DNA from: Microbacterium paludicola
Lineage (GTDB): Bacteria > Actinomycetota > Actinomycetes > Actinomycetales > Microbacteriaceae
Assembly: GCF_015235415.1 (NCBI RefSeq)
Contig: NZ_JADGLL010000002.1
Span: forward strand, 62,001 to 126,000
Reading direction: 5' to 3'
Length of the DNA: 64,000 bases
This document shows positions 1-64,000 of this stretch, piece by piece; position 1 is the first letter of the stretch; each line of letters starts with the position of its first letter. Under the pieces are notes generated by a model that worked only from the letters and a program-made list of their open reading frames with translations, was not told the origin of the DNA and ran no database searches. Both the position numbers and the translations under genes were made by a program.

Positions 1-546
1 CCCGCCGGTGTCACGGCCGTGACCATCCCGCGGGTGCTCGGCGTCGGGCTGGCGCTCGCCGCGGTCGCGGTGTCGCTCGCCGGTGGCGGAACCGCAGAGG
101 CGCCGCTGTGGATGCTCATCCTGCCGGTGCTCGTCGGCGCCGGGCTCGCGTGGCAGCAGGGAACGAACGGGCGGCTGCAGCTGAAGACCGGTTCGGCGCT
201 CACGGCGACGTTCGTGAACTTCGTCGGCGGCACGGTGCTGCTCGCGATCATCGCGCTCGTGCAGGTGCCGCAGGTCGGGTTCTCGCCGCTGCCCGCGTCG
301 CCGTGGCTGTACACCGGCGGCGCGGTGGGCGTGATCTACATCTTCCTGTCGGCCGCGCTCGCGCCGCGGATCGGGGTGCTGCTGCTGTCCCTCGGGTCGG
401 TGCTCGGCATGCTCGTGGGATCGTTCGTGCTCGACCTCGTATGGCCGCCCGCCGTGCCGCCGTCGCCGATCCGCTCGGCGATCACCGTCGTCATCGCCTG
501 CGTGGGCGTGGCCGTCGCGGCCTTCGGGCGTCGGCCCGTCCGCTGA
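1..546 (+). CDS. YdcZ/DUF606-type membrane transporter, C-terminal part
   Basis: This frame is open from the window edge, so the gene is truncated at its 5' end; the first internal start codon is at 19. About 182 codons are visible, with roughly five hydrophobic segments and the internal motif WQQGTNGRLQ, which recurs in DMT-superfamily YdcZ (DUF606) proteins. Many members are two fused five-helix repeats of about 300 residues, so this is probably the second repeat of a fused protein. It would sit in the cytoplasmic membrane; the substrate is not known. It ends 7 bp from the convergent nitroreductase gene. The family call is fairly sure, the function is not. Confidence 0.7.
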   Translation, partial: PAGVTAVTIPRVLGVGLALAAVAVSLAGGGTAEAPLWMLILPVLVGAGLAWQQGTNGRLQLKTGSALTATFVNFVGGTVLLAIIALVQVPQVGFSPLPASPWLYTGGAVGVIYIFLSAALAPRIGVLLLSLGSVLGMLVGSFVLDLVWPPAVPPSPIRSAITVVIACVGVAVAAFGRRPVR

Positions 547-553
547 CGCGAGG

Positions 554-1099
554 TCAGTCCTTCTTGCCGCGCGGCATGCGCGAGAGGTGGCGGGCGCCGT
601 CGATCGTCTTGCCGCGCAGCGGACGCGAGCGCTCGGGCTTGCCACCGACGTAGAGCCAGCCGAGCAGGTGCTCGCCCTTCTCCAGGCCGTGGGCCTTCGC
701 GACCGCCTTGGCGCGCGTGTAGTCGCCGGTGCGCCAGAACACTCCCCAGCCGGCCTCGTCGAGCAGCAGACTCAGGGCGTGCGCGACGCCCGCGGCGGTC
801 GCCTCCTGCTCCCAGGCGTCGACCTTCTTCGAGCGCACCGATGCCACGACCGCGATCAGCAGGGGAGCGCGCAGCGGCTTGGAGTACACGCCCTTCTTGC
901 CCTCTGACTTCGCGATCGCGCGGCCGAGGGCGATCCGGTCGTCGCCGCGGATCTCGATGAGCCGCCAGGGCCTGAGCTCCTTGTGATCGGCGACGCGTCC
1001 GGCGGCCGAGACCAGCTCGACGAGCTCGTCGTGGGTCGGCGCCGCATCCGTGACTTTCGAGAGCGAGCGGCGGGCCCGCATCGCCTCGAGGGCGGTCAC
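554..1099 (-). CDS. nitroreductase family protein
   Basis: A 181-residue protein of the FMN-dependent nitroreductase fold. It starts with a typical AMRARRSLSKV segment (an Arg-rich FMN phosphate contact in this family) and carries a middle AAGVAHALSLLLDEAGWG helix like that of YdjA-type short nitroreductases, followed by LLGWLYVGGKPE. The expected reaction is NAD(P)H-dependent reduction of nitro or quinone-like compounds; the natural substrate is unknown. The start is GTG, overlapping the msrB stop codon by the GTGA arrangement, so it is translationally coupled to msrB. This pairing suggests a shared redox or stress role, which is inference. Confidence 0.82.
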   Translation of the reverse strand: MTALEAMRARRSLSKVTDAAPTHDELVELVSAAGRVADHKELRPWRLIEIRGDDRIALGRAIAKSEGKKGVYSKPLRAPLLIAVVASVRSKKVDAWEQEATAAGVAHALSLLLDEAGWGVFWRTGDYTRAKAVAKAHGLEKGEHLLGWLYVGGKPERSRPLRGKTIDGARHLSRMPRGKKD

Positions 1100-1503
1100 G
1101 ACTCCTCAGCGGGTGCGAAGTTCAGGGAGAGTGAGTTCATGCAGTAGCGGTCGCCGGTCGGCGTCCCGAACCCGTCGGGGAAGACGTGGCCCAGGTGCGA
1201 GCCGCAGTTCGCGCAGCGCACCTCGGTGCGCCGCATGCCGTGGCTGTTGTCCTCGAGCAGCTCGACCGCGTCGGGGCGCACCGACTCGTAGAAGCTCGGC
1301 CAGCCGCAGTGCGAGTCGAACTTGGTGCCGCTCTGGAAGAGCTCGCTGCCGCACGCGGCACACGTGTACAGGCCCGCGCGCTCCTCATCCAGCAGCTCGC
1401 CCGTCCACGGGCGCTCGGTGCCCGCCTCGCGCAGCACCGCGTACTGCTCGGGCGAGAGCTCAGTGCGCCACTCGTCCTCGGACTTGCTCACGTTGTACGA
1501 CAT
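1096..1503 (-). CDS. msrB: peptide-methionine (R)-S-oxide reductase MsrB
   Basis: A 135-residue, full-length MsrB that reduces methionine-R-sulfoxide in proteins. Zinc-binding CxxC pairs are at residues 48/51 (CAAC) and 97/100 (CANC); the HCGWPSF motif is at 66-71, and the catalytic cysteine is C121 in RYCMNS. The ATG at 1503 was chosen because GGGAGGA lies 6-7 bases upstream and the protein then starts MSYNVSKSEDEW, the usual family N-terminus; a longer frame exists upstream but would overlap the divergent gene. It is the first gene of a two-gene unit with the nitroreductase. Confidence 0.95.
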   Translation of the reverse strand: MSYNVSKSEDEWRTELSPEQYAVLREAGTERPWTGELLDEERAGLYTCAACGSELFQSGTKFDSHCGWPSFYESVRPDAVELLEDNSHGMRRTEVRCANCGSHLGHVFPDGFGTPTGDRYCMNSLSLNFAPAEES

Positions 1504-1607
1504 GGAATCCTCCCGGGGGTCGCTATCAAGATTACGGCCGTCTGCGGCCATCGGGATCGTGTGTGACGCAGGACGGATCGGCCTCCCGGCCCCGGGAGAA
1601 TGGGGCG

Positions 1608-2606
1608 ATGGACACGCACGAGGACGCCGCGGCTGCCGTCGCCGAGCGCTTCGCCCGCTTCGCCCGCGACGAGGCGCCGGGTCGGTCGGACGTCTACCTG
1701 TCATGGGCGCGCGAGGTCGCGGGCGACGCCGGGCTGCGCGACATCCTGTCCCGCATCCCGGCCACGCACCGGCAGCCCCCGCTCGTCTTCGCGGTCACGC
1801 GGATGCTCGGGGCGCCCGTCTCGGACGGGCCCACGTGGGCGGCGTTCGTCCGCGCGCATGCGGAAGAGGTCGTGGCCGAGTGCGCCGCCCGCACGCTGCA
1901 GACGAACGAGCCGCTGCGCTGCGCCGTGCTGCTGCCGGCGCTCGCGCTGATCGACGGCCCGATCGCCCTGCTCGAGCTCGGCGCCTCGGGCGGGCTCTGC
2001 CTGTATCCGGATCGCTACGCCTACCGCTACGAAACCGTCGCGATCGGGGAATCGACCGTGACGCTCGCATCCGCGTCGCGTGGTGCCGCGCTGCCGGAGC
2101 CGCGGCTGCCCGAGATCGTCTGGCGCGCGGGGATCGACCTGCAGCCGCTCGACGCCCGTGACCCGGCCGACCGCGCCTGGCTCGAGGGACTTGTGTGGCC
2201 CGAGGAGAGCGAGCGCGCCGCACGCATCGCCGCGGCGCTCGGCATCGTCGCCTCGGAGCCGCCCCGCCTCGTGGCGGGGGACGCCGCCGACGTCGACCTC
2301 GTCCGCCGGGTCGCGGCGGACGCCCCCGCCGACGCCACGCTCGTCGTCACGACGCCGGGGATCCTGCCGTACGTGCCACGCGCCCGCCGCGACGGGCTGA
2401 TCGCGGCGCTCACCGCGGCTCCGGACGATGCCGCCGGCATCCGCGCGGGCGGCGTGCGCTGGATCACGCTCGACCAGCCGGGCCTCCACGACGCGTGGGT
2501 CCCGCCGATCGACCCCGCGACGTGGCCGGGCTTCGCGCTCGCGCTGGACGGGCGGGTGCTCGCCGCGGCCGACCCGCTCGGATCCTGGATCGACTGGCGC
2601 GCGTGA
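1608..2606 (+). CDS. DUF2332 family protein (copy 1)
   Basis: A 332-residue protein recognised as DUF2332. It opens with AEAVAERFARFARDEA-type helices and contains LLELGASGGLCLYPDRYAYRY near residue 125, followed by WRAGIDLQPLD and a C-terminal WITLDQPG. The E-x-G-A-S-x-G pattern resembles the SAM-binding motif I of class I methyltransferases, but no activity has been established for the family as far as I know. The ATG at 1608 follows GGGAGAA; longer upstream reading would run into msrB on the other strand. A second copy lies at 18787-19776. It is divergent from msrB, with about 100 bp between them. Confidence 0.8.
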   Translation: MDTHEDAAAAVAERFARFARDEAPGRSDVYLSWAREVAGDAGLRDILSRIPATHRQPPLVFAVTRMLGAPVSDGPTWAAFVRAHAEEVVAECAARTLQTNEPLRCAVLLPALALIDGPIALLELGASGGLCLYPDRYAYRYETVAIGESTVTLASASRGAALPEPRLPEIVWRAGIDLQPLDARDPADRAWLEGLVWPEESERAARIAAALGIVASEPPRLVAGDAADVDLVRRVAADAPADATLVVTTPGILPYVPRARRDGLIAALTAAPDDAAGIRAGGVRWITLDQPGLHDAWVPPIDPATWPGFALALDGRVLAAADPLGSWIDWRA

Positions 2607-2693
2607 TCGACGCCGGGCCCGCTCGACGGTGAATGACGGCACCTCTCGGTGCGCCTCCCGACCCGCGCCAGACGGGCGCCTAGCCTCGAATCC

Positions 2694-2933
2694 ATGCCCC
2701 TCTCCGACCGCGACCGCGCCCTCCTGGCGTTCGAGGCGCGCTGGCGCGTCCACGGTGGCGCGAAGGAGGAGGCGATCCGCTCGGAGCTCGAGATGGCGCC
2801 CGCCCGCTACTACCAGCTGCTCGGCCGGCTGATCGACTCGGGCGACGCGCTCGCCGCCGATCCGCTGCTCGTCGGGCGCCTGCGGCGGATGCGCGACGCG
2901 CGCGACGCCGCCCGCTCCCGCATCGCCGGCTGA
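2694..2933 (+). CDS. DUF3263 small helical protein
   Basis: A 79-residue protein of the actinobacterial DUF3263 family, starting MPLSDRDRALLAFEARWR and containing the conserved ARYYQLLGRLID segment. The pattern (helix, turn, helix around EAIRSELEMAPARYYQLL) looks like a small DNA-binding fold, which is inference. The ATG at 2694 gives the family-typical N-terminus. It lies 36 bp ahead of the LytR_C gene, an arrangement commonly seen in actinobacteria, so the two probably form one unit. Confidence 0.82.
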   Translation: MPLSDRDRALLAFEARWRVHGGAKEEAIRSELEMAPARYYQLLGRLIDSGDALAADPLLVGRLRRMRDARDAARSRIAG

Positions 2934-2968
2934 GAGGTCCTGCTCGGACGCCCGGGTACGATCGAGCC

Positions 2969-3508
2969 GTGCCGACCAGCTTCCCCCGGGACCGTTTCGA
3001 CGACGTCCCCCGCCAGCCCGCCCGCGTCGGCGCTCATCGGGCCGAGCAGCCTCGCACCCCGCGCGGCGTCGTGCTGATGTGGGCCGCCCTCGCGACGGTC
3101 ATCCTGATGATCGCCGGAATCCTCGGGTTCCTCGTCCTCTCGCAGCGCACCGGGATCGTGCCCGACCCGCCGCAGGCCGAGCCGACCGTCGCGCCCGTCG
3201 TCGACACCGAGTACACGGTGCTCGTGCTCAACGGAACGAGCACGAGCGGCGTCGCCGAGGAGGTGGCCGCTCAGCTCGTCGCGGCCGGATGGGAGGAGGG
3301 CTCCGTCATCCCCAGCGACTCGTCGGCCACCGACTTCCCGGAGACCACTGTCTACTACGCGTCGCCCGAGGAGGAGGCCGCCGCGCTCGGCGTCGCCCAG
3401 GCGATCGGGGGCGCGCGCACGGAGCAGAGCGACCAGTACGACCAGCCGGGCGACGAGGAGAAGGAGCTCACGGTCGTCGTCGGACTCGACCGTGTTTCCG
3501 CCGGGTAA
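2969..3508 (+). CDS. membrane-anchored LytR C-terminal domain protein
   Basis: A 179-residue protein with a Pro/Arg-rich cytoplasmic N-terminus (about 1-35), one transmembrane helix (about 36-60, WAALATVILMIAGILGFLVL), and an extracellular LytR_C domain from about residue 80 (EYTVLVLNGTSTSGVAEEVA). LytR_C domains occur in or beside cell-wall glycopolymer ligases; no LCP catalytic domain is present here, so an accessory cell-envelope role is inferred. The start is GTG. It follows the DUF3263 gene closely and is itself followed by the cold-shock gene after 117 bp. Confidence 0.82.
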   Translation: MPTSFPRDRFDDVPRQPARVGAHRAEQPRTPRGVVLMWAALATVILMIAGILGFLVLSQRTGIVPDPPQAEPTVAPVVDTEYTVLVLNGTSTSGVAEEVAAQLVAAGWEEGSVIPSDSSATDFPETTVYYASPEEEAAALGVAQAIGGARTEQSDQYDQPGDEEKELTVVVGLDRVSAG

Positions 3509-3625
3509 ACAGTTCGATGCAGGCGTGTCAATAGTCGCCTGAACCGCCTCGAGCCCCGAAAACACGCGGATACGATTCCCCGGTAATCCCCTCCATCAGG
3601 AGGGCCCAGTACCAGGAGAGTTCGC

Positions 3626-3829
3626 ATGACCCAGGGCACCGTCAAGTGGTTCAACGCCGAGAAGGGCTACGGGTTCATCACCGTGGCGGACGGCAGCCAG
3701 GACGTCTTCGTCCACTACTCGAACATCGAGATGAGCGGATTCCGCGTGCTCGAGGAGGGCCAGGCGGTCGAGTTCAACGTCGGCACCGGCCAGAAGGGCC
3801 CGCAGGCCGAGGCAGTGCGTCCCGTCTGA
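3626..3829 (+). CDS. cold shock protein, CspA family
   Basis: A 67-residue single cold-shock domain with both RNA-binding motifs: KGYGFITV (RNP1-like, about 14-21) and DVFVHYS (RNP2-like, about 29-35). It begins [17 protein letters not shown], as is usual. These proteins bind single-stranded RNA/DNA and act as RNA chaperones. CAGGAGAG lies just upstream of the ATG. A small hairpin, CCCTCC-ATCA-GGAGGG (3589-3604), lies in the presumed leader, before the ribosome binding site. It is probably monocistronic, with a strong terminator downstream. Confidence 0.96.
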
Positions 3830-3842
3830 TCCCCATCGTTCC

Positions 3843-3882
3843 CGGAAGGCGCCCCGTGACATCGCTCGCGGGGCGCTTTCCG
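3843..3882 (+). terminator. hairpin terminator after the cold shock gene
   Basis: A 14-bp stem (3843-3856 with 3869-3882, one G-U pair) closes a 12-base loop, 14 bp after the stop codon. The 3' arm ends in CTTTCCG rather than a clean T-run, as is common in high-GC actinobacteria. Confidence 0.75.
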
Positions 3883-3908
3883 TGTGTACGGCGCGGCGGC
3901 CCACGCGG

Positions 3909-5629
<1,721 letters not shown>

Positions 5630-5645
5630 TCCAGAGCCGCTGAGC

Positions 5646-5679
5646 CAGAACGGCCCCTCCTTCGGGAGGGGCCGTTCTG
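5646..5679 (+). terminator. hairpin terminator after groEL
   Basis: A perfect 15-bp stem with a TTCG tetraloop (5661-5664), starting 17 bp after the groEL stop codon. It is rich in G-C pairs and ends GTTCTG. As groEL and the WXG100 gene converge here, it may serve both. Confidence 0.9.
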
Positions 5680-5695
5680 CTGTCCGCTGTCGGGG

Positions 5696-5983
5696 TCAGC
5701 GGAACATCCCGGAGGTGAGGCGCTCGGCCTCCGCGTACTGCGAGCTCGCCGCGCCGAGTGCGCGGCCGAGTCCGTCGAGGGCCTGCTCGACGGACTGCTG
5801 CACGGCCTTCCACTGAGCGAGCGCGGACTGGAACGAGGTGGCGCTGGCGCCCGTCCACGTCGTCTCGAGCTGCGCGAGCTGACCGCTGAGGGTCAGGCTC
5901 GTGGTGCGCAGCTGCTCGGCGGTGGCGAGGGCCTGCCCGTTGGCGGCGGAGACCGCGTCGGTGTCGACGGTGAAGATGGCCAC
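5696..5983 (-). CDS. WXG100 family (ESAT-6-like) protein, orphan
   Basis: A 95-residue, cysteine-free, all-helical protein with the WXG turn as WTG at residues 43-45, flanked by two long amphipathic helices. It fits WXG100 proteins exported by ESX/type VII secretion. The start is GTG, with AGGGAG 7 bases upstream. No EccC-type ATPase, EccD or partner WXG gene is adjacent, so either the secretion machinery lies elsewhere or the protein has a different role. It has its own upstream region, 124 bp from the end of the histidine kinase gene. Confidence 0.85.
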   Translation of the reverse strand: MAIFTVDTDAVSAANGQALATAEQLRTTSLTLSGQLAQLETTWTGASATSFQSALAQWKAVQQSVEQALDGLGRALGAASSQYAEAERLTSGMFR

Positions 5984-6107
5984 GATGTGCTCCCTGGGTC
6001 GTGTGGCGGGTGGATGACCCCACGCTAGGAAGCCCGCACACCCCGCAGGGGGCCGGCAGCGGATCCGGGAGAGACCGGTCCGCGAACGCGTGCTGTGGAC
6101 GACCGGC

Positions 6108-7907
6108 TCAGTCGGTGAGCTCGCGCCGCACGCGCGGCACAGGCCGGGTCTCGGCGAGATCCGGCTCGGGAGCGGGAGGCGGTGCCAGCGGGAACGCGAC
6201 GCGGAAGGTCGCCCCGCCGCCCGGGGTGTCGAGCACCTTCACCGAGCCGTGCAGGGCCTCGACGATCGAGGCGACGATCGCCAGCCCGAGGCCGCTGCCG
6301 CCGGTCTCGCGTGCGCGCGAGGAGTCCGCCCGCCAGAACCGCTCGAAGATCTGGTCGCGGATCGCCTCGGGAACTCCCTCGCCGTGGTCGACGACGGCGA
6401 TCCAGCCCATCCGCGCGGCGACGTCGACGCCGACCTCGATCTCGATCGGCGAGCCCTCGGGGCTGAAGCGGCGGGCGTTGCCGAGCAGGTTCGCCACGAC
6501 CTGGCGCACCCGGTGCTCCTCCCCGAGGATCACCGGCGGCACCGCCACGGGGCGCAGCGAGTGCGGCACCGAGAAGTCGAGTCGCGGCACCCCGCCCGAG
6601 GGGCGGTCCTCCTCCACCACCGGCAGCTCGCCGGTGTGCGGATCGCCCGGTGCCTTCGGCCGGCGCCGCAGCAGCGAGCTCAGGCCCTCGGTCGCGGCGC
6701 TCAGGGTGCGGGGGAGGCGGCGCGGCGTCTCGTGCGGGTGGGCGTCCTCCGGCTCCTCGCTGCGCACCAGCGCGATCGGCTCCGTGAGGGCCTCGATCGT
6801 CGTGTCCACCACCGTCACGTCGCGCCCCGGCTCGGCCGCCCGCACGTCCAGCGCGGCGTCGCGTGCGATCGGGCGCAGATCCAGCGGCTGGATGTCGAGC
6901 TCGCGCTTCTCGTCGAGGCGGGCGAGGGCGAGGAGGTCCTCGACGAGGACGCCCATCCGGATCGCCTCCTTCTCGATCCGCTCCATTGCGCGCGCGGTGT
7001 CGTCCTCGCCCTGGATGGCCCCCATCCGGTACAGCTCGGCGTAGCCGCGCACGCTCACGAGGGGAGTGCGCAGCTCGTGGCTGGCATCGCCGACGAAGCG
7101 GCGCATCTGGCGGACGGTCGCGTCGCGCTCGGCGATCGCGTCGTCGATCCGGTCGAGCATGGTGTTGATCGCCGCCTTGAGGCGGCCGATCTCGGTGCGC
7201 GGCTCGATGTCGCTCAGGCGCTGGCTGAAGTCGCCCGCGGCGATCGACATCGCGGTGTTCTCGACCTGGCCGAAGCGGCGGAACGTCAGCGTCACCGCCC
7301 AGCGCGTGAGCAGGGCGCCGCCGATGATGGTGACAAGCGCGACGAGGAAGAAGATGCCGAAGTACGTGCCCACGACGTCCTCGACCTCGTTCAACGGCCG
7401 CGCGACAAGCTGCGTGTAGATGTTGTTGCTGCCGGGGAACTGGATCACCGCGAACGCCGCGCGGTACTCCATCTCGCCGTCCGCGTCGGTGAGGCGCTTG
7501 ATCTCGCCGGCGTGCGAGTAGGCGTAGTCGAGGGCGATCGAGTCGGGGAACACCGGCGGCGGCCAGGGCGCCTCGGGTCCGGGGCCGCCGGCGCGCGAGA
7601 GAAGCTGCCCGTCGACGCCGTACAGTGCCACGTAGTAGTCGGTGCGCGGGGCGTTCGCCTTGGCCGTGAACAGCGGCCCGTTGCTGCCGTCGGAGATGTT
7701 GAACAGCTGCTCGCCGACGGCGGAGGAGGCGAGCTGCTGCAGCGAAGACTCGATGCTTCCGATCAGCGCCTGGCGCAGCATCGGCACCGTGCCGATGCCG
7801 GCGGCCATCAGGCCCAGCGCGAGCACGGTCACCGTGACCCCGGTGACCTTCGCCCGAAGGCTGATCCGCCGCCACCAGGTGGTGACCGCGTCGGTCTTCT
7901 TCGCCAG
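6108..7907 (-). CDS. membrane sensor histidine kinase (OmpR-system partner)
   Basis: Two transmembrane helices (about 20-40 and 180-202 in the 599-residue reading) flank an extracellular sensor of about 140 residues. A HAMP region and a HisKA motif, GDASHELRTPLVSVRGY (His 277), follow. The catalytic domain has N-box NLLGNARRF, DHGEGVP and GGSGLGLAI. A Pro/Arg-rich stretch of about 85 residues separates HisKA from the N-box, which is unusual. The only GTG/ATG/TTG start in frame (7832) would cut into the first membrane helix and its basic flank WWRRISLRAKVTGVT. A CTG at 7907, with AAAGAGG 6 bases upstream, restores that segment and was chosen. It lies 51 bp after its response regulator gene. 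Confidence 0.85.
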   Translation of the reverse strand: MAKKTDAVTTWWRRISLRAKVTGVTVTVLALGLMAAGIGTVPMLRQALIGSIESSLQQLASSAVGEQLFNISDGSNGPLFTAKANAPRTDYYVALYGVDGQLLSRAGGPGPEAPWPPPVFPDSIALDYAYSHAGEIKRLTDADGEMEYRAAFAVIQFPGSNNIYTQLVARPLNEVEDVVGTYFGIFFLVALVTIIGGALLTRWAVTLTFRRFGQVENTAMSIAAGDFSQRLSDIEPRTEIGRLKAAINTMLDRIDDAIAERDATVRQMRRFVGDASHELRTPLVSVRGYAELYRMGAIQGEDDTARAMERIEKEAIRMGVLVEDLLALARLDEKRELDIQPLDLRPIARDAALDVRAAEPGRDVTVVDTTIEALTEPIALVRSEEPEDAHPHETPRRLPRTLSAATEGLSSLLRRRPKAPGDPHTGELPVVEEDRPSGGVPRLDFSVPHSLRPVAVPPVILGEEHRVRQVVANLLGNARRFSPEGSPIEIEVGVDVAARMGWIAVVDHGEGVPEAIRDQIFERFWRADSSRARETGGSGLGLAIVASIVEALHGSVKVLDTPGGGATFRVAFPLAPPPAPEPDLAETRPVPRVRRELTD

Positions 7908-7958
7908 GACGTGCCTCTTTCGGTGGGTGCGTCCGCCGGATCGGCGGGCGCGACGGGA

Positions 7959-8654
7959 TCAGCCCGCCTTGTCGACCTTCAGCATGTAGCCGAAGCCGCG
8001 CTTGGTCTGGATGAGCGACTCCGACGCGTGCGGGTCGATCTTGCGGCGCAGGTACGAGATGTAGCTCTCGACGATGCCCGCGTCGCCGTTGAAGTCGTAC
8101 TCCCACACGTGATCGAGGATCTGCGCCTTCGACAGCACCCGGTTGGGGTTGAGCATGAGGTAGCGCAGCAGCTTGAACTCGGTGGGGCTGAGGTCGATCT
8201 GCGCGTCGCCGACGAACACGTCGTGCGTGTCCTGATCCATCGTCAGCTCGCCGGCGCGGATCACCTGCTCGTCCTCGGTGTCCTGCATGGTGCGGCGCAG
8301 GATCGCCTGGATGCGGGCGACGATCTCGTCGAGGCTGAAGGGCTTGGTGACGTAGTCGTCGCCGCCGGCGTTCAGGCCCTTGATCTTGTCTTCGGTCTCG
8401 TCCTTCGCGGTGAGGAAGAGGATCGGCGCCGTGAAGCCGTGGTCGCGCAGACGCGTGGTGACGCTGAACCCGTTCATGTCGGGAAGCATCACGTCCAGCA
8501 CGATCAGGTCGGGCTCCTCCTCCAGCACGGCGGAGATCGTCGCGGCGCCGTTGCCTACGGTCTTCACCTGGAAGCCCGCGAACCGCAGGCTCTGCGAGAG
8601 CAGGTCTCGGATGTTCGGCTCGTCGTCGACGACCAGGATGCGCGGTGCGGTCAT
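7959..8654 (-). CDS. OmpR/PhoP-type response regulator
   Basis: A 231-residue response regulator. The receiver domain (about 5-118) has the acidic pocket D10-D11, phosphoacceptor D54 (VLDVMLPDMNG) and conserved K104 (YVTKPF). The winged-helix DNA-binding domain (about 135-228) contains LSPTEFKLLRYLMLNPNRV and SYLRRKID..RGFGYML. It resembles PhoP/TcrX-type actinobacterial regulators, but the regulon cannot be read from the sequence. The ATG at 8654 gives MTAPRILVVDDEP. The downstream kinase gene is in the same frame and clearly its partner. Confidence 0.93.
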   Translation of the reverse strand: MTAPRILVVDDEPNIRDLLSQSLRFAGFQVKTVGNGAATISAVLEEEPDLIVLDVMLPDMNGFSVTTRLRDHGFTAPILFLTAKDETEDKIKGLNAGGDDYVTKPFSLDEIVARIQAILRRTMQDTEDEQVIRAGELTMDQDTHDVFVGDAQIDLSPTEFKLLRYLMLNPNRVLSKAQILDHVWEYDFNGDAGIVESYISYLRRKIDPHASESLIQTKRGFGYMLKVDKAG

Positions 8655-8854
8655 GGCCCCATTATGTCCGTCCCCCCTTTGATCTGGGCGGATTTCGCCC
8701 CGGATCGGCCCATAGCGAAATCGCGAGCGCCTGCGGTGGACGTCGTGGCGCGCGGATCCAGGCCGGAGCGGGCCACCACGCGGCGGGGTACACGCCGCCA
8801 CAATGCCGCAGGCGGCTCGGCGCTGCGGGCCCCTGCCTCAGTCAGAATGTGACG

Positions 8855-9394
8855 ATGACGCAAGATCGCCGGATCCGGCTCGCGACGACCGAGGACGCGG
8901 CCGCCTGCGCGGTCATCTACGCGCACTACGTGCGGCACACGGTCATCACGTTCGAGACGGAGCCGCCGTCCGTGGCGGACATGGCGGTCCGCATCGCGAC
9001 GTCGAACGAGCGGCACGCGTGGCTCGTGCTCGAGGAGGCGGGTGCCGTCGTCGGATATGCCTACGCCGGCCCCTTCAAGCCGCGCGCCGCCTACCAGTGG
9101 AGCTGCGAGGTCAGCGTGTACCTGCACCCGGAACACCGCGGCGCCGGCGCGGGACGCGCGCTGTACGACGCTCTGCTGCCGATGCTCCGTGAGCGAGGCT
9201 ACCGGCGGGCGATCGCGGTCGTCGCGCAGCCGAACCCGGCGAGCAATCGCCTGCACGAGAAGCTCGGCTTCACGCACACCGGCACGCAGCCCCGGGTCGG
9301 GTGGAAGCACGGCGCCTGGCACGACGTGGCGTGGTCGCAGCTCGACCTCGTGCAGGACGAAGACCTCGTCGCACCGCCCGCGCCGCCCGCGTGA
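8855..9394 (+). CDS. GNAT N-acetyltransferase, phosphinothricin-acetyltransferase-like
   Basis: A 179-residue acetyl-CoA-dependent N-acetyltransferase of the Pat/Bar/YncA subfamily. It has IRLATTEDAAACAVIYAHYV at the start, the acetyl-CoA pyrophosphate loop EHRGAGAGRALYD (Q/R-x-x-G-x-G/A type), and the family-typical VAQPNPASNRLHEKLGF plus GWKHGAWHDVAW. Homologues acetylate phosphinothricin or methionine sulfoximine analogues, but the true substrate is unknown. The start could also be the in-frame GTG 6 bp upstream. It is divergent from the two-component genes, with a 200-bp promoter region between. Confidence 0.88.
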   Translation: MTQDRRIRLATTEDAAACAVIYAHYVRHTVITFETEPPSVADMAVRIATSNERHAWLVLEEAGAVVGYAYAGPFKPRAAYQWSCEVSVYLHPEHRGAGAGRALYDALLPMLRERGYRRAIAVVAQPNPASNRLHEKLGFTHTGTQPRVGWKHGAWHDVAWSQLDLVQDEDLVAPPAPPA

Positions 9395-9467
9395 TCGCGC
9401 CGGCAGCGCCCGCCGTCCCTCGCCGCTCGATGCCATGGCGGGTGCTGTGTCGGCAGTGGGCCTCGGG

Positions 9468-10772
9468 TCAGAAGGGTGGTGGGTCGTCGCTGAGGTGCAG
9501 GTCCGGCATCAGGATCTCGGCTTCGGCTTCGAACCTGACCATCGGGGTCGGTTTGTACGCGTATACGCGTCCGAGCGGGCTGATGTATTCGGTGAGTCCG
9601 TCGGGCCCTTGCCGCATTCCCCATCGGGAGTGGTGTTTGAGGCGGTGGTGGGCTTCGCAGAGGTGGGCAGTATTGGTCACCGCGGTCGGGCCGCCGCGTG
9701 AGTACGGCGTGGTGTGGTCGATGTCGCAGCGCCTCGCGGGTTGCCGGCATCCGGGGAACCGGCAGTGCTCGTCCCTGGCGACCAGGAACCGGCGTTGCGC
9801 GGCGGTGGGGGTGTAGGCGTCGACGGTGTCGAGGGCGCCGGTGTCCTTGTTCTGCCACAACCGCACCCACATGCCGGCGTTGCCGGCCAGGCGACGGGCG
9901 GTGTCGGGGTCGATCGGCCCGTACCCGGTGAGGAACGCCGCGTCATCGCCGATGCCGGTGACCGTGTCGACGGGGATCGTGACCTGCACGGTGGCGCGGA
10001 TGGCGTCCAGACCGTCCCCGGCGGTGGGGGTGCCGGTGAGGACGAGGTCGGTGAGCACGTCCGCACGGTGGTGATCCAAAGTTCGCGTGTCGCCGGTGCC
10101 GGCGGCACGGGCGACGGCTTTGTTCTTCACCGCCATCTGCGTGACCCGGTCGTGCATCGCATAGACCATCACGGCGGGCCCGACGTATCGGAACTCCCCC
10201 ATCCCGTCCTCCAATGGGCTCACCCACGCACCGCGTTGTGCCATCGCCTCCTCGTGCCGCACCGCCAGCGGCACCGGGTCGATCCGCTCCGCCACGGAGC
10301 GGACGAGGGACCTGAGCTGGCCTGCGGTCATGACCTCCGCCCGAGGGAGGACGATGCTCTCGTACTCGGCCCGGGAGTCATCGTCGAGGCGTTCCCCGGC
10401 GGCGACGATCGCCTTCGCGTGGGGTTCGCTGATCCGCCCGGCCTGCAGGGCGGCGAACGTGGTGGGGAACTCGACGACGAGGGTGAGGGCCTCGCCCATC
10501 CGGGTGCGGATCGTGCCGTCGGGGATGCGGGCGGCGGCGCCGAGTTCGGCGGCCATGGAGCGGGTGGCGAAGTCGTACTCCGACTCCGACCCGCTCCGAC
10601 GAGCCTGCGCCGCAGCGACCTCCGCCAACCCGACAAGCACCTGCGCCTGCTCGGCCCGCGCCCGGGCGATCTGCTGCTCCAGCTCGACGAACCGGGACAC
10701 CAGCACATCGGCGCGCGCGTTCTCCTCCGCCGTGGCGATCCACGGATCCGGGGCGAACATCTGTGAGGTCAT
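9468..10772 (-). CDS. DUF222 / HNH endonuclease domain protein (13E12-type)
   Basis: A 434-residue protein with an N-terminal helical DUF222 domain (about 15-300) and a C-terminal HNH motif (about 345-395): a CRFPGC zinc cysteine pair, DIDHTTPYSRGG with the catalytic His, then NTAHLCEAHHRLKHH. This two-part architecture is abundant in actinobacteria (13E12 repeat family of mycobacteria), often in many copies per genome. The biological role is unproven; HNH domains cut DNA. The ATG at 10772 was chosen; a longer frame upstream lacks a convincing ribosome site. It sits directly beside the repeat block at 10.9-11.6 kb. Confidence 0.88.
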   Translation of the reverse strand: MTSQMFAPDPWIATAEENARADVLVSRFVELEQQIARARAEQAQVLVGLAEVAAAQARRSGSESEYDFATRSMAAELGAAARIPDGTIRTRMGEALTLVVEFPTTFAALQAGRISEPHAKAIVAAGERLDDDSRAEYESIVLPRAEVMTAGQLRSLVRSVAERIDPVPLAVRHEEAMAQRGAWVSPLEDGMGEFRYVGPAVMVYAMHDRVTQMAVKNKAVARAAGTGDTRTLDHHRADVLTDLVLTGTPTAGDGLDAIRATVQVTIPVDTVTGIGDDAAFLTGYGPIDPDTARRLAGNAGMWVRLWQNKDTGALDTVDAYTPTAAQRRFLVARDEHCRFPGCRQPARRCDIDHTTPYSRGGPTAVTNTAHLCEAHHRLKHHSRWGMRQGPDGLTEYISPLGRVYAYKPTPMVRFEAEAEILMPDLHLSDDPPPF

Positions 10773-11035
10773 GAGGCAAGTCTGACAGGGGCCACCGACA
10801 TTCCACCGTCGCGGAAACACCTGATCCCCGGTGGTTTCGACTGTGGAGAAGAGACAGGGTCGGGAGGGGTGTGGACGAGGCAACGGGGCCGTGGCACTCA
10901 GCCCCACGGGCGCGTCCGGGGTGGTTTCGACTCGCTTCGCTCGCTCAACCCGTTTCGACTCCGCTTCGCTCCGCTCAACGACCGGAAGCGCGGTGCAACC
11001 AACGGGCGAACCGACCGGGAGGGGCGTGAGCCCGA

Positions 11036-11132
11036 CCGCGGGTCAGCGGAGGCGAGGGGTTCGGCGGCGAAGCAGGGGTGAGCCTGCGAACCGGGCCCCA
11101 ACTTCGCCGACGAATCCCTGCCGAAGCGGAAC
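11036..11132 (+). repeat. 97-bp direct repeat, copy 1
   Basis: Nearly identical to 11400-11497, 364 bp downstream. It starts CCGCGGGTCAGCGGAGGCGA. It contains an inverted pair, CGGCGAAG / CTTCGCCG, around an inner CAGG..CCTG hairpin and a GGGCCCC palindrome, so it could fold as single-stranded DNA or RNA. It encodes nothing recognisable. Confidence 0.85.
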
Positions 11133-11399
11133 CGACCACGGCAGCGGCCGCGAACAGCACAACCCGTTTCGACTCGCTTCGCTCGCTCAACAACCGGAGT
11201 GGTACAAGCCACGGGTGAGCCCGGGGCGGCTTCGACTCGCTTCGCTCGCTCAGCCCGTTTCGACTCCGTTTCGCTCCGCTCAACGACCGGAAGCGCGTAC
11301 AACCCACGGCCGGTTTGGGCGTTTCGACACTTCGACTCGCTCCGCTCGCTCAGTGCGGCGCTCGCTTCGCTCGCTCAACGACCGGGTGGTGCGAACCGC

Positions 11400-11497
11400 C
11401 CGCGGGTCAGCGGAGGCGAGGGGTTCGGCGGCGAAGTAGGGGTGAGCCTGCGAACCGGGCCCCAACTTCGCCGACGAACCCCCTGCCGCAGCGGAAC
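11400..11497 (+). repeat. 97-bp direct repeat, copy 2
   Basis: Second copy of the 11036-11132 repeat, differing at a handful of positions including one extra base. Both copies are preceded and followed by GAGCGAGC-type palindromes, which suggests that the whole segment (palindrome plus 97-bp unit) was duplicated. Confidence 0.85.
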
Positions 11498-11607
11498 CCC
11501 CACGACACCGGGCCAACGAACAGCACAACCCCGTTTCGACTCGCTCCGCTCGCTCAACGACCGGGAGGGACTCGATCGAGGGGCCCGAAGGGGACAGACT
11601 GCTGAGC

Positions 11608-12369
11608 ATGCGCATCACCGGATCCCACGCCGTCGTCACCGGAGGGGCGTCCGGGCTCGGGCGCGCCACAGCCGCGCGACTCGCGGCACGAGGAGCGCGC
11701 GTCTTCCTGCTCGACCTCCCAAGCTCACGCGGCGAGGACACCGCTGCCGAGATCGGCGACGCCGCCACCTTCGTCCCCTGCGATGTGACGCAGGTCGAGG
11801 AGGTGCGCGCCGCCGTCGCCGCGGCGTCGGCCGACGGCCCCCTGCGCATCGTCGTGAACTGCGCCGGCGTCGCCACGCCCGGCAAGCTGCTCGGCCGGGA
11901 CGGCCCCCTCCCCCTCGAGACCTTCCTGCGCGTCGTGAACATCAACCTGGGCGGCACCGTCAACGTCGCCGCGCAGGCGGCGGCCGCGATGGCGCAGACC
12001 GATCCCGCCGACGGAGAGCGCGGCGTGATCATCAACACCGCGTCCGTCGCGGCCTTCGAGGGCCAGATCGGTCAGATCGCGTACAGCGCCTCGAAGGCGG
12101 GCGTCGCGGGCTTCACGCTCCCGGCCGCCCGCGAACTCGCCTCCAGCCTCATCCGCGTCGTCACGATCGCCCCGGGGCTGTTCGAGACGCCGATGATGGC
12201 CGGCCTGCCGCCGCAGGCGCAGGAGTCCCTCGCCACCAAGACGCCGCATCCCGCACGACTCGGGCGTCCGGACGAGTTCGCCGCGCTCGCCGAGCACATC
12301 GTCGAGAACCCGATGCTCAACGGCGAGACGATCCGCCTCGACGGCGCCGTCCGCCTCGAGCCGCGCTGA
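11608..12369 (+). CDS. SDR family oxidoreductase (3-hydroxyacyl-CoA dehydrogenase type)
   Basis: A 253-residue classical short-chain dehydrogenase. The NAD(H) motif TGGASGLG is at 11-18, NCAG near 84-87, and the catalytic Ser146, Tyr159 and Lys163 (YSASK) are present. The overall pattern, including DLPSS after beta-2 and APGLFETPMMAGLP, resembles type II 3-hydroxyacyl-CoA dehydrogenases (HSD17B10-like), which oxidise short and branched 3-hydroxyacyl-CoA. That substrate assignment is by resemblance only. It starts just after the repeat block and stands alone; the next gene converges. Confidence 0.82.
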   Translation: MRITGSHAVVTGGASGLGRATAARLAARGARVFLLDLPSSRGEDTAAEIGDAATFVPCDVTQVEEVRAAVAAASADGPLRIVVNCAGVATPGKLLGRDGPLPLETFLRVVNINLGGTVNVAAQAAAAMAQTDPADGERGVIINTASVAAFEGQIGQIAYSASKAGVAGFTLPAARELASSLIRVVTIAPGLFETPMMAGLPPQAQESLATKTPHPARLGRPDEFAALAEHIVENPMLNGETIRLDGAVRLEPR

Positions 12370-12372
12370 GCG

Positions 12373-12468
12373 CAGTCGTCGGATCCACGGCTCGGTCGTC
12401 GGGCCGACGGTGCGGATGACGTCGCCTGAGGCTCATGCGCATCATGCGCCCCACGGATCCGACGACTG
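12373..12468. repeat. inverted repeat between convergent genes
   Basis: A perfect 14-bp inverted repeat: CAGTCGTCGGATCC (12373-12386) and GGATCCGACGACTG (12455-12468), 68 bases apart. The first arm starts 4 bp after the SDR stop codon. It could act as a two-way terminator or extrude a cruciform; the long spacer argues against a simple terminator. Confidence 0.7.
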
Positions 12469-12494
12469 AGCGTCGCCTCCGACGACCGGCCGGC

Positions 12495-13289
12495 TCAGAG
12501 CCGGATGTCCCCCGCCGCGGTGAGCTCGCGCCACGGCTCGGCGCGCACCGCGGGCGGCAGCACGTCGGCCTCGACGAGCCGGTCGAGGCCGAGGCCCGTG
12601 AGCTCGGCGATGTCGGCCACCGGCACCTGGAACGTGCGGAACGGACCGAGGTCGGGAACCTCCGCGGCGACCCCCTGCTCGATCTCGTCGACGTCGATCA
12701 CGGGCGACTGATCGAGCACGAAGCCGGCGGCGCGCAGCTCGCCGTCTCGCACCCACGCCGCGATCTTGAAGAAGCGCAGCGGCACCAGGATGCCCCGGTA
12801 CGGCAGGTCGTCGGCGCCGAGCACGGGTGCCGTGAAGACGGAGATGCGCTGGTCATGCGCGTCCGCGTACTCGAGCACGTGGTCCTCGAGACCGACCCAC
12901 AGCTCTTCCGACTGGTTGAAGCCGGACGCCTGCGGCGCAGCGTTCGTGTAGTGGAACGTGTCGCTGTTCGCCTGCCGCGCGTCCTCACCCCACACGGGGT
13001 CACGGCGTCGCACCAGGTGACCGCGGTCGAGGTCGTTGCGCGAGTACACCTCGGGACCCGCCTGCCACTCAGCCGGGATCCGCTCATCCAGGCGCCAGTC
13101 GTCACCACGCGGCACGTCGACCAGCGCCGCCCCGTCGATGTTGACGGCGGTCAGCCGCGCGAGCCGGCGATCCCGATCGAGGATCACCGTGAAGTGCGTG
13201 TAGTCGAGCGGCACCGCCGTGGCCTGCGCCTCGGCGGGCACGGTGGGAAGCGGCAGGTCGGCATCCAGGAAGTCCGGCGAGTAGCCCAT
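12495..13289 (-). CDS. DNA/RNA non-specific endonuclease (NUC1/EndA family)
   Basis: A 264-residue protein with the family signature DRGH at 88-91 (SRNDLDRGHLVRR), where His is the general base, followed by TFHYTNAAPQASGFNQ, which supplies the metal-binding Asn. These nucleases cut DNA and RNA with Mg2+. Most relatives are secreted, but no signal peptide is visible here (MGYSPDFLDADLPLP), so it may act in the cytoplasm or leave by another route. No immunity gene or toxin partner is adjacent. It converges on the SDR gene and is followed upstream by the ChvE operon terminator. Confidence 0.86.
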   Translation of the reverse strand: MGYSPDFLDADLPLPTVPAEAQATAVPLDYTHFTVILDRDRRLARLTAVNIDGAALVDVPRGDDWRLDERIPAEWQAGPEVYSRNDLDRGHLVRRRDPVWGEDARQANSDTFHYTNAAPQASGFNQSEELWVGLEDHVLEYADAHDQRISVFTAPVLGADDLPYRGILVPLRFFKIAAWVRDGELRAAGFVLDQSPVIDVDEIEQGVAAEVPDLGPFRTFQVPVADIAELTGLGLDRLVEADVLPPAVRAEPWRELTAAGDIRL

Positions 13290-13320
13290 GCCCCGACCCT
13301 AGAAGCCACCTCCGACACGG

Positions 13321-13356
13321 GCGAGGGCCGCCGGATGAACTTCCGACGGCCCTCGC
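13321..13356 (-). terminator. terminator of the lacI-gguAB-chvE transcript
   Basis: A 10-bp perfect outer stem (GCGAGGGCCG with CGGCCCTCGC) plus a short inner stem, 37 bp beyond the chvE stop on the minus strand. It separates this operon from the nuclease gene downstream. Confidence 0.75.
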
Positions 13357-13393
13357 GTGACGGACCTCCGCGCGGGGAGGATCCGGGGACTTC

Positions 13394-14512
13394 TCAGTAG
13401 GACTGGACGATCTCGAGGAGGCTCGGGACGTTGGCGTAGGCCTCTTCCGCGTTCTCCTTCGTCACGATCACCGGGTCGAGCAGGTACGCGGGGACGACCT
13501 TCACGCCGTTGTCGTACTGCTCGGTGTCGTTGACGTCGACCTCCTCGCCCTTCTGGAGCTGACCGATCATCTTGATGGTCTGGTCGACGAGGAGCGCGGT
13601 GTCCTTGTTGATCGTGGAGTACTGCTTGTCCTCCATGATCCACTTCACCGACTCGACCTCGGAGTCCTGACCGGTGACGACCGGCTGCTTCTTGCCGGCC
13701 TGCTCGACCGAGGTCAGGATGGCGCGGGCGAGCGTGTCGTTGGGCGACAGCACGCCGTCGAGCTCCTTGTCGCTGTACGTCGACGTCAGGATCCCGTCCA
13801 TGCGCTCCTGCGCGTTCTCGGCGAGCCAGCCCTGCGTGGCGGTCTGACCGATCTCGGTCTGACCCGAGCCCACGACGAGCGTGCCGTCGTCGATCTTCGG
13901 CTGCAGGACGTCCATCGCACCGTTGAAGAACACGGCCGAGTTGGCGTCATCCGGCGAACCGGAGAACAGCTCGATGTTGTACGGCGCCTCGTGGCCGGCG
14001 TTCTTCTCGAGGCCCTCGAGCAGCGCCTCGCCCTGGAGCTGGCCGACCTTGAAGTTGTCGAACGCGACGTAGTAGTCGACGGCCTCGGTGTTCTCGATGA
14101 GGCGGTCGTAGGCGATCACGTAGGCGCCGGCGTCGCGAGCGGCCTCGACCTGGGTGGCGAGCTGCTTGCCGTCCTTCGCGCCGATCACGATGACCTTGGC
14201 ACCCGAGGTGACCATGGCCTGGATCTGGTTCGCCTGCTCGGCGACCGTGTTGCTGGCCGGTGCGTACTGCACGTCGGCCTGGAAGCCGGCGTCCTCGAGA
14301 CCCTGCGTGAACAGGTCGCCCGCGAGCACCCAGTTCTCGCTTGTCTTGTCGGGCAGCGCGACGCCGATGCGAGCGCCTTCCTCGAACCCGGCCGGGGCCT
14401 CGGACTCGCCGGGAGCCGCACCGCCGGTGCCGCCGCGCTCCGAGGAGCAGCCCGTCAGGCCCAGCGCGAGCGCCGCGACCGCCGCCGTGGCGGTGAGAGC
14501 GATCTTCTTCAT
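13394..14512 (-). CDS. chvE: ChvE-type monosaccharide-binding lipoprotein
   Basis: A 372-residue periplasmic-binding-protein-fold lipoprotein. The signal peptide MKKIALTATAAVAALALGL ends in a TGCSS lipobox (Cys 21), followed by a Gly/Glu-rich linker and the sugar-binding core (RIGVALPDKTSENWVLAGDLF to VIVTKENAEEAYANVPSLLE). It resembles Agrobacterium ChvE, which binds L-arabinose, galactose, xylose and glucose; the ligand here is not certain. It is the last gene of the unit lacI-gguA-gguB-chvE, 61 bp after the permease. It should deliver sugar to GguAB. Confidence 0.9.
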   Translation of the reverse strand: MKKIALTATAAVAALALGLTGCSSERGGTGGAAPGESEAPAGFEEGARIGVALPDKTSENWVLAGDLFTQGLEDAGFQADVQYAPASNTVAEQANQIQAMVTSGAKVIVIGAKDGKQLATQVEAARDAGAYVIAYDRLIENTEAVDYYVAFDNFKVGQLQGEALLEGLEKNAGHEAPYNIELFSGSPDDANSAVFFNGAMDVLQPKIDDGTLVVGSGQTEIGQTATQGWLAENAQERMDGILTSTYSDKELDGVLSPNDTLARAILTSVEQAGKKQPVVTGQDSEVESVKWIMEDKQYSTINKDTALLVDQTIKMIGQLQKGEEVDVNDTEQYDNGVKVVPAYLLDPVIVTKENAEEAYANVPSLLEIVQSY

Positions 14513-14573
14513 GTGATTCACAACTCTTTCTCTGTGCACAGTGCGTTCTGTGTGAGGGGAACGAGATCGCGAC

Positions 14574-15923
14574 TCAGCTGCGAGTCGAGGCCTCCTTCTT
14601 CCCCGCCGCGGTCGTCGCGGCGGGAGTCTGGATGTCGCCGGAGAAGTCGGCGATCGCCTTGCGTCGGTTCATCAGGAACCCGATGACCGACGGCCGGCCC
14701 TGCTGCTTGTTCCAGACGTCGATGCCGACGGCGATCAGCAGCACGAGGCCCTTGATCATCTGCACCTGCGACTGGTCGACACCGAGCAGCGACAGACCGT
14801 TGTTGAGGAACGCCATCACGAGGCCACCGATGATCGAGCCGATCACGGTGCCGATGCCGCCCGAGACCGCCGCGCCGCCGATGAAGACCGAGGCGATCGC
14901 GTCGAGCTCCCAGCCGTTGCCGTCCTGCGGACCCGAGGCGGTCGCGCGGGCGACGTAGATCATGCCGGCGACCGAGGCCAGGACCGACATGTTCATCATC
15001 ACGAAGAAGTCGACCCAGCGGTCCTTGACGCCCGACAGTCGCGCGGCCTGACGGTTGCCGCCGACCGCGTAGATGTGGCGACCGAAGACGGTGCTGTTCG
15101 TGAGGAACGAGTAGATGATGACGAGGACGAGCAGGATGATGCCCGACACGGGGAAGCTGGTTCCCTCGCGGCCGGTCGCGAACATCCATCCTGCCCCGAG
15201 GATGACCGCCGCGAGCAGCACCATCTTCGTCACGCTGACCCACAGCGGGGCCTTCTCGGCGCCCATCTTGGTCTGCACGCGGCGCAGGCGCAGCTCGTTG
15301 AACACGATCCACGCGACGCCGAGCAGAGCCAGGATCATCGTGGGCACGTTGAACGGAAGCGGGATGGCGATCTCCGGCAGGTAGCCGGCGCCGATGTAGA
15401 CGAACTCACGCGGCACGGTGACGGACTGCGAGTCGCCGATCCACTGGTTCGCACCGCGGAAGAACAGCATGCCGGCGAGCGTCACGATGAACGCCGGCAC
15501 CCCGACGTAGGCGACCCAGAAGCCCTGCCAGGCGCCGACGAGCACGCCCACGCCGAGGCCGAGGAGGATCGCGAGCGGCCAGGGGAGGTTCCAGTCGGCC
15601 ATCGCCTTGGCGACGATGATGCCGGTGAACGCCGCGACCGATCCGACCGACAGGTCGATGTGGCCCATGATGATGACCATCACCATGCCGATCGCCAGGA
15701 TCAGGATGTACGAGTACTGGTTGACGACGTTGATGAGGTTGCCGCTGGAGAGCGTCAGGCCCGTGCCGCGGAAGATCAGCGTCAGCACCTGGAACAGCAG
15801 GATGATGACGATCAGCGCGCCGAGGATGCCGAACTGGCGCGAGACGGACTGGCTGCCGCCGAACATCGTGCGGATGTCGCTGAAGCGGAAGCCGCGGTGC
15901 TCGGTCTGCGTGGTGCTGGTCAT
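14574..15923 (-). CDS. gguB: monosaccharide ABC transporter permease GguB-like
   Basis: A 449-residue integral membrane protein of the BPD_transp_2 (ribose/xylose) class with about ten helices and the characteristic [15 protein letters not shown] motif, [12 protein letters not shown] cytoplasmic loop (EAA-like contact with the ATPase) and [15 protein letters not shown]. It is longer than RbsC because of an extra middle segment, as in GguB/XylH. The ATG at 15923 overlaps the ATPase stop codon (ATGA), so the two are coupled. It forms the channel for the sugar bound by the ChvE-like protein. Confidence 0.93.
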
Positions 15924-17488
15924 GCGATTGCTTTCTGGCTCAGGGAGGTCATGCTGCGCATGAGCGCCTCGGGGGTCGCGTCTGCGGCGTCGAGGCAGTC
16001 GGTGATCCGACCCTCGAAGACGGTGTAGATCCGGTCGCTGATGCCGAGCAGCTCGGGCAGCTCGCTGGAGATCACGATCACGCCCTTCCCCGCCGCGGCG
16101 AGGTCGTTGATGATCTGGTAGATCTCGTACTTCGCGCCGACGTCGATGCCGCGCGTCGGCTCGTCGAGGATCAGCAGGTCGGGGTCGGTGAACATCCACT
16201 TCGCCAGCACGACCTTCTGCTGGTTGCCGCCGGAGAGCGTCGCCACCCCCGTGCCGACGCTGGGCGTCTTGATCCGCAGGGCCTTGCGGTAGTCCTCGGC
16301 GATGCGGTGCTCGAGCCGCTCGTCGACGACGCCGCGCTGGGAGATCTTGGAGAGCTTGGCCGAGACGGTCGAGCGCTTGATCGTGTCGAGCAGGTTGAGG
16401 CCCAGCACCTTGCGGTCCTCGCTGACGTAGGCGAGGCCATGACGGATCGCCGACGACACGTCGGGAAGCTCGATCTCCTGGCCGTCTTTGATGATCGTGC
16501 CCGACACGTATTCGCCGTACGAGCGGCCGAAGATGCTCATCGCGAGCTCGGTGCGGCCGGCGCCCATCAGGCCGGCGATGCCGACGACCTCGCCGCGGCG
16601 CACGTTGAGGCTGGAGCCCTTCACGACGTATCGCTCGGAGACGGTGGGGTGGCGCACGACCCAGTCGCGCACCTCGAAGAAGACCTCGCCGGGGTGCGAC
16701 TCGCGGTCGGGGTACCGGCTCTCGAGCGAGCGACCGACCATCCCGCGGATGATCCGGTCCTCGTTGATCTCGCCCTTGGTGATGTCGAGCGTCTCGACCT
16801 TGCGGCCGTCGCGGATGATGGTGATCTCGTCCGCGATCTGCTCGATCTCGTTGAGCTTGTGGCTGATGATGATCGACGAGATGCCGCGGCCCTTGAGGCC
16901 AAGGATCAGGTCGAGCAGGTGCTGCGAGTCGTCCTCGTTGAGGGCGGCGGTCGGCTCGTCGAGGATCAGCAGCTTGACGTCCTTGTTGAGCGCCTTGGCG
17001 ATCTCGACGAGCTGCTGCTTGCCGACGCCCAGCGCCTTCACCTGGGTGTCGGGGTCGTCGCGCAGACCGACGCGGGCGAGCAGCTCGGTCGCGCGCATCC
17101 GCGCGGTGCGCCAGTCGATCGCGATACCCGAGCGCACCTCGTTGCCGAGGAAGATGTTCTCGGTGATCGACAGCTCGGGGATGAGCGCGAGCTCCTGGTG
17201 GATGATCACGATTCCGGCGGCCTCGCTGGCGCGGATGTCACGGAAGCGCATCTCCTCGCCGCGCAGCAGGATGTCGCCGGTGTAGGTGCCGTACGGGTAT
17301 ACGCCCGACAGCACCTTCATCAGGGTCGACTTGCCTGCGCCGTTCTCGCCGCAGATCGCGTGGATCTCGCCCGACTGCACGGTCAGGCTCACGTGCGAGA
17401 GCGCCTTGACGCCGGGGAACTCCTTCGAGATGTCGCGCATCTCCAGGATGGGCGGCGACACCGCCGGGAAGGCTGCCGTATTGCTCAC
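15920..17488 (-). CDS. gguA: monosaccharide ABC transporter ATP-binding protein GguA-like
   Basis: A 522-residue protein with two fused ATPase domains. The N-terminal one has Walker [10 protein letters not shown] (about 50-58) and Walker [12 protein letters not shown]. The C-terminal one has a degenerate Walker A ([12 protein letters not shown]) but an intact signature LSGGNQQKV and Walker [13 protein letters not shown], the normal pattern for sugar transporters of the RbsA/XylG/GguA class. It powers uptake through GguB. It is the first transporter gene after a LacI-type operator. Confidence 0.94.
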
Positions 17489-17553
17489 TTCGACCTCGCT
17501 GTCTGGGTCACGCCTTCTCCTCGTTCATCGAGGAACCTCAGTCGTCGAGGTTT

Positions 17554-17567
17554 TGTGACCGTTCACA
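17554..17567. promoter_or_regulatory. LacI-type operator in front of gguA
   Basis: TGTGACCGTTCACA is a palindrome (TGTGA-N4-TCACA) with the central CG typical of LacI-family sites. It is 66 bp upstream of the gguA start and 45 bp after the lacI gene. The same motif, with two changes, lies ahead of lacI itself (18710-18723). Confidence 0.82.
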
Positions 17568-17611
17568 TCGGAGTACATCGTGCATCTCTCCGCGTCGCAT
17601 GTCAAGCGGCG

Positions 17612-18634
17612 TCAGCTGCGCCAGGGGGCGGCGCTCGAGGCGCGCGGCAGCAGTCGCGCTTCGAGAGGGCCGAACGCCGGGGTCTTCTCGCCCCGGATGT
17701 CGGCGAGCAGCAGCTCGACCGCCCGCCGGCCGAGCTCGGGGAAGTCCTGGTGGACCGTCGTCAGCGGCGGCCAGACGTGCGGCGCGACCGGGATGTCGTC
17801 GAAGCCGACGACGCTGACGTGACCGGGCACGTCGAGCCCGGCGTCGCGGAAGCCGTGCATCAGCCCGATCGCCATGAGGTCGTTCGCCGCGAACACGGCG
17901 GTGAAGTCGCCGCGACGAGCGAGCTCGAGGCCCGCGAAATGGCCGAAGTCCGCTGTCCAGTCGCCGCGGATGGGGGCGATCGTCGGCAGGTCGGCGTCGC
18001 GCAGCGCGTCGAGATAACCGCGCATGCGCGACTCGGCCTCGATCCAGTCCTGGGGGCCCGCGAGGTGCACGATGTCGCGGTGGCCGAGCTCGATGAGGTG
18101 CGCCGTGGCGAGCCTCGCCCCCTCGACCTGATCGGCCGCGAGGCTCTCCCCCGTCGCGCCCGATGCGGTCTGCAGACTCACGAACGGGACGTCGATCGCC
18201 ATTCCACGCAGGACATGGAACACGCGCACCTGGGGCGCGAGCACGACGATTCCGGCGATCTGCTCGCGCACGAGCTGACGCACGGCCGCCCCGATCGCCT
18301 CGGGCGTCGTCGCCGGCAGATTGACCGTCGTGACGGAGTAGCCCTCCGAGCGCGCCGCCTCCTCGATCGTGGCGATGGACGACGCGGGGCCGAACTCGCC
18401 GATCGTGGCCGACATCACGCCGATGACGTTGGAGCGGCTCGTGACGAGGGCGCGCGCGGCGAGGTTCGGGCGGTAGTCGAGCACCGAGATCGCGTCGAGC
18501 ACGCGCTGCTTGGTCTCGGGCCGGATGCTCGGATGGTCGTTGAGCACTCGCGACACGGTCTGGTGCGAGACGCCCGCAAGGCGCGCGACGTCGCGGATGC
18601 TCGGCATCCGCGTACGCTCCGACGCCTGTTCCAC
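17612..18634 (-). CDS. LacI-family repressor of the monosaccharide transporter
   Basis: A 340-residue LacI/GalR regulator. The helix-turn-helix and hinge (SIRDVARLAGVSHQTVSRVLND, then YRPNLAARALVTSRS) occupy about 11-65, followed by a periplasmic-binding-type effector domain (IGVMSATIGEFGPAS ... VVGFDDIPVAPHVWPPLTTV). The GTG at 18634 follows AGGGGAG; an ATG nine codons later is an alternative. It is the gene before gguA on the same strand, and both upstream regions hold the same palindrome, so it probably represses the transporter and itself until a sugar binds. Confidence 0.92.
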   Translation of the reverse strand: MEQASERTRMPSIRDVARLAGVSHQTVSRVLNDHPSIRPETKQRVLDAISVLDYRPNLAARALVTSRSNVIGVMSATIGEFGPASSIATIEEAARSEGYSVTTVNLPATTPEAIGAAVRQLVREQIAGIVVLAPQVRVFHVLRGMAIDVPFVSLQTASGATGESLAADQVEGARLATAHLIELGHRDIVHLAGPQDWIEAESRMRGYLDALRDADLPTIAPIRGDWTADFGHFAGLELARRGDFTAVFAANDLMAIGLMHGFRDAGLDVPGHVSVVGFDDIPVAPHVWPPLTTVHQDFPELGRRAVELLLADIRGEKTPAFGPLEARLLPRASSAAPWRS

Positions 18635-18709
18635 GAGTGCTCCCCTAACCCGGTTGGCTCGGCAGCTGCGCCGGACCCGACCCGTTGCGCCTGAGGCGCG
18701 GCATGCGGA

Positions 18710-18723
18710 TGTGCACGTTCACA
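18710..18723. promoter_or_regulatory. LacI-type operator in front of the lacI gene
   Basis: TGTGCACGTTCACA, differing from the gguA operator at two of 14 positions. It lies 76 bp upstream of the repressor start, consistent with autoregulation. Confidence 0.75.
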
Positions 18724-18786
18724 CCCGTCGGTTCATTATGCCGGGATCGCGGCGCGAGCGCACACGAGCGCGTCGCCGGGCGAGGC

Positions 18787-19776
18787 TCAGTCGAGCCAGT
18801 GAAGCGATCGGCCGTGCTGGTCGGCGAACGCGACGTGCTCCCCGTCGATGCCGAGCAGCAGCTGCGCCGGAGGGGCATCGGCGCTCATCCCGGGGACGAC
18901 GCCGGGTGGCTCCAGGCCGACCCAGCGGCAGCGCCCTTCCGCGACGCGCTCGCGCATGTCGGCGGCGAACGCGCGGCGATCCTGCTCGTCAAGGTACATC
19001 AGCACAACGCTGTGGAACACGACGACCGCGGCGCTGCCGTCCGTCTCCTCGTGCGCCTGCCGGATCAGCGCATCCAGGTCGGCCCGCAGGTCGCCCCGGA
19101 CGACGGGCGGCGGATCCCGCCGCGCGAGCGCCACCCCCGCGCGCAACCGAGCGAGGCGGTCGTGCTGCTCGGGCCATACGAGGGTCTCGAGCCAGCGCAC
19201 CTGGTCGCCGTCGCGCACGTCGATCGGATCGAGATCGAGCCCGCGCCGCCACAGGACCTCGGGACGCTCGACGGGCAGAGGCGCCGGTCCGGTGACCTCA
19301 GTCACGAGCTCGGGCTCCCCCGGCGCGCCCAGGGTGCGCTCCCCGCTCGGCGTCCGCCAGCGGTACGCCCAGCGGTCGGGAAGCAGGCACAGCCCGGCCG
19401 AGGCGCCGACCTCGATCAGGGCGAGCGGCCGCTGCCCCGCGGCGAGCGCGAGGGCCGGCAGCAGCGTGCCGAGCCTGCCGGCTTCGTTCGTCTGCGTGGC
19501 GTGCGTGAGGATCGTCTCGCGGATCGCCGGACCGTCGTCGCCGAGCAGCGCGTCCCGCAGGCCGTCGTATGGTTCGGGCGCCGGCACACCGTGACGGCGC
19601 GCGGCGGCGAAGACGAGGTTCGGCTGCCGCTTCAGGGGCGGCAACTCGTCGAGCCAGGCCAAGACCCGATCGTCATCCGCCGCCGCGAGAGCCCAGTCGG
19701 CGAAGGTCTCCGACGCGCCCGCCGCGTAGCGCGCGAAATCGCGGTACGCGGCCCGGGTCTCCCCGAAGAGGTCCAT
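18787..19776 (-). CDS. DUF2332 family protein (copy 2)
   Basis: A 329-residue paralogue of the protein at 1608-2606. Shared landmarks are LKRQPNLVFAAARRHG, the TQTNEAGR segment, LIEVGASAGLCLLPDRWAYRW (about 117-137), WRRGLDLDPID and WVGLEPPG. As in copy 1, the E-V-G-A-S-A-G pattern looks like a SAM-binding loop, but the function is unknown. It begins 6 bp after the betaine-binding protein gene ends, so it is probably the last cistron of that operon; whether it has a role in osmolyte metabolism is open. Confidence 0.8.
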   Translation of the reverse strand: MDLFGETRAAYRDFARYAAGASETFADWALAAADDDRVLAWLDELPPLKRQPNLVFAAARRHGVPAPEPYDGLRDALLGDDGPAIRETILTHATQTNEAGRLGTLLPALALAAGQRPLALIEVGASAGLCLLPDRWAYRWRTPSGERTLGAPGEPELVTEVTGPAPLPVERPEVLWRRGLDLDPIDVRDGDQVRWLETLVWPEQHDRLARLRAGVALARRDPPPVVRGDLRADLDALIRQAHEETDGSAAVVVFHSVVLMYLDEQDRRAFAADMRERVAEGRCRWVGLEPPGVVPGMSADAPPAQLLLGIDGEHVAFADQHGRSLHWLD

Positions 19777-19782
19777 CTCGGC

Positions 19783-20706
19783 TCAGCCGAGGCCGTTGTC
19801 CGCGAGCCACTCCGTGGCGATCTCGGCAGCCGAGCGCTGCTCGACAGTGTTCTGCACGTTCAGCGCCACGAGCCCCTCGGGCGTGAGCGCCGCACTGACC
19901 GGATCGATCACGTCAGCGATCTCATCGGCCACCTCGCTCGAGGCGATCGGCACCACGTTCGAGGACAGGATCAGCCCCTCGGGGTCGGCGAGCGGCACGA
20001 GGTCCTCGGTCTCGATCTTCGGGTCGGCCGTGAACACGTTCGCCACGTCGATCGTCCCGGCGAGCAGATCCTCGACCGTGGTGTCACCCGTCGCCGAGAA
20101 CTCGAGATCGACGCCGTAGACCTCCTTGGCGCCCTTCGGCCCGTACGGCCGCTCCTCGAGCTCGGGCGGCCCGCCGAGCGTCAGCGGGCCCTCCACCCCG
20201 GCGAGGTCGCCGATGGTCTCGAGACCGTGCTCCTCGGCGAAGGCCGCCGTGACCGTGTAGGAGTCCTGATCCGTCGCCGTCGACTGCTCGAGGGCGGTCA
20301 GGTTCTCGGGGAGCGCCTCGGTCAGCGCCGCGTAGACGTCATCCGGCGTGCGCGCCTCGGTGTCCTCGTCGAGGAACTGCAGCAGGTTGCCGCTGTACTC
20401 GGGGAAGAGCTGGATCTCGCCGCTCTCGAGCGAGGGAAGGTACGCGTCGCGCTGGCCGATGTTGAACTTGCGCTCGACCTCGAAGCCCTTCGCCTCGAGC
20501 GCCTGCGCGTAGATCTCGGCGATGATCTCGTTCGAGGGGTACGTCTGCGAGCCGACGACGATCGCGTCACCGCCGGCGGCCGCGGCCGATGCGTCTCCCG
20601 ACGGCTCGGCGAGGGGGTCGCTCGAGCCACACCCTGCGAGCGCCATCGTGAGCGCAAGTCCGATGGCGCCGCCGACCGCGCCCCGCTTCATCCCGTTCCG
20701 TGCCAT
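19783..20706 (-). CDS. glycine betaine/choline-binding lipoprotein (OpuC/OsmF type)
   Basis: A 307-residue substrate-binding lipoprotein. The signal peptide ends in a LAGCGS lipobox, an Ala/Ser linker follows, and the OpuAC domain starts at AIVVGSQTYPSNEIIAEIYA. FPEYSGNLLQFL and the C-terminal NVQNTVEQRSAAEIATEWL are typical of the OpuBC/OpuCC group, which binds quaternary ammonium compounds such as glycine betaine, choline or carnitine. The exact ligand is not readable. An alternative start five codons in (MKRGAVGG) is possible. It is the fourth gene of the operon ATPase-permease-permease-binding protein. Confidence 0.9.
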   Translation of the reverse strand: MARNGMKRGAVGGAIGLALTMALAGCGSSDPLAEPSGDASAAAAGGDAIVVGSQTYPSNEIIAEIYAQALEAKGFEVERKFNIGQRDAYLPSLESGEIQLFPEYSGNLLQFLDEDTEARTPDDVYAALTEALPENLTALEQSTATDQDSYTVTAAFAEEHGLETIGDLAGVEGPLTLGGPPELEERPYGPKGAKEVYGVDLEFSATGDTTVEDLLAGTIDVANVFTADPKIETEDLVPLADPEGLILSSNVVPIASSEVADEIADVIDPVSAALTPEGLVALNVQNTVEQRSAAEIATEWLADNGLG

Positions 20707-20740
20707 GACCCAGGTCCCTTCCCGTCGTCCTGCGCCGAGC

Positions 20741-21457
20741 CTACGCCGGGACGGGGACACGGGGACCGGTCCGCGACAGAAGGCGTGGACCGCCGCGCAG
20801 GTGCCGCGGCACCGCGGCCCGCTGCAGCAGGGCGAACACCCCGTCGAGCACGAGCGCGAGCGCGGCGACGGCGATCGCGCCCCCGAGCACCTGCTCGAAG
20901 CGGCGCAGCTGCAGCCCCTGGATGATGTCGTAGCCGAGACCACCGAGATTGACGTAGGCCGCCAGGGTCACGGTGGCCACGACCTGCAGCACGGCCGACC
21001 GCAGACCGGCGACGAGCAGCGCGAGCCCGAGCGGAGCCTCGATGCGCCACAGGATCTGCCACTCGCTCATCCCCTGCGCCCTGCCGGCATCGATGATCCG
21101 CCGGTCGATCGCCTCGAGCCCCGAGTAGGCGCCCGCGAGGATCGGCGGGATCGCCAGCAGCACAAATGCGATGAGCGCCGCCTCCGGCTTGCGCGTCACG
21201 CCCAAGACGAGCACGAGCAGCAGGATCAGGCCGAAGGACGGGATCGCCCGCGCCGCTCCCGAGATCCCCACCGCGAGCTCGCGCCCTCGTCCGGTGTGCC
21301 CGATCGCCCAGCCGGCCGGGATTGCGACCGCCGCGGCGATGGCGACAGCGCCGAACGTGTAGGCGAGGTGGGTGAGGAACGCCTCCGGCAGCGGGTGGGA
21401 GCCGTCAAGCCGCTCGGGCGAGAACAGCCACGCGAGCGCCTCCAGCAGCAGGTTCAC
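20741..21457 (-). CDS. betaine/choline ABC transporter permease
   Basis: A 238-residue BPD_transp_1 permease with five or six helices and the EAA-like loop RRIIDAGRAQGMSEWQILWRIEAPLGL. It pairs with the permease encoded just upstream. The GTG start at 21457 overlaps the preceding stop codon (GTGA), so translation is coupled. The motif AARAIPSFGLILLLVLVLG is characteristic of the OpuCB/OpuCD pair. Confidence 0.9.
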   Translation of the reverse strand: MNLLLEALAWLFSPERLDGSHPLPEAFLTHLAYTFGAVAIAAAVAIPAGWAIGHTGRGRELAVGISGAARAIPSFGLILLLVLVLGVTRKPEAALIAFVLLAIPPILAGAYSGLEAIDRRIIDAGRAQGMSEWQILWRIEAPLGLALLVAGLRSAVLQVVATVTLAAYVNLGGLGYDIIQGLQLRRFEQVLGGAIAVAALALVLDGVFALLQRAAVPRHLRGGPRLLSRTGPRVPVPA

Positions 21458-22110
21458 GCCCTCGCCCCCTTCGGCGCGACGACGCGCGCCCACGGCAGCA
21501 GCACACGGCCGGCGAGTACGAGCAGCACGTCGACGATCAGCGCGACGATCGCCACGGCGACAACGCCCGCGAGGATCTCCTCGACGATGCGGCGCTGGAA
21601 TCCGTTCGTGAACAGGTAGCCGAGGTTCGTGACCCCGATCAGGATGCCGACGGTCGCCAGCGCGACGGTGCTGACCGCCGCGACCCGCAGGCCCGCGAGG
21701 ATCACGGGTCCGGCCAGCGGCAGCTCGACACCCCAGAACCGCCGCACCGGGCCGTACCCGACCGCCACCGCGGCCCGGCGCACGTCGCCGTCGACCGAGT
21801 CGAAGCCGTCGGCGACGGCGCGCACGAGGATCGCCACCGCATAGATCGTCAGGGCGAGCATAAGATTCAGCTCGCTGAGCGCGCTGATCCCGAAGATCAC
21901 GGGAAGAAGCGGCAGCAGCGCGAGCGAGGGAAGCGTGTAGAGCAGCCCCGTCACCGCGATGACCGGGCCTCGCAGCGCGCGCCACCGGTGCGCCGCCCAC
22001 CCCAGTGGCAGCGACAGCAGCAGGCCCCACAGGATCGGCAGCAGGCTCTGCCGCAGATGCTCGACCGTCAGCGACAGGATCAGCCCGACGTTGTCGGCGA
22101 TCCAGGTCAT
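21454..22110 (-). CDS. betaine/choline ABC transporter permease
   Basis: A 218-residue BPD_transp_1 permease, with YTLPSLALLPLLPVIFG and the EAA-like loop DVRRAAVAVGYGPVRRFWGVELPLA. Together with the following permease it should make the heterodimeric membrane channel. The ATG at 22110 overlaps the ATPase stop codon by four bases. Confidence 0.9.
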   Translation of the reverse strand: MTWIADNVGLILSLTVEHLRQSLLPILWGLLLSLPLGWAAHRWRALRGPVIAVTGLLYTLPSLALLPLLPVIFGISALSELNLMLALTIYAVAILVRAVADGFDSVDGDVRRAAVAVGYGPVRRFWGVELPLAGPVILAGLRVAAVSTVALATVGILIGVTNLGYLFTNGFQRRIVEEILAGVVAVAIVALIVDVLLVLAGRVLLPWARVVAPKGARA

Positions 22111-22937
22111 CCGTCGTCTCCGCCGCGCAGCACTCCCTGCACGCGGCCGTCGCTGTCGACGACCACGCTTCCGTGGGCCGTGCGGCGCACGTGGAGCTCG
22201 CGCCGCCCTCCCCCGACGAAGTCGGCGACGAAGTCGTCCGCGGGAGAGGTCAGGATCTCGGCCGGCGTCCCGCGCTGCACGATCCGCCCGCCGGTGGCCA
22301 TGACGACCACCTCGTCGCCGAGCAGGAAGGCCTCGTCCACGTCGTGTGTGACGAACAGGATCGTCTTCCCCAGTTCGCGCTGAAGGCGCAGCAGCTCCTG
22401 CTGCAGCTCGCGGCGGACGATCGGATCGACCGCGCCGAACGGCTCGTCCATCAGCAGGATGTTCGGGTCGGCCGCGAGAGCCCTGGCGACACCCACCCGC
22501 TGCTGTTGCCCTCCGGACAGCTGGGAGGGGTACCTGCTCGCGAACCTCGGGTCGAGGCCCACGACCTCCATGAGCTCGAGGGCGCGCTCGCGCGCCTCCT
22601 GCCTGCCGACGCCGTTCAGCAGCGGCACCGTGGCGATGTTGTCGACCACGCGGATGTGCGGAAGCAGGCCCGCCTGCTGCATGACGTAGCCGATCCGGCG
22701 ACGCAGGGCGACCGGATCCCGGTCCTTCACGTCCTCGTCGTCGATCAGGACCGCCCCCGATGTGGGGTCGACCATCCGGTTCACCATGCGCAGGAGCGTG
22801 GTCTTGCCGGACCCCGACGACCCGAGCAGCACGACGGTCCGGTGGGACGGCACCGTCAGGCTGACGTCGTCCACCGCGACGATCTCGCCGCGTCCGTCGG
22901 CGTAGGTCTTCCGGACGGACCGGAATTCGATGCTCAC
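22107..22937 (-). CDS. betaine/choline ABC transporter ATP-binding protein
   Basis: A 276-residue ATPase with Walker A GSSGSGKTT (about 39-47), the Q-loop VMQQAGLLPH, signature LSGGQQQRVGVARAL, Walker B ILLMDEPFGAVD and the switch His in VTHDVDEA. It lacks the tandem CBS domains that extend OpuCA/ProV-type ATPases, ending soon after the core, so direct ionic-strength sensing through CBS is not expected. It is the first gene of the operon proper; a DUF427 gene ends 9 bp upstream. Confidence 0.92.
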   Translation of the reverse strand: MSIEFRSVRKTYADGRGEIVAVDDVSLTVPSHRTVVLLGSSGSGKTTLLRMVNRMVDPTSGAVLIDDEDVKDRDPVALRRRIGYVMQQAGLLPHIRVVDNIATVPLLNGVGRQEARERALELMEVVGLDPRFASRYPSQLSGGQQQRVGVARALAADPNILLMDEPFGAVDPIVRRELQQELLRLQRELGKTILFVTHDVDEAFLLGDEVVVMATGGRIVQRGTPAEILTSPADDFVADFVGGGRRELHVRRTAHGSVVVDSDGRVQGVLRGGDDG

Positions 22938-22946
22938 GCTGGCCGC

Positions 22947-23261
22947 TCAGGGAAGGATGGTGACCTCGTCGCCGAAGGCGACGTAGCCCGAGAAGTCGAC
23001 GCCGACCCGCTCGATCGCGCTGTGCAGCGGCGTCGGGTAGCTCCAGGCGGCATCGATCGACTCGTCGTGGACGTCGCCCTGGGAGTGCCGCAGCGTCCAG
23101 TACTGGCACTCGCCCTTCCAGGGGCACGTGTACGGCGTCGGGCTCGCGTGGAACATCGAGCGGTCGAGGGAGTCCGGCGGGAAGTACCGGTTGCCCTCGA
23201 TCTCGACGATCCGATCGTCCGGGGTGTCGGCGACCACATGGTCGCGCCAGAGTGCGCGCAT
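22947..23261 (-). CDS. DUF427 family protein
   Basis: A 104-residue protein covering the whole DUF427 domain, with EIEGNRYFPPDSLDRSMF, TPYTCPWKGECQYW and the closing YVAFGDEVTI. DUF427 members are small beta-rich proteins of unknown function, common in actinobacteria; the conserved Cys-Pro-Trp-Lys-Gly segment may form a ligand pocket (inference). It is 9 bp upstream of the betaine ATPase gene on the same strand and may be co-transcribed with it. Confidence 0.85.
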   Translation of the reverse strand: MRALWRDHVVADTPDDRIVEIEGNRYFPPDSLDRSMFHASPTPYTCPWKGECQYWTLRHSQGDVHDESIDAAWSYPTPLHSAIERVGVDFSGYVAFGDEVTILP

Positions 23262-23314
23262 GCAGCGAGCGTAGCCCGGTCCGCCGACGTCCGGGCGGTT
23301 CGCGCCGGGATTGC

Positions 23315-24844
23315 TCAGGCCAGCTCGAGCGCCACCGTGACGTACGAATGCGCGGGAAGGTCGACCTCGAGCCCGCGCTCGCTCGGGCGCACGCCGTCGT
23401 GAGCGCGCGGGGCGACGTCCGACGGCCGGTCGGGCGTGTTGTGCGCGCCGAGCCCCTCCGCCCCGAGGATCCGCGCGGAGTGGCCGATCACGTGCCGCCC
23501 CCGCAGATCCAGGAGGACCGTGCGGCCGGATTCCGCGTCGAGATTCGACAGCGAGATCAGCGCGGTGTCCCCCGTGGTCGATGCCGACGCCGAGACGAGC
23601 GGCAGCTCCCGGCCGGCCGCCGTGAGCGTGGGGACGTCGCGCAGATGCACGGCGAGGGCGTCGGCATCGTGGTGCCCGGTGTTCATCTCGAACACGTGGT
23701 ACGTCGGCGTGAGCACGAGCGCGCCGCTGTCGGGGTCGGTCAGGATCATCGCCTGCAGCACGTTGACCGTCTGCGCGATGTTCGTCATCACCACGCGGTC
23801 GGCGTGGGCGTGGAACGCGTCGAAGTGCACCGACGCGACGAGCGCGTCGCGCAGGGTGTTCTGCTGGTACAGGAAGCCCGGGTTGGTGCCCGGCTCCACG
23901 TTCCACCACGTTCCCCACTCGTCGACCACAAGGCCCACCTTGCGGTGCGGGTCGTAGCGATCCATCACCGTCGAGTGCCGCGTCAGCAGCTCGTGCATCC
24001 GGTGGGCCCGGGCGAGCGTCGTGTACCACTCGTCCACGGTGAACTCGGTGGCGCTGCCCTTGTCGGCCCAGTCGCCGCTCATTGTGTAGTAGTGAAGCGA
24101 GAGGGCCTGGAACGGCGCCACCGGAGCCGCCGGATCGGCCGCGAGATCGCCGAACGAGCGCATCAGCGTCTCGGTCCAGTGATAGTCGGCGGTGTCGGCA
24201 CCCGCCGCGATCCGATACAGCTCGTTGCCGCCGTGGTTGCGCGCGTACGTCGCGTACTGGCGGGCAAGCGCCGAGAACGTCTCGACGCGCATGTTGCCGC
24301 CGCAGCCCCAGGCCTCGTTGCCGAGGCCCCAGAACGGCACCTTCCACGGCTCATACCGGCCGTTGGCGCGGCGCAGCGCGGCCATCGGCGAGTCGTCGCC
24401 GCGCGTGAGGTACTCGACCCACTCGGACATCTCCTGCACGGTTCCCGACCCGACGTTCCCCGAGATGTAGGGGTCGGCGCCGAGCATCTCGCACAGGTCC
24501 ATGAACTCGTGCGTGCCGAACGAATTGTCCTCGACCACGTCGCCCCAGTGCGAGTTCACCATCCTGGGGCGCTGATCGCGCGGGCCGATACCGTCGCGCC
24601 AGTGGTAGTCGTCGGCGAAGCAGCCGCCCGGCCACCGCAGGTTCGGGATCCGGATCGCGCGCAGCGCGTCGACGACGTCGGACCGCAGACCCCGCTCGTT
24701 GGGGATGTCCGAGTCCTCGCCGACCCAGAACCCGCCGTAGATGCAGCGCCCGAGGTGCTCGGCGAAGTGGCCGTACACGTGGCGCGAGATGGTGGGCCCC
24801 GGCAGGTCGAGGTCGATGATCGCGGTGGTCGTCGGCGTGCTCAC
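23315..24844 (-). CDS. GH51 [25 protein letters not shown], intracellular
   Basis: A 509-residue glycoside hydrolase family 51 enzyme that removes alpha-linked L-arabinofuranose from arabinans, arabinoxylans or oligosaccharides. The acid/base Glu177 is in [12 protein letters not shown] and the nucleophile Glu309 in [10 protein letters not shown]; the conserved [18 protein letters not shown] motif lies near 72-90. There is no signal peptide, so it works on imported oligosaccharides. The GTG at 24844 follows AAGGAAAG; a longer in-frame start exists but lacks a good ribosome site. It is 35 bp downstream of the GH127 gene and shares its transcript. Confidence 0.94.
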
Positions 24845-24879
24845 GGTCGCTCTTTCCTTCTGTGGATGCGGATGGTCGG

Positions 24880-26760
24880 TCACGGGGTGGGGAGCCAGAC
24901 GCGCATCGCGCCTGGCGCCCGGTTGCCCCAGGTGGCGAAGGGGATGGCGGTGACCTCGTGCTCCCCGCGCGCCGCGACGGGCTGGCCCGAGCGGTAGAGG
25001 TCATCGGGCTCGGCCGCCTCGGCGCACCGCAGGCGCAGCGTCCCGTCCTCGCCCGAGACGGGGTCGGCCGGCAGCAGGACGAGGTCGTCCACCGCGAGCG
25101 TCGACGGGAGATCCGCCTGCTCGACGCAGTAGACGAGCGGGCCGCGTTCGACCGCCAGCGCACCGCGGAGCGCATCCACGCGGTGGTGGGCCCGAGTGAA
25201 GCGCGGCGTCAGGTCGAGCTCCAGGCGGTAGTGCGCGCCGGGCGCCAGCGGGACGGTCGCGTAGCCGTCCGCCTCGCGCGGGTGCGCGCCGTCCGCGGCC
25301 TCGAGCGACGATGCGGACGACCAGCTCGGCACCCGCACGCGCAGCACGGCCCCGGCGGCGACGTCGCCGGCGACCTCGATGTCGACCCGGCCGTCGACCG
25401 GGTACTCTGTGCACACCCTGACCGTGCCCGAGCCGAGCGGCGCCGGGAGGTCGATCTCGGCATCCGCGAGCTGATGGATCCAGAGCGCGCCGTCCGTCGC
25501 CGACGCGACGTACGCCCCGAGCTGCGCCACAGTGCGTGCGACATTCGGCGGGCAGCACGCGCACGAGTACCAGGACGTGCGCTGCCGCGGCGCGTTCTCC
25601 TCCGAGTGACGGTCGGGGCGCTGCTGCAGCGGGTTGGCGTAGAAGAACCGCGTTCCCGACGCGTCGACGGCCGCGGCGAGCGCGTTGTGAACCTCGCGCT
25701 CGATCGTCTCGGCGTAGCGCGCGGGCCCCGCGGCGCCGTCCGCGAGCAGCATCCGCCACGTCCAATGGATGTCCGCGACGGTCGCGCAGGTCTCGGCGTA
25801 GGCCCGCTCGGACGGCAACTCGTAGTCGTCGCCGAACGCCTCGTCGCGGTGCCGTGCACCGAAGGCGCCGGTGAGGTACATCTTCCGCTCGTGCACGCTC
25901 GCCCACTGCGCGTCCATCGCCGCCCGGAGGCCGGGGGCGTCGGCCTCCAGCAGCAGATCGGTCACGCCGGCGTTCAGGTACAGCTGGCGCACCGCGTGGC
26001 CGATGGCGGTCGTGGCCTCGCGCACGGGGACGTGGTCCTGGAAGTACTGGGGGCCGAAGGCGCCGGCTGGGAGGACCCCCCGACCTCGCAGATCGATCAT
26101 CTTCGCCGCGAGCGCCAGGTACCGCTCCTCCCCGGTGAACCGGGCGAGCTCGACGAGGGCCGTCTCGATCTCGGGGTGCCCGCAGATCGCATCCTGCCGC
26201 CCCGGGCCGAAGAGGTCGTCGAGCAGGTCGGCGAAGCGGCGGGCGATGTCGAGGAGATCCGTGCGCCCGGACGCCCTCGCGAGGGCCACGGCCGCCTGGA
26301 TCAGATGGCCGGCCACGTACATCTCGTGGGTCCACTCCTGCTCGGCGAACCGCTTATCGGGATGCACTCCCTGGATCCAGGTGTGCACGTATCCATCCGG
26401 CTCCTGGACCCGGGCGACGAGCGCGATCACGTCGTCGAGCCACGCCTCGTGCCGCCGCTCGCCGCTGCGCGCGGTCTCCCACGCGATAGCCTCGATGGTC
26501 TTGTAGAGGTCGGAGTCGGCGAACACGAACCCGCGGTGGGCTGCGTCCGACTCCCCCACGATGCGGCGGAAGTTGTCGAGCACTCCCGAGGACTCCACCT
26601 GCGCGATGCAGTGAGGGATGGTCGCTTCCGCGTTCAGTCGCTGCCATCGCCCGAGGGCGCCGCCGCGCAGACGCACGGCCGGTACGGCGAGGGGTCGGTG
26701 CCGGGTCGCCGCCATCGGGGCGGCGGGAGCGACGAGCTCGGACGCGGCGGAGGCGTGCAC
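24880..26760 (-). CDS. GH127 beta-L-arabinofuranosidase, intracellular
   Basis: A 626-residue retaining beta-L-arabinofuranosidase of the HypBA1 type. Zinc ligands Glu323 and Cys325 (YAETCA) and Cys402/Cys403 (CACCPPN) have exactly the spacing of HypBA1 Glu338/Cys340/Cys417/Cys418; Cys402 would be the unusual cysteine nucleophile, and Glu307 ([10 protein letters not shown]) the acid/base. Substrates of the family are beta-linked arabinofuranosides such as those on hydroxyproline-rich plant glycoproteins. There is no signal peptide. The start is GTG, after AAGGAG. A LacI-type operator lies 20 bp upstream. Confidence 0.93.
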
Positions 26761-26780
26761 TGGATCTCCTTCGATCGACG

Positions 26781-26794
26781 GGAAAGCGTTATCC
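26781..26794. promoter_or_regulatory. LacI-type operator in front of the GH127-GH51 operon
   Basis: GGAAAGCGTTATCC is a 14-bp imperfect palindrome (two unmatched pairs) with a central CG, as in many LacI-family sites. It sits between the lacI stop and the GH127 start, so the adjacent regulator is the likely ligand. Confidence 0.7.
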
Positions 26795-26820
26795 GCGACA
26801 CGGTAGCGCAGCTGGCCGGA

Positions 26821-27816
26821 TCAGCGCGTCGAACCGCGCACGACGAGTCGCACGGGCGTGGCGACGTGCTCGGCCGGCGCATCCGGATCGGCCAACCGAC
26901 GGTGAAGCAGCCGCACCGCCTCGCGCGCGACGGTCTCGTGCCCGGGATCGACCGACGTCAGCCCCGGCGGCACGTACCTCGATACCTGGAGGTCGTCGAA
27001 GCCGGACACCCTCACATCGTCCGGCACGCGCAGCCCGGACTCGTGCAGCGCACCGAGGGCCGCGAGTGCGATGACGTCAGTGGCGGCGAAGACCGCATCG
27101 AAGGGCAGGCCCGCCGCGATCACCTTCAGAAGGGTGCGCCGCGCGTCCTCGAAGGAGTAGTCGCCGATGGGGACGACGTACCGCTCGTCGATCGGCAGCC
27201 CCGCGTCGCGGTGGGCCTGCTCCCATCCCACACGCCGATCGGAGGTCATGGCATGCGCGTCCCCCGACGTGCAGCCGAGGGCCAGGATCCGGCGGGAGCC
27301 GCGAGCGATCATGTGCGCGGTGGCCTCCTGGGCCCCGGCCTCATTCGCGAGTCGCACGTGGTCGAAGCGATCGGGCACATCGCGCTCACCCAGCAGCACG
27401 ATCGGCGTGGAGCTGCGGATGCGATCGAGATCCTCGCGATCGAGCCCGACCGAGGACATCAGCACGCCGTCGTACAGCTGCAGTCGCGCGCGGCTGACCG
27501 AGGCCATCTCGAGCTCGGCGCTCGCCGTCGTGCGCTCGAGCACGAGGTGACGCCCGCCGGCCTCCACCTCCCGCGCGACGGCGTCGGCGAGCTCGCTGTA
27601 GTAGTCGTAGAAGCTCGGCACGATCAGGGCCACGGTGCCCGTGCGTCCGGCACGCAGGTTGCGCGCCGTCAGGTTCACCTCGTATCCGAGCGACTCCACG
27701 GCCGCGAGCACTCGCGCACGCGTCGGCGCACCCACCGGACGGCGGTCGTTAAGGACGTTCGACACGGTCATCGTCGACACGCCGGCCTCTCGCGCGACAT
27801 CCGACATCGTCACCAT
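26821..27816 (-). CDS. LacI-family regulator of the arabinoside locus
   Basis: A 331-residue LacI/GalR regulator. The helix-turn-helix, TMSDVAREAGVSTMTVSNVLND, is at 3-24, followed by the hinge helix LTARNLRAGRTG and the effector domain (VALIVPSFYDYYSELADAV ... VSGFDDLQVSRYVPPGLTSV). The ATG at 27816 has GGGAGGG 6-7 bases upstream. It lies between the two arms of the locus, upstream of GH127 and divergent from the transporter genes, so it probably controls both; the inducer is probably an arabinoside or L-arabinose. Confidence 0.9.
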   Translation of the reverse strand: MVTMSDVAREAGVSTMTVSNVLNDRRPVGAPTRARVLAAVESLGYEVNLTARNLRAGRTGTVALIVPSFYDYYSELADAVAREVEAGGRHLVLERTTASAELEMASVSRARLQLYDGVLMSSVGLDREDLDRIRSSTPIVLLGERDVPDRFDHVRLANEAGAQEATAHMIARGSRRILALGCTSGDAHAMTSDRRVGWEQAHRDAGLPIDERYVVPIGDYSFEDARRTLLKVIAAGLPFDAVFAATDVIALAALGALHESGLRVPDDVRVSGFDDLQVSRYVPPGLTSVDPGHETVAREAVRLLHRRLADPDAPAEHVATPVRLVVRGSTR

Positions 27817-27915
27817 GGCGATCCCTCCCCCCTGCATCATGTCACCGCTCGCCGGTGCGCCGCGCTCCGTCGAGCGCATGGGCAGTGACCTGGACTATAT
27901 CGATAAATGTTTCCC

Positions 27916-27944
27916 TTGACGCAACCGATGGCGGCACATAGTTT
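27916..27944 (+). promoter_or_regulatory. putative promoter of the LplABC-type transporter operon
   Basis: TTGACG (27916-27921), a 17-bp spacer and TAGTTT (27939-27944), about 100 bp upstream of the binding-protein gene in an unusually AT-rich patch. The -35 box is good; the -10 box fits TAnnnT. Confidence 0.55.
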
Positions 27945-27953
27945 GACGTTAAA
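27942..27953. promoter_or_regulatory. putative operator overlapping the transporter promoter
   Basis: TTTGACGTTAAA, a near-palindrome around a central ACGT, overlapping the candidate -10 box. A second palindrome, TATCGATA, lies at 27898-27905. Either could bind the divergent LacI protein; they do not closely match the GH127 operator, so the assignment is tentative. Confidence 0.45.
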
Positions 27954-28043
27954 ATCCGCACGGGACGAGGGCGAGAGGCATCCGCTCCCCGGCACCGCAT
28001 GGCTCGGCCGACGACGTCCGGGCACAGTTCTCAAGGGAGAGAC

Positions 28044-29717
28044 ATGAAGCGTGAACTGACCGCGCGACCGGCGCGCCGATTCGCCAGGGCCGCGACCGCA
28101 CTGGCCGTCGCCGGGACCCTCTTCGCGGTCGCCGGATGCACCGCCGGCGGCTCGAGCGAGGAGCCGGCAGGCAGTGAGAACGACGCGGGCTCGATGAGCG
28201 GCTACGGCGTCGACAAGACGTTCACGGCCTCCGAGCCGCTGACCTTCTCGATGCTCTGGACCGACTGGCCGGAGACGCCGATCAAGGACTCATGGGAGGT
28301 CTTCGACGAGATCGCCGAACGCACAAACGTCTCGCTCGAGCTGACGAACATCCCGTTCAGCGACGCCCTGGAGAAGCGCAGCCTGCTGATCAGCGCCGGC
28401 GACGCGCCCCAGATCATCCCGCTCGTGTACACCGGCGAGGAGAGGCAGTTCGCCGCCACCGGCGCCGTCGTCGCACTCAGCGACTACGAGGACCACATGC
28501 CCCACTTCCAGAAGTACGTGGACGAGTGGGACCTGCGCGACATGATCGACAACCTCCGCCAGGCCGACGGCAAGTACTACATGATGCCGGGCCTGCAGGA
28601 GGTCTCCGTCCCGACGTTCACCCTCGTCGTCCGCACGGACATCATCGAGGAGGTGGGCGCCGAGGTCCCGGAGACCTGGGACGACCTGCGCACCGTCCTG
28701 GAGAAGATCAAGGCGAAGTATCCGGACAGCACACCGCTCGCCGACGGCTTCGAGGGTCAGTCGATGCTCAACTACGCCGCCCACGCGTTCGGCACCGTCG
28801 CCGGCTGGGGCTTCGGCAACGGCACCTTCTTCAACGAGGAGAAGGGCGAGTTCGAGTACGCCGCGACCAACGAGGGATACAAGGAGATGGTCGAGTACTT
28901 CCACGGCCTCGTCGAGGACGGCCTGCTCGACACCGAGTCGTTCACGGCGGCGGTCGAGGGGAGCAGCACCGTGCTGGAGAAGTTCGCCGCCGGGCAGGTC
29001 TTCGCCGCCTCGGGCGCGAACGGCACCGTCCAGGAGTTCAACGCGGCCCTCGAGGCGGCCGGCGCCGAGGGCTACGAGGTCGTGCAGATCGCCCCTCCGG
29101 GCGGACCCGCCGGTCAGATCGTCGAGCCCCGCAACTTCTGGAACGGCTTCATGCTCACCGCCGAGGCCGAGGAGAGCCCGAACTTCATCGCCCTGCTGCA
29201 GTTCCTCGACTGGCTGTACTACAGCCCCGAGGCGCGCGACCTGCTGCGCTGGGGCGTCGAGGGAGAGACGTACACCAAGGGCGCGGACGGAAGCTACCAG
29301 CTCAACCCCGAGTACTCGCTCGACGCGTTCAACATCAACCCGGACGCCCCGACCGACATCCAGAAGGACCTCGGCTACTCGAACGACCCGCTGTCGGGGT
29401 CGACCGAGTCGCGCGCACTGAAGGAGTCGTACAACGTGCCCGCGTTCGTCGACTACATCGACTCCGTGCTCACCAACCGCACCCCGCGCGATCCCTTCCC
29501 GCCCGCGCCTCTCGACGAGGCCGAGCTCGAGCAGGCGTCGCTGCTGTCGACGCCGCTGAAGGACACCGTCGACACCAACACGCTCAAGTTCATCCTCGGT
29601 GAGCGCCCGCTGTCCGAGTGGGACGCGTTCGTGAGCGAGCTGGAGGGCCAGAACCTGCAGGGCTACCTCGACCTGATCAACGGCGCCCACGAGCGCTACG
29701 CCGCGGAGAACGGCTGA
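28044..29717 (+). CDS. oligosaccharide-binding lipoprotein, LplA/YtcQ type
   Basis: A 557-residue extracellular solute-binding protein (family 1, long LplA-type variant). A twin-Arg-poor signal peptide runs to VAGCTAGG (lipobox Cys about 34), followed by an acidic linker and the binding core with WTDWPETPIKDSWEVFDEIAERT and repeated aromatic residues (FGTVAGWGFGNGTFFN). It would capture arabino-oligosaccharides, judging from the neighbouring GH127 and GH51 genes; this is inference. The ATG at 28044 follows AAGGGAGAG. The SBP is separated from the permeases by a strong hairpin, which would favour its higher expression. Confidence 0.88.
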   Translation: MKRELTARPARRFARAATALAVAGTLFAVAGCTAGGSSEEPAGSENDAGSMSGYGVDKTFTASEPLTFSMLWTDWPETPIKDSWEVFDEIAERTNVSLELTNIPFSDALEKRSLLISAGDAPQIIPLVYTGEERQFAATGAVVALSDYEDHMPHFQKYVDEWDLRDMIDNLRQADGKYYMMPGLQEVSVPTFTLVVRTDIIEEVGAEVPETWDDLRTVLEKIKAKYPDSTPLADGFEGQSMLNYAAHAFGTVAGWGFGNGTFFNEEKGEFEYAATNEGYKEMVEYFHGLVEDGLLDTESFTAAVEGSSTVLEKFAAGQVFAASGANGTVQEFNAALEAAGAEGYEVVQIAPPGGPAGQIVEPRNFWNGFMLTAEAEESPNFIALLQFLDWLYYSPEARDLLRWGVEGETYTKGADGSYQLNPEYSLDAFNINPDAPTDIQKDLGYSNDPLSGSTESRALKESYNVPAFVDYIDSVLTNRTPRDPFPPAPLDEAELEQASLLSTPLKDTVDTNTLKFILGERPLSEWDAFVSELEGQNLQGYLDLINGAHERYAAENG

Positions 29718-29729
29718 TCGGTCCGCTCC

Positions 29730-29763
29730 GGGTTCGGCGGGGTGCGAGCGCCCCGCCGAACCC
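29730..29763 (+). terminator. intercistronic hairpin after the binding-protein gene
   Basis: A perfect 13-bp stem, GGGTTCGGCGGGG with CCCCGCCGAACCC, around an 8-base loop, 12 bp after the stop codon. Lacking a T-run and lying inside an operon, it probably acts as an attenuator or mRNA-stabilising structure that lifts binding-protein over permease levels. Confidence 0.75.
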
Positions 29764-29764
29764 G

Positions 29765-29809
29765 CCATCCGATCCGTTGCCATCCGATCCGTTGCCATCC
29801 GATCCGTTG
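29765..29809 (+). repeat. three perfect 15-bp tandem repeats
   Basis: CCATCCGATCCGTTG occurs three times in a row between the hairpin and the permease gene, ending 11 bp before the permease ATG. Copy-number change here would alter the spacing between the hairpin and the permease start. Confidence 0.95.
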
Positions 29810-29820
29810 AAGGTGCAGAC

Positions 29821-30858
29821 ATGGAACTGACGCACGCGGCGACGAGCGGCACGACCGCCGTCACCGATCCACCACCGCCCGCGCGTGACGGCGCCGCCGT
29901 CCGCCCGCCGCTGGCGCCGTCGCGACGCCCCGGAGGGCGCGGGCGCCGGCCCGCGAGGATCCCGTGGCGCAAGACGCTGCGGCACGACGGCGTGCTCTAC
30001 GCGATGGCGCTCGTGCCGATCATCTATCTGCTCGTCTTCCGGTACGTGCCGATGCTCGGCAACGTCATCGCGTTCCGCCGCTTCCGGCCCGGCGGGAACA
30101 TCCTCGGCGAGGAGTGGGTCGGGCTTCGCTACGTGCAGATGTTCATCTCGGACGCCACGTTCTGGCACGTCTTTGCGAACACCGCGATCCTCGGGGCCCT
30201 GACGCTCGTCGTGTGCTTCCCGCTGCCGATCATCCTGGCGCTCATGCTGAACGAGGTCCGCAAGCGGGCGTTCAAGAACATCGTGCAGTCGATCACCTAC
30301 CTCCCCCACTTCCTGTCGATCGTCATCGTCGCGGGCGTCGTGATGCAGCTGCTGTCGCTGCAGGGAACGGTCAACCAGATCGTGGAGGCGATGGGCGGCG
30401 ACGCGATCCCGTTCCTGCAGCGCCCCGAGTGGTTCCGGGTGATCTACGTCGGCTCGGAGGTCTGGCAGACCGTGGGCTGGGGGACGATCCTGTACCTCGC
30501 TGCCCTGACCACGGTCGACGACTCGCTGTACGAGGCGGCGCGGATCGACGGCGCCGGCCGGTGGCGCCAGACGTGGCACGTCACGCTTCCCGGCATCCGG
30601 CCGACGATGATCACCCTGCTGATCCTGAACATCGGGACGTTCCTCAACGTCGGCTTCGAGAAGGTGCTGCTTCTCTACGCGCCGCTCACGTACGAGACGG
30701 CTGACGTGATCTCGACGTACCTGTATCGCGTGGGTCTCGTCTCGAACAATCTCAGCTACGCGGCGGCGATCGGCCTCTTCCAGGCGTGCATCGGCCTCGT
30801 GATGGTCCTGTCCGCGAACTTCATCTCGCGGCGAGTGGTGGGAGCAAGCCTGTGGTGA
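29821..30858 (+). CDS. oligosaccharide ABC transporter permease, LplB type
   Basis: A 345-residue BPD_transp_1 permease. A 50-residue Pro/Arg-rich cytoplasmic tail precedes the first helix (VLYAMALVPIIYLLVFRYVPMLG), and the total is about six helices. The ATPase-contact loop is SLYEAARIDGAGRWRQTWHVTLPGI. It pairs with the next gene product. No ATPase gene is in the cluster, as is usual for this class, which borrows a shared MsmK-type ATPase. Confidence 0.92.
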   Translation: MELTHAATSGTTAVTDPPPPARDGAAVRPPLAPSRRPGGRGRRPARIPWRKTLRHDGVLYAMALVPIIYLLVFRYVPMLGNVIAFRRFRPGGNILGEEWVGLRYVQMFISDATFWHVFANTAILGALTLVVCFPLPIILALMLNEVRKRAFKNIVQSITYLPHFLSIVIVAGVVMQLLSLQGTVNQIVEAMGGDAIPFLQRPEWFRVIYVGSEVWQTVGWGTILYLAALTTVDDSLYEAARIDGAGRWRQTWHVTLPGIRPTMITLLILNIGTFLNVGFEKVLLLYAPLTYETADVISTYLYRVGLVSNNLSYAAAIGLFQACIGLVMVLSANFISRRVVGASLW

Positions 30859-31781
30859 CCGAAGCGATCGTGACCGGCAAGGCCGTCGGCCCCCGCACCC
30901 GAGGCCCCCGCGACTCGACGGGCTACCGCGTGTTCACGTGGTTCAACGTCACGGCGTTGGTGGTCATCTGCCTCCTCACGCTGTACCCGTTCGTCACCCT
31001 GATCGCGCAGTCCTTCTCGAGCTCCGGCGCGATCAAGGCCGGGCTCGTCAACGCGCTGCCGGTCGGCTTCAACCTCGACACGTATCACGCGGTCACATCC
31101 GACGGCAGGTTCTGGGGCACCTACGGCAACACGGTGCTCTACACGGTCGTGGGAACCGTGCTGGCGATGGCGCTGACGACGACGTTCGCGTACGTGATCT
31201 CGCAGCAGCACCTGCGCGGACGCAACGTGCTCATCGGCATCGCGGTGTTCACGATGTTCTTCAACGGCGGGATCATCCCGAACTACGTGCTGATCTCATC
31301 CCTCGAGCTGAAGAACACGATGTGGGCCGTCGTGCTTCCGGGCGCGCTCTCGGTGTTCAACCTTCTTGTGATGAAGTCGTTCTTCGAGAACATGCCGCGC
31401 GAACTCGAGGAGGCCGCGCGGATCGACGGGCTCGGCTGGTGGGGGATCTTCACGCGCATCGTGATGCCGCTGTCGAAGGCGGTGCTCGCAACCATGACGC
31501 TGTTCTACTCGGTGAGCTACTGGAACGACTGGTTCTCGGCGTTCCTCTACCTCGACAAGAGCGAGCTGTTCCCGCTCTCGCTGCATCTCAGGAATCTGAT
31601 CGCGGGGGCCTCGACCACAACCGCGGAGAGCGCCGCGGCCATCGGCTCGACGAGCGCGGCGATCTCGGCGAACGTCGAGGCCGTGACCATGGTGCTGGCG
31701 ATCATCCCGATCCTGTGCGTGTACCCGTTCGTGCAGCGTCACTTCGTCTCGGGGGTGATGCTCGGATCCGTGAAGGGATGA
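30852..31781 (+). CDS. oligosaccharide ABC transporter permease, YtcP/LplC type
   Basis: A 309-residue permease with six helices, the YtcP-type motifs TMFFNGGIIPNYVLI and LYPFVTLIAQSFSS, the contact loop ELEEAARIDGLGWWGIFTRIVMPLSK, and the closing FVQRHFVSGVMLGSVKG. The GTG at 30852 has GGAG 7 bases upstream; a second GTG at 30855 forms the GTGA overlap with the previous stop. Either start gives the same domains. It is the last gene of the operon and converges on ispE with a 15-bp gap. Confidence 0.92.
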   Translation: MVTEAIVTGKAVGPRTRGPRDSTGYRVFTWFNVTALVVICLLTLYPFVTLIAQSFSSSGAIKAGLVNALPVGFNLDTYHAVTSDGRFWGTYGNTVLYTVVGTVLAMALTTTFAYVISQQHLRGRNVLIGIAVFTMFFNGGIIPNYVLISSLELKNTMWAVVLPGALSVFNLLVMKSFFENMPRELEEAARIDGLGWWGIFTRIVMPLSKAVLATMTLFYSVSYWNDWFSAFLYLDKSELFPLSLHLRNLIAGASTTTAESAAAIGSTSAAISANVEAVTMVLAIIPILCVYPFVQRHFVSGVMLGSVKG

Positions 31782-31796
31782 GCCCGGCGACCCGAT

Positions 31797-32729
31797 TCAG
31801 CCGACGACGCGCGCGCCCGGCACGGGCCCGTGCACGTGCAGCGCGGGGAACCCCGCGGTCTCGAGGTCGGTGAGCAGTTCGAGCGCGTGCTCGGCCGATC
31901 CGCACAGGAACGCCAGCGTCGGCCCCGAGCCGGAGACGATGCCCGCCAGCGCGCCGGCGGCCTCGCCGTGCTCGAGCACCGCCGCGAGGTCCGGCCGCAG
32001 CCTCAGCGTCGCGACCTGCAGATCGTTGCGGAGCGCGGCGGCGAGCATCGCGGCGTCTCCCGCCCGCAGGGCGTGAAGCACCTCGGGATCGACCGACGGG
32101 CGCTGCACGACGGGGCCGATGTCGACTTTGTGGCGCTCGCGGTGCGCGTCGAGCTCGCCGTACACCTTCGGCGTCGACACTCCCTCGTCGCTCGTGACCA
32201 GCACCCAGTCGAACCGCCCGCGCGCCAGGGCGGGGTTCAGCACGTCACCGCGACCGGTGCCGACCGCGGTGCCGCCCTTGAGCGCGAAGGGGACGTCGGC
32301 GCCGAGCCGCGCGGCGAGACGGTGGAGCTCCTGGCCTGTCAGGCGCGTGTCCCACAGCGCATCGCACGCCAGCAGTGCCGCGGCGGCATCCGCCGATCCG
32401 CCGCCCATACCGCCTGCCACCGGCACCTGCTTGTAGACGTCGAGGTGCACGCCGCCCTCGTAGCCCGTCTCCTCGGCGAGCAGCATCGCCGCACGCAGGG
32501 CGAGGTTGCGCTCATCGGTGGGAACGCCGTCGAGGTCGACGGTGCCGCTGACGGTCATGCTGAAGCCCTCGGCGGCGGTCGCCACGACGTCTTCGTACAG
32601 CGACACCGCCTGGAAGGCCGTGGCGAGCTCGTGGTAGCCGTCGCCCTGCAGCGCGCCCACCTCGAGGTAGACGTTGATCTTCCCCGGCGCGCGCACGCGC
32701 ACCGACGGGATCTCCTCGGCGAACGTCAC
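31797..32729 (-). CDS. ispE: 4-diphosphocytidyl-2-C-methyl-D-erythritol kinase IspE
   Basis: A 310-residue GHMP kinase of the MEP isoprenoid pathway that phosphorylates CDP-methylerythritol at the 2-OH. It has [13 protein letters not shown] near the start, the ATP-binding glycine loop [15 protein letters not shown], and [10 protein letters not shown] near the end. The GTG at 32729 leaves nine residues ahead of the first conserved motif. The frame stays open upstream through a tandem repeat that would add VRRTERA-type peptides, which is unlikely to be real coding. That repeat also supplies the GGAG about 9 bases upstream. It belongs to the metG-tatD-rsmA-ispE cluster. Confidence 0.93.
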
Positions 32730-32891
32730 TTCGTCTCGCTCCGCTCGCTCAGTACGGCGCACTTCGTCTCGCTCCGCTCGCTCAGTACGGCGCACTTCGT
32801 CCGGCGTCGCTCGCTCAGTACGGCGCACTTCGTCCGGCGTCGCTCGCTCAGTACGGCGCACTTCGTCCGGCGTCGCTCGCTCAGTACGGCG
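32727..32891. repeat. five 33-bp tandem repeats between rsmA and ispE
   Basis: Five head-to-tail copies of 33 bp, each reading CACTTCGTC...CGCTCGCTCAGTACGGCG, in two variants: copies 1-2 have TCGCTCCGCTCGC, and copies 3-5 have CGGCGTCGCTCGC. A sixth decayed copy follows. The core belongs to the GAGCGAGC palindrome family. Since 33 bp equals 11 codons, copy-number change leaves the ispE frame open, and each copy carries a GTG in that frame. Confidence 0.95.
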
Positions 32892-32968
32892 CTTGCGTCG
32901 AGGTCTCGCGGGGAGTGGCTCACGTTCCCCAGGCTATCCGGGGTTCCGGGACCGGATCCGCTCCGCCG

Positions 32969-33811
32969 TCACACGACCGCGCGGGCGATCCGGACGAAGT
33001 CGTCGATCGAGAGCTCCTCGCCGCGCGCGGTCGGCGCGACGCCGGCGCGCTCGAGCACCTCGGTGGCCCCCGCGGACGTCCCGCCGAGCACGCCGGCGAG
33101 GGCCTGCCGCAGCATCTTCCGTCGCTGCTGGAACGCGGCGTCCACGATCCGGAAGGTGAGGAGGCGCTCCTCCTCGGTGCCGCGGGGCTCCGGATCGCGC
33201 CGGAAGGCGACCAGCACGCTGTCGACGTTCGGGACCGGCCAGAACACCTGCCGCGAGACGGTGCCGGCGAGCCGCCACGGGCCGTACCAGGCGGCCTTCA
33301 CGCTCGGCGCGCCGTAGACCTTGCTGCCGGGAGGCGCGGCGAGCCGCTCCCCCACCTCCGCCTGCACCATCACCACGCCGCGCTCGAGCCCCGGGAACGT
33401 CTCCATGAAGTGAAGAAGCACGGGCACCGAGACGTTGTACGGAAGGTTCGCCACGAGCACGGACGGATCGCCCGGAAGCTCGGTCACGCGCAGCGCGTCG
33501 GCGTCGACCACCGTGAGAGCGTCGTCCGGCACCCCGTGCTGCGCGGCGGTCTCGGGAAGGCGCTCGGCCAGCCGGTGGTCGATCTCGACCGCGGTGACCT
33601 TCGCACCGGTCTCCAGGATCGCGAGGGTCAGCGATCCGAGACCCGGCCCGACCTCGACGACCCGGTCGTCCCGATCCACCCCGGCCACCTGCACGATCTT
33701 GCGCACCGTGTTGGCGTCGACGACGAAGTTCTGCCCCAGCTTCTTCGTGGGCGTGACGTCGAGCGACGCGGCGAGCGAGCGGATCTCGGTGGGCCCGAGC
33801 AGAGTGACCAT
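32969..33811 (-). CDS. rsmA: 16S rRNA dimethyladenosine transferase RsmA (KsgA)
   Basis: A 280-residue SAM-dependent enzyme that dimethylates A1518 and A1519 near the 3' end of 16S rRNA. It has KKLGQNFVVDANTVRKI, SAM motif I VEVGPGLGSLTLAIL, and the catalytic motif NLPYNVSVPVLLHF (N-L-P-Y). The length is normal. It is 21 bp downstream of tatD on the same strand and upstream of ispE, the usual actinobacterial order, except for the 240-bp repeat-filled gap before ispE. Confidence 0.96.
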   Translation of the reverse strand: MVTLLGPTEIRSLAASLDVTPTKKLGQNFVVDANTVRKIVQVAGVDRDDRVVEVGPGLGSLTLAILETGAKVTAVEIDHRLAERLPETAAQHGVPDDALTVVDADALRVTELPGDPSVLVANLPYNVSVPVLLHFMETFPGLERGVVMVQAEVGERLAAPPGSKVYGAPSVKAAWYGPWRLAGTVSRQVFWPVPNVDSVLVAFRRDPEPRGTEEERLLTFRIVDAAFQQRRKMLRQALAGVLGGTSAGATEVLERAGVAPTARGEELSIDDFVRIARAVV

Positions 33812-33832
33812 TCGTCTATTGTCGCGGGTCGG

Positions 33833-34720
33833 TCAGAACTCCCCGTACACCTCGACGGTGTTGGCGGCGAGCTGGGCGCAGAGCTCGTCGACGTCGATGC
33901 CGAGTTCCGCCGCCATAAAACGCACGGTGACCGGCACGAGGTACGGCGCGTTCGGGCGGCCGCGGTGCGGCACCGGCGTGAGGAAGGGCGCATCCGTCTC
34001 GACGAGGATCCGCTCCCGCGGCGTCACGGCGAGGGCGTCGCGCAGGTTCTGGGCGTTCTTGAACGTGATGTTGCCGGCGAACGAGAGCCAGTAGCCGGCA
34101 TCCGCCGCCTCGCGCGCCATGTCGGCATCGCCCGAGAAGCAGTGGAACACCGTCTTCTCCGGCGCGCCGACGCGGACGAGCGTGTCGAGCACGTCCCGGT
34201 GCGCGTCGCGATCGTGGATCTGCATCGCGATGCCGTGCTTCTTCGCCAGCGCGATGTGCGCCTCGAACGACCGGTGCTGTGCGGGCCGGCCAGACTCGTC
34301 CGTGCGGAAGTAGTCGAGCCCGGTCTCGCCGATCGCGCGCACGCGCGGGTGCGCGGCGAGTTCGTCCATCACGGCGATCGCCTCGTCGAGGCGGCCCGCC
34401 GCGTCGTACACCGGGGCGTCGTTCGGGTGGATCGCCACCGCCGCGAGCACGCGCGGGTGCGCCTCGGCCGCCGCGACCGCCCAGCGCGACGACTCGATGT
34501 CGCCGGATGCCTGCACAACGCCCGCGATCCCCACCTCGAGCGCGCGCTCGAGGTGCGCCGCGAGGTCGAGCGACTCGTCGCCGTCCGTGATCTCGAGGTG
34601 GGCGTGGTTGTCGTACACCGGCACCGCGAGCGGCTCGGGCGCCGCCGGATAGCGGATGTCCTTGCGTCCGTCCTTCGCGCGCTCGCGGACGTAGGTCTCC
34701 GGGGCCTCCGGGGAGCTCAC
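33833..34720 (-). CDS. tatD: TatD family metal-dependent hydrolase
   Basis: A 295-residue TIM-barrel hydrolase with metal ligands in YDNHAHLE, AIGETGLDYFR, MQIHDRDAH, FHCFSGD and VETDAPFLTP. Family members act as Mg2+-dependent 3'-5' DNases or D-aminoacyl-tRNA deacylases; the activity of this one is not decided by the sequence. The start is GTG, one base after the metG stop codon, so it is tightly coupled. Its N-terminal extension of about 35 residues is typical of actinobacterial TatD. Confidence 0.92.
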   Translation of the reverse strand: MSSPEAPETYVRERAKDGRKDIRYPAAPEPLAVPVYDNHAHLEITDGDESLDLAAHLERALEVGIAGVVQASGDIESSRWAVAAAEAHPRVLAAVAIHPNDAPVYDAAGRLDEAIAVMDELAAHPRVRAIGETGLDYFRTDESGRPAQHRSFEAHIALAKKHGIAMQIHDRDAHRDVLDTLVRVGAPEKTVFHCFSGDADMAREAADAGYWLSFAGNITFKNAQNLRDALAVTPRERILVETDAPFLTPVPHRGRPNAPYLVPVTVRFMAAELGIDVDELCAQLAANTVEVYGEF

Positions 34721-34721
34721 G

Positions 34722-36299
34722 TCAGTCGGCCTGCTCGATGCGAGGGAACAGCGGCGCCAGCGTCTGCGTGGCGGTGCCCGCGGGGAGGATTTCCCAGGAG
34801 CCCGCCTCGCGGACCGGCTGCCCGGCGAGCGCGCCGAGCGCGTCGTCCGCGCCGAGCGCCGTCCAGAGCTTCGCCGTCGACTGCGGCATCACGGGCGACA
34901 GCAGCACGGCGAGGGCCCGCAGACCCTCGGCGCACGTGTACAGCACCGTCGCGAGGCGCTCGCGCTGCGACTCGTCCTTCGCCAGCGCCCACGGCTCGTT
35001 GTCGGTGATGTAGCCGTTCAGCTCGTCGACGATCGTCCAGATCGAGCGGATCGCCTCGTCGATCCGGAAGCGGTCCATCGCCTCGTCGGCGCGCGCGGCG
35101 GCATCCTGCACGGTCTTCTGGATCGCGAGGTCGACGTCCGTGTACGCGCCCGGCTCGGGGACGGCACCGTCGAAGTACTTGCCGATCATCGCGATGGTGC
35201 GCGAGGCGAGGTTTCCGAAGCCGTTGGCGAGCTCGGCCTGGTAGCGGGCCGACAGGTCCTCCCACGAGAACGAGCCGTCCTGGCCGAAGGCGATCGCCGA
35301 GAGGAAGTAGAACCGGAAGGCATCGCTGCCGAAGGTCTCGACGAGGGTCTCGGGCGCGATGCCCGTCGCCTTCGACTTCGACATCTTCTCGCCGCCGACA
35401 AGCAGCCAGCCGTGCGCGAACACGCCCTTGGGGACGTCCAGACCCGCGGCCATGAGCATCGCCGGCCAGATCACCGCGTGGAAGCGCAGGATGTCCTTGC
35501 CGACGACGTGGTAGCCGGGCCAGCGGCGCGCGAAGGTGTCCTCGTCGGCGCCGTAGCCGACGCCCGTGGCGTAGTTCAGCAGCGCGTCGATCCACACGTA
35601 GAGGACGTGCGAGGTGTCCCACGGGATCGGGATTCCCCAGTCGAACGCCGAGCGCGAGATCGACAGGTCCTTGAGGCCCTGCTGCACGAAGGCGACGACC
35701 TCGTTGCGCGCCGACTCGGGCTGCACGAAGTCGGGCTGGTCGCGGTACAGCGCGAGCAGGCGATCCTGGAACTCGCTGAGCTTGAAGAAGTAGTTCTTCT
35801 CGTGCAGCAGCTCGAGGGGCTTCGAGTGGATGACGCAGACCTTGAGGCCCTCGAACGGGCCGGTGCCGTCGACGATCTCGCTCTCGGGCTTGAACTCCTC
35901 GCAGCCGACGCAGTACAGGGCCTCGTACTCGCCCGCGTAGACGTAGCCGCGGTCGTAGATCGACTGCCAGAACTTCTGCGCCCGGGTCTCGTGGCGCTCC
36001 TGCGTGGTGCGGATGAAGTCGTCGTTCGCGACATCCAGCGTCTTCAGCAGCGGGAACCACGCCTCGGTCACGAGCTTGTCGACCCACTCCTGCGGGGTCA
36101 CGCCGTTCGCCGCCGCGGCGCGCATCATCTTCTGGCCGTGCTCGTCGGTGCCGGTGAGCATCCACGCGTCGTCGCCCGCCTGGCGGTGCCAGCGCGCGAG
36201 GGTGTCCACCGCCACCGTCGTGTACCCGTGGCCGATGTGGGGAACATCGCTCGGGTAGTAGATCGGCGTGGTGATGTAGAACGAACGGCCGGAAGTCAC
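34722..36299 (-). CDS. metG: methionyl-tRNA synthetase
   Basis: A 525-residue class I aminoacyl-tRNA synthetase. The HIGH-type signature is in PIYYPSDVPHIGHGYT (about 12-27), the zinc knuckle in YCVGCEEF near 147-154, KMSKS near 305 in LLVGGEKMSKSKATG, and the anticodon-binding helical domain fills the C-terminal part. It lacks the C-terminal tRNA-binding extension of E. coli MetG, as is usual for actinobacteria. The start is GTG. It leads the metG-tatD-rsmA-ispE unit. Confidence 0.96.
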   Translation of the reverse strand: MTSGRSFYITTPIYYPSDVPHIGHGYTTVAVDTLARWHRQAGDDAWMLTGTDEHGQKMMRAAAANGVTPQEWVDKLVTEAWFPLLKTLDVANDDFIRTTQERHETRAQKFWQSIYDRGYVYAGEYEALYCVGCEEFKPESEIVDGTGPFEGLKVCVIHSKPLELLHEKNYFFKLSEFQDRLLALYRDQPDFVQPESARNEVVAFVQQGLKDLSISRSAFDWGIPIPWDTSHVLYVWIDALLNYATGVGYGADEDTFARRWPGYHVVGKDILRFHAVIWPAMLMAAGLDVPKGVFAHGWLLVGGEKMSKSKATGIAPETLVETFGSDAFRFYFLSAIAFGQDGSFSWEDLSARYQAELANGFGNLASRTIAMIGKYFDGAVPEPGAYTDVDLAIQKTVQDAAARADEAMDRFRIDEAIRSIWTIVDELNGYITDNEPWALAKDESQRERLATVLYTCAEGLRALAVLLSPVMPQSTAKLWTALGADDALGALAGQPVREAGSWEILPAGTATQTLAPLFPRIEQAD

Positions 36300-36351
36300 C
36301 CGTTCATCCTAGTTTGGGCGTGACGTCGCGTTACGCGCGGGCGCTGTGAGC

Positions 36352-37878
36352 TCAGCGGTCCAGCAGCAGCGACGGGGCGAGCTCGCGCAGGCGCAGGTTC
36401 GCGGGCTGCAGCGCGCCGTACAGCTGGTCGAACACCGGCAGCAGGGTGGCGTACACGGCGGAGTCGGCCGGGCGCGGGGCGATCCGATGAGCGACCGGCA
36501 CGATGTCGGCCGCGACGTCGATCGACTCGATCAGTCCCAGCGCCTCCATGCCGAGCAGGGCGGCGCCGAAGCCCGACCCCTCCTGCTCGTCGAGCAGCCC
36601 GATCGGCATCGCGAACGCGTCGGCGATCACCTGCTGCCAGAGCGGATGCTTCATCACCCCGCCGGTGGCGCGGATCTCGTTGATCTCCAGCCCCGCGGCG
36701 CGCATCGACTGCAGGACGAGCGACAGCTGCAGCGCGACCCCCTCGACGGCCGCGCGGACGAGGTGCTCGCGCCGATGCGCGCGCGTCAGACCGACATAGG
36801 CGCCGCGCGCGGTGCTTCCCCAGTGCGGTGCGCGCTCGCTCAGCAGGTACGGAAGCATCAGCAGCCCGCCCGCGCCGGCGGGGACGGTCGCGGCCGCGTC
36901 CAGCAGGTCGGACGCCGAGCCGCCCTCGTCCTCGCCCGCGATCTCGGCGCGCACCCAGTCGAGCACCACACCGCCGTTGTTGATGGCGCCGCCGATGACC
37001 CAGCGGTCCTCGGTCAGCGCGTAGCAGAACACCCCGCCGCGGGGATCGACCGCGGGCTTGTCGACGCCCACGCGCAGGGCGCCGCTGGTGCCGATCGAGC
37101 ACGCCGCGACGCCCGGGCGCACGGCCCCGACGCCGAGGTTGGCGAGCGGGCCGTCGCCCGCGCCGACGACGACGGGCGTCGACAGCGGAAGGCCGGTCGC
37201 GGCGCCCGCCTCCTCCGTCAGCCCGTCGAGCACGGTGGTCGTGGCGACGAGCTCGGGAAGCTGCTCCTGACGGATCCCGGCGAGGCCGAGCGCCTCCTCG
37301 TCCCACGCGAGGCGGTGGATGTCCATCAGCCCCGACGCCGAGGCGAGCGAGTGGTCGACGACGAGCGCGCCGCACAGGTGCAGCAGCACCCAGTCCTTGA
37401 TCCCGACCCAGAAGGCGGCGTTCTGCCGGATCCGGGGCTCCTGCTCGCGGAACCAGATCAGCTTCGTCAGGGGCGACATCGGGTGGATCGGGGTTCCCGT
37501 CCGGCGGTGAAGCGCGAGGCCGCCGGCGGATGCGCGCACGCGCGCCGCCTGGTCGGCGGCCCGGGTGTCGGCCCACGTCACCACCGGGGTGAGGGGACGC
37601 AGCTCGTCGTCGAGGGCGAGCAGGCTGTGCATCGCCGACGAGAACGACAGCCCCGCGATCCGCTCGACGCCGATCTCGGCGACCACCGCGCGAAGGCCCT
37701 CATAGACCGCGCCGAGGATCAGGTCGGGATCCTGCACCGCGTGCCCCGGGTGCGGCTCCTCGAGCGGGTAGCCGTGCGAGGCGGACGCGAGCTGACGGCC
37801 ATCCGGCGTGTACGCGACCGTCTTCGTCGCGGTGGTGCCCATGTCGACGCCGATGACCACATCGCGTGCTGTCGTCAT
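36352..37878 (-). CDS. gntK: FGGY-family carbohydrate kinase, probable gluconokinase
   Basis: A 508-residue FGGY kinase with both domains: N-terminal VIGVDMGTTATKTVAY and C-terminal GGVMKHPLWQQVIADAF, with GAGDGPLANLGVGAVRPG. It resembles the B. subtilis GntK type rather than xylulokinases proper, with SGLMDIHRLAWDEEAL and SERAPHWGSTARGAYVGL. The proposed reaction is D-gluconate plus ATP to 6-phosphogluconate, supported by the neighbouring GntP, IdnO and IdnD genes. The ATG at 37878 gives MTTARDVVIGVD. It is the last gene of that operon. Confidence 0.85.
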   Translation of the reverse strand: MTTARDVVIGVDMGTTATKTVAYTPDGRQLASASHGYPLEEPHPGHAVQDPDLILGAVYEGLRAVVAEIGVERIAGLSFSSAMHSLLALDDELRPLTPVVTWADTRAADQAARVRASAGGLALHRRTGTPIHPMSPLTKLIWFREQEPRIRQNAAFWVGIKDWVLLHLCGALVVDHSLASASGLMDIHRLAWDEEALGLAGIRQEQLPELVATTTVLDGLTEEAGAATGLPLSTPVVVGAGDGPLANLGVGAVRPGVAACSIGTSGALRVGVDKPAVDPRGGVFCYALTEDRWVIGGAINNGGVVLDWVRAEIAGEDEGGSASDLLDAAATVPAGAGGLLMLPYLLSERAPHWGSTARGAYVGLTRAHRREHLVRAAVEGVALQLSLVLQSMRAAGLEINEIRATGGVMKHPLWQQVIADAFAMPIGLLDEQEGSGFGAALLGMEALGLIESIDVAADIVPVAHRIAPRPADSAVYATLLPVFDQLYGALQPANLRLRELAPSLLLDR

Positions 37879-37919
37879 CTCGCGCGCACCTTCCCGTCCG
37901 GCCTCAGCGCCATCGTGCC

Positions 37920-38939
37920 TCATGCGGCATCGCCTGTCATCGCGACGACGACCTTGCCCGAGCGGCGGGAGTCGCGCGCGAGCGCGAACGCCTCCTCCGC
38001 CCGGTCGACGGGAAGCACGTGCGTGACGACCTGCTCGATCTCGGGCCGGCGGTCGAGCAGGACGACCGCCTCGTCGATCTCCTCGCGGAAGCGGAACGTG
38101 CCGCGCAGGTCGACCTCCTTGGAGATGAAGGGCGCGAGGTTCACCGGACGCGGCGCGTCGGGCACCATCCCGACCTGCACGACGACGCCGCGGCGGCGGA
38201 CGGCGGCACCCGCCGCGCCGATCGCGACGGCGACGCCCGAGCACTCGAGCACGACGTCGAACGCCGAGGGCGGCAGCTCGTCCTCGCCGATGCGCACGAC
38301 GGCATCCGCGCCCAGCGCGGTCGCGCGCTCGAGCGGCTCGGGAAGCACGTCGCTCACCGTCACGTGGGATGCGCCCCGCGCCTGCGCGGCGACCAGGGCA
38401 AGCAGGCCGATCGGGCCCGCACCCGAGACGAGCACGCGCGCGCCGGACAGGTCGCCCGCGCGATTCGCGGCGTGCAGCGCGACCGCGAGCGGCTCGGCGA
38501 GCACGGCGCGCCGCACGGGCAGCGACGCCGGCAGCGGGCGCACCATGTCGGCGCGCACCACGAGGTACTCGGACATCGCGCCCTGCGTGTGCGGCCACGT
38601 CGACGCGCTGCCGAGGTACGAGCCGCCGGGCCACAGGTGAGGCTCGTCCTCGATCCCGCGCTCAGGCGCCCCGAATCGCGCCGGGTGCACGGTGACGGGG
38701 GTGCCCGCCTCGAGCGCTCCGCTCGGGTCGAGGTCGACCCGGCCGGCGAGCTCGTGGCCGGGCGTCAGCGGCTCGCGCACCACGTACTCGCCGTTGGCTC
38801 CCTCGAAGAAGTAGTGGAGGTCGGATCCGCACACGCCGACCACGTCGACCCGCAGCCGCACCTCGCCCTCGCGTGGCTCGGGCATCGGCGCCTCGCGCAC
38901 CGCCATTGACTCCTTGGCGTCGATGTACACCGCGCGCAT
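37920..38939 (-). CDS. idnD: L-idonate 5-dehydrogenase-like MDR enzyme without structural zinc site
   Basis: A 339-residue medium-chain dehydrogenase resembling IdnD, which oxidises L-idonate to 5-keto-D-gluconate. The catalytic zinc ligands are present (GVCGSDLHYF, GHE, and AEPLAVALHAA), as is a Rossmann motif, SGAGPIGLLALVAA. The segment between HPARFG and GSASTWPHTQGAMSEY, where most family members have four structural-zinc cysteines, has none. The late motif LRGTFRFREEI matches IdnD. The ATG at 38939 follows AGGAAGGGG. It lies 35 bp after idnO. Confidence 0.86.
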   Translation of the reverse strand: MRAVYIDAKESMAVREAPMPEPREGEVRLRVDVVGVCGSDLHYFFEGANGEYVVREPLTPGHELAGRVDLDPSGALEAGTPVTVHPARFGAPERGIEDEPHLWPGGSYLGSASTWPHTQGAMSEYLVVRADMVRPLPASLPVRRAVLAEPLAVALHAANRAGDLSGARVLVSGAGPIGLLALVAAQARGASHVTVSDVLPEPLERATALGADAVVRIGEDELPPSAFDVVLECSGVAVAIGAAGAAVRRRGVVVQVGMVPDAPRPVNLAPFISKEVDLRGTFRFREEIDEAVVLLDRRPEIEQVVTHVLPVDRAEEAFALARDSRRSGKVVVAMTGDAA

Positions 38940-38974
38940 CGCGGTCCCCTTCCTGCTCATGCGGATGACCGCGC

Positions 38975-39748
38975 TCAGACGACCGCGGTCATCCCGCCGT
39001 CGACGAAGATGTTCTGCCCCGAGACGAAACCCGACGCGTCGGAGGCGAGGTAGAGCAGAGTTCCCCACAGCTCGCGGAAGTCACCCCAGCGCTGCGCCGG
39101 TGTGCGGTTCACGAGCCAGGAGGTGAACTGCTCGTCCTCCACCAGCGCGCGGTTCATCTCGGTGGCGAAGTAGCCGGGCGAGAGGGCGTTGACCTGCACG
39201 CCGAAGCGCGCGAGATCCGCCGCCATGCCCTGGGTCAGGAGCGCCACGCCGCCCTTGCTTGCCGAGTACGGGGCGATGGTCTGTCGCGCGAGCTTCGACT
39301 GCACCGAGGCGATGTTGATCACCTTGCCCGAGCCGCGCTCGGCCATGCCGGGCGTCACGAACCGCGACACGTAGAACACGCTCGACAGGTTGCTCGCGAT
39401 CACGGCGTCCCAGTCGTCGACCGGGAACTCGGTGAACGGCGCCCGCCGCTGCACGCCCGCGTTGTTGACGAGGATGTCCGGCACGCCGTGCTCGGCGATC
39501 AGCGCGCCCACGGCGGCCTCGACGGCCGCCGCGTCGGTCACGTCGAAGCGCACGGCGGCCGGTCGCGTGCCGGTCGCCCGCTCGATCGCGTCCCCGGCCG
39601 CGGCGAGCGCCTGCGCGTCGCGGCCGTGGAGCACAACCCTCGCGCCCGCCTCCGCGAGCGCGAGGGCGAGCGACAGGCCGAGCCCGCGCGACGATCCGGT
39701 GACGAGAGCGAGACGCCCCGAGACGTCGAAGAGATCGGTGCCCGTCAT
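38975..39748 (-). CDS. idnO: gluconate 5-dehydrogenase (IdnO-type SDR)
   Basis: A 257-residue SDR, with TGSSRGLG at 17-24, NNAGVQRR, ASVQSKLAR around the catalytic serine, YSASKGG with Tyr/Lys, and the C-terminal SGQNIFVDGGMTAVV. The HGRD motif after beta-2 suits an NADP-preferring enzyme. The known reaction of the family is interconversion of 5-keto-D-gluconate and D-gluconate. It starts 4 bp after the gntP stop codon. Confidence 0.9.
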   Translation of the reverse strand: MTGTDLFDVSGRLALVTGSSRGLGLSLALALAEAGARVVLHGRDAQALAAAGDAIERATGTRPAAVRFDVTDAAAVEAAVGALIAEHGVPDILVNNAGVQRRAPFTEFPVDDWDAVIASNLSSVFYVSRFVTPGMAERGSGKVINIASVQSKLARQTIAPYSASKGGVALLTQGMAADLARFGVQVNALSPGYFATEMNRALVEDEQFTSWLVNRTPAQRWGDFRELWGTLLYLASDASGFVSGQNIFVDGGMTAVV

Positions 39749-39752
39749 GCGC

Positions 39753-41135
39753 TCAGAAGATCAGGTAGATCGCGAGCACGAGGACGAACGCGACGACCGA
39801 CTCGATCGCCTGCTGGACCGTCCACGTCTTGAGCGTGGTCTTCACATCCATGTCCATCAGGCGCCCGACGAGCCAGAAGCCCGAGTCGTTCACGTGGCTC
39901 GCGAACACCGATCCGGCCGCGGCCGCGAGCGTGATCGCCGCGGTGTCGATGACGCTCAGGCCCGCCGACGTGACGGCGGGAGCGAGCAGGCCCGCGGTGG
40001 TGACGAGCGCCACGGTCGCCGAGCCCTGCGCCACGCGCAGCACGACCGCGATGACGTAGGCGGCGAAGATGAGCGGCATCCCCCAGGAATCGAGGGTCTC
40101 GGAGAGCGCGTCGCCGATTCCCGACGCGCGCAGCACGCCGCCGAACATGCCGCCGGCGCCGGTGATCAGGATCACGGAGGCGACCGTGCCGAGCGTTCCC
40201 TCGACGAGCTTCTCGAGGGCCGATCCGTTCTCGCCGCGGAACCTGCCGAGCACGAGCAGCGCGACGAGAGCCGTGATGAGCAGCGCGACCGGCGACGTGC
40301 CGATGAGCATGAGCGCCTGCACCCACGTCTGGTCACGGTCGACGACGCCGGCGGAGCCGAGGGCGTTCAGGCCCGTGTTGAGGAAGATCAGCAGCAGCGG
40401 CAGGACCAGGATCGCGACCACCGTGCCGAACTTCGGCGGATTCGTCGGCTGGTCGTCGTCCTTCACGCCGAACAGCGCGGGCACGATCATCGGGTAGCGC
40501 TTGTTGACGAAGGTCGCCCACAGGTAGCCCGAGACGTACCAGACGGGGAACGCGAGCACGAGGCCGAGCAGCAGCACAACGCCGAGGTCGGCCTCGAAGA
40601 ACTCGGAGGCCGAGACGGGGCCGGGGTGCGGGGGAAGCAGCACGTGCATCACCGAGAACGCCGCGGCGCCGCTGAAGCCGTACAGCAGCAGGTTCTTGCC
40701 GCCGATGCGGCGCGCGACCGCGAAGATGATCGGCAGCATCACGATCAGGCCCGCGTCGAAGAAGATCGGGAAGCCGAGGATCAGCGACGTCAGACCGAGC
40801 GCGAACGCCGCCCGCTTCTCGCCGAAGACCGACACCATCTTCTCGGCGACGACCTTCGCGCCGCCGCTGGACTCGATGAGGCGCCCGAGGATCGCGCCGA
40901 GGCCGATCAGCAGGGCGACCGAGCCGAGCGTCGAGCCGAAGCCCGCGACGAGCACGTCGTTGACGAGCACGGCCATCGGCAGGCCGGTCGCGATCGCCGT
41001 GAGCAGCGAGACGACGATCAGCACCAGGAACGCGTGCAGCCGCACCTTGATGACCAGGAACAGGATCAGCGCGACGGCCGCCGCGGCGATGCCGAGCAGC
41101 GGGCCCGCGCCGAGCGTCTGGGTCCAATCTTCCAT
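39753..41135 (-). CDS. gntP: gluconate/idonate:H+ symporter, GntP family
   Basis: A 460-residue membrane protein with about 12-14 helices and GntP family motifs: GLGAILGRLIESSGGAKVVAEKM, FPIFFDAGLIVMLPI and LLPPHPGPVSASEFF. It imports gluconate or L-idonate with protons. It is the first gene of gntP-idnO-idnD-gntK and is divergent from a GntR-type regulator across a 150-bp control region. Confidence 0.94.
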   Translation of the reverse strand: MEDWTQTLGAGPLLGIAAAAVALILFLVIKVRLHAFLVLIVVSLLTAIATGLPMAVLVNDVLVAGFGSTLGSVALLIGLGAILGRLIESSGGAKVVAEKMVSVFGEKRAAFALGLTSLILGFPIFFDAGLIVMLPIIFAVARRIGGKNLLLYGFSGAAAFSVMHVLLPPHPGPVSASEFFEADLGVVLLLGLVLAFPVWYVSGYLWATFVNKRYPMIVPALFGVKDDDQPTNPPKFGTVVAILVLPLLLIFLNTGLNALGSAGVVDRDQTWVQALMLIGTSPVALLITALVALLVLGRFRGENGSALEKLVEGTLGTVASVILITGAGGMFGGVLRASGIGDALSETLDSWGMPLIFAAYVIAVVLRVAQGSATVALVTTAGLLAPAVTSAGLSVIDTAAITLAAAAGSVFASHVNDSGFWLVGRLMDMDVKTTLKTWTVQQAIESVVAFVLVLAIYLIF

Positions 41136-41225
41136 GGGGGTTTCTCCGTTGAAATCGGGGATGCCGCGGCGGCGCTCGCATCCGAGGAAGGCCTCGTCCG
41201 AACGTGATCGGTGCGGACGTGCGAC

Positions 41226-41261
41226 AAAGGTACTACTTTTCCGCTCGGTAAGGTATCACCA
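41226..41261. promoter_or_regulatory. putative pair of GntR-type operator sites
   Basis: Two related motifs, AAGGTACTACTTT (41227-41239) and AAGGTATCACCAT (41250-41262), share AAGGTAnnAC and start 23 bp apart (about two helical turns). They lie between gntP and the regulator, directly ahead of the regulator. GGT..ACC/ACT half-sites suit FadR-subfamily proteins. Confidence 0.5.
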
Positions 41262-41284
41262 TTCAGACCTCGCAAAGGAGCGTG

Positions 41285-41977
41285 ATGGCCGGCGGAACTC
41301 ACCGCGACGTGCTCGGGGAGCTCGGGCGACGCATCGCCACGGGCATGATCCGTCCGGGCTCCGTCCTCACGCTCGCCGGGATCGAGCAGGATCTGGGGGC
41401 CTCGCGCACCGTCGTACGCGAGGCGGTGCGCGTGCTCGAGAGCATCGGGATGGTCGAGTCGCGGCGCCGGGTCGGCATCACGGTGCGACCGCGCGAGCAC
41501 TGGGACGCCTTCGATCCGCAGCTGATCCAGTGGAACCTCGACGGCCCCTTCCGGCAGCAGCAGCTCGAGGCGCTCGCCGAGCTGCGCGTCGCGACCGAGC
41601 CGATGGCGGCGCGTCTCGCTGCCCGCCGCGCGACGCCGACCCAGCGCGCCGAGCTGCGGCGCCTCGCCGAGCGCCTCGTCGAGCTCGGCGAGCGCGGCGA
41701 GGGCGCATCCGACCCGTACCTGGAGGCCGACGTCGCGTTCCACGCGCTGCTGCTCGCGGCCTCCGGCAACCCGCTGCTCGCCGTGCTCGAACGACCCGTG
41801 CACGCGGTGCTCGAGGGGCGCACCCGGCTGGGGCTGACCCCCGCGGTGCCCGCCGAGGGGACGCTCGAGGAGCACATGCGCGTCGCGCTCGCCGTCGCCG
41901 AGGGCGACGCGGACGCCGCCGAGCGCCACTCCCGCGCGCATATGCACACCGTGTGGGATGAGATGTCCTCGGACTGA
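41285..41977 (+). CDS. GntR/FadR-family regulator of the idonate/gluconate operon
   Basis: A 230-residue regulator. The winged helix (about 5-70: DVLGELGRRIATGMIRPGSVL, then ASRTVVREAVRVLESIGMVESRRRVG) is followed by an FCD effector domain (about 95-215) whose metal-binding acid and histidines are plausible in DVAFHALLLAASGNPLL and ERHSRAHM. The ATG at 41285 is preceded by AAGGAG with 4 bases between; the GTG one codon earlier is too close. Divergent placement suggests it represses gntP-idnO-idnD-gntK and itself. Confidence 0.9.
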   Translation: MAGGTHRDVLGELGRRIATGMIRPGSVLTLAGIEQDLGASRTVVREAVRVLESIGMVESRRRVGITVRPREHWDAFDPQLIQWNLDGPFRQQQLEALAELRVATEPMAARLAARRATPTQRAELRRLAERLVELGERGEGASDPYLEADVAFHALLLAASGNPLLAVLERPVHAVLEGRTRLGLTPAVPAEGTLEEHMRVALAVAEGDADAAERHSRAHMHTVWDEMSSD

Positions 41978-41988
41978 GGGGCGCCGGG

Positions 41989-42807
41989 TCAGCCCCGGGC
42001 GGCGAGCGCGGCCTGGTAGAGGTCGCGCGAGGAGTGTCCCGTGTGCGCCGCGACCTCGGCGGCGGCCTCCTTGAGCCGCGTGCCGGAGGCGACCATCGCC
42101 TGCACCTGCGCGAGCGCGTCCTCGGGCGAGACGTCCCCCGCGACCGCGCCGGCGACGACGATCACCAGCTCGCCGCGCACTCCCTCCTCGGCCCACGCGG
42201 TCAGCTCGGCGAGGGTGCCCCGCGCGACCTCCTCGTGAAGCTTCGTGAGCTCACGGCACACCGCCGCGCGGCGATCCTGCCCGAACGCCGACGCCATGTC
42301 GCCGAGGGTCTGCGCCACGCGGGTCGGCGCCTCGAAGAACACCATCGTGCGCGGCTCGGCGGCGAGCGCCGTCAGGGCGCGGCGCCGCTCCCCCGGCTTG
42401 CGCGCGACGAACCCCTCGAACGTGAAGCGGTCGGTCGGCAGGCCCGCGACGGCGAGCGCGGTCAGCACGGCGCTCGGACCCGGGATCGCCGTGACCGTCA
42501 CGCCGGCCTCCGCCGCGGCCGAGACGAGGCCGTATCCCGGATCGCTCACGGTCGGCATCCCCGCATCCGTCAGGACGACGAGATCCTGCTCCCTGGCGAG
42601 TTCGACCAGCTCGGCGGCCTTCTGTCGCTCGTTGTGGTCGTGCATCGCGATCAGCCGCGGCCGGTTCGCGATGCCGAGCCCGGCGAACAGCCGCTGCGCG
42701 GTGCGCGTGTCCTCGGCTGCCACGACGGGCGCCTCCTCGAGCACCTCGATGAGCCGGCGGGACGCATCCCCGAGGTTGCCGATGGGCGTCGCGGCGAGGA
42801 TGATCAC
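41989..42807 (-). CDS. rsmI: 16S rRNA (cytidine-1402-2'-O)-methyltransferase RsmI
   Basis: A 272-residue tetrapyrrole-methylase-fold enzyme that methylates the 2'-OH of C1402 in 16S rRNA. It has LAATPIGNLGDAS at the start, EDTRTAQRL, TDAGMPTVSDPGY, IPGPSAVLTALAVAGLPTDRFTFEGF and the C-terminal helical region with SSRDLYQAAL. The GTG at 42807 puts the first conserved motif at residue 4. It is divergent from the PMT gene, a common actinobacterial arrangement. Confidence 0.95.
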   Translation of the reverse strand: MIILAATPIGNLGDASRRLIEVLEEAPVVAAEDTRTAQRLFAGLGIANRPRLIAMHDHNERQKAAELVELAREQDLVVLTDAGMPTVSDPGYGLVSAAAEAGVTVTAIPGPSAVLTALAVAGLPTDRFTFEGFVARKPGERRRALTALAAEPRTMVFFEAPTRVAQTLGDMASAFGQDRRAAVCRELTKLHEEVARGTLAELTAWAEEGVRGELVIVVAGAVAGDVSPEDALAQVQAMVASGTRLKEAAAEVAAHTGHSSRDLYQAALAARG

Positions 42808-42892
42808 CGCTTCAGGGTAGTCCCGCGTTCCTGCGCGACGCCGTGGCGCCGCCTCGCGGGCAGGGACCCGGCCGCGCCCTAGGCTGTTGCGG

Positions 42893-44422
42893 GTGAGGAT
42901 CGCGCCCCGCACCGCCGGCTGGCTGACGCCGCTCGCGCTGACGGTCGTCGCGGCGGCCCTCCGCTTCATCGGGCTCTCGCACCCGCACGAGCTGGTGTTC
43001 GACGAGACCTACTACGTCAAGGACGCCTGGACGCTGCTTCACCTCGGCTACGAGGGCACGTGGCCGGACGACGCGAACGCGCTCTTCACCGGCGGCGACA
43101 CCGCCGCCTTCCTGACCGACCCGTCGTACGTCGTCCATCCGCCGCTCGGCAAGTGGCTCATCGCCGTCGGCATGCTGCTGTTCGGGGCGGAGAGCGGGTT
43201 CGGATGGCGGTTCTCCGCCGCTGTCGCCGGCACCCTGCTCGTCCCCCTCGTGTACGCGATCGCGCGGCGCCTCTCCGGCTCGGTGGTGATCGGCGCGGTC
43301 GCGGGCGGGCTGCTCGCCGTCGACGGCCTGGCGAACTCGCTCAGCCGCGTGAGCCTCCTCGACGGGTTCCTCGCGTTCTTCGTGACGCTCGCCTTCTGGT
43401 TCCTGATCCTCGACCGCGAATGGATGACGAGGCGCCTGGAGGCCTGGCAGGCGGATCCGCACCCCGGCTACACCGGCCCCGTGGTGTGGGATCGCCCGTG
43501 GGTGCTCGCCGCGGGCGCGGCGCTCGGCGCCGCGACGGCCGTGAAGTGGTCGGGGCTCTACGTGCTCGCGGGCGTCGGCCTGTTCCTCGTCGTCTCCGAC
43601 GCGCTGATGCGCAGGCGCGCGGGAGTGAAGGAGTGGTACGCCGCGGCGCTCGTGCGCCAGGGGCCCGTCGCGTTCCTGCAGCTGGTGCCGGTCGCGGCGG
43701 TCGTCTACGTGGTGTCGTGGACGGGCTGGCTCGTCACGACCGGCGGCTACGACCGCGGATCGGATCCGAACCCGCTCATCGCGCTGTGGAACTACCACCA
43801 GTCGATGTACGGCTTCCACGTCGGCCTGAGCGCGAGCCATCCGTACGCGAGCCCCGCCTGGCAGTGGCCGCTGCTGCTGCGTCCCACGGCGATGTGGCTC
43901 GCGCGGCCCGAGGCCGGCACGGCTCAGTGCGCCTGGAGCGACGACTGCATCGGCGTGATCGGCAGCCATCCGAACCCGATCACCTGGTACGGCGCGTGGG
44001 TCGCGGTCATCCTGCTCATCGTGCTGCTCATCCGGCGCCGCGCGGGGGCATCCGCGTTCGGGTTCGCCCTCGTGCTGACGGGACTCGCGGTCACCTACGT
44101 GCCGTGGCTGCTCTACCCCGCGCGCACGATCTTCCAGTTCTACACGGTGGCGATGCTGCCGTTCCTGGTCATCGCGCTCGCGCTGGCGCTCGGCGGGCTG
44201 ACGCAGCAGCGGGATCCGGTGACGCTGCCCGACCCGAGCCCTGCCGAGCTCGCCTACGCCCGGCGCGCCGCCGCCCGCGAGACGCGCGCGTGGCGCGTGT
44301 TCGCGATCTCGTTCGTGGCGATCGCGGTGCTCGCCGGCATCTACTTCCTGCCGCTGTCCACCGGCTTCCTCACCCCGTACGGGTTCTGGCTGATGCACAT
44401 GTGGCTTCCCGGCTGGATCTGA
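42893..44422 (+). CDS. pmt: dolichyl-phosphate-mannose-protein mannosyltransferase (PMT)
   Basis: A 509-residue multi-pass protein (about 11 helices) of the GT39 family, which O-mannosylates secreted Ser/Thr residues using polyprenyl-phosphate-mannose. Catalytic acidic residues lie in the first extracellular loop, FDETYYVKDAWTL; HPPLGKWLIAVGM and NSLSRVSLLDGFLAFF follow. WNYHQSMYGFHVGL.SHPY is typical. The GTG at 42893 was chosen; a TTG two codons earlier is an alternative. It sits 85 bp from the divergent rsmI start. Confidence 0.93.
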   Translation: MRIAPRTAGWLTPLALTVVAAALRFIGLSHPHELVFDETYYVKDAWTLLHLGYEGTWPDDANALFTGGDTAAFLTDPSYVVHPPLGKWLIAVGMLLFGAESGFGWRFSAAVAGTLLVPLVYAIARRLSGSVVIGAVAGGLLAVDGLANSLSRVSLLDGFLAFFVTLAFWFLILDREWMTRRLEAWQADPHPGYTGPVVWDRPWVLAAGAALGAATAVKWSGLYVLAGVGLFLVVSDALMRRRAGVKEWYAAALVRQGPVAFLQLVPVAAVVYVVSWTGWLVTTGGYDRGSDPNPLIALWNYHQSMYGFHVGLSASHPYASPAWQWPLLLRPTAMWLARPEAGTAQCAWSDDCIGVIGSHPNPITWYGAWVAVILLIVLLIRRRAGASAFGFALVLTGLAVTYVPWLLYPARTIFQFYTVAMLPFLVIALALALGGLTQQRDPVTLPDPSPAELAYARRAAARETRAWRVFAISFVAIAVLAGIYFLPLSTGFLTPYGFWLMHMWLPGWI

Positions 44423-44437
44423 CTCAGGACGCCGGTC

Positions 44438-44478
44438 GCGGGGGCGCGCGTGAGGGGAGACCCCACGCGCGCCCCCGC
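44438..44478. terminator. two-way terminator between PMT and aldo/keto reductase genes
   Basis: A stem of about 18 bp (GCGGGGGCGCGCGTG with CACGCGCGCCCCCGC, plus GGGG/CCCC beyond one bulge) with a small loop. It fills the gap between two convergent stop codons and should serve both. Confidence 0.85.
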
Positions 44479-44483
44479 CAGGG

Positions 44484-46740
<2,257 letters not shown>

Positions 46741-46789
46741 CCGGAACGACACACCCCCGGCGCCCGACCAGGCGCCCGCGGCCCGCCCT

Positions 46790-46812
46790 GGCGCGCCGCG
46801 CTGAGGCGCGCC
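46790..46812 (+). terminator. possible terminator between GT4 gene and hrpA
   Basis: GGCGCGCC (46790-46797) and a second GGCGCGCC (46805-46812) can pair around a 7-base loop, 50 bp after the glycosyltransferase stop codon. An 8-bp all-GC stem without a T-run, so this is tentative. Confidence 0.4.
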
Positions 46813-46834
46813 CGGCGACATAGACTGGAGGGCT

Positions 46835-49800
46835 ATGCCCGAGCCCCGCATCTCCTACCCGCCCGAGCTGCCCGTCAGCGGTGCGCGGGACGAGATCGCG
46901 CGCGCCATCCGGGATCACCAGGTCGTGATCGTCGCGGGCGCGACCGGATCGGGAAAAACCACCCAGCTGCCGAAGATCGCGCTCGAGCTCGGCCGCGAGC
47001 GCATCGCGCACACGCAGCCGCGCCGCCTCGCCGCCCGCACGATCGCCGAGCGCGTCGCCGAGGAGCTCGACGTGCCGCTCGGCGGGCTCGTCGGCTACAA
47101 GGTGCGCTTCACCGACAAGGTCTCCGACGCGACCCGGATCGCGCTGATGACCGATGGCATCCTGCTGAACGAGATCCACCGCGATCGGACGCTGTCGCGC
47201 TACGACACGATCATCGTCGACGAGGCGCACGAGCGCTCGCTCAACGTCGACTTCCTGCTCGGCTACCTCAGGCAGCTGCTCCCCCAGCGTCCCGACCTCA
47301 AGGTGATCATCACCTCGGCGACCATCGACCCGCAGTCGTTCGCAAAGCACTTCGCCGCGCAGGATGGCACGCCCGCGCCGATCATCGAGGTGTCGGGGCG
47401 CACGTTCCCGGTCGAGATCCGGTACCGGCCGCTGGTGTCCGACGTCGCGGCGGAGGACACACCGGCCGAGCCCGAGACGGTCGCCTACGACGCCGAGGAC
47501 GAGGTGTCCGCGATTGTCGCAGCGCTGCGCGAGCTCGACCGGGAGGCCCCGGGCGACGTGCTCGTGTTCCTTCCGGGCGAGGCGGAGATCCGCGATGCGG
47601 CGGATGCGGTGCGCGGCGCGTTCCGCGATCAGCGCGCGCCCACCGAGGTGCTGCCGCTGTACGGCCGGCTGAGCGCGGCCGAGCAGCACCGCGTGTTCGA
47701 GCGCTCGACGGTGGCGGGCGTGAAGCGCCGCGTGGTGCTCGCGACGAACGTCGCCGAGACGTCGCTGACCGTTCCGGGCATCAAGTACGTCATCGACACC
47801 GGCACTGCCCGCATCTCGCGCTACAGCAACCGCGCGAAGGTGCAGCGCCTGCCGATCGAGGCCATCTCGCAGGCGTCCGCCCAGCAGCGCTCGGGTCGCG
47901 CCGGTCGCACAAGCGCCGGCATCGCGATCCGCCTCTATGGCGAGGACGACTTCGCCCGACGTCCCGAGTTCACCGAGCCGGAGATCCTGCGCACCTCTCT
48001 CGCGTCGGTGATCCTGCAGGCGCTGGCGCTCGACTTCGGCGACATCCAGCGCTTTCCGTTCCTCACGCCGCCGGATTCGCGCGGCGTCAAGGCGGCGACC
48101 GACCTGCTCATCGAGCTCGGCGCGGTCGTGCTGACGCGCGACGGCGCGCCCCGCCTCACCCGCATCGGCCGCGACATCGCGAGCCTGCCGATCGACCCGC
48201 GCTTCGCGCGGATGCTGATCGAGGCGCACCGCAACGGGACCGTGGCCGAGGTGCTCGCCATCGTGTCGGGCCTGTCGATCCAGGATGTGCGTGAGCGACC
48301 GGAGGACCAGAGGGAGCAGGCGGATCAGGCGCACGCGCGATTCGCGGATCCGACGAGCGACTTCCTGACGCTGCTGAATCTGTGGAACCACCTGCAGGAG
48401 AAGCAGCGCGAGCTCGGGTCGAGCGCGTTCCGGCGCCTGTGCCGCTCGGAGTTCCTCAACTACGTGCGCGTGCGCGAGTGGTTCGACGTCCACCGCCAGC
48501 TCCGCGGATTGGCCTCGGGCCTCGGTGGCGGCAAGCGCGCGAAGGGCTCCGAAAGGACGACCGAAGCCCCCGTGCGAGCGCAGCGAGCGTGGAGCGAAGC
48601 GACCCCGCAGCGCGAAGCGCTGCCTTCCGCGGAGCGAAGCGACGCGGTGTCGCTCGCCGAGGGCCCCCGAAGGGGCGCCCGAGAGCGTGCGACGGCGAGC
48701 GGAGCGAGCGATAAGAACGGCGCCAGGGGCGATCTCATCCACCAGGCCCTCCTCGCGGGCCTGCTGTCGCAGATCGGCGTCCTCGACGAGCGTGAGAAGT
48801 CGAAGGATGCGCGTGGCCCCCGTGGCGCCGAGTACCGGGGCGCGCGCGGCATCCGGTTCTCGATGTTCCCGGGGTCCGTGCTGCGCAAGCGGCGGCCGAA
48901 GGCGGTGATGGCGGCCGAGCTGGTGGAGACCTCGCGGTTGTTCGCGCGCACGGCGGCGCAGATCGATCCGGCGTGGGCCGAGTCGCTCGCGGGCGACCTC
49001 GCCAAGCGCCAGGTCTCCGAGCCGCACTGGTCGAAGGACGCCGGGGCCGCGGTCGCGTACGAGAAGGTGACGCTGTACGGCGTCGAGATCGTCCCGCGTC
49101 GGCGCATCCAGTTCGCCCGCGTGGATCGCGCGGCGGCCCGCGAGCTGTTCGTGCGGCACGCGCTCGTCGAGGGCGAGTGGGATCCGTCCCGCCTCCCGCA
49201 GAACGTGACCGCCTTCCTGCGGCAGAACCACGAGCTGCGGCGCCGGCTCGAGAAGCTCGAGGAGCGCGAGCGGCGGCGCGACATCCTGGCGGGCGACGAG
49301 GCGGTCTTCGCGTTCTACGACGCGCGCATCCCCGCCGAGGTGTTCGACGTCCGCTCGTTCGAGACGTGGTGGCGTGACGCGCTGTCGCGCACGCCCAAGC
49401 TGCTGACGATGCGCGAGGCCGACCTTGTCGAGGGTCAGGCGACCTCCGACGCGCGTGAGTTCCCCACCCGCTGGACGCAGGGCGACCAGACGCTGAACCT
49501 CGCGTACCGGTTCGAGCCGGGGGCACCGGATGACGGCGTCACGGTGGTCGTGCCGCTCGCCCTGCTCGCCTCGCTCGAGCCGGTCGGGTTCGACTGGCAG
49601 GTGCCGGGGATGCGGTCGGAGCTCGTCACCGCGCTGCTGCGGGCGCTGCCGAAGGCGATCCGCCGTCACGTCGTTCCGGCCGCCGATTGGGCCGAGAAGC
49701 TCTCGGGCGAGCTGGAGGGACAGGGACCGGAGGACCACGCCGGTCGCCCGCCGCAGTCGCTGCGCGAGGCGCTCGCGAAGCGCATCCAGCGCGTGGCGAA

Positions 49801-50884
49801 CCAGCCTGTGACGGCCGCCGACTTCGAGCTCGAGCGCGTGCCGGGGCATCTTACGATGTCGTTCCGCGCGGTGGACGAGCGCGGCCGCGCCCTGGGGGCG
49901 GATCGCGACCTGCGCACCCTGCAGGATCGCCTCGCCGGCCGCGCCCGGCAGAGCGTCGCGCGGTCGCTCGATCGCGAGGCGCGTCGCACCGGTCCCGCGG
50001 AGGTCGCGGGTGCGCGTCCGGTGCTGGAGCGCACGGGGCTGACGGACTGGGACCTCGGCGACCTTCCCGAGGTGGTCGACACCAAGGTGGCGGGCGGCGT
50101 CGTGCGCGGGTACCCGGCCCTCGTGGACGAAGGGTCGACCGTCGCGCTGCGTGTGGAGGCCACGCCCGAGCGGGCGACCGCCGACACGCGCCGCGGCGTG
50201 CGCCGGCTCCTTCTGCTGCAGGTGCCCTCGCCCGTGTCGTACGTGCAGGAGCACCTGACCGCGAACGAGAAGCTCGCTCTGGCGGCCTCGCCGTATCCGT
50301 CGGCGAAGGCGCTGATCGAGGACTGCCGCGCCGCGGTCGCCGACGCGGTGCTCGACCGATCGGGCTCGCTCCCCCGCACGCGCGCCGCATTCGACGCCCT
50401 GAAGCAGGAGGTGACCCGCGGATCCGTCGACGACGTGTTCGCGTGCGTCTCGCTCGTCGCGCGCATCCTCACCGCCGCGCGCGAGGTCGAGCGCGGGCTG
50501 AAGAAGTCGAACTCGATGGCGCTGCTCGGACCGCTCGGCGACATCCGCGGCCAGCTCGCGGGGCTCATCCATCCCGGGTTCGTCTCGGCCACCGGCCTCG
50601 CTCGGCTTCAGCACCTGCCGCGCTACCTGGAGGGCATCCGGCTGCGCCTCGAGGCGCTTCCCGACAATCCCGGCCGCGACCGCGCCTGGACGACCGAGCT
50701 CGAGCGCGCGACGGCCGCGTACGCGGAGGCGGGCGGCACGATCCCCCTCCCGCAGGATGCCCCCGAGCACCTCGTGCGCGCCCGCTGGCTGCTGGAGGAG
50801 CTGCGCGTGGGCCTGTTCGCCCAGCGCCTCGGCACGGCCGAGCAGGTCTCGGTCCAGCGCCTGCAGAAGGCCCTGCGCCCCTAA
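46835..50884 (+). CDS. hrpA: ATP-dependent RNA helicase HrpA (DEAH box)
   Basis: A 1349-residue DEAH-box helicase. Walker A GATGSGKTT is at 35-43, DEAH at 129-132 (VDEAHERSLN), SAT at TSATID, motif V in TNVAETSLTVPGIKYVID, and motif VI in QRSGRAGRTSAG; these are followed by the HA2, OB-fold and the long C-terminal DUF3418 region. It remodels RNA or ribonucleoprotein, including stalled ribosomes in E. coli. Residues about 569-628 are a low-complexity Arg/Ala/Ser/Glu segment made by repeat-family DNA, absent from the family core as I know it. The start at 46835 follows GGAGGG. Confidence 0.95.
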   Translation: MPEPRISYPPELPVSGARDEIARAIRDHQVVIVAGATGSGKTTQLPKIALELGRERIAHTQPRRLAARTIAERVAEELDVPLGGLVGYKVRFTDKVSDATRIALMTDGILLNEIHRDRTLSRYDTIIVDEAHERSLNVDFLLGYLRQLLPQRPDLKVIITSATIDPQSFAKHFAAQDGTPAPIIEVSGRTFPVEIRYRPLVSDVAAEDTPAEPETVAYDAEDEVSAIVAALRELDREAPGDVLVFLPGEAEIRDAADAVRGAFRDQRAPTEVLPLYGRLSAAEQHRVFERSTVAGVKRRVVLATNVAETSLTVPGIKYVIDTGTARISRYSNRAKVQRLPIEAISQASAQQRSGRAGRTSAGIAIRLYGEDDFARRPEFTEPEILRTSLASVILQALALDFGDIQRFPFLTPPDSRGVKAATDLLIELGAVVLTRDGAPRLTRIGRDIASLPIDPRFARMLIEAHRNGTVAEVLAIVSGLSIQDVRERPEDQREQADQAHARFADPTSDFLTLLNLWNHLQEKQRELGSSAFRRLCRSEFLNYVRVREWFDVHRQLRGLASGLGGGKRAKGSERTTEAPVRAQRAWSEATPQREALPSAERSDAVSLAEGPRRGARERATASGASDKNGARGDLIHQALLAGLLSQIGVLDEREKSKDARGPRGAEYRGARGIRFSMFPGSVLRKRRPKAVMAAELVETSRLFARTAAQIDPAWAESLAGDLAKRQVSEPHWSKDAGAAVAYEKVTLYGVEIVPRRRIQFARVDRAAARELFVRHALVEGEWDPSRLPQNVTAFLRQNHELRRRLEKLEERERRRDILAGDEAVFAFYDARIPAEVFDVRSFETWWRDALSRTPKLLTMREADLVEGQATSDAREFPTRWTQGDQTLNLAYRFEPGAPDDGVTVVVPLALLASLEPVGFDWQVPGMRSELVTALLRALPKAIRRHVVPAADWAEKLSGELEGQGPEDHAGRPPQSLREALAKRIQRVANQPVTAADFELERVPGHLTMSFRAVDERGRALGADRDLRTLQDRLAGRARQSVARSLDREARRTGPAEVAGARPVLERTGLTDWDLGDLPEVVDTKVAGGVVRGYPALVDEGSTVALRVEATPERATADTRRGVRRLLLLQVPSPVSYVQEHLTANEKLALAASPYPSAKALIEDCRAAVADAVLDRSGSLPRTRAAFDALKQEVTRGSVDDVFACVSLVARILTAAREVERGLKKSNSMALLGPLGDIRGQLAGLIHPGFVSATGLARLQHLPRYLEGIRLRLEALPDNPGRDRAWTTELERATAAYAEAGGTIPLPQDAPEHLVRARWLLEELRVGLFAQRLGTAEQVSVQRLQKALRP
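48541..48716 (+). repeat. repeat-derived segment inside hrpA
   Basis: About 176 bp with repeated words GGAGCGAAGCGAC (twice), GCGAGCGCAGCGAGCG and GAGCGGAGCGAGCG, plus a small GGCCCCCGAAGGGGCGCC hairpin. These words match the core of the dispersed palindrome family. It keeps the hrpA frame and encodes about 59 residues such as AQRAWSEATPQREALPSAER. Confidence 0.7.
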
Positions 50885-51197
50885 GCCCGGGTGCAGCCGG
50901 CCGGTTGCTGAGCGGGCGCAGCGAGCTGCTGAAGCCTCTCCGCCCGTTGCTGTCGGTCATCTCGACTCGCAAGCTCGCTCGATAACCGGTGGTGTCACCC
51001 GGTTGCTGAGCGAGCGAAGCGAGCCGAAGCGACCCTCCGAAGCCCCGCCGCCCGTTGCAGCCGGTCATCTCGACTCGCAAGCTCGCTCGATAACCGGTGG
51101 CGCCAAACCCCCGGTTGCTGAGCGAGCGAAGCGAGCCGAAGCGACCGGCCTGTGGATAGCTCCGGCGCCGACCGGCCGGACGCCGTAGCTTCACGCC
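50885..51197. repeat. left part of the repeat array around the GIY-YIG gene
   Basis: Gene-free. It holds roughly two and a half units of about 110 bp, each made of two oppositely oriented 35-bp palindromic elements: GGTCATCTCGACTCGCAAGC.. ..TCGCTCGATAACCGG and CCGGTTGCTGAGCGAGCGAA.. ..GCGAGCCGAAGCGACC, with a GAAGCCCCGCCGCCCGTTGC linker. The last complete stretch, 51051-51146, recurs at 51591-51686 on the other side of the gene with about five differences. Confidence 0.88.
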
Positions 51198-51512
51198 ATG
51201 GCGTATCTGTATGTGCTCGAGTGCCGAGACGGCACGCTGTACACCGGCAGCACGATCGACCTCGAACGACGACTCGCCGCTCACCAGATCGGCGAGGGCG
51301 CTGAGTACACCCGCCACCGCCTCCCCGTGAAGCTGCTCTGGTGCGCCCAGTTCGACCGGATCGAGGACGCATTCCGCTGGGAGAAGCGGATGCAGGGATG
51401 GAGCCATGCGAAGAAGCTGCGATTCATCGCCGGCGGCGTCGAGGCGATCCGCGGCTACAGCGCGGAGGACCGCCGAAGGCGCCTGTCATCCCCATCGGAT
51501 ACGGGCGCCTGA
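51198..51512 (+). CDS. GIY-YIG nuclease domain protein
   Basis: A 104-residue single-domain protein of the small GIY-YIG (UPF0213/YhbQ-like) class. The two motifs appear as YLYVLECRDGTLYTGST, followed by the conserved Arg of LERRLAAHQ and FRWEKRMQGWSHAKK with the metal-binding Glu. Such proteins have a nuclease fold; YhbQ-type members are proposed to act on DNA, but the role is unclear. The gene is bracketed on both sides by the same roughly 110-bp repeat units, as if it had been inserted into a tandem array. ATG at 51198; no operon partner. Confidence 0.87.
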   Translation: MAYLYVLECRDGTLYTGSTIDLERRLAAHQIGEGAEYTRHRLPVKLLWCAQFDRIEDAFRWEKRMQGWSHAKKLRFIAGGVEAIRGYSAEDRRRRLSSPSDTGA

Positions 51513-51514
51513 GG

Positions 51515-51809
51515 CCCGTCATCTCGACTCGCAAGCTCGCTCGATAACCGAACCGGTTGCTGAGCGAGCGAAGCGAGCCGAAGCGACTCGCCCGTTGCAG
51601 CCAGTCATCTCGACTCGCAAGCTCGCTCGATAACCGGTGGTGTCACACTCCCGGTTGCTGAGCGAGCGAAGCGAGCCGAAGCGACCCACCGAAGCCCCAC
51701 CGCCGGTTGCAGCGGTCATCTCGACTCGCTGCGCTCGCTCGATAACCGAGATACGTCCGCTCGCTCGATAACCGAGGTGCGCGCACTCGCTCGATAACCG
51801 TGACCGGCG
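51515..51809. repeat. right part of the repeat array around the GIY-YIG gene
   Basis: Gene-free. It begins within 3 bp of the GIY-YIG stop codon with a CCCGTCATCTCGACTCGCAA element, continues with further units like those at 50885-51197, and ends in two decayed half-elements reading CGCTCGCTCGATAACCG, just before the thiolase stop codon. Confidence 0.88.
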
Positions 51810-55490
<3,681 letters not shown>

Positions 55491-55508
55491 CCCGCGTCCC
55501 GCCGCCCC

Positions 55509-55545
55509 GACGGCCCCGATCCTGCACGCCAGGATCGGGGCCGTC
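55509..55545 (+). terminator. terminator after icd
   Basis: A perfect 16-bp stem, GACGGCCCCGATCCTG with CAGGATCGGGGCCGTC, around a 5-base loop, 18 bp after the icd stop codon. Confidence 0.92.
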
Positions 55546-55592
55546 GTCGTCGCGCGTCATCGATTGGAACGCCGAAGTCAGGTAATGCTAAG

Positions 55593-55611
55593 TTAGGCAA
55601 GCCTCACTCGA
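55593..55611 (+). promoter_or_regulatory. DtxR/IdeR-like iron box
   Basis: TTAGGCAAGCCTCACTCGA matches the 19-bp DtxR/IdeR consensus TWAGGTWAGSCTWACCTWA at 14 positions by hand alignment. It is 40 bp upstream of the siderophore-binding-protein gene, in an AT-richer patch with a TAATGCT sequence just before. Iron-loaded DtxR/IdeR would be expected to repress the operon. Confidence 0.8.
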
Positions 55612-55651
55612 TCCTGAGGCCTTCCCCACCACAGCTTCGAAGGGATCCCCC

Positions 55652-56686
55652 TTGCGCATCTCCCGCATCCTGGGCGCGACGGCCGTCGCCGCCGCCGTGA
55701 CCGCCTCGCTGGCGGCCTGCTCCACCTCCTCCGCCCCCGCCGGCGAGTCCTCGGCTCCCGCGGGCGAGGCCGGCGTCTTCCCCGTCGAGGTCGAGCACGC
55801 GCTCGGCACCACGACGATCGAGGCGAAGCCCGAGCGCGTCGCCTCCATCGGCTGGGGCAACCAGGATGTGGCGCTCGCCCTCGGCGTGGCACCCGTCGGA
55901 GCGGATGACCAGACCTGGTCGATGGACGGCACGGACGGCCTCGGACTGTACGAGTGGACGACCGACGCCTACGCCGAGCTCGGCGCGGAGGAGCCGGTGA
56001 TCTTCGACACCACGGCCGGCATCGACTTCGAGGCGATCGCGGACACGCAGCCCGACCTCATCATCGCCGCCTACTCCGGCCCGACGGAGGAGGAGTACGC
56101 GACGCTCACCGAGATCGCCGACACCGTCGCCTACCCGGGCGTCGCCTGGTACACGCCGTGGCGCGACAGCATCCTGACCAACTCGAAGGCGCTCGGCCTC
56201 GAGGCCGAGGGCAAGGCGCTCGTCAGCGACCTCGAGAAGCAGATCGAGGATGCGACCGCCGACGCCGACTTCGAGGGCAAGACCGCCGCGTTCCTCTTCC
56301 TGAACGCCGCCGACCTGTCGACGACCTCGGTCTACGCCACCGGCGACTCGCGCGCCGCGTTCCTCGCCGACCTCGGCTTCGAGGTGCCGCAGGCCGCGAA
56401 GGATGCTGCCGACGCGGGCACCTTCTACGCCGACATCTCGGCCGAGAACGTCGACAAGCTCGCGGACGTCGACGTGATCGTGTCCTACGGCGGCGACGAG
56501 CTGCTTCCCGCCCTCCAGGCCGACCCGCTGTGGAGCACGCTTCCCGCCGTCAAGAACGGCTCGGTCGTCACGGTCGGCGCCGGCGACGACCTGAGCGGCG
56601 CCGTCTCGCCGACGGCCCTGTCCATCCCGTGGATGCTCGACACCTACGTGGGCCTGCTGAGCGACGCCGCCGCCAAGGCAGAGTGA
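55652..56686 (+). CDS. iron-siderophore-binding lipoprotein
   Basis: A 344-residue FepB/FhuD-type binding protein. The signal peptide ends in a LAACSTS lipobox, followed by an Ala/Ser/Gly linker and the TroA-like fold (VEVEHALGTTTIEAKPERVASIGWG ... QPDLIIAAYSGPTEEEYATL). It delivers ferric siderophore to the permeases encoded next. The start is TTG, with GAAGGGAT upstream; no better start exists in frame ahead of the signal peptide. It is the first gene of a four-gene operon. Confidence 0.92.
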   Translation: MRISRILGATAVAAAVTASLAACSTSSAPAGESSAPAGEAGVFPVEVEHALGTTTIEAKPERVASIGWGNQDVALALGVAPVGADDQTWSMDGTDGLGLYEWTTDAYAELGAEEPVIFDTTAGIDFEAIADTQPDLIIAAYSGPTEEEYATLTEIADTVAYPGVAWYTPWRDSILTNSKALGLEAEGKALVSDLEKQIEDATADADFEGKTAAFLFLNAADLSTTSVYATGDSRAAFLADLGFEVPQAAKDAADAGTFYADISAENVDKLADVDVIVSYGGDELLPALQADPLWSTLPAVKNGSVVTVGAGDDLSGAVSPTALSIPWMLDTYVGLLSDAAAKAE

Positions 56687-57738
56687 CCCTCCAGACCGAC
56701 GAGACGCGGCGCGCGGCCGGCCCCCAGCCGGCTGCGCGCCGCCGTCCGCTCGTCCTCCTCGGGATCGGCGCCGCCGTCGGCGTCGCCGTCATCCTGTCCC
56801 TGGCCCTCGGGTCGAGGCCCGTCTCGCTCGCGGAGGTCGCCGACGGCCTGTCCGCGTGGCTGGAAGGCCGCACGGCCGAGGGGATCGGCGCGATCGCCGT
56901 GCAGGAGCGCATCCCGCGCACCGTGCTCGCCCTCGTCGCCGGGGCCGCCCTGGGGCTCTCCGGTGCGCTGATGCAGGCGGTCACCCGCAATCCGATCGCC
57001 GACCCCGGCATCCTCGGCGTCAACACCGGCGCCGCCCTGTTCGTCGTGTGCGGTATCGCCTTCCTCGGCATCACCTCGCCCCTGCAGTACCTGGGGCTCG
57101 CCCTCGTGGGTGGCACCCTCGCGGCGGCCTTCGTGTACGTCGTCGGCTCGCTGGGACCCGGCGGATCGACCCCGATCAAGCTCGCCCTCGCCGGTGCCGC
57201 GACGACCGCCGCGCTGTCGTCGCTGGTGAGCGCCGTGCTGCTGCCGCGCATTGCGGCGATGGATGCCTTCCGCTTCTGGCAGGTGGGCGGGGTCGCCGGC
57301 GCCGACTGGGCGACGCTGGGCGTCATCGCCCCGCTGCTCGCCGTCGCCGCTCTCATCGCGCTGTTCTGCGCTCCCGCTCTGAACGCCCTCGCGCTCGGCG
57401 ACGAGGTCGCGGTCGGGCTCGGCGTCAAGGTGGGCGCGGCCCGACTTATCGCGTCGGCCGCCGGCGTCGCCCTCTGCGCGGCCGTCACCGCGATCGCGGG
57501 ACCGATCGCCTTCGTCGGTCTCATGGTCCCGCACGTCGCCCGCATGCTCTTCGGCCCCGATCAGCGCTGGATCCTCCTCGTCTCCGCGCTGGGAGGCGCC
57601 GCGCTGCTCGCCGTCTCCGACACGATCGGACGCCTCATCGGCTACCCGGGCGAGGTCGAGGCGGGCATCATCACCGCCTTCGTCGGCGCCCCGATCCTCG
57701 TCCTGATCGCCCGTCGCACTCGGATGAAGGCCCTCTGA
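56683..57738 (+). CDS. FecCD-family iron-siderophore permease
   Basis: A 351-residue permease with about ten helices and FecCD motifs: RIPRTVLALVAGAALGLSGALMQ, TRNPIADPGILGVNTGA, and GPIAFVGLMVPHVARML near the ATPase interface. The GTG start overlaps the binding-protein stop codon (GTGA). It forms a heterodimer with the following permease. Confidence 0.94.
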   Translation: MTLQTDETRRAAGPQPAARRRPLVLLGIGAAVGVAVILSLALGSRPVSLAEVADGLSAWLEGRTAEGIGAIAVQERIPRTVLALVAGAALGLSGALMQAVTRNPIADPGILGVNTGAALFVVCGIAFLGITSPLQYLGLALVGGTLAAAFVYVVGSLGPGGSTPIKLALAGAATTAALSSLVSAVLLPRIAAMDAFRFWQVGGVAGADWATLGVIAPLLAVAALIALFCAPALNALALGDEVAVGLGVKVGAARLIASAAGVALCAAVTAIAGPIAFVGLMVPHVARMLFGPDQRWILLVSALGGAALLAVSDTIGRLIGYPGEVEAGIITAFVGAPILVLIARRTRMKAL

Positions 57739-58787
57739 TGGCCGTCTCCGCTCCCCCGTACGAGGTCACGGCGGTCATCCGCCTCGGCCGCCGGCGACGC
57801 GCCCGCCGGCGAGTCGTCGCGCTGAGCGTGCTCGGCGCCGTGCTGATCGCGCTCATGGCCGCCATGCTCATGCTGGGCAACACGATCTACCCGGTGCAGG
57901 ACGTCGTCGCCGTGATCCTCGGCGAGAAGGTGCCCGGTGCCTCGTTCACCGTCGGGTCGCTGCGCATCCCCCGCATGATCACGGGCATCCTCGCCGGCGT
58001 CGCGTTCGGCATCGCGGGGACGACATTCCAGACGATGCTGCGTAATCCCCTCGCGAGCCCGGATGTCATCGGCATCACCTCGGGCGCCAGCGCGGCGGCC
58101 GTGCTGTGCCTCGTCGTCCTCCACTGGGGCACCGCCGCGACGACCGTGACCGCGCTCCTGGTCGGCATCGGCACCGCGGCCCTCATCTACGTCGCCGCGC
58201 GCGGCGGGGAGTCGACCGGCGGACGGCTGATCCTCATCGGCATCGGCATCGGCGCGATGCTCGACGCCGTCGTCGCCTACCTCGTTCAGCGCGCCGCCGA
58301 CTGGGACGTCGCCGCGGCAATGCGGTGGCTGACCGGCAGCCTCAACGGATCGAAGTGGGAACTCCTCGCGCCCCTCGCGATCGCCACGGCCGTGCTCGTG
58401 CCGCTCATCCTGCTGCTCTCGCGCGATCTGCGCGCCCTCGAACTCGGCGACAGCTCGGCCACCGCCCTGGGCGTGCGGGTCGACCGGGCACGACTGCTGC
58501 TCATCGTCGCCGCCGTCGCGCTCGCCTGCTTCGCCACCGCGACAACCGGCCCGATCGCGTTCGTCGCGTTCCTCGCGGGGCCGATCGCGTCCAGATTCGT
58601 CGGACCCGGTACGAGCCTGACCATCCCGGCCGCGCTCACCGGCGCCGTGCTCGTGCTCGCGGCCGACCTGATCGGCCAGTTCGCGTTCGACGTGTCGTTC
58701 CCGGTCGGCGTGATCACCGGCGTCCTCGGCGCTCCGTACCTGCTCTATCTGCTCATCCGCACAAACCGCTCGGGAGGTTCCTCGTGA
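57738..58787 (+). CDS. FecCD-family iron-siderophore permease
   Basis: A 349-residue permease, with RIPRMITGILAGVAFGIAGTTFQ, LRNPLASPDVIGITSGAS and TGPIAFVAFLAGPIASRFVG. It has a basic cytoplasmic N-terminus (RLGRRRRARRRVV). The ATG shares one base with the previous stop codon (TGATG). Confidence 0.94.
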   Translation: MAVSAPPYEVTAVIRLGRRRRARRRVVALSVLGAVLIALMAAMLMLGNTIYPVQDVVAVILGEKVPGASFTVGSLRIPRMITGILAGVAFGIAGTTFQTMLRNPLASPDVIGITSGASAAAVLCLVVLHWGTAATTVTALLVGIGTAALIYVAARGGESTGGRLILIGIGIGAMLDAVVAYLVQRAADWDVAAAMRWLTGSLNGSKWELLAPLAIATAVLVPLILLLSRDLRALELGDSSATALGVRVDRARLLLIVAAVALACFATATTGPIAFVAFLAGPIASRFVGPGTSLTIPAALTGAVLVLAADLIGQFAFDVSFPVGVITGVLGAPYLLYLLIRTNRSGGSS

Positions 58788-59599
58788 CCGTCCAGTCAAC
58801 GCTTCAGGCGACGCAGCTCGTCTCGGGATACGGCGCCGCACCGATCGTGAAGGGCGTCGACCTCACGGTGCCGAGCGGACGGATCAGCGTGATCGTCGGC
58901 GCGAACGCGTGCGGCAAGTCGACGCTGCTGAAGACGCTCGCCCGGCTCCTCCAGCCCCAGGCGGGAAGCGTCGTGCTCGACGGGCAGAGCATCAGCACGA
59001 TCCCGACCAAGCAGCTCGCCCGCACACTGGGGCTCCTCCCCCAGTCGCCGATCGCCCCGGAGGGCATCGCCGTCGCCGACCTTGTCGGCCGGGGCCGCCA
59101 CCCCCACCAGAAGCTGTTCCGCTCGTGGTCGGCGGCGGATGACGCCGCGGTCGCGGAGGCGCTCGCGGCGACGGACATCTCGGACCTCGCCGACCGCGCC
59201 GTCGACGAGCTGTCGGGCGGGCAGCGCCAGCGCGTGTGGATCGCCATGGCCCTCGCGCAGGAGACCGGCGTGCTGCTGCTGGATGAGCCGACGACCTTCC
59301 TGGATGTCGCCCACCAGATCGAGGTGCTCGATCTTCTGACCGACCTCAACCGGTCGAAGGGCACGACGATCGTGATGGTGCTTCACGACATGAACATGGC
59401 CGCCCGCTACGCCGACCACATCTTCGCGATGTGCGCGGGCGAGCTGATCGCCAGCGGTGCTCCCGCGGAGGTCATGACGAGCGACCTCATCTCCCGGGTG
59501 TTCGGGCTCGACTCGCTGGTGATCCCCGACCCGGTCTCCGGCGCGCCGATGGTGCTCCCGCGCGGACGCCACCACGTCCTGGCCGACGCCGCCGCCTGA
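58784..59599 (+). CDS. iron-siderophore ABC transporter ATP-binding protein
   Basis: A 271-residue FepC-type ATPase, with Walker A GANACGKST (about 40-48, the variant typical of siderophore transporters), signature LSGGQRQRVWIAMALAQ, Walker B VLLLDEPTTFLD and switch His in VMVLHDMN. The GTG start overlaps the permease stop codon (GTGA). It energises the two FecCD permeases. Confidence 0.95.
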   Translation: MTVQSTLQATQLVSGYGAAPIVKGVDLTVPSGRISVIVGANACGKSTLLKTLARLLQPQAGSVVLDGQSISTIPTKQLARTLGLLPQSPIAPEGIAVADLVGRGRHPHQKLFRSWSAADDAAVAEALAATDISDLADRAVDELSGGQRQRVWIAMALAQETGVLLLDEPTTFLDVAHQIEVLDLLTDLNRSKGTTIVMVLHDMNMAARYADHIFAMCAGELIASGAPAEVMTSDLISRVFGLDSLVIPDPVSGAPMVLPRGRHHVLADAAA

Positions 59600-59630
59600 C
59601 CCACCCGCGCCACCGCACTACCCTGGCGGT

Positions 59631-60572
59631 ATGGCGAAGGCGATCCAGTACACCGAGCTCGGCGGGCCAGAGGTCCTCACCCTGAACGAGATCCCGGATC
59701 CGATCGCCGGTCCCGGGCAGGTGACGGTGCGGATCGAGGCGGCGGGCGTCAACCCGATCGACTGGAAGCTGCGCGAGGGCATCCGCCCGACACCGCCGTT
59801 CACGGGTCCGCGCGGCACCGGGACCGACGCCGCCGGCCACATCACGGGCGTCGGCGAGGGAGTCGACGGCTTCCGCATCGGCGATCCGGTCGTCTTCACC
59901 GGGGCACCCGGCGCCTATGCGACAGACATCGCCGTCCCGGCCGAGAAGGTGTTCGCGCGTCCCGCGCGCGTGACGGCCGGCGTGGGCGCCGCCCTCGGCA
60001 TCCCGGTCGGCACGGCGTACCAGGCGATCCGCTCGCTCGGCATCCGCGGCGACGACACCCTGCTGATCCACGGGGCGTCCGGTTCTGTCGGCCAGGCGGC
60101 CGTGCAGCTCGCCGCTCTCGCCGGCGCGCGCGTGATCGGCACGACGAGCGATGCGCGCGCCGAGCGCGTCGCCGACCTCGGCGGAGAGCCGATCGCGTAC
60201 GGCGACGGGCTCGTCGACCGGGTCCGGTCGGCCGCCGCGGGCGGCGTCACGGCGATCCTCGACTTCGCGGGCACCGACGAGGCGATCGACGCATCGCTCG
60301 AGCTGCTCGAGGACCGCGACCGGATCGCGACGATCGTGCGTGGTCCGGATGCCGCCGAGTTCGGCATCCGCGCGTTCGGCGGCGGATCTCCCGTCCCGCT
60401 CACGGCGCAGCAGGAGACCTGGCGCCTCGAGGCGATCCCGGTCGTTCTCGCGCTGCTCGCGGCGGGCCGGTTCTCGGTCGAACTCGGCGAGCGGTACGCG
60501 CTCGAGCAGGCGGGCGAGGCGCAGCGCGCGAGCCGCGAGGGCGCGCCCGGCAAGCTGCTGATCGTCCCCTGA
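59631..60572 (+). CDS. NADP-dependent zinc-free MDR oxidoreductase (quinone oxidoreductase-like)
   Basis: A 313-residue medium-chain reductase without zinc ligands. It starts MAKAIQYTELGGPEVLTLNEIPDP, has AGVNPIDWKLREG, and a nucleotide-binding motif in LLIHGASGSVGQAAVQLAAL. It is similar to quinone oxidoreductases and zeta-crystallin types, which reduce enones or quinones with NADPH; the substrate is unknown. It follows the iron operon by 31 bp but has a likely separate role. Confidence 0.88.
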   Translation: MAKAIQYTELGGPEVLTLNEIPDPIAGPGQVTVRIEAAGVNPIDWKLREGIRPTPPFTGPRGTGTDAAGHITGVGEGVDGFRIGDPVVFTGAPGAYATDIAVPAEKVFARPARVTAGVGAALGIPVGTAYQAIRSLGIRGDDTLLIHGASGSVGQAAVQLAALAGARVIGTTSDARAERVADLGGEPIAYGDGLVDRVRSAAAGGVTAILDFAGTDEAIDASLELLEDRDRIATIVRGPDAAEFGIRAFGGGSPVPLTAQQETWRLEAIPVVLALLAAGRFSVELGERYALEQAGEAQRASREGAPGKLLIVP

Positions 60573-60613
60573 CGGATCGTGGGCATGTCGGCGCCAGCGC
60601 CTAGGCTCGACGT

Positions 60614-61597
60614 ATGAGTGGACTGCGCTGGGGAATCCTCGCCACGGGCGGAATCGCGCATGCGTTCGCCTCCGATCTGCGGACCGCGGGCCTCGACCTC
60701 GTCGCCGTCGGCTCCCGCTCGCAGGCGTCCGCCGACGCTTTCGCGGCCGAGTTCGCCATCCCGCGCGCGCACGGCTCGTACGAGGACCTCGCCGCGGATC
60801 CGGATGTCGACATCATCTACGTCTCGACGCCCCATCCGATGCACGCCGAGAACGCGCGCCTGGCGCTCGAGGCCGGCAAGCACGCGCTCGTCGAGAAGTC
60901 GTTCACCGTGAACCGCGTCGAGGCCCAGGGCCTGCGCGACCTCGCCGCCGACAAGGGCCTGCTCGTCATGGAGGCGATGTGGACCCGCTACCTGCCCCAC
61001 ATGGTGCGCGTGCGCGAGATCATCGACGCCGGCACCCTGGGCGAGATCCGCACGGTCTTCGCCGACCACACGCAGAAGATCACCGACGACCCCTCGCACC
61101 GGCTCAACGCCCTGCCGCTCGGCGGCGGCGCGCTGCTGGATCTCGGCATCTACCCGATCTCGTTCGTCTGGGACATCCTGGGCGCCCCGACCACCGTGCA
61201 GGCGGCCGCGCGTCTCGGCGACACGGGCGCGGATGCCGAGGTCGCCACCCTCATGACCCACGCGTCGGGCGCCCTGTCGACGACCGTGTCGTCGTCGCGC
61301 GGCAGCGGGCCGAACACCGCGCACATCGTCGGCACCGAGGCGCGGATCGACATCGACCGTGTCTGGTACAGCCCGACGTCCTTCACCGTGACCGCGCCCG
61401 ACGGCTCGATCCTCGAGCGCTACGCGTCGCACGTCGAGGGTCGCGGCATGCAGTACCAGGCGCTCGCCGCCGAGCGCTTCGTCGCCGAGGGCACCCTCGA
61501 GGGGCGTGAACTCCCGATCGACGAGTCCGTCGCCATCATGGGCACCCTCGACGACATCCGCCGGCAGATCGGCGTGAGCTATCCGAGCGAGAACTGA
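60614..61597 (+). CDS. Gfo/Idh/MocA family oxidoreductase
   Basis: A 327-residue two-domain NAD(P)-dependent oxidoreductase. The Rossmann part has RWGILATGGIAHAFASDL, and the substrate part starts after the signature KHALVEKSFTVN (the usual E-K-P is E-K-S here). VMEAMWTRYLPHM and GGALLDLGIYPISF follow the trans-dihydrodiol dehydrogenase/1,5-anhydro-fructose reductase pattern. The substrate is probably a sugar or polyol, not resolved. ATG at 60614; 41 bp after the MDR gene. Confidence 0.9.
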   Translation: MSGLRWGILATGGIAHAFASDLRTAGLDLVAVGSRSQASADAFAAEFAIPRAHGSYEDLAADPDVDIIYVSTPHPMHAENARLALEAGKHALVEKSFTVNRVEAQGLRDLAADKGLLVMEAMWTRYLPHMVRVREIIDAGTLGEIRTVFADHTQKITDDPSHRLNALPLGGGALLDLGIYPISFVWDILGAPTTVQAAARLGDTGADAEVATLMTHASGALSTTVSSSRGSGPNTAHIVGTEARIDIDRVWYSPTSFTVTAPDGSILERYASHVEGRGMQYQALAAERFVAEGTLEGRELPIDESVAIMGTLDDIRRQIGVSYPSEN

Positions 61598-61644
61598 CGC
61601 GCTCTCCGACGTCCATCCCTCCCCCGAACAGGACAGAGCACGAC

Positions 61645-62640
61645 ATGGCTGAAACCACCGACGCCCGCGTCGCCGTCTACCTCGACTTCGACAACATCGT
61701 GATGAGCTGGTACGACCGCGTGCACGGCCGCAACTCGTACAGCAAGGATCGGCAGAAGATCGCCGAGGACCCGACCGATCCGGAGGTCGCCGCCAAGCTC
61801 GCGCTCGCCACGATCGACGTCGGCGCGATCATCGACTACGCGGCGTCGTTCGGCACGCTCGTGCTGACGCGGGCGTACGCCGACTGGTCGTCTCCCGTCA
61901 ACGCGATCTACCGCTCGCAGCTCGTCGGCCGCGCGGTCGACCTCGTGCAGCTGTTCCCCGCGGCCGCGTACGCGAAGAACGGCGCCGACATCCGCCTCGC
62001 CGTGGACACGGTCGAGGACATGTTCCGTCTTCCCGACCTCACGCACGTCGTGATCGTCGCGGGCGACTCCGACTACGTGCCGCTCGCCCAGCGCTGCAAG
62101 CGCCTCGGCCGCTACGTGATCGGCCTCGGCGTCGCCGGGTCGACCGCGAAGTCGCTCGCCGCTGCGTGCGACGAGTTCGAGGCGTACGACACGCTCCCGG
62201 GCGTGACGCTGCCGAAGAAGCCGAAGGCCGCCGCCGGCAAGGCCGAGACGAAGGAGGCTGCGGCCGCGGAGGCGACCGGATCCGACGCCTCGACCGCGGA
62301 GGCGGCGACGACGCAGCGAAGCCGCCGCGCGTCGCGGGCGAAGCAGACGCCGCCTCCCGAGGAGGACACGCTCGTCCCGTTCGACGAGATCCCGCCCGAG
62401 GACCTGCACGCCGCCGCCTCGCGCCTGCTCGAGCGGGCGCTGCGCCTCGGCCGCGACAAGGGCGACGACGCCGAATGGCTGCACACCTCCGCGGTCAAGC
62501 AGCACATGCGCCGGATGGACCCCTCCTTCAGCGAGAAGACCCTCGGCTTCCGCTCCTTCACCGACTTCGTGAAGTCGCGCGAGCAGCTTGCCGAGGTGCA
62601 GGAGAGCGGGCACGAGCGCCTCGTGCGCCTGAAGGACTGA
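61645..62640 (+). CDS. NYN-domain ribonuclease-like protein with C-terminal OST-HTH/LOTUS domain
   Basis: A 331-residue protein of the LabA/DUF88 type. The N-terminal NYN (PIN-like) domain (about 8-170) has catalytic acids in VYLDFDNIVMSW, KNGADIRLAVD and VIVAGDSDYVPLAQR. An Ala/Glu/Thr-rich linker (about 185-240) leads to a C-terminal OST-HTH/LOTUS-like domain (about 250-325, LLERALRLGRDKGDDAEWLHTSAVKQHM ... SFTDFVKSREQL). NYN proteins are metal-dependent RNases and LOTUS domains bind RNA, so an RNA-processing or decay role is inferred. Confidence 0.88.
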   Translation: MAETTDARVAVYLDFDNIVMSWYDRVHGRNSYSKDRQKIAEDPTDPEVAAKLALATIDVGAIIDYAASFGTLVLTRAYADWSSPVNAIYRSQLVGRAVDLVQLFPAAAYAKNGADIRLAVDTVEDMFRLPDLTHVVIVAGDSDYVPLAQRCKRLGRYVIGLGVAGSTAKSLAAACDEFEAYDTLPGVTLPKKPKAAAGKAETKEAAAAEATGSDASTAEAATTQRSRRASRAKQTPPPEEDTLVPFDEIPPEDLHAAASRLLERALRLGRDKGDDAEWLHTSAVKQHMRRMDPSFSEKTLGFRSFTDFVKSREQLAEVQESGHERLVRLKD

Positions 62641-62709
62641 CCCGCCGCAGGCAGACGCGAGATCGACCGGCTCACCCCGGGAAAGCGGTTTCTCCGCTAG
62701 CGTGACGGT

Positions 62710-63993
62710 GTGCGCCGGTACTTCCTCGACCTGGGACCGCTGCGCACGTCGCCCGCCTACCTGCGGTTCTGGACGAGTGGCGTCGCCGGCGGCATCGGCG
62801 TGCAGCTCACGGCGGTCGCGATCGGCATCCAGGTCTACGAGCTGAGCGGATCCACGGCCGCGGTCGCGCTCGTGGGCGGCCTCGCGCTCGCCCCGATGGT
62901 CGTGATGGGCGTGATCGGCGGCGCGATCGTCGACGCGTTCGATCGGCGCCGCGTGCTGATCGTCGCGTCGGCCATCTCCTTCGTCGCGCCGGTCGGGATC
63001 GCCGCCCTCGCGTGGGCCGAGGTGACCCAGCTGTGGCCGTACTACGTGTTCACGACGCTGTCGTCGACGATGGGCGCCCTCGTCGGCGCCGCGCGCTTCG
63101 CGATCCACCCGCGCCTCGTCCCCCGCGAGCAGCTGCCCGCCGTCGCGGCGCTGAGCGGCCTGAGCGCGGGGCTGCAGGCAGCGGTGGGTCCTGCCCTGGC
63201 GGGCATCCTCGTCGCGACGGTCGGCTTCGCGTGGACCTACTCGATCGACGTGCTTCTGTTCCTCATCGGCTTCTGGGGCATCCTGTCGCTTCCCGTGATC
63301 GTTCCCGAGGGCCGGTCCGAGACCGGCCTCACGGCGATCGTCTCGGGCTTCCGGTTCCTGCGCCACGCGGGGAACCTGCGGACGGCCATCTGGCTGCAGC
63401 TTGTGACCTTCGTGTTCGGCCGCAGCTACGCGATCCTCCCCGCGGTTGGCGCCCTCGTGGTGGGCGGCGGCGCCACCGTCGTCGGGCTGCTGACCGCGGC
63501 CGGAGCGGTCGGCGTCATCCTCAGCGGGCTGTTCTCGGGGCGGGCGGGCGGCGTGCGACGGCACGGAGCCGCGGCCACCGCCGGCACCGTCGCGATGGGC
63601 GCGGCGGTCGCGCTGTTCGGCGCGCTGCTGTGGGGATTCGACGCCGCCGACCGCTCGATCTCGGAGGCGCGGCCCGACGTGCTCGCACTTGTCGTGCTGT
63701 GCGCGGCGCTCGTGCTCGTGGGCGCCGCCGACAACGTCGCCGGCATCTTCCGCACGACGATGATGCAGTCGGCCACCCCCGACGCGCTGCGCGGGCGCCT
63801 GCAGGGAATCAACACGCTCGTGCTCACCGCGGGGCCGCGCGCCGGCGACGTGTACGCCGGCCTGCTGGCGGCCGGCGGCATCCTGTGGTTTCCTCCTCTC
63901 CTCGGCGGCCTGCTGATCGCCGCCCTCGCCCTGCTGGCGGCGCGCCTGCGCCCCGGATTCCGTGACTACGACGCGATGGAGCCCGTGCCATGA
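62710..63993 (+). CDS. MFS transporter, EntS-like
   Basis: A 427-residue major facilitator with about 12 helices. The loop 2-3 motif is GGAIVDAFDRRRVLI; the protein starts VRRYFLDLGPLRTSPAYLRFWTSG, which is shared with EntS-type (DUF894/MFS_3) exporters. It may export a siderophore or a drug; the iron-uptake operon is 3 kb away and not co-transcribed, so a siderophore link is only suggestive. The start is GTG. Its stop codon overlaps a following ATG at the window edge. Confidence 0.88.
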   Translation: MRRYFLDLGPLRTSPAYLRFWTSGVAGGIGVQLTAVAIGIQVYELSGSTAAVALVGGLALAPMVVMGVIGGAIVDAFDRRRVLIVASAISFVAPVGIAALAWAEVTQLWPYYVFTTLSSTMGALVGAARFAIHPRLVPREQLPAVAALSGLSAGLQAAVGPALAGILVATVGFAWTYSIDVLLFLIGFWGILSLPVIVPEGRSETGLTAIVSGFRFLRHAGNLRTAIWLQLVTFVFGRSYAILPAVGALVVGGGATVVGLLTAAGAVGVILSGLFSGRAGGVRRHGAAATAGTVAMGAAVALFGALLWGFDAADRSISEARPDVLALVVLCAALVLVGAADNVAGIFRTTMMQSATPDALRGRLQGINTLVLTAGPRAGDVYAGLLAAGGILWFPPLLGGLLIAALALLAARLRPGFRDYDAMEPVP

Positions 63994-64000
63994 CCCCACA
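63990..64000 (+). CDS. possible start of a further gene, cut by the window edge
   Basis: An ATG overlaps the MFS stop codon (ATGA), the arrangement used by several coupled genes here. Only the codons for MTP and part of a fourth are visible, so the product cannot be named. Confidence 0.35.

Follow-up and report, generated by a model that had tools for sequence, protein, structure and literature searches.

A small gene of Microbacterium paludicola and the palindromic repeats on both of its sides look like a co-evolving pair, enzyme and recognition site, that moves together around genomes, as judged by comparison of sequences within the genus and beyond it. The reading we favor, and consider probable on balance, is that the gene encodes a site-specific GIY-YIG nuclease flanked by its own hairpin sites, with gene and sites moving as a block much like a REPtron (REP repeats together with a RAYT, or TnpA-REP, transposase). 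The window examined is a stretch of 64,000 nucleotides, to which all coordinates refer, and its repeat type is called class A. The relevant features, in order of position, are as follows:

10926..11560, minus strand: dispersed class-A cluster, lacking a nuclease gene like the one at 51198
32727..32892, minus strand: dispersed 33-bp tandem of a class-A-like element, five copies, without such a nuclease gene
50901..50943, plus strand: degenerate copy of a plus-type element, upstream of the gene (70% to the reference, family D3)
50954..50988, minus strand: full quasi-palindrome, minus type (GGTTATC/GATGACC outer stem)
51001..51034, plus strand: full quasi-palindrome, plus type (GGTTGCT/AGCGACC outer stem)
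51061..51097, minus strand: full quasi-palindrome, minus type
51111..51148, plus strand: full quasi-palindrome, plus type
51198..51512, plus strand: GIY-YIG nuclease gene, 104 aa, single domain, UPF0213-like (PF01541, phmmer, AlphaFold2, Foldseek)
51518..51548, minus strand: full quasi-palindrome, minus type, five bases after the stop codon
51555..51588, plus strand: full quasi-palindrome, plus type
51601..51637, minus strand: full quasi-palindrome, minus type
51653..51686, plus strand: full quasi-palindrome, plus type
51713..51748, minus strand: full quasi-palindrome, minus type with a GCGCAGC center
51749..51800, minus strand: pair of truncated half-elements (...CGCTCGCTCGATAACCG) belonging to a 26-bp tandem

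Nine full quasi-palindromes thus surround the gene, four upstream (50954-51148) and five downstream (51518-51748), and both ends of the array carry degenerate or truncated copies in addition. The original prediction, made from the letters of the window, had described two oppositely oriented 35-bp palindromes in each unit of a tandem array of about 110 bp; orientation does alternate strictly and the elements measure 31-38 nt, but the palindromes are imperfect, and the spacing of like elements, 108 bp upstream, is uneven downstream (86 and ~112 bp), so that "tandem array" is roughly right. The match it saw between the two flanks, at an offset of 540 bp with about five differences, stands at 95% identity over 98 nt (51049-51146 against 51589-51686). 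In the 3.29-Mb source genome the core GAGCGAGCGNAGCGAGNCGAA, with up to two mismatches allowed, occurs 78+94 times (172 matches) against 0+0 for the reversed control, an abundance far beyond chance.

The predicted 104-residue GIY-YIG gene at 51198-51512 is confirmed by its open reading frame and by a match to PF01541 (E 2.3e-14, 53.9 bits against a gathering cut-off of 22.6), the single domain of the protein, other Pfam domains being absent. The nearest solved structures found with phmmer are the UPF0213 proteins 1zg2 (E 6e-17) and 1ywl, and the AlphaFold2 model (mean pLDDT 92.6) has its best Foldseek matches in UPF0213 (E 1.9e-6), with Slx1 matched more weakly. GIY-YIG enzymes hydrolyse DNA, and residues Y5, Y15, R25 and E62, which we take to be the catalytic positions of the fold (Y, Y, R, E), are invariant in 31 aligned sequences (the window protein and 30 relatives). 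Most repeat-linked proteins carry the motif EKxxQGW, of which ERRIHGW is a variant. The source genome has two nuclease genes of this kind; the second lies on another contig, is 49% identical, and has sister-type palindromes downstream only. Relatives also occur in phage and plasmid records (19 and 21, respectively), every one below 60% identity.

On the purine-rich strand, plus-type elements read GGTTGCT-GAGC-GAGC-GAA-GCGAG-C-CGA-AGCGACC and minus-type elements GGTTATC-GAGCGAGC-TT-GCGAG-T-CGA-GATGACC. The outer stem of the window elements is fully paired, including one T-G; inside it GA lies opposite GA, making two tandem G-A mismatches, followed by a G-C pair and a one-base bulge, and a second, similar GA/GA step precedes the loop. 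Plus and minus types differ in three neighboring outer pairs, on both sides and with pairing kept, a compensatory change within the window itself. DNA accommodates tandem G-A steps and GNA loops as stable structures. Where the purine-rich strand has its G-A mismatches, its complement would have C-T, and the proposed structure is therefore strand-specific, as in REP and IS200/IS605 sites. Nearest-neighbor DNA folding showed no unusual stability for either strand (z -1.1 to +1.4, ten strands); folding energy was consequently dropped as proof of the hairpin, and the fold is argued from covariation only.

An early hint that the hairpin strand serves as template for the lagging strand, a plus-strand run among the matches listed for one genome, was also dropped; a strict element scan of two single-contig chromosomes found no consistent orientation with respect to replication (in blocks from both sides of the origin, 4+/0- and 8+/12- in G099 and 28+/52- and 8+/12- in G049).

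The covariation itself is pronounced. When GAG-N3-6-CGA was collected near the genes with no condition on a stem, outer pairs 1-5 were Watson-Crick at a frequency of 0.49-0.66 against 0.29-0.35 after shuffling, and far from the genes there was no clear excess (0.26-0.31 against 0.25-0.30). In two element sets, with at most two distinct elements per locus, the covariation score was 0.673 against 0.184 (55 elements) and 0.451 against 0.141 (47 elements), none of 500 shuffles reaching the observed value in either set, and the signal was lost when the pairing partner was slid; GAG...CGA and part of the inner letters were imposed by the regular expressions that defined these sets, which leaves the five outer pairs as the only ones unaffected by selection. 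The sequences show a general site in which a stem of nearly arbitrary sequence, about 4-9 bp long, is followed by GAG...CGA and then by the complementary stem; the outer stem covaries, and the GAG/CGA part is not Watson-Crick throughout.

The same site surrounds related genes well outside the genus. A scan of named genomes confirmed at least 419 relatives, and the best 80, which we analyzed, span Actinomycetota, Bacteroidota, Chloroflexota, Cyanobacteriota, Pseudomonadota and others. When all trinucleotide pairs just inside a 4-bp complementary stem were tabulated for these 80, GAG/CGA ranked first; such an element lies within 500 bp of the gene at 78 of the 80 loci (373 elements in 78 kb), compared with 27 of 80 at a distance of 1-2.5 kb (48 elements in 220 kb), and for the loci outside Microbacterium among them the figures are 61/63 near the gene and 16/63 at 1-2.5 kb. 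Two flank types were counted through the genomes of 40 of these loci. At least three copies of a GCTCT-centered site were present in all 12 genomes with that flank type or near variants and in 1 of 28 others, and at least six copies of a GNA-centered site in all 16 genomes of its type; the GNA type is less exclusive, since it also reached this number in 10 of 24 others.

To resolve the association within one genus, we used 149 Microbacterium genomes drawn evenly from a larger group, 62 of which gave protein matches at E<=1e-5 (76 in total); 71 loci were fetched, five matches lying outside this set. Recurrent 12-mers cluster less than 500 bp from the gene and for the most part are no longer seen past 1 kb (exceptions include L053, L063 and L066); they define three repeat classes: A, the window type; B, TCGAGTAG...GTAYCGAGA; and C, CCTGAGCNYGYCGAAGG. 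Words of a gene's own class occur within 600 bp on both sides at 59 of the 71 loci and on one side at nine, three loci being unclassed. Under a strict rule (full element, outer stem of at least 5) both sides are occupied at 31 loci, one at 21 and none at 19, and with a 4-bp stem at least one element lies within 500 bp at 67/71 nuclease loci versus 8/30 loci of the control gene rsmE. The alternation of the window array is not general, as adjacent elements at the genus loci are opposite in 54 cases and in the same orientation in 57.

Protein phylogeny and repeat class agree closely. On a maximum-likelihood tree of 69 proteins (the short proteins L084 and L099 lie outside it), the 67 labeled loci (39 A, 13 B and 15 C; rows L093 and L101 have no class label) require two changes of flank class, the minimum, compared with a mean of 25.1 after shuffling and none as low in 200 shuffles. 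Support is good for clades A and C and weaker for B (77/29; one change in 80% of bootstrap trees). In each of nine genomes that have two genes of different clades, its own class alone stands beside each gene (9/9). Moreover, between two genes that we take, from their protein sequences, to be rsmG and parA, four clade-A genes are found with A repeats and 11 clade-B genes with B repeats, the exception being a single stray class-B word at the clade-A locus L066. Class is therefore explained by the protein and not by the place or the genome, and the comparison shows that every nuclease clade is accompanied by a repeat class specific to it. These results bear on passive association, in which the repeats are intergenic hot spots or terminators where a mobile nuclease gene happens to land: single elements standing alone in intergenic DNA without the gene (L240, and L239 by eye) would suit it, yet it is already contradicted by a class that follows the protein in the two-gene genomes and at rsmG-parA and by the agreement of the 67 loci at the minimum number of changes, and we regard it as very improbable.

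Several further observations concern these loci. The rsmG-parA gap is a landing site common to clade-A and clade-B genes and their arrays (L062, L063, L066, L067, L069-L071, L073-L077, L079, L080 and L082), and copies of GTTTCACGTGAAAC, presumably parS, are frequent in it. At three clade-C genes (L086, L088 and L092) class-C repeats enter the reading frame at the 3' end and supply the nuclease C-terminus DAST(S/G)SAT, which is repeated in L086 and L088. In G049:C1, clusters at 0.70-1.08 Mb include some arrays with 8-10 class-A elements in a row in the same orientation, in contrast to the alternating array of the window.

Repeat numbers across whole genomes also go with the gene, in line with the original prediction, which had proposed comparing copy number with gene presence. 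Class-A counts, net of a reversed-pattern control, have a median of 107.5 in the 38 genomes with a clade-A gene and 13 in the 111 without (p 3e-16; this and the following p-values are optimistic because related genomes are not independent), with L084, L099, L093 and L101 assigned to clades by sequence likeness or tree position. The medians for class B are 8 in 14 clade-B genomes and 0 in 135 others (p 2e-24), and for class C 77 in 17 clade-C genomes and 1 in 132 others (p 8e-11); of the cross terms only one was significant, C being slightly more numerous in genomes that carry A genes (p 0.008). With cut-offs picked after the counts were known, at least 40 class-A repeats occur in 31/38 genomes with a clade-A gene (7/38 have fewer), and at least 15 class-C repeats in 16/17 genomes with a clade-C gene and 21/132 without. 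Class B is present in 13/14 genomes with a clade-B gene and 4/135 without; three of these four (G017, G047 and G074) have unplaced GIY-YIG matches and one (G003) has none, and in G018, the sole clade-B genome lacking the class-B pattern, the gene is accompanied by a variant of the class-B repeat.

Equal abundance of the repeats without the gene, which the original prediction had named as counting against it, is not the general result, but 14/111 genomes without a clade-A gene do reach 40 class-A repeats. Eleven of these 14, with 44-142 net class-A repeats, have no detectable gene (G079, G130, G065, G143, G038, G022, G094, G080, G147, G106 and G116): all 11 had given no GIY-YIG match, and a profile search of them came up empty as well (best E 0.012); they are candidates for recent loss or for another mobilizer. 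Genomes that are rich in repeats and lack a gene of the matching clade mean that repeats can occur without the gene.

Gene and repeats also occupy many different positions. At 39 of the 71 genus loci the pair of neighboring genes is shared with no other fetched locus, and at 30 neither neighbor is shared (flanks of 1.5-2 kb), as the original prediction anticipated in suggesting that gene and flanking units might occur as a block at different sites; a conserved gene position in relatives that lack the repeats, which would have spoken against it, is not the general pattern. A thiolase gene that neighbors the window locus had no match at E<=1e-100 in 34 other genus genomes searched and was dropped as a marker of empty sites in favor of rsmE, which had a match in 56 of 59 genomes. 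Among the 30 rsmE loci fetched, 27 adjoin HIT, none of them with a nuclease gene. The empty sites that had been proposed are found here, the rsmE-HIT gap being 17-160 bp at these 27 loci as against 584 and 1247 bp at the two loci with the nuclease gene. The element scan found one element over the 27 gene-free sites, and at least one further element, missed by the scan, is visible by eye at that of the source genome (L239). As the empty rsmE-HIT sites are mostly repeat-free, the repeats probably came with the gene, and gene and array probably arrived there together. The comparison of loci thus shows a block of gene and repeats that is present at many sites and has empty sites elsewhere.

Blocks at new sites and empty sites elsewhere, together with the GIY-YIG fold, are also what one would expect of a selfish gene resembling a homing endonuclease, for which the repeats would be the cut and insertion site and which would move by double-strand break repair. 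On that account, however, the scarcity of repeats at the empty rsmE-HIT sites is awkward, as the repeats probably came with the gene, and neither an intron family nor an extra DNA-binding domain was found (Rfam, Pfam and the AlphaFold2 model); the Rfam search at the locus returned miRNA families alone, all far below the gathering score. We consider it unlikely.

In the REPtron-like reading that we prefer, a free-standing, single-domain GIY-YIG endonuclease would have the flanking quasi-palindromes as its own recognition sites. When single-stranded, the purine-rich strand would form a hairpin: GAG and CGA would contribute the two tandem G-A mismatches, the G-C pair and the one-base bulge, and a short loop (in many cases GNA) or a more extended inner stem would cap the structure. 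The nuclease would bind this hairpin and nick it at or near the site. Nicking at the repeats followed by recombination or copying could spread single repeats and at times move the whole gene-plus-array block. In functional terms the result would be a REPtron whose HUH transposase is replaced by a GIY-YIG nuclease.

The same nuclease and sites could also serve without mobilization, the enzyme cutting incoming or replicating single strands and so limiting or shaping transformation and recombination, while the repeats would owe their spread to something else and be retained as self marks or recombination boundaries. This is quite possible, if short of probable. It predicts the same pairing of clade and class, it accommodates repeats that persist in genomes without the gene, and we know of no GIY-YIG enzyme that joins strands as HUH transposases do; by itself it does not account for the crowding of repeats less than about 500 bp from almost all gene copies, or for the movement of blocks. 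Repeats without the gene are neutral between spreading and the policing of incoming DNA, which the enzyme might also combine, and the build-up beside the gene and the apparent movement of blocks favor spreading of the repeats by cutting.

Extended beyond these loci, the REPtron-like reading suggests that many anonymous bacterial TGAG...CGAA palindromes are tandem G-A single-strand hairpins owned and spread by small GIY-YIG nucleases, a generalization that we offer tentatively and with some doubt. If true, REPtrons would come in a second kind that does without a transposase, and nuclease clade and hairpin would be evolving together in many phyla. To our knowledge, the spread of widespread bacterial repeats of this sort is unexplained, and the present data put forward a candidate enzyme and a structural rule for them. 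They also provide many natural nuclease-site pairs whose specificity sequence comparison can reveal (one genus has three classes), and the origin of the repeats and the recognition of the hairpin are therefore directly testable. Sequence-specific single-strand nucleases would, in addition, be useful tools.

Among known systems, the closest in architecture are REPtrons, the analogy drawn in the original prediction, and it holds in that the gene is flanked by small palindromes of a genome-wide family, while the enzyme, with PF01541 as its only domain, is not an HUH transposase. REPtrons likewise have an enzyme that acts on a single-stranded repeat, as we infer here, and a gene and repeat family that are not strictly coupled, there being no obvious correlation between transposase genes and REP families (PMC3733652). 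They differ in the enzyme (HUH/Y1 instead of GIY-YIG, with no HUH/Y1 transposase between the window repeats), in the GTAG tag at the foot of the palindrome, which is absent from the nine window elements, and in the site core, which here is GAG/CGA. The word GIY-YIG is absent from the main text of two REP surveys (PMC3733652; PMC12306157). Our literature searches, which covered mainly openly licensed papers, found among those listed no paper pairing a GIY-YIG nuclease with such repeats and no occurrence of the repeat strings as text.

Escherichia coli YhbQ and other UPF0213 proteins (1zg2, 1ywl) resemble the window protein in fold and domain size, with 36% identity over 78 aa to YhbQ. However, yhbQ has coding genes close by on both sides (one 50 bp away, the other overlapping it), which leaves no room for an array, and its product has neither the EKxxQGW motif nor the ERRIHGW variant. 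GIY-YIG homing endonucleases share the catalytic fold and the apparent mobility; in contrast, the window gene is a free-standing, intergenic open reading frame of 104 aa with no intron or intein found, and it combines the lack of a separate DNA-binding domain with dispersed hairpin sites.

The nearest known system is the Ssn family. Ssn of Neisseria meningitidis is reportedly a site-specific single-strand GIY-YIG nuclease with NTS repeats, the subject of a 2025 paper, that limits or shapes transformation and polices incoming DNA, and the family is said to include many homologues with sites of their own. The remark in the original prediction that no GIY-YIG protein is known to act on such repeats therefore appears outdated, and the literature very probably already includes a dedicated nuclease of this fold together with its repeats. 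The likeness lies in a small, single-domain GIY-YIG protein (104 aa and one domain in the window) and a dedicated, many-copy repeat that is also found around the genes, a repeat linked to the nuclease here by association. Compared with Ssn, and subject to the Ssn paper, what is added here is the tandem G-A hairpin rule, with GAG/CGA inside a freely covarying stem, the pairing of clade and class within one genus, and the moving blocks of gene plus array.
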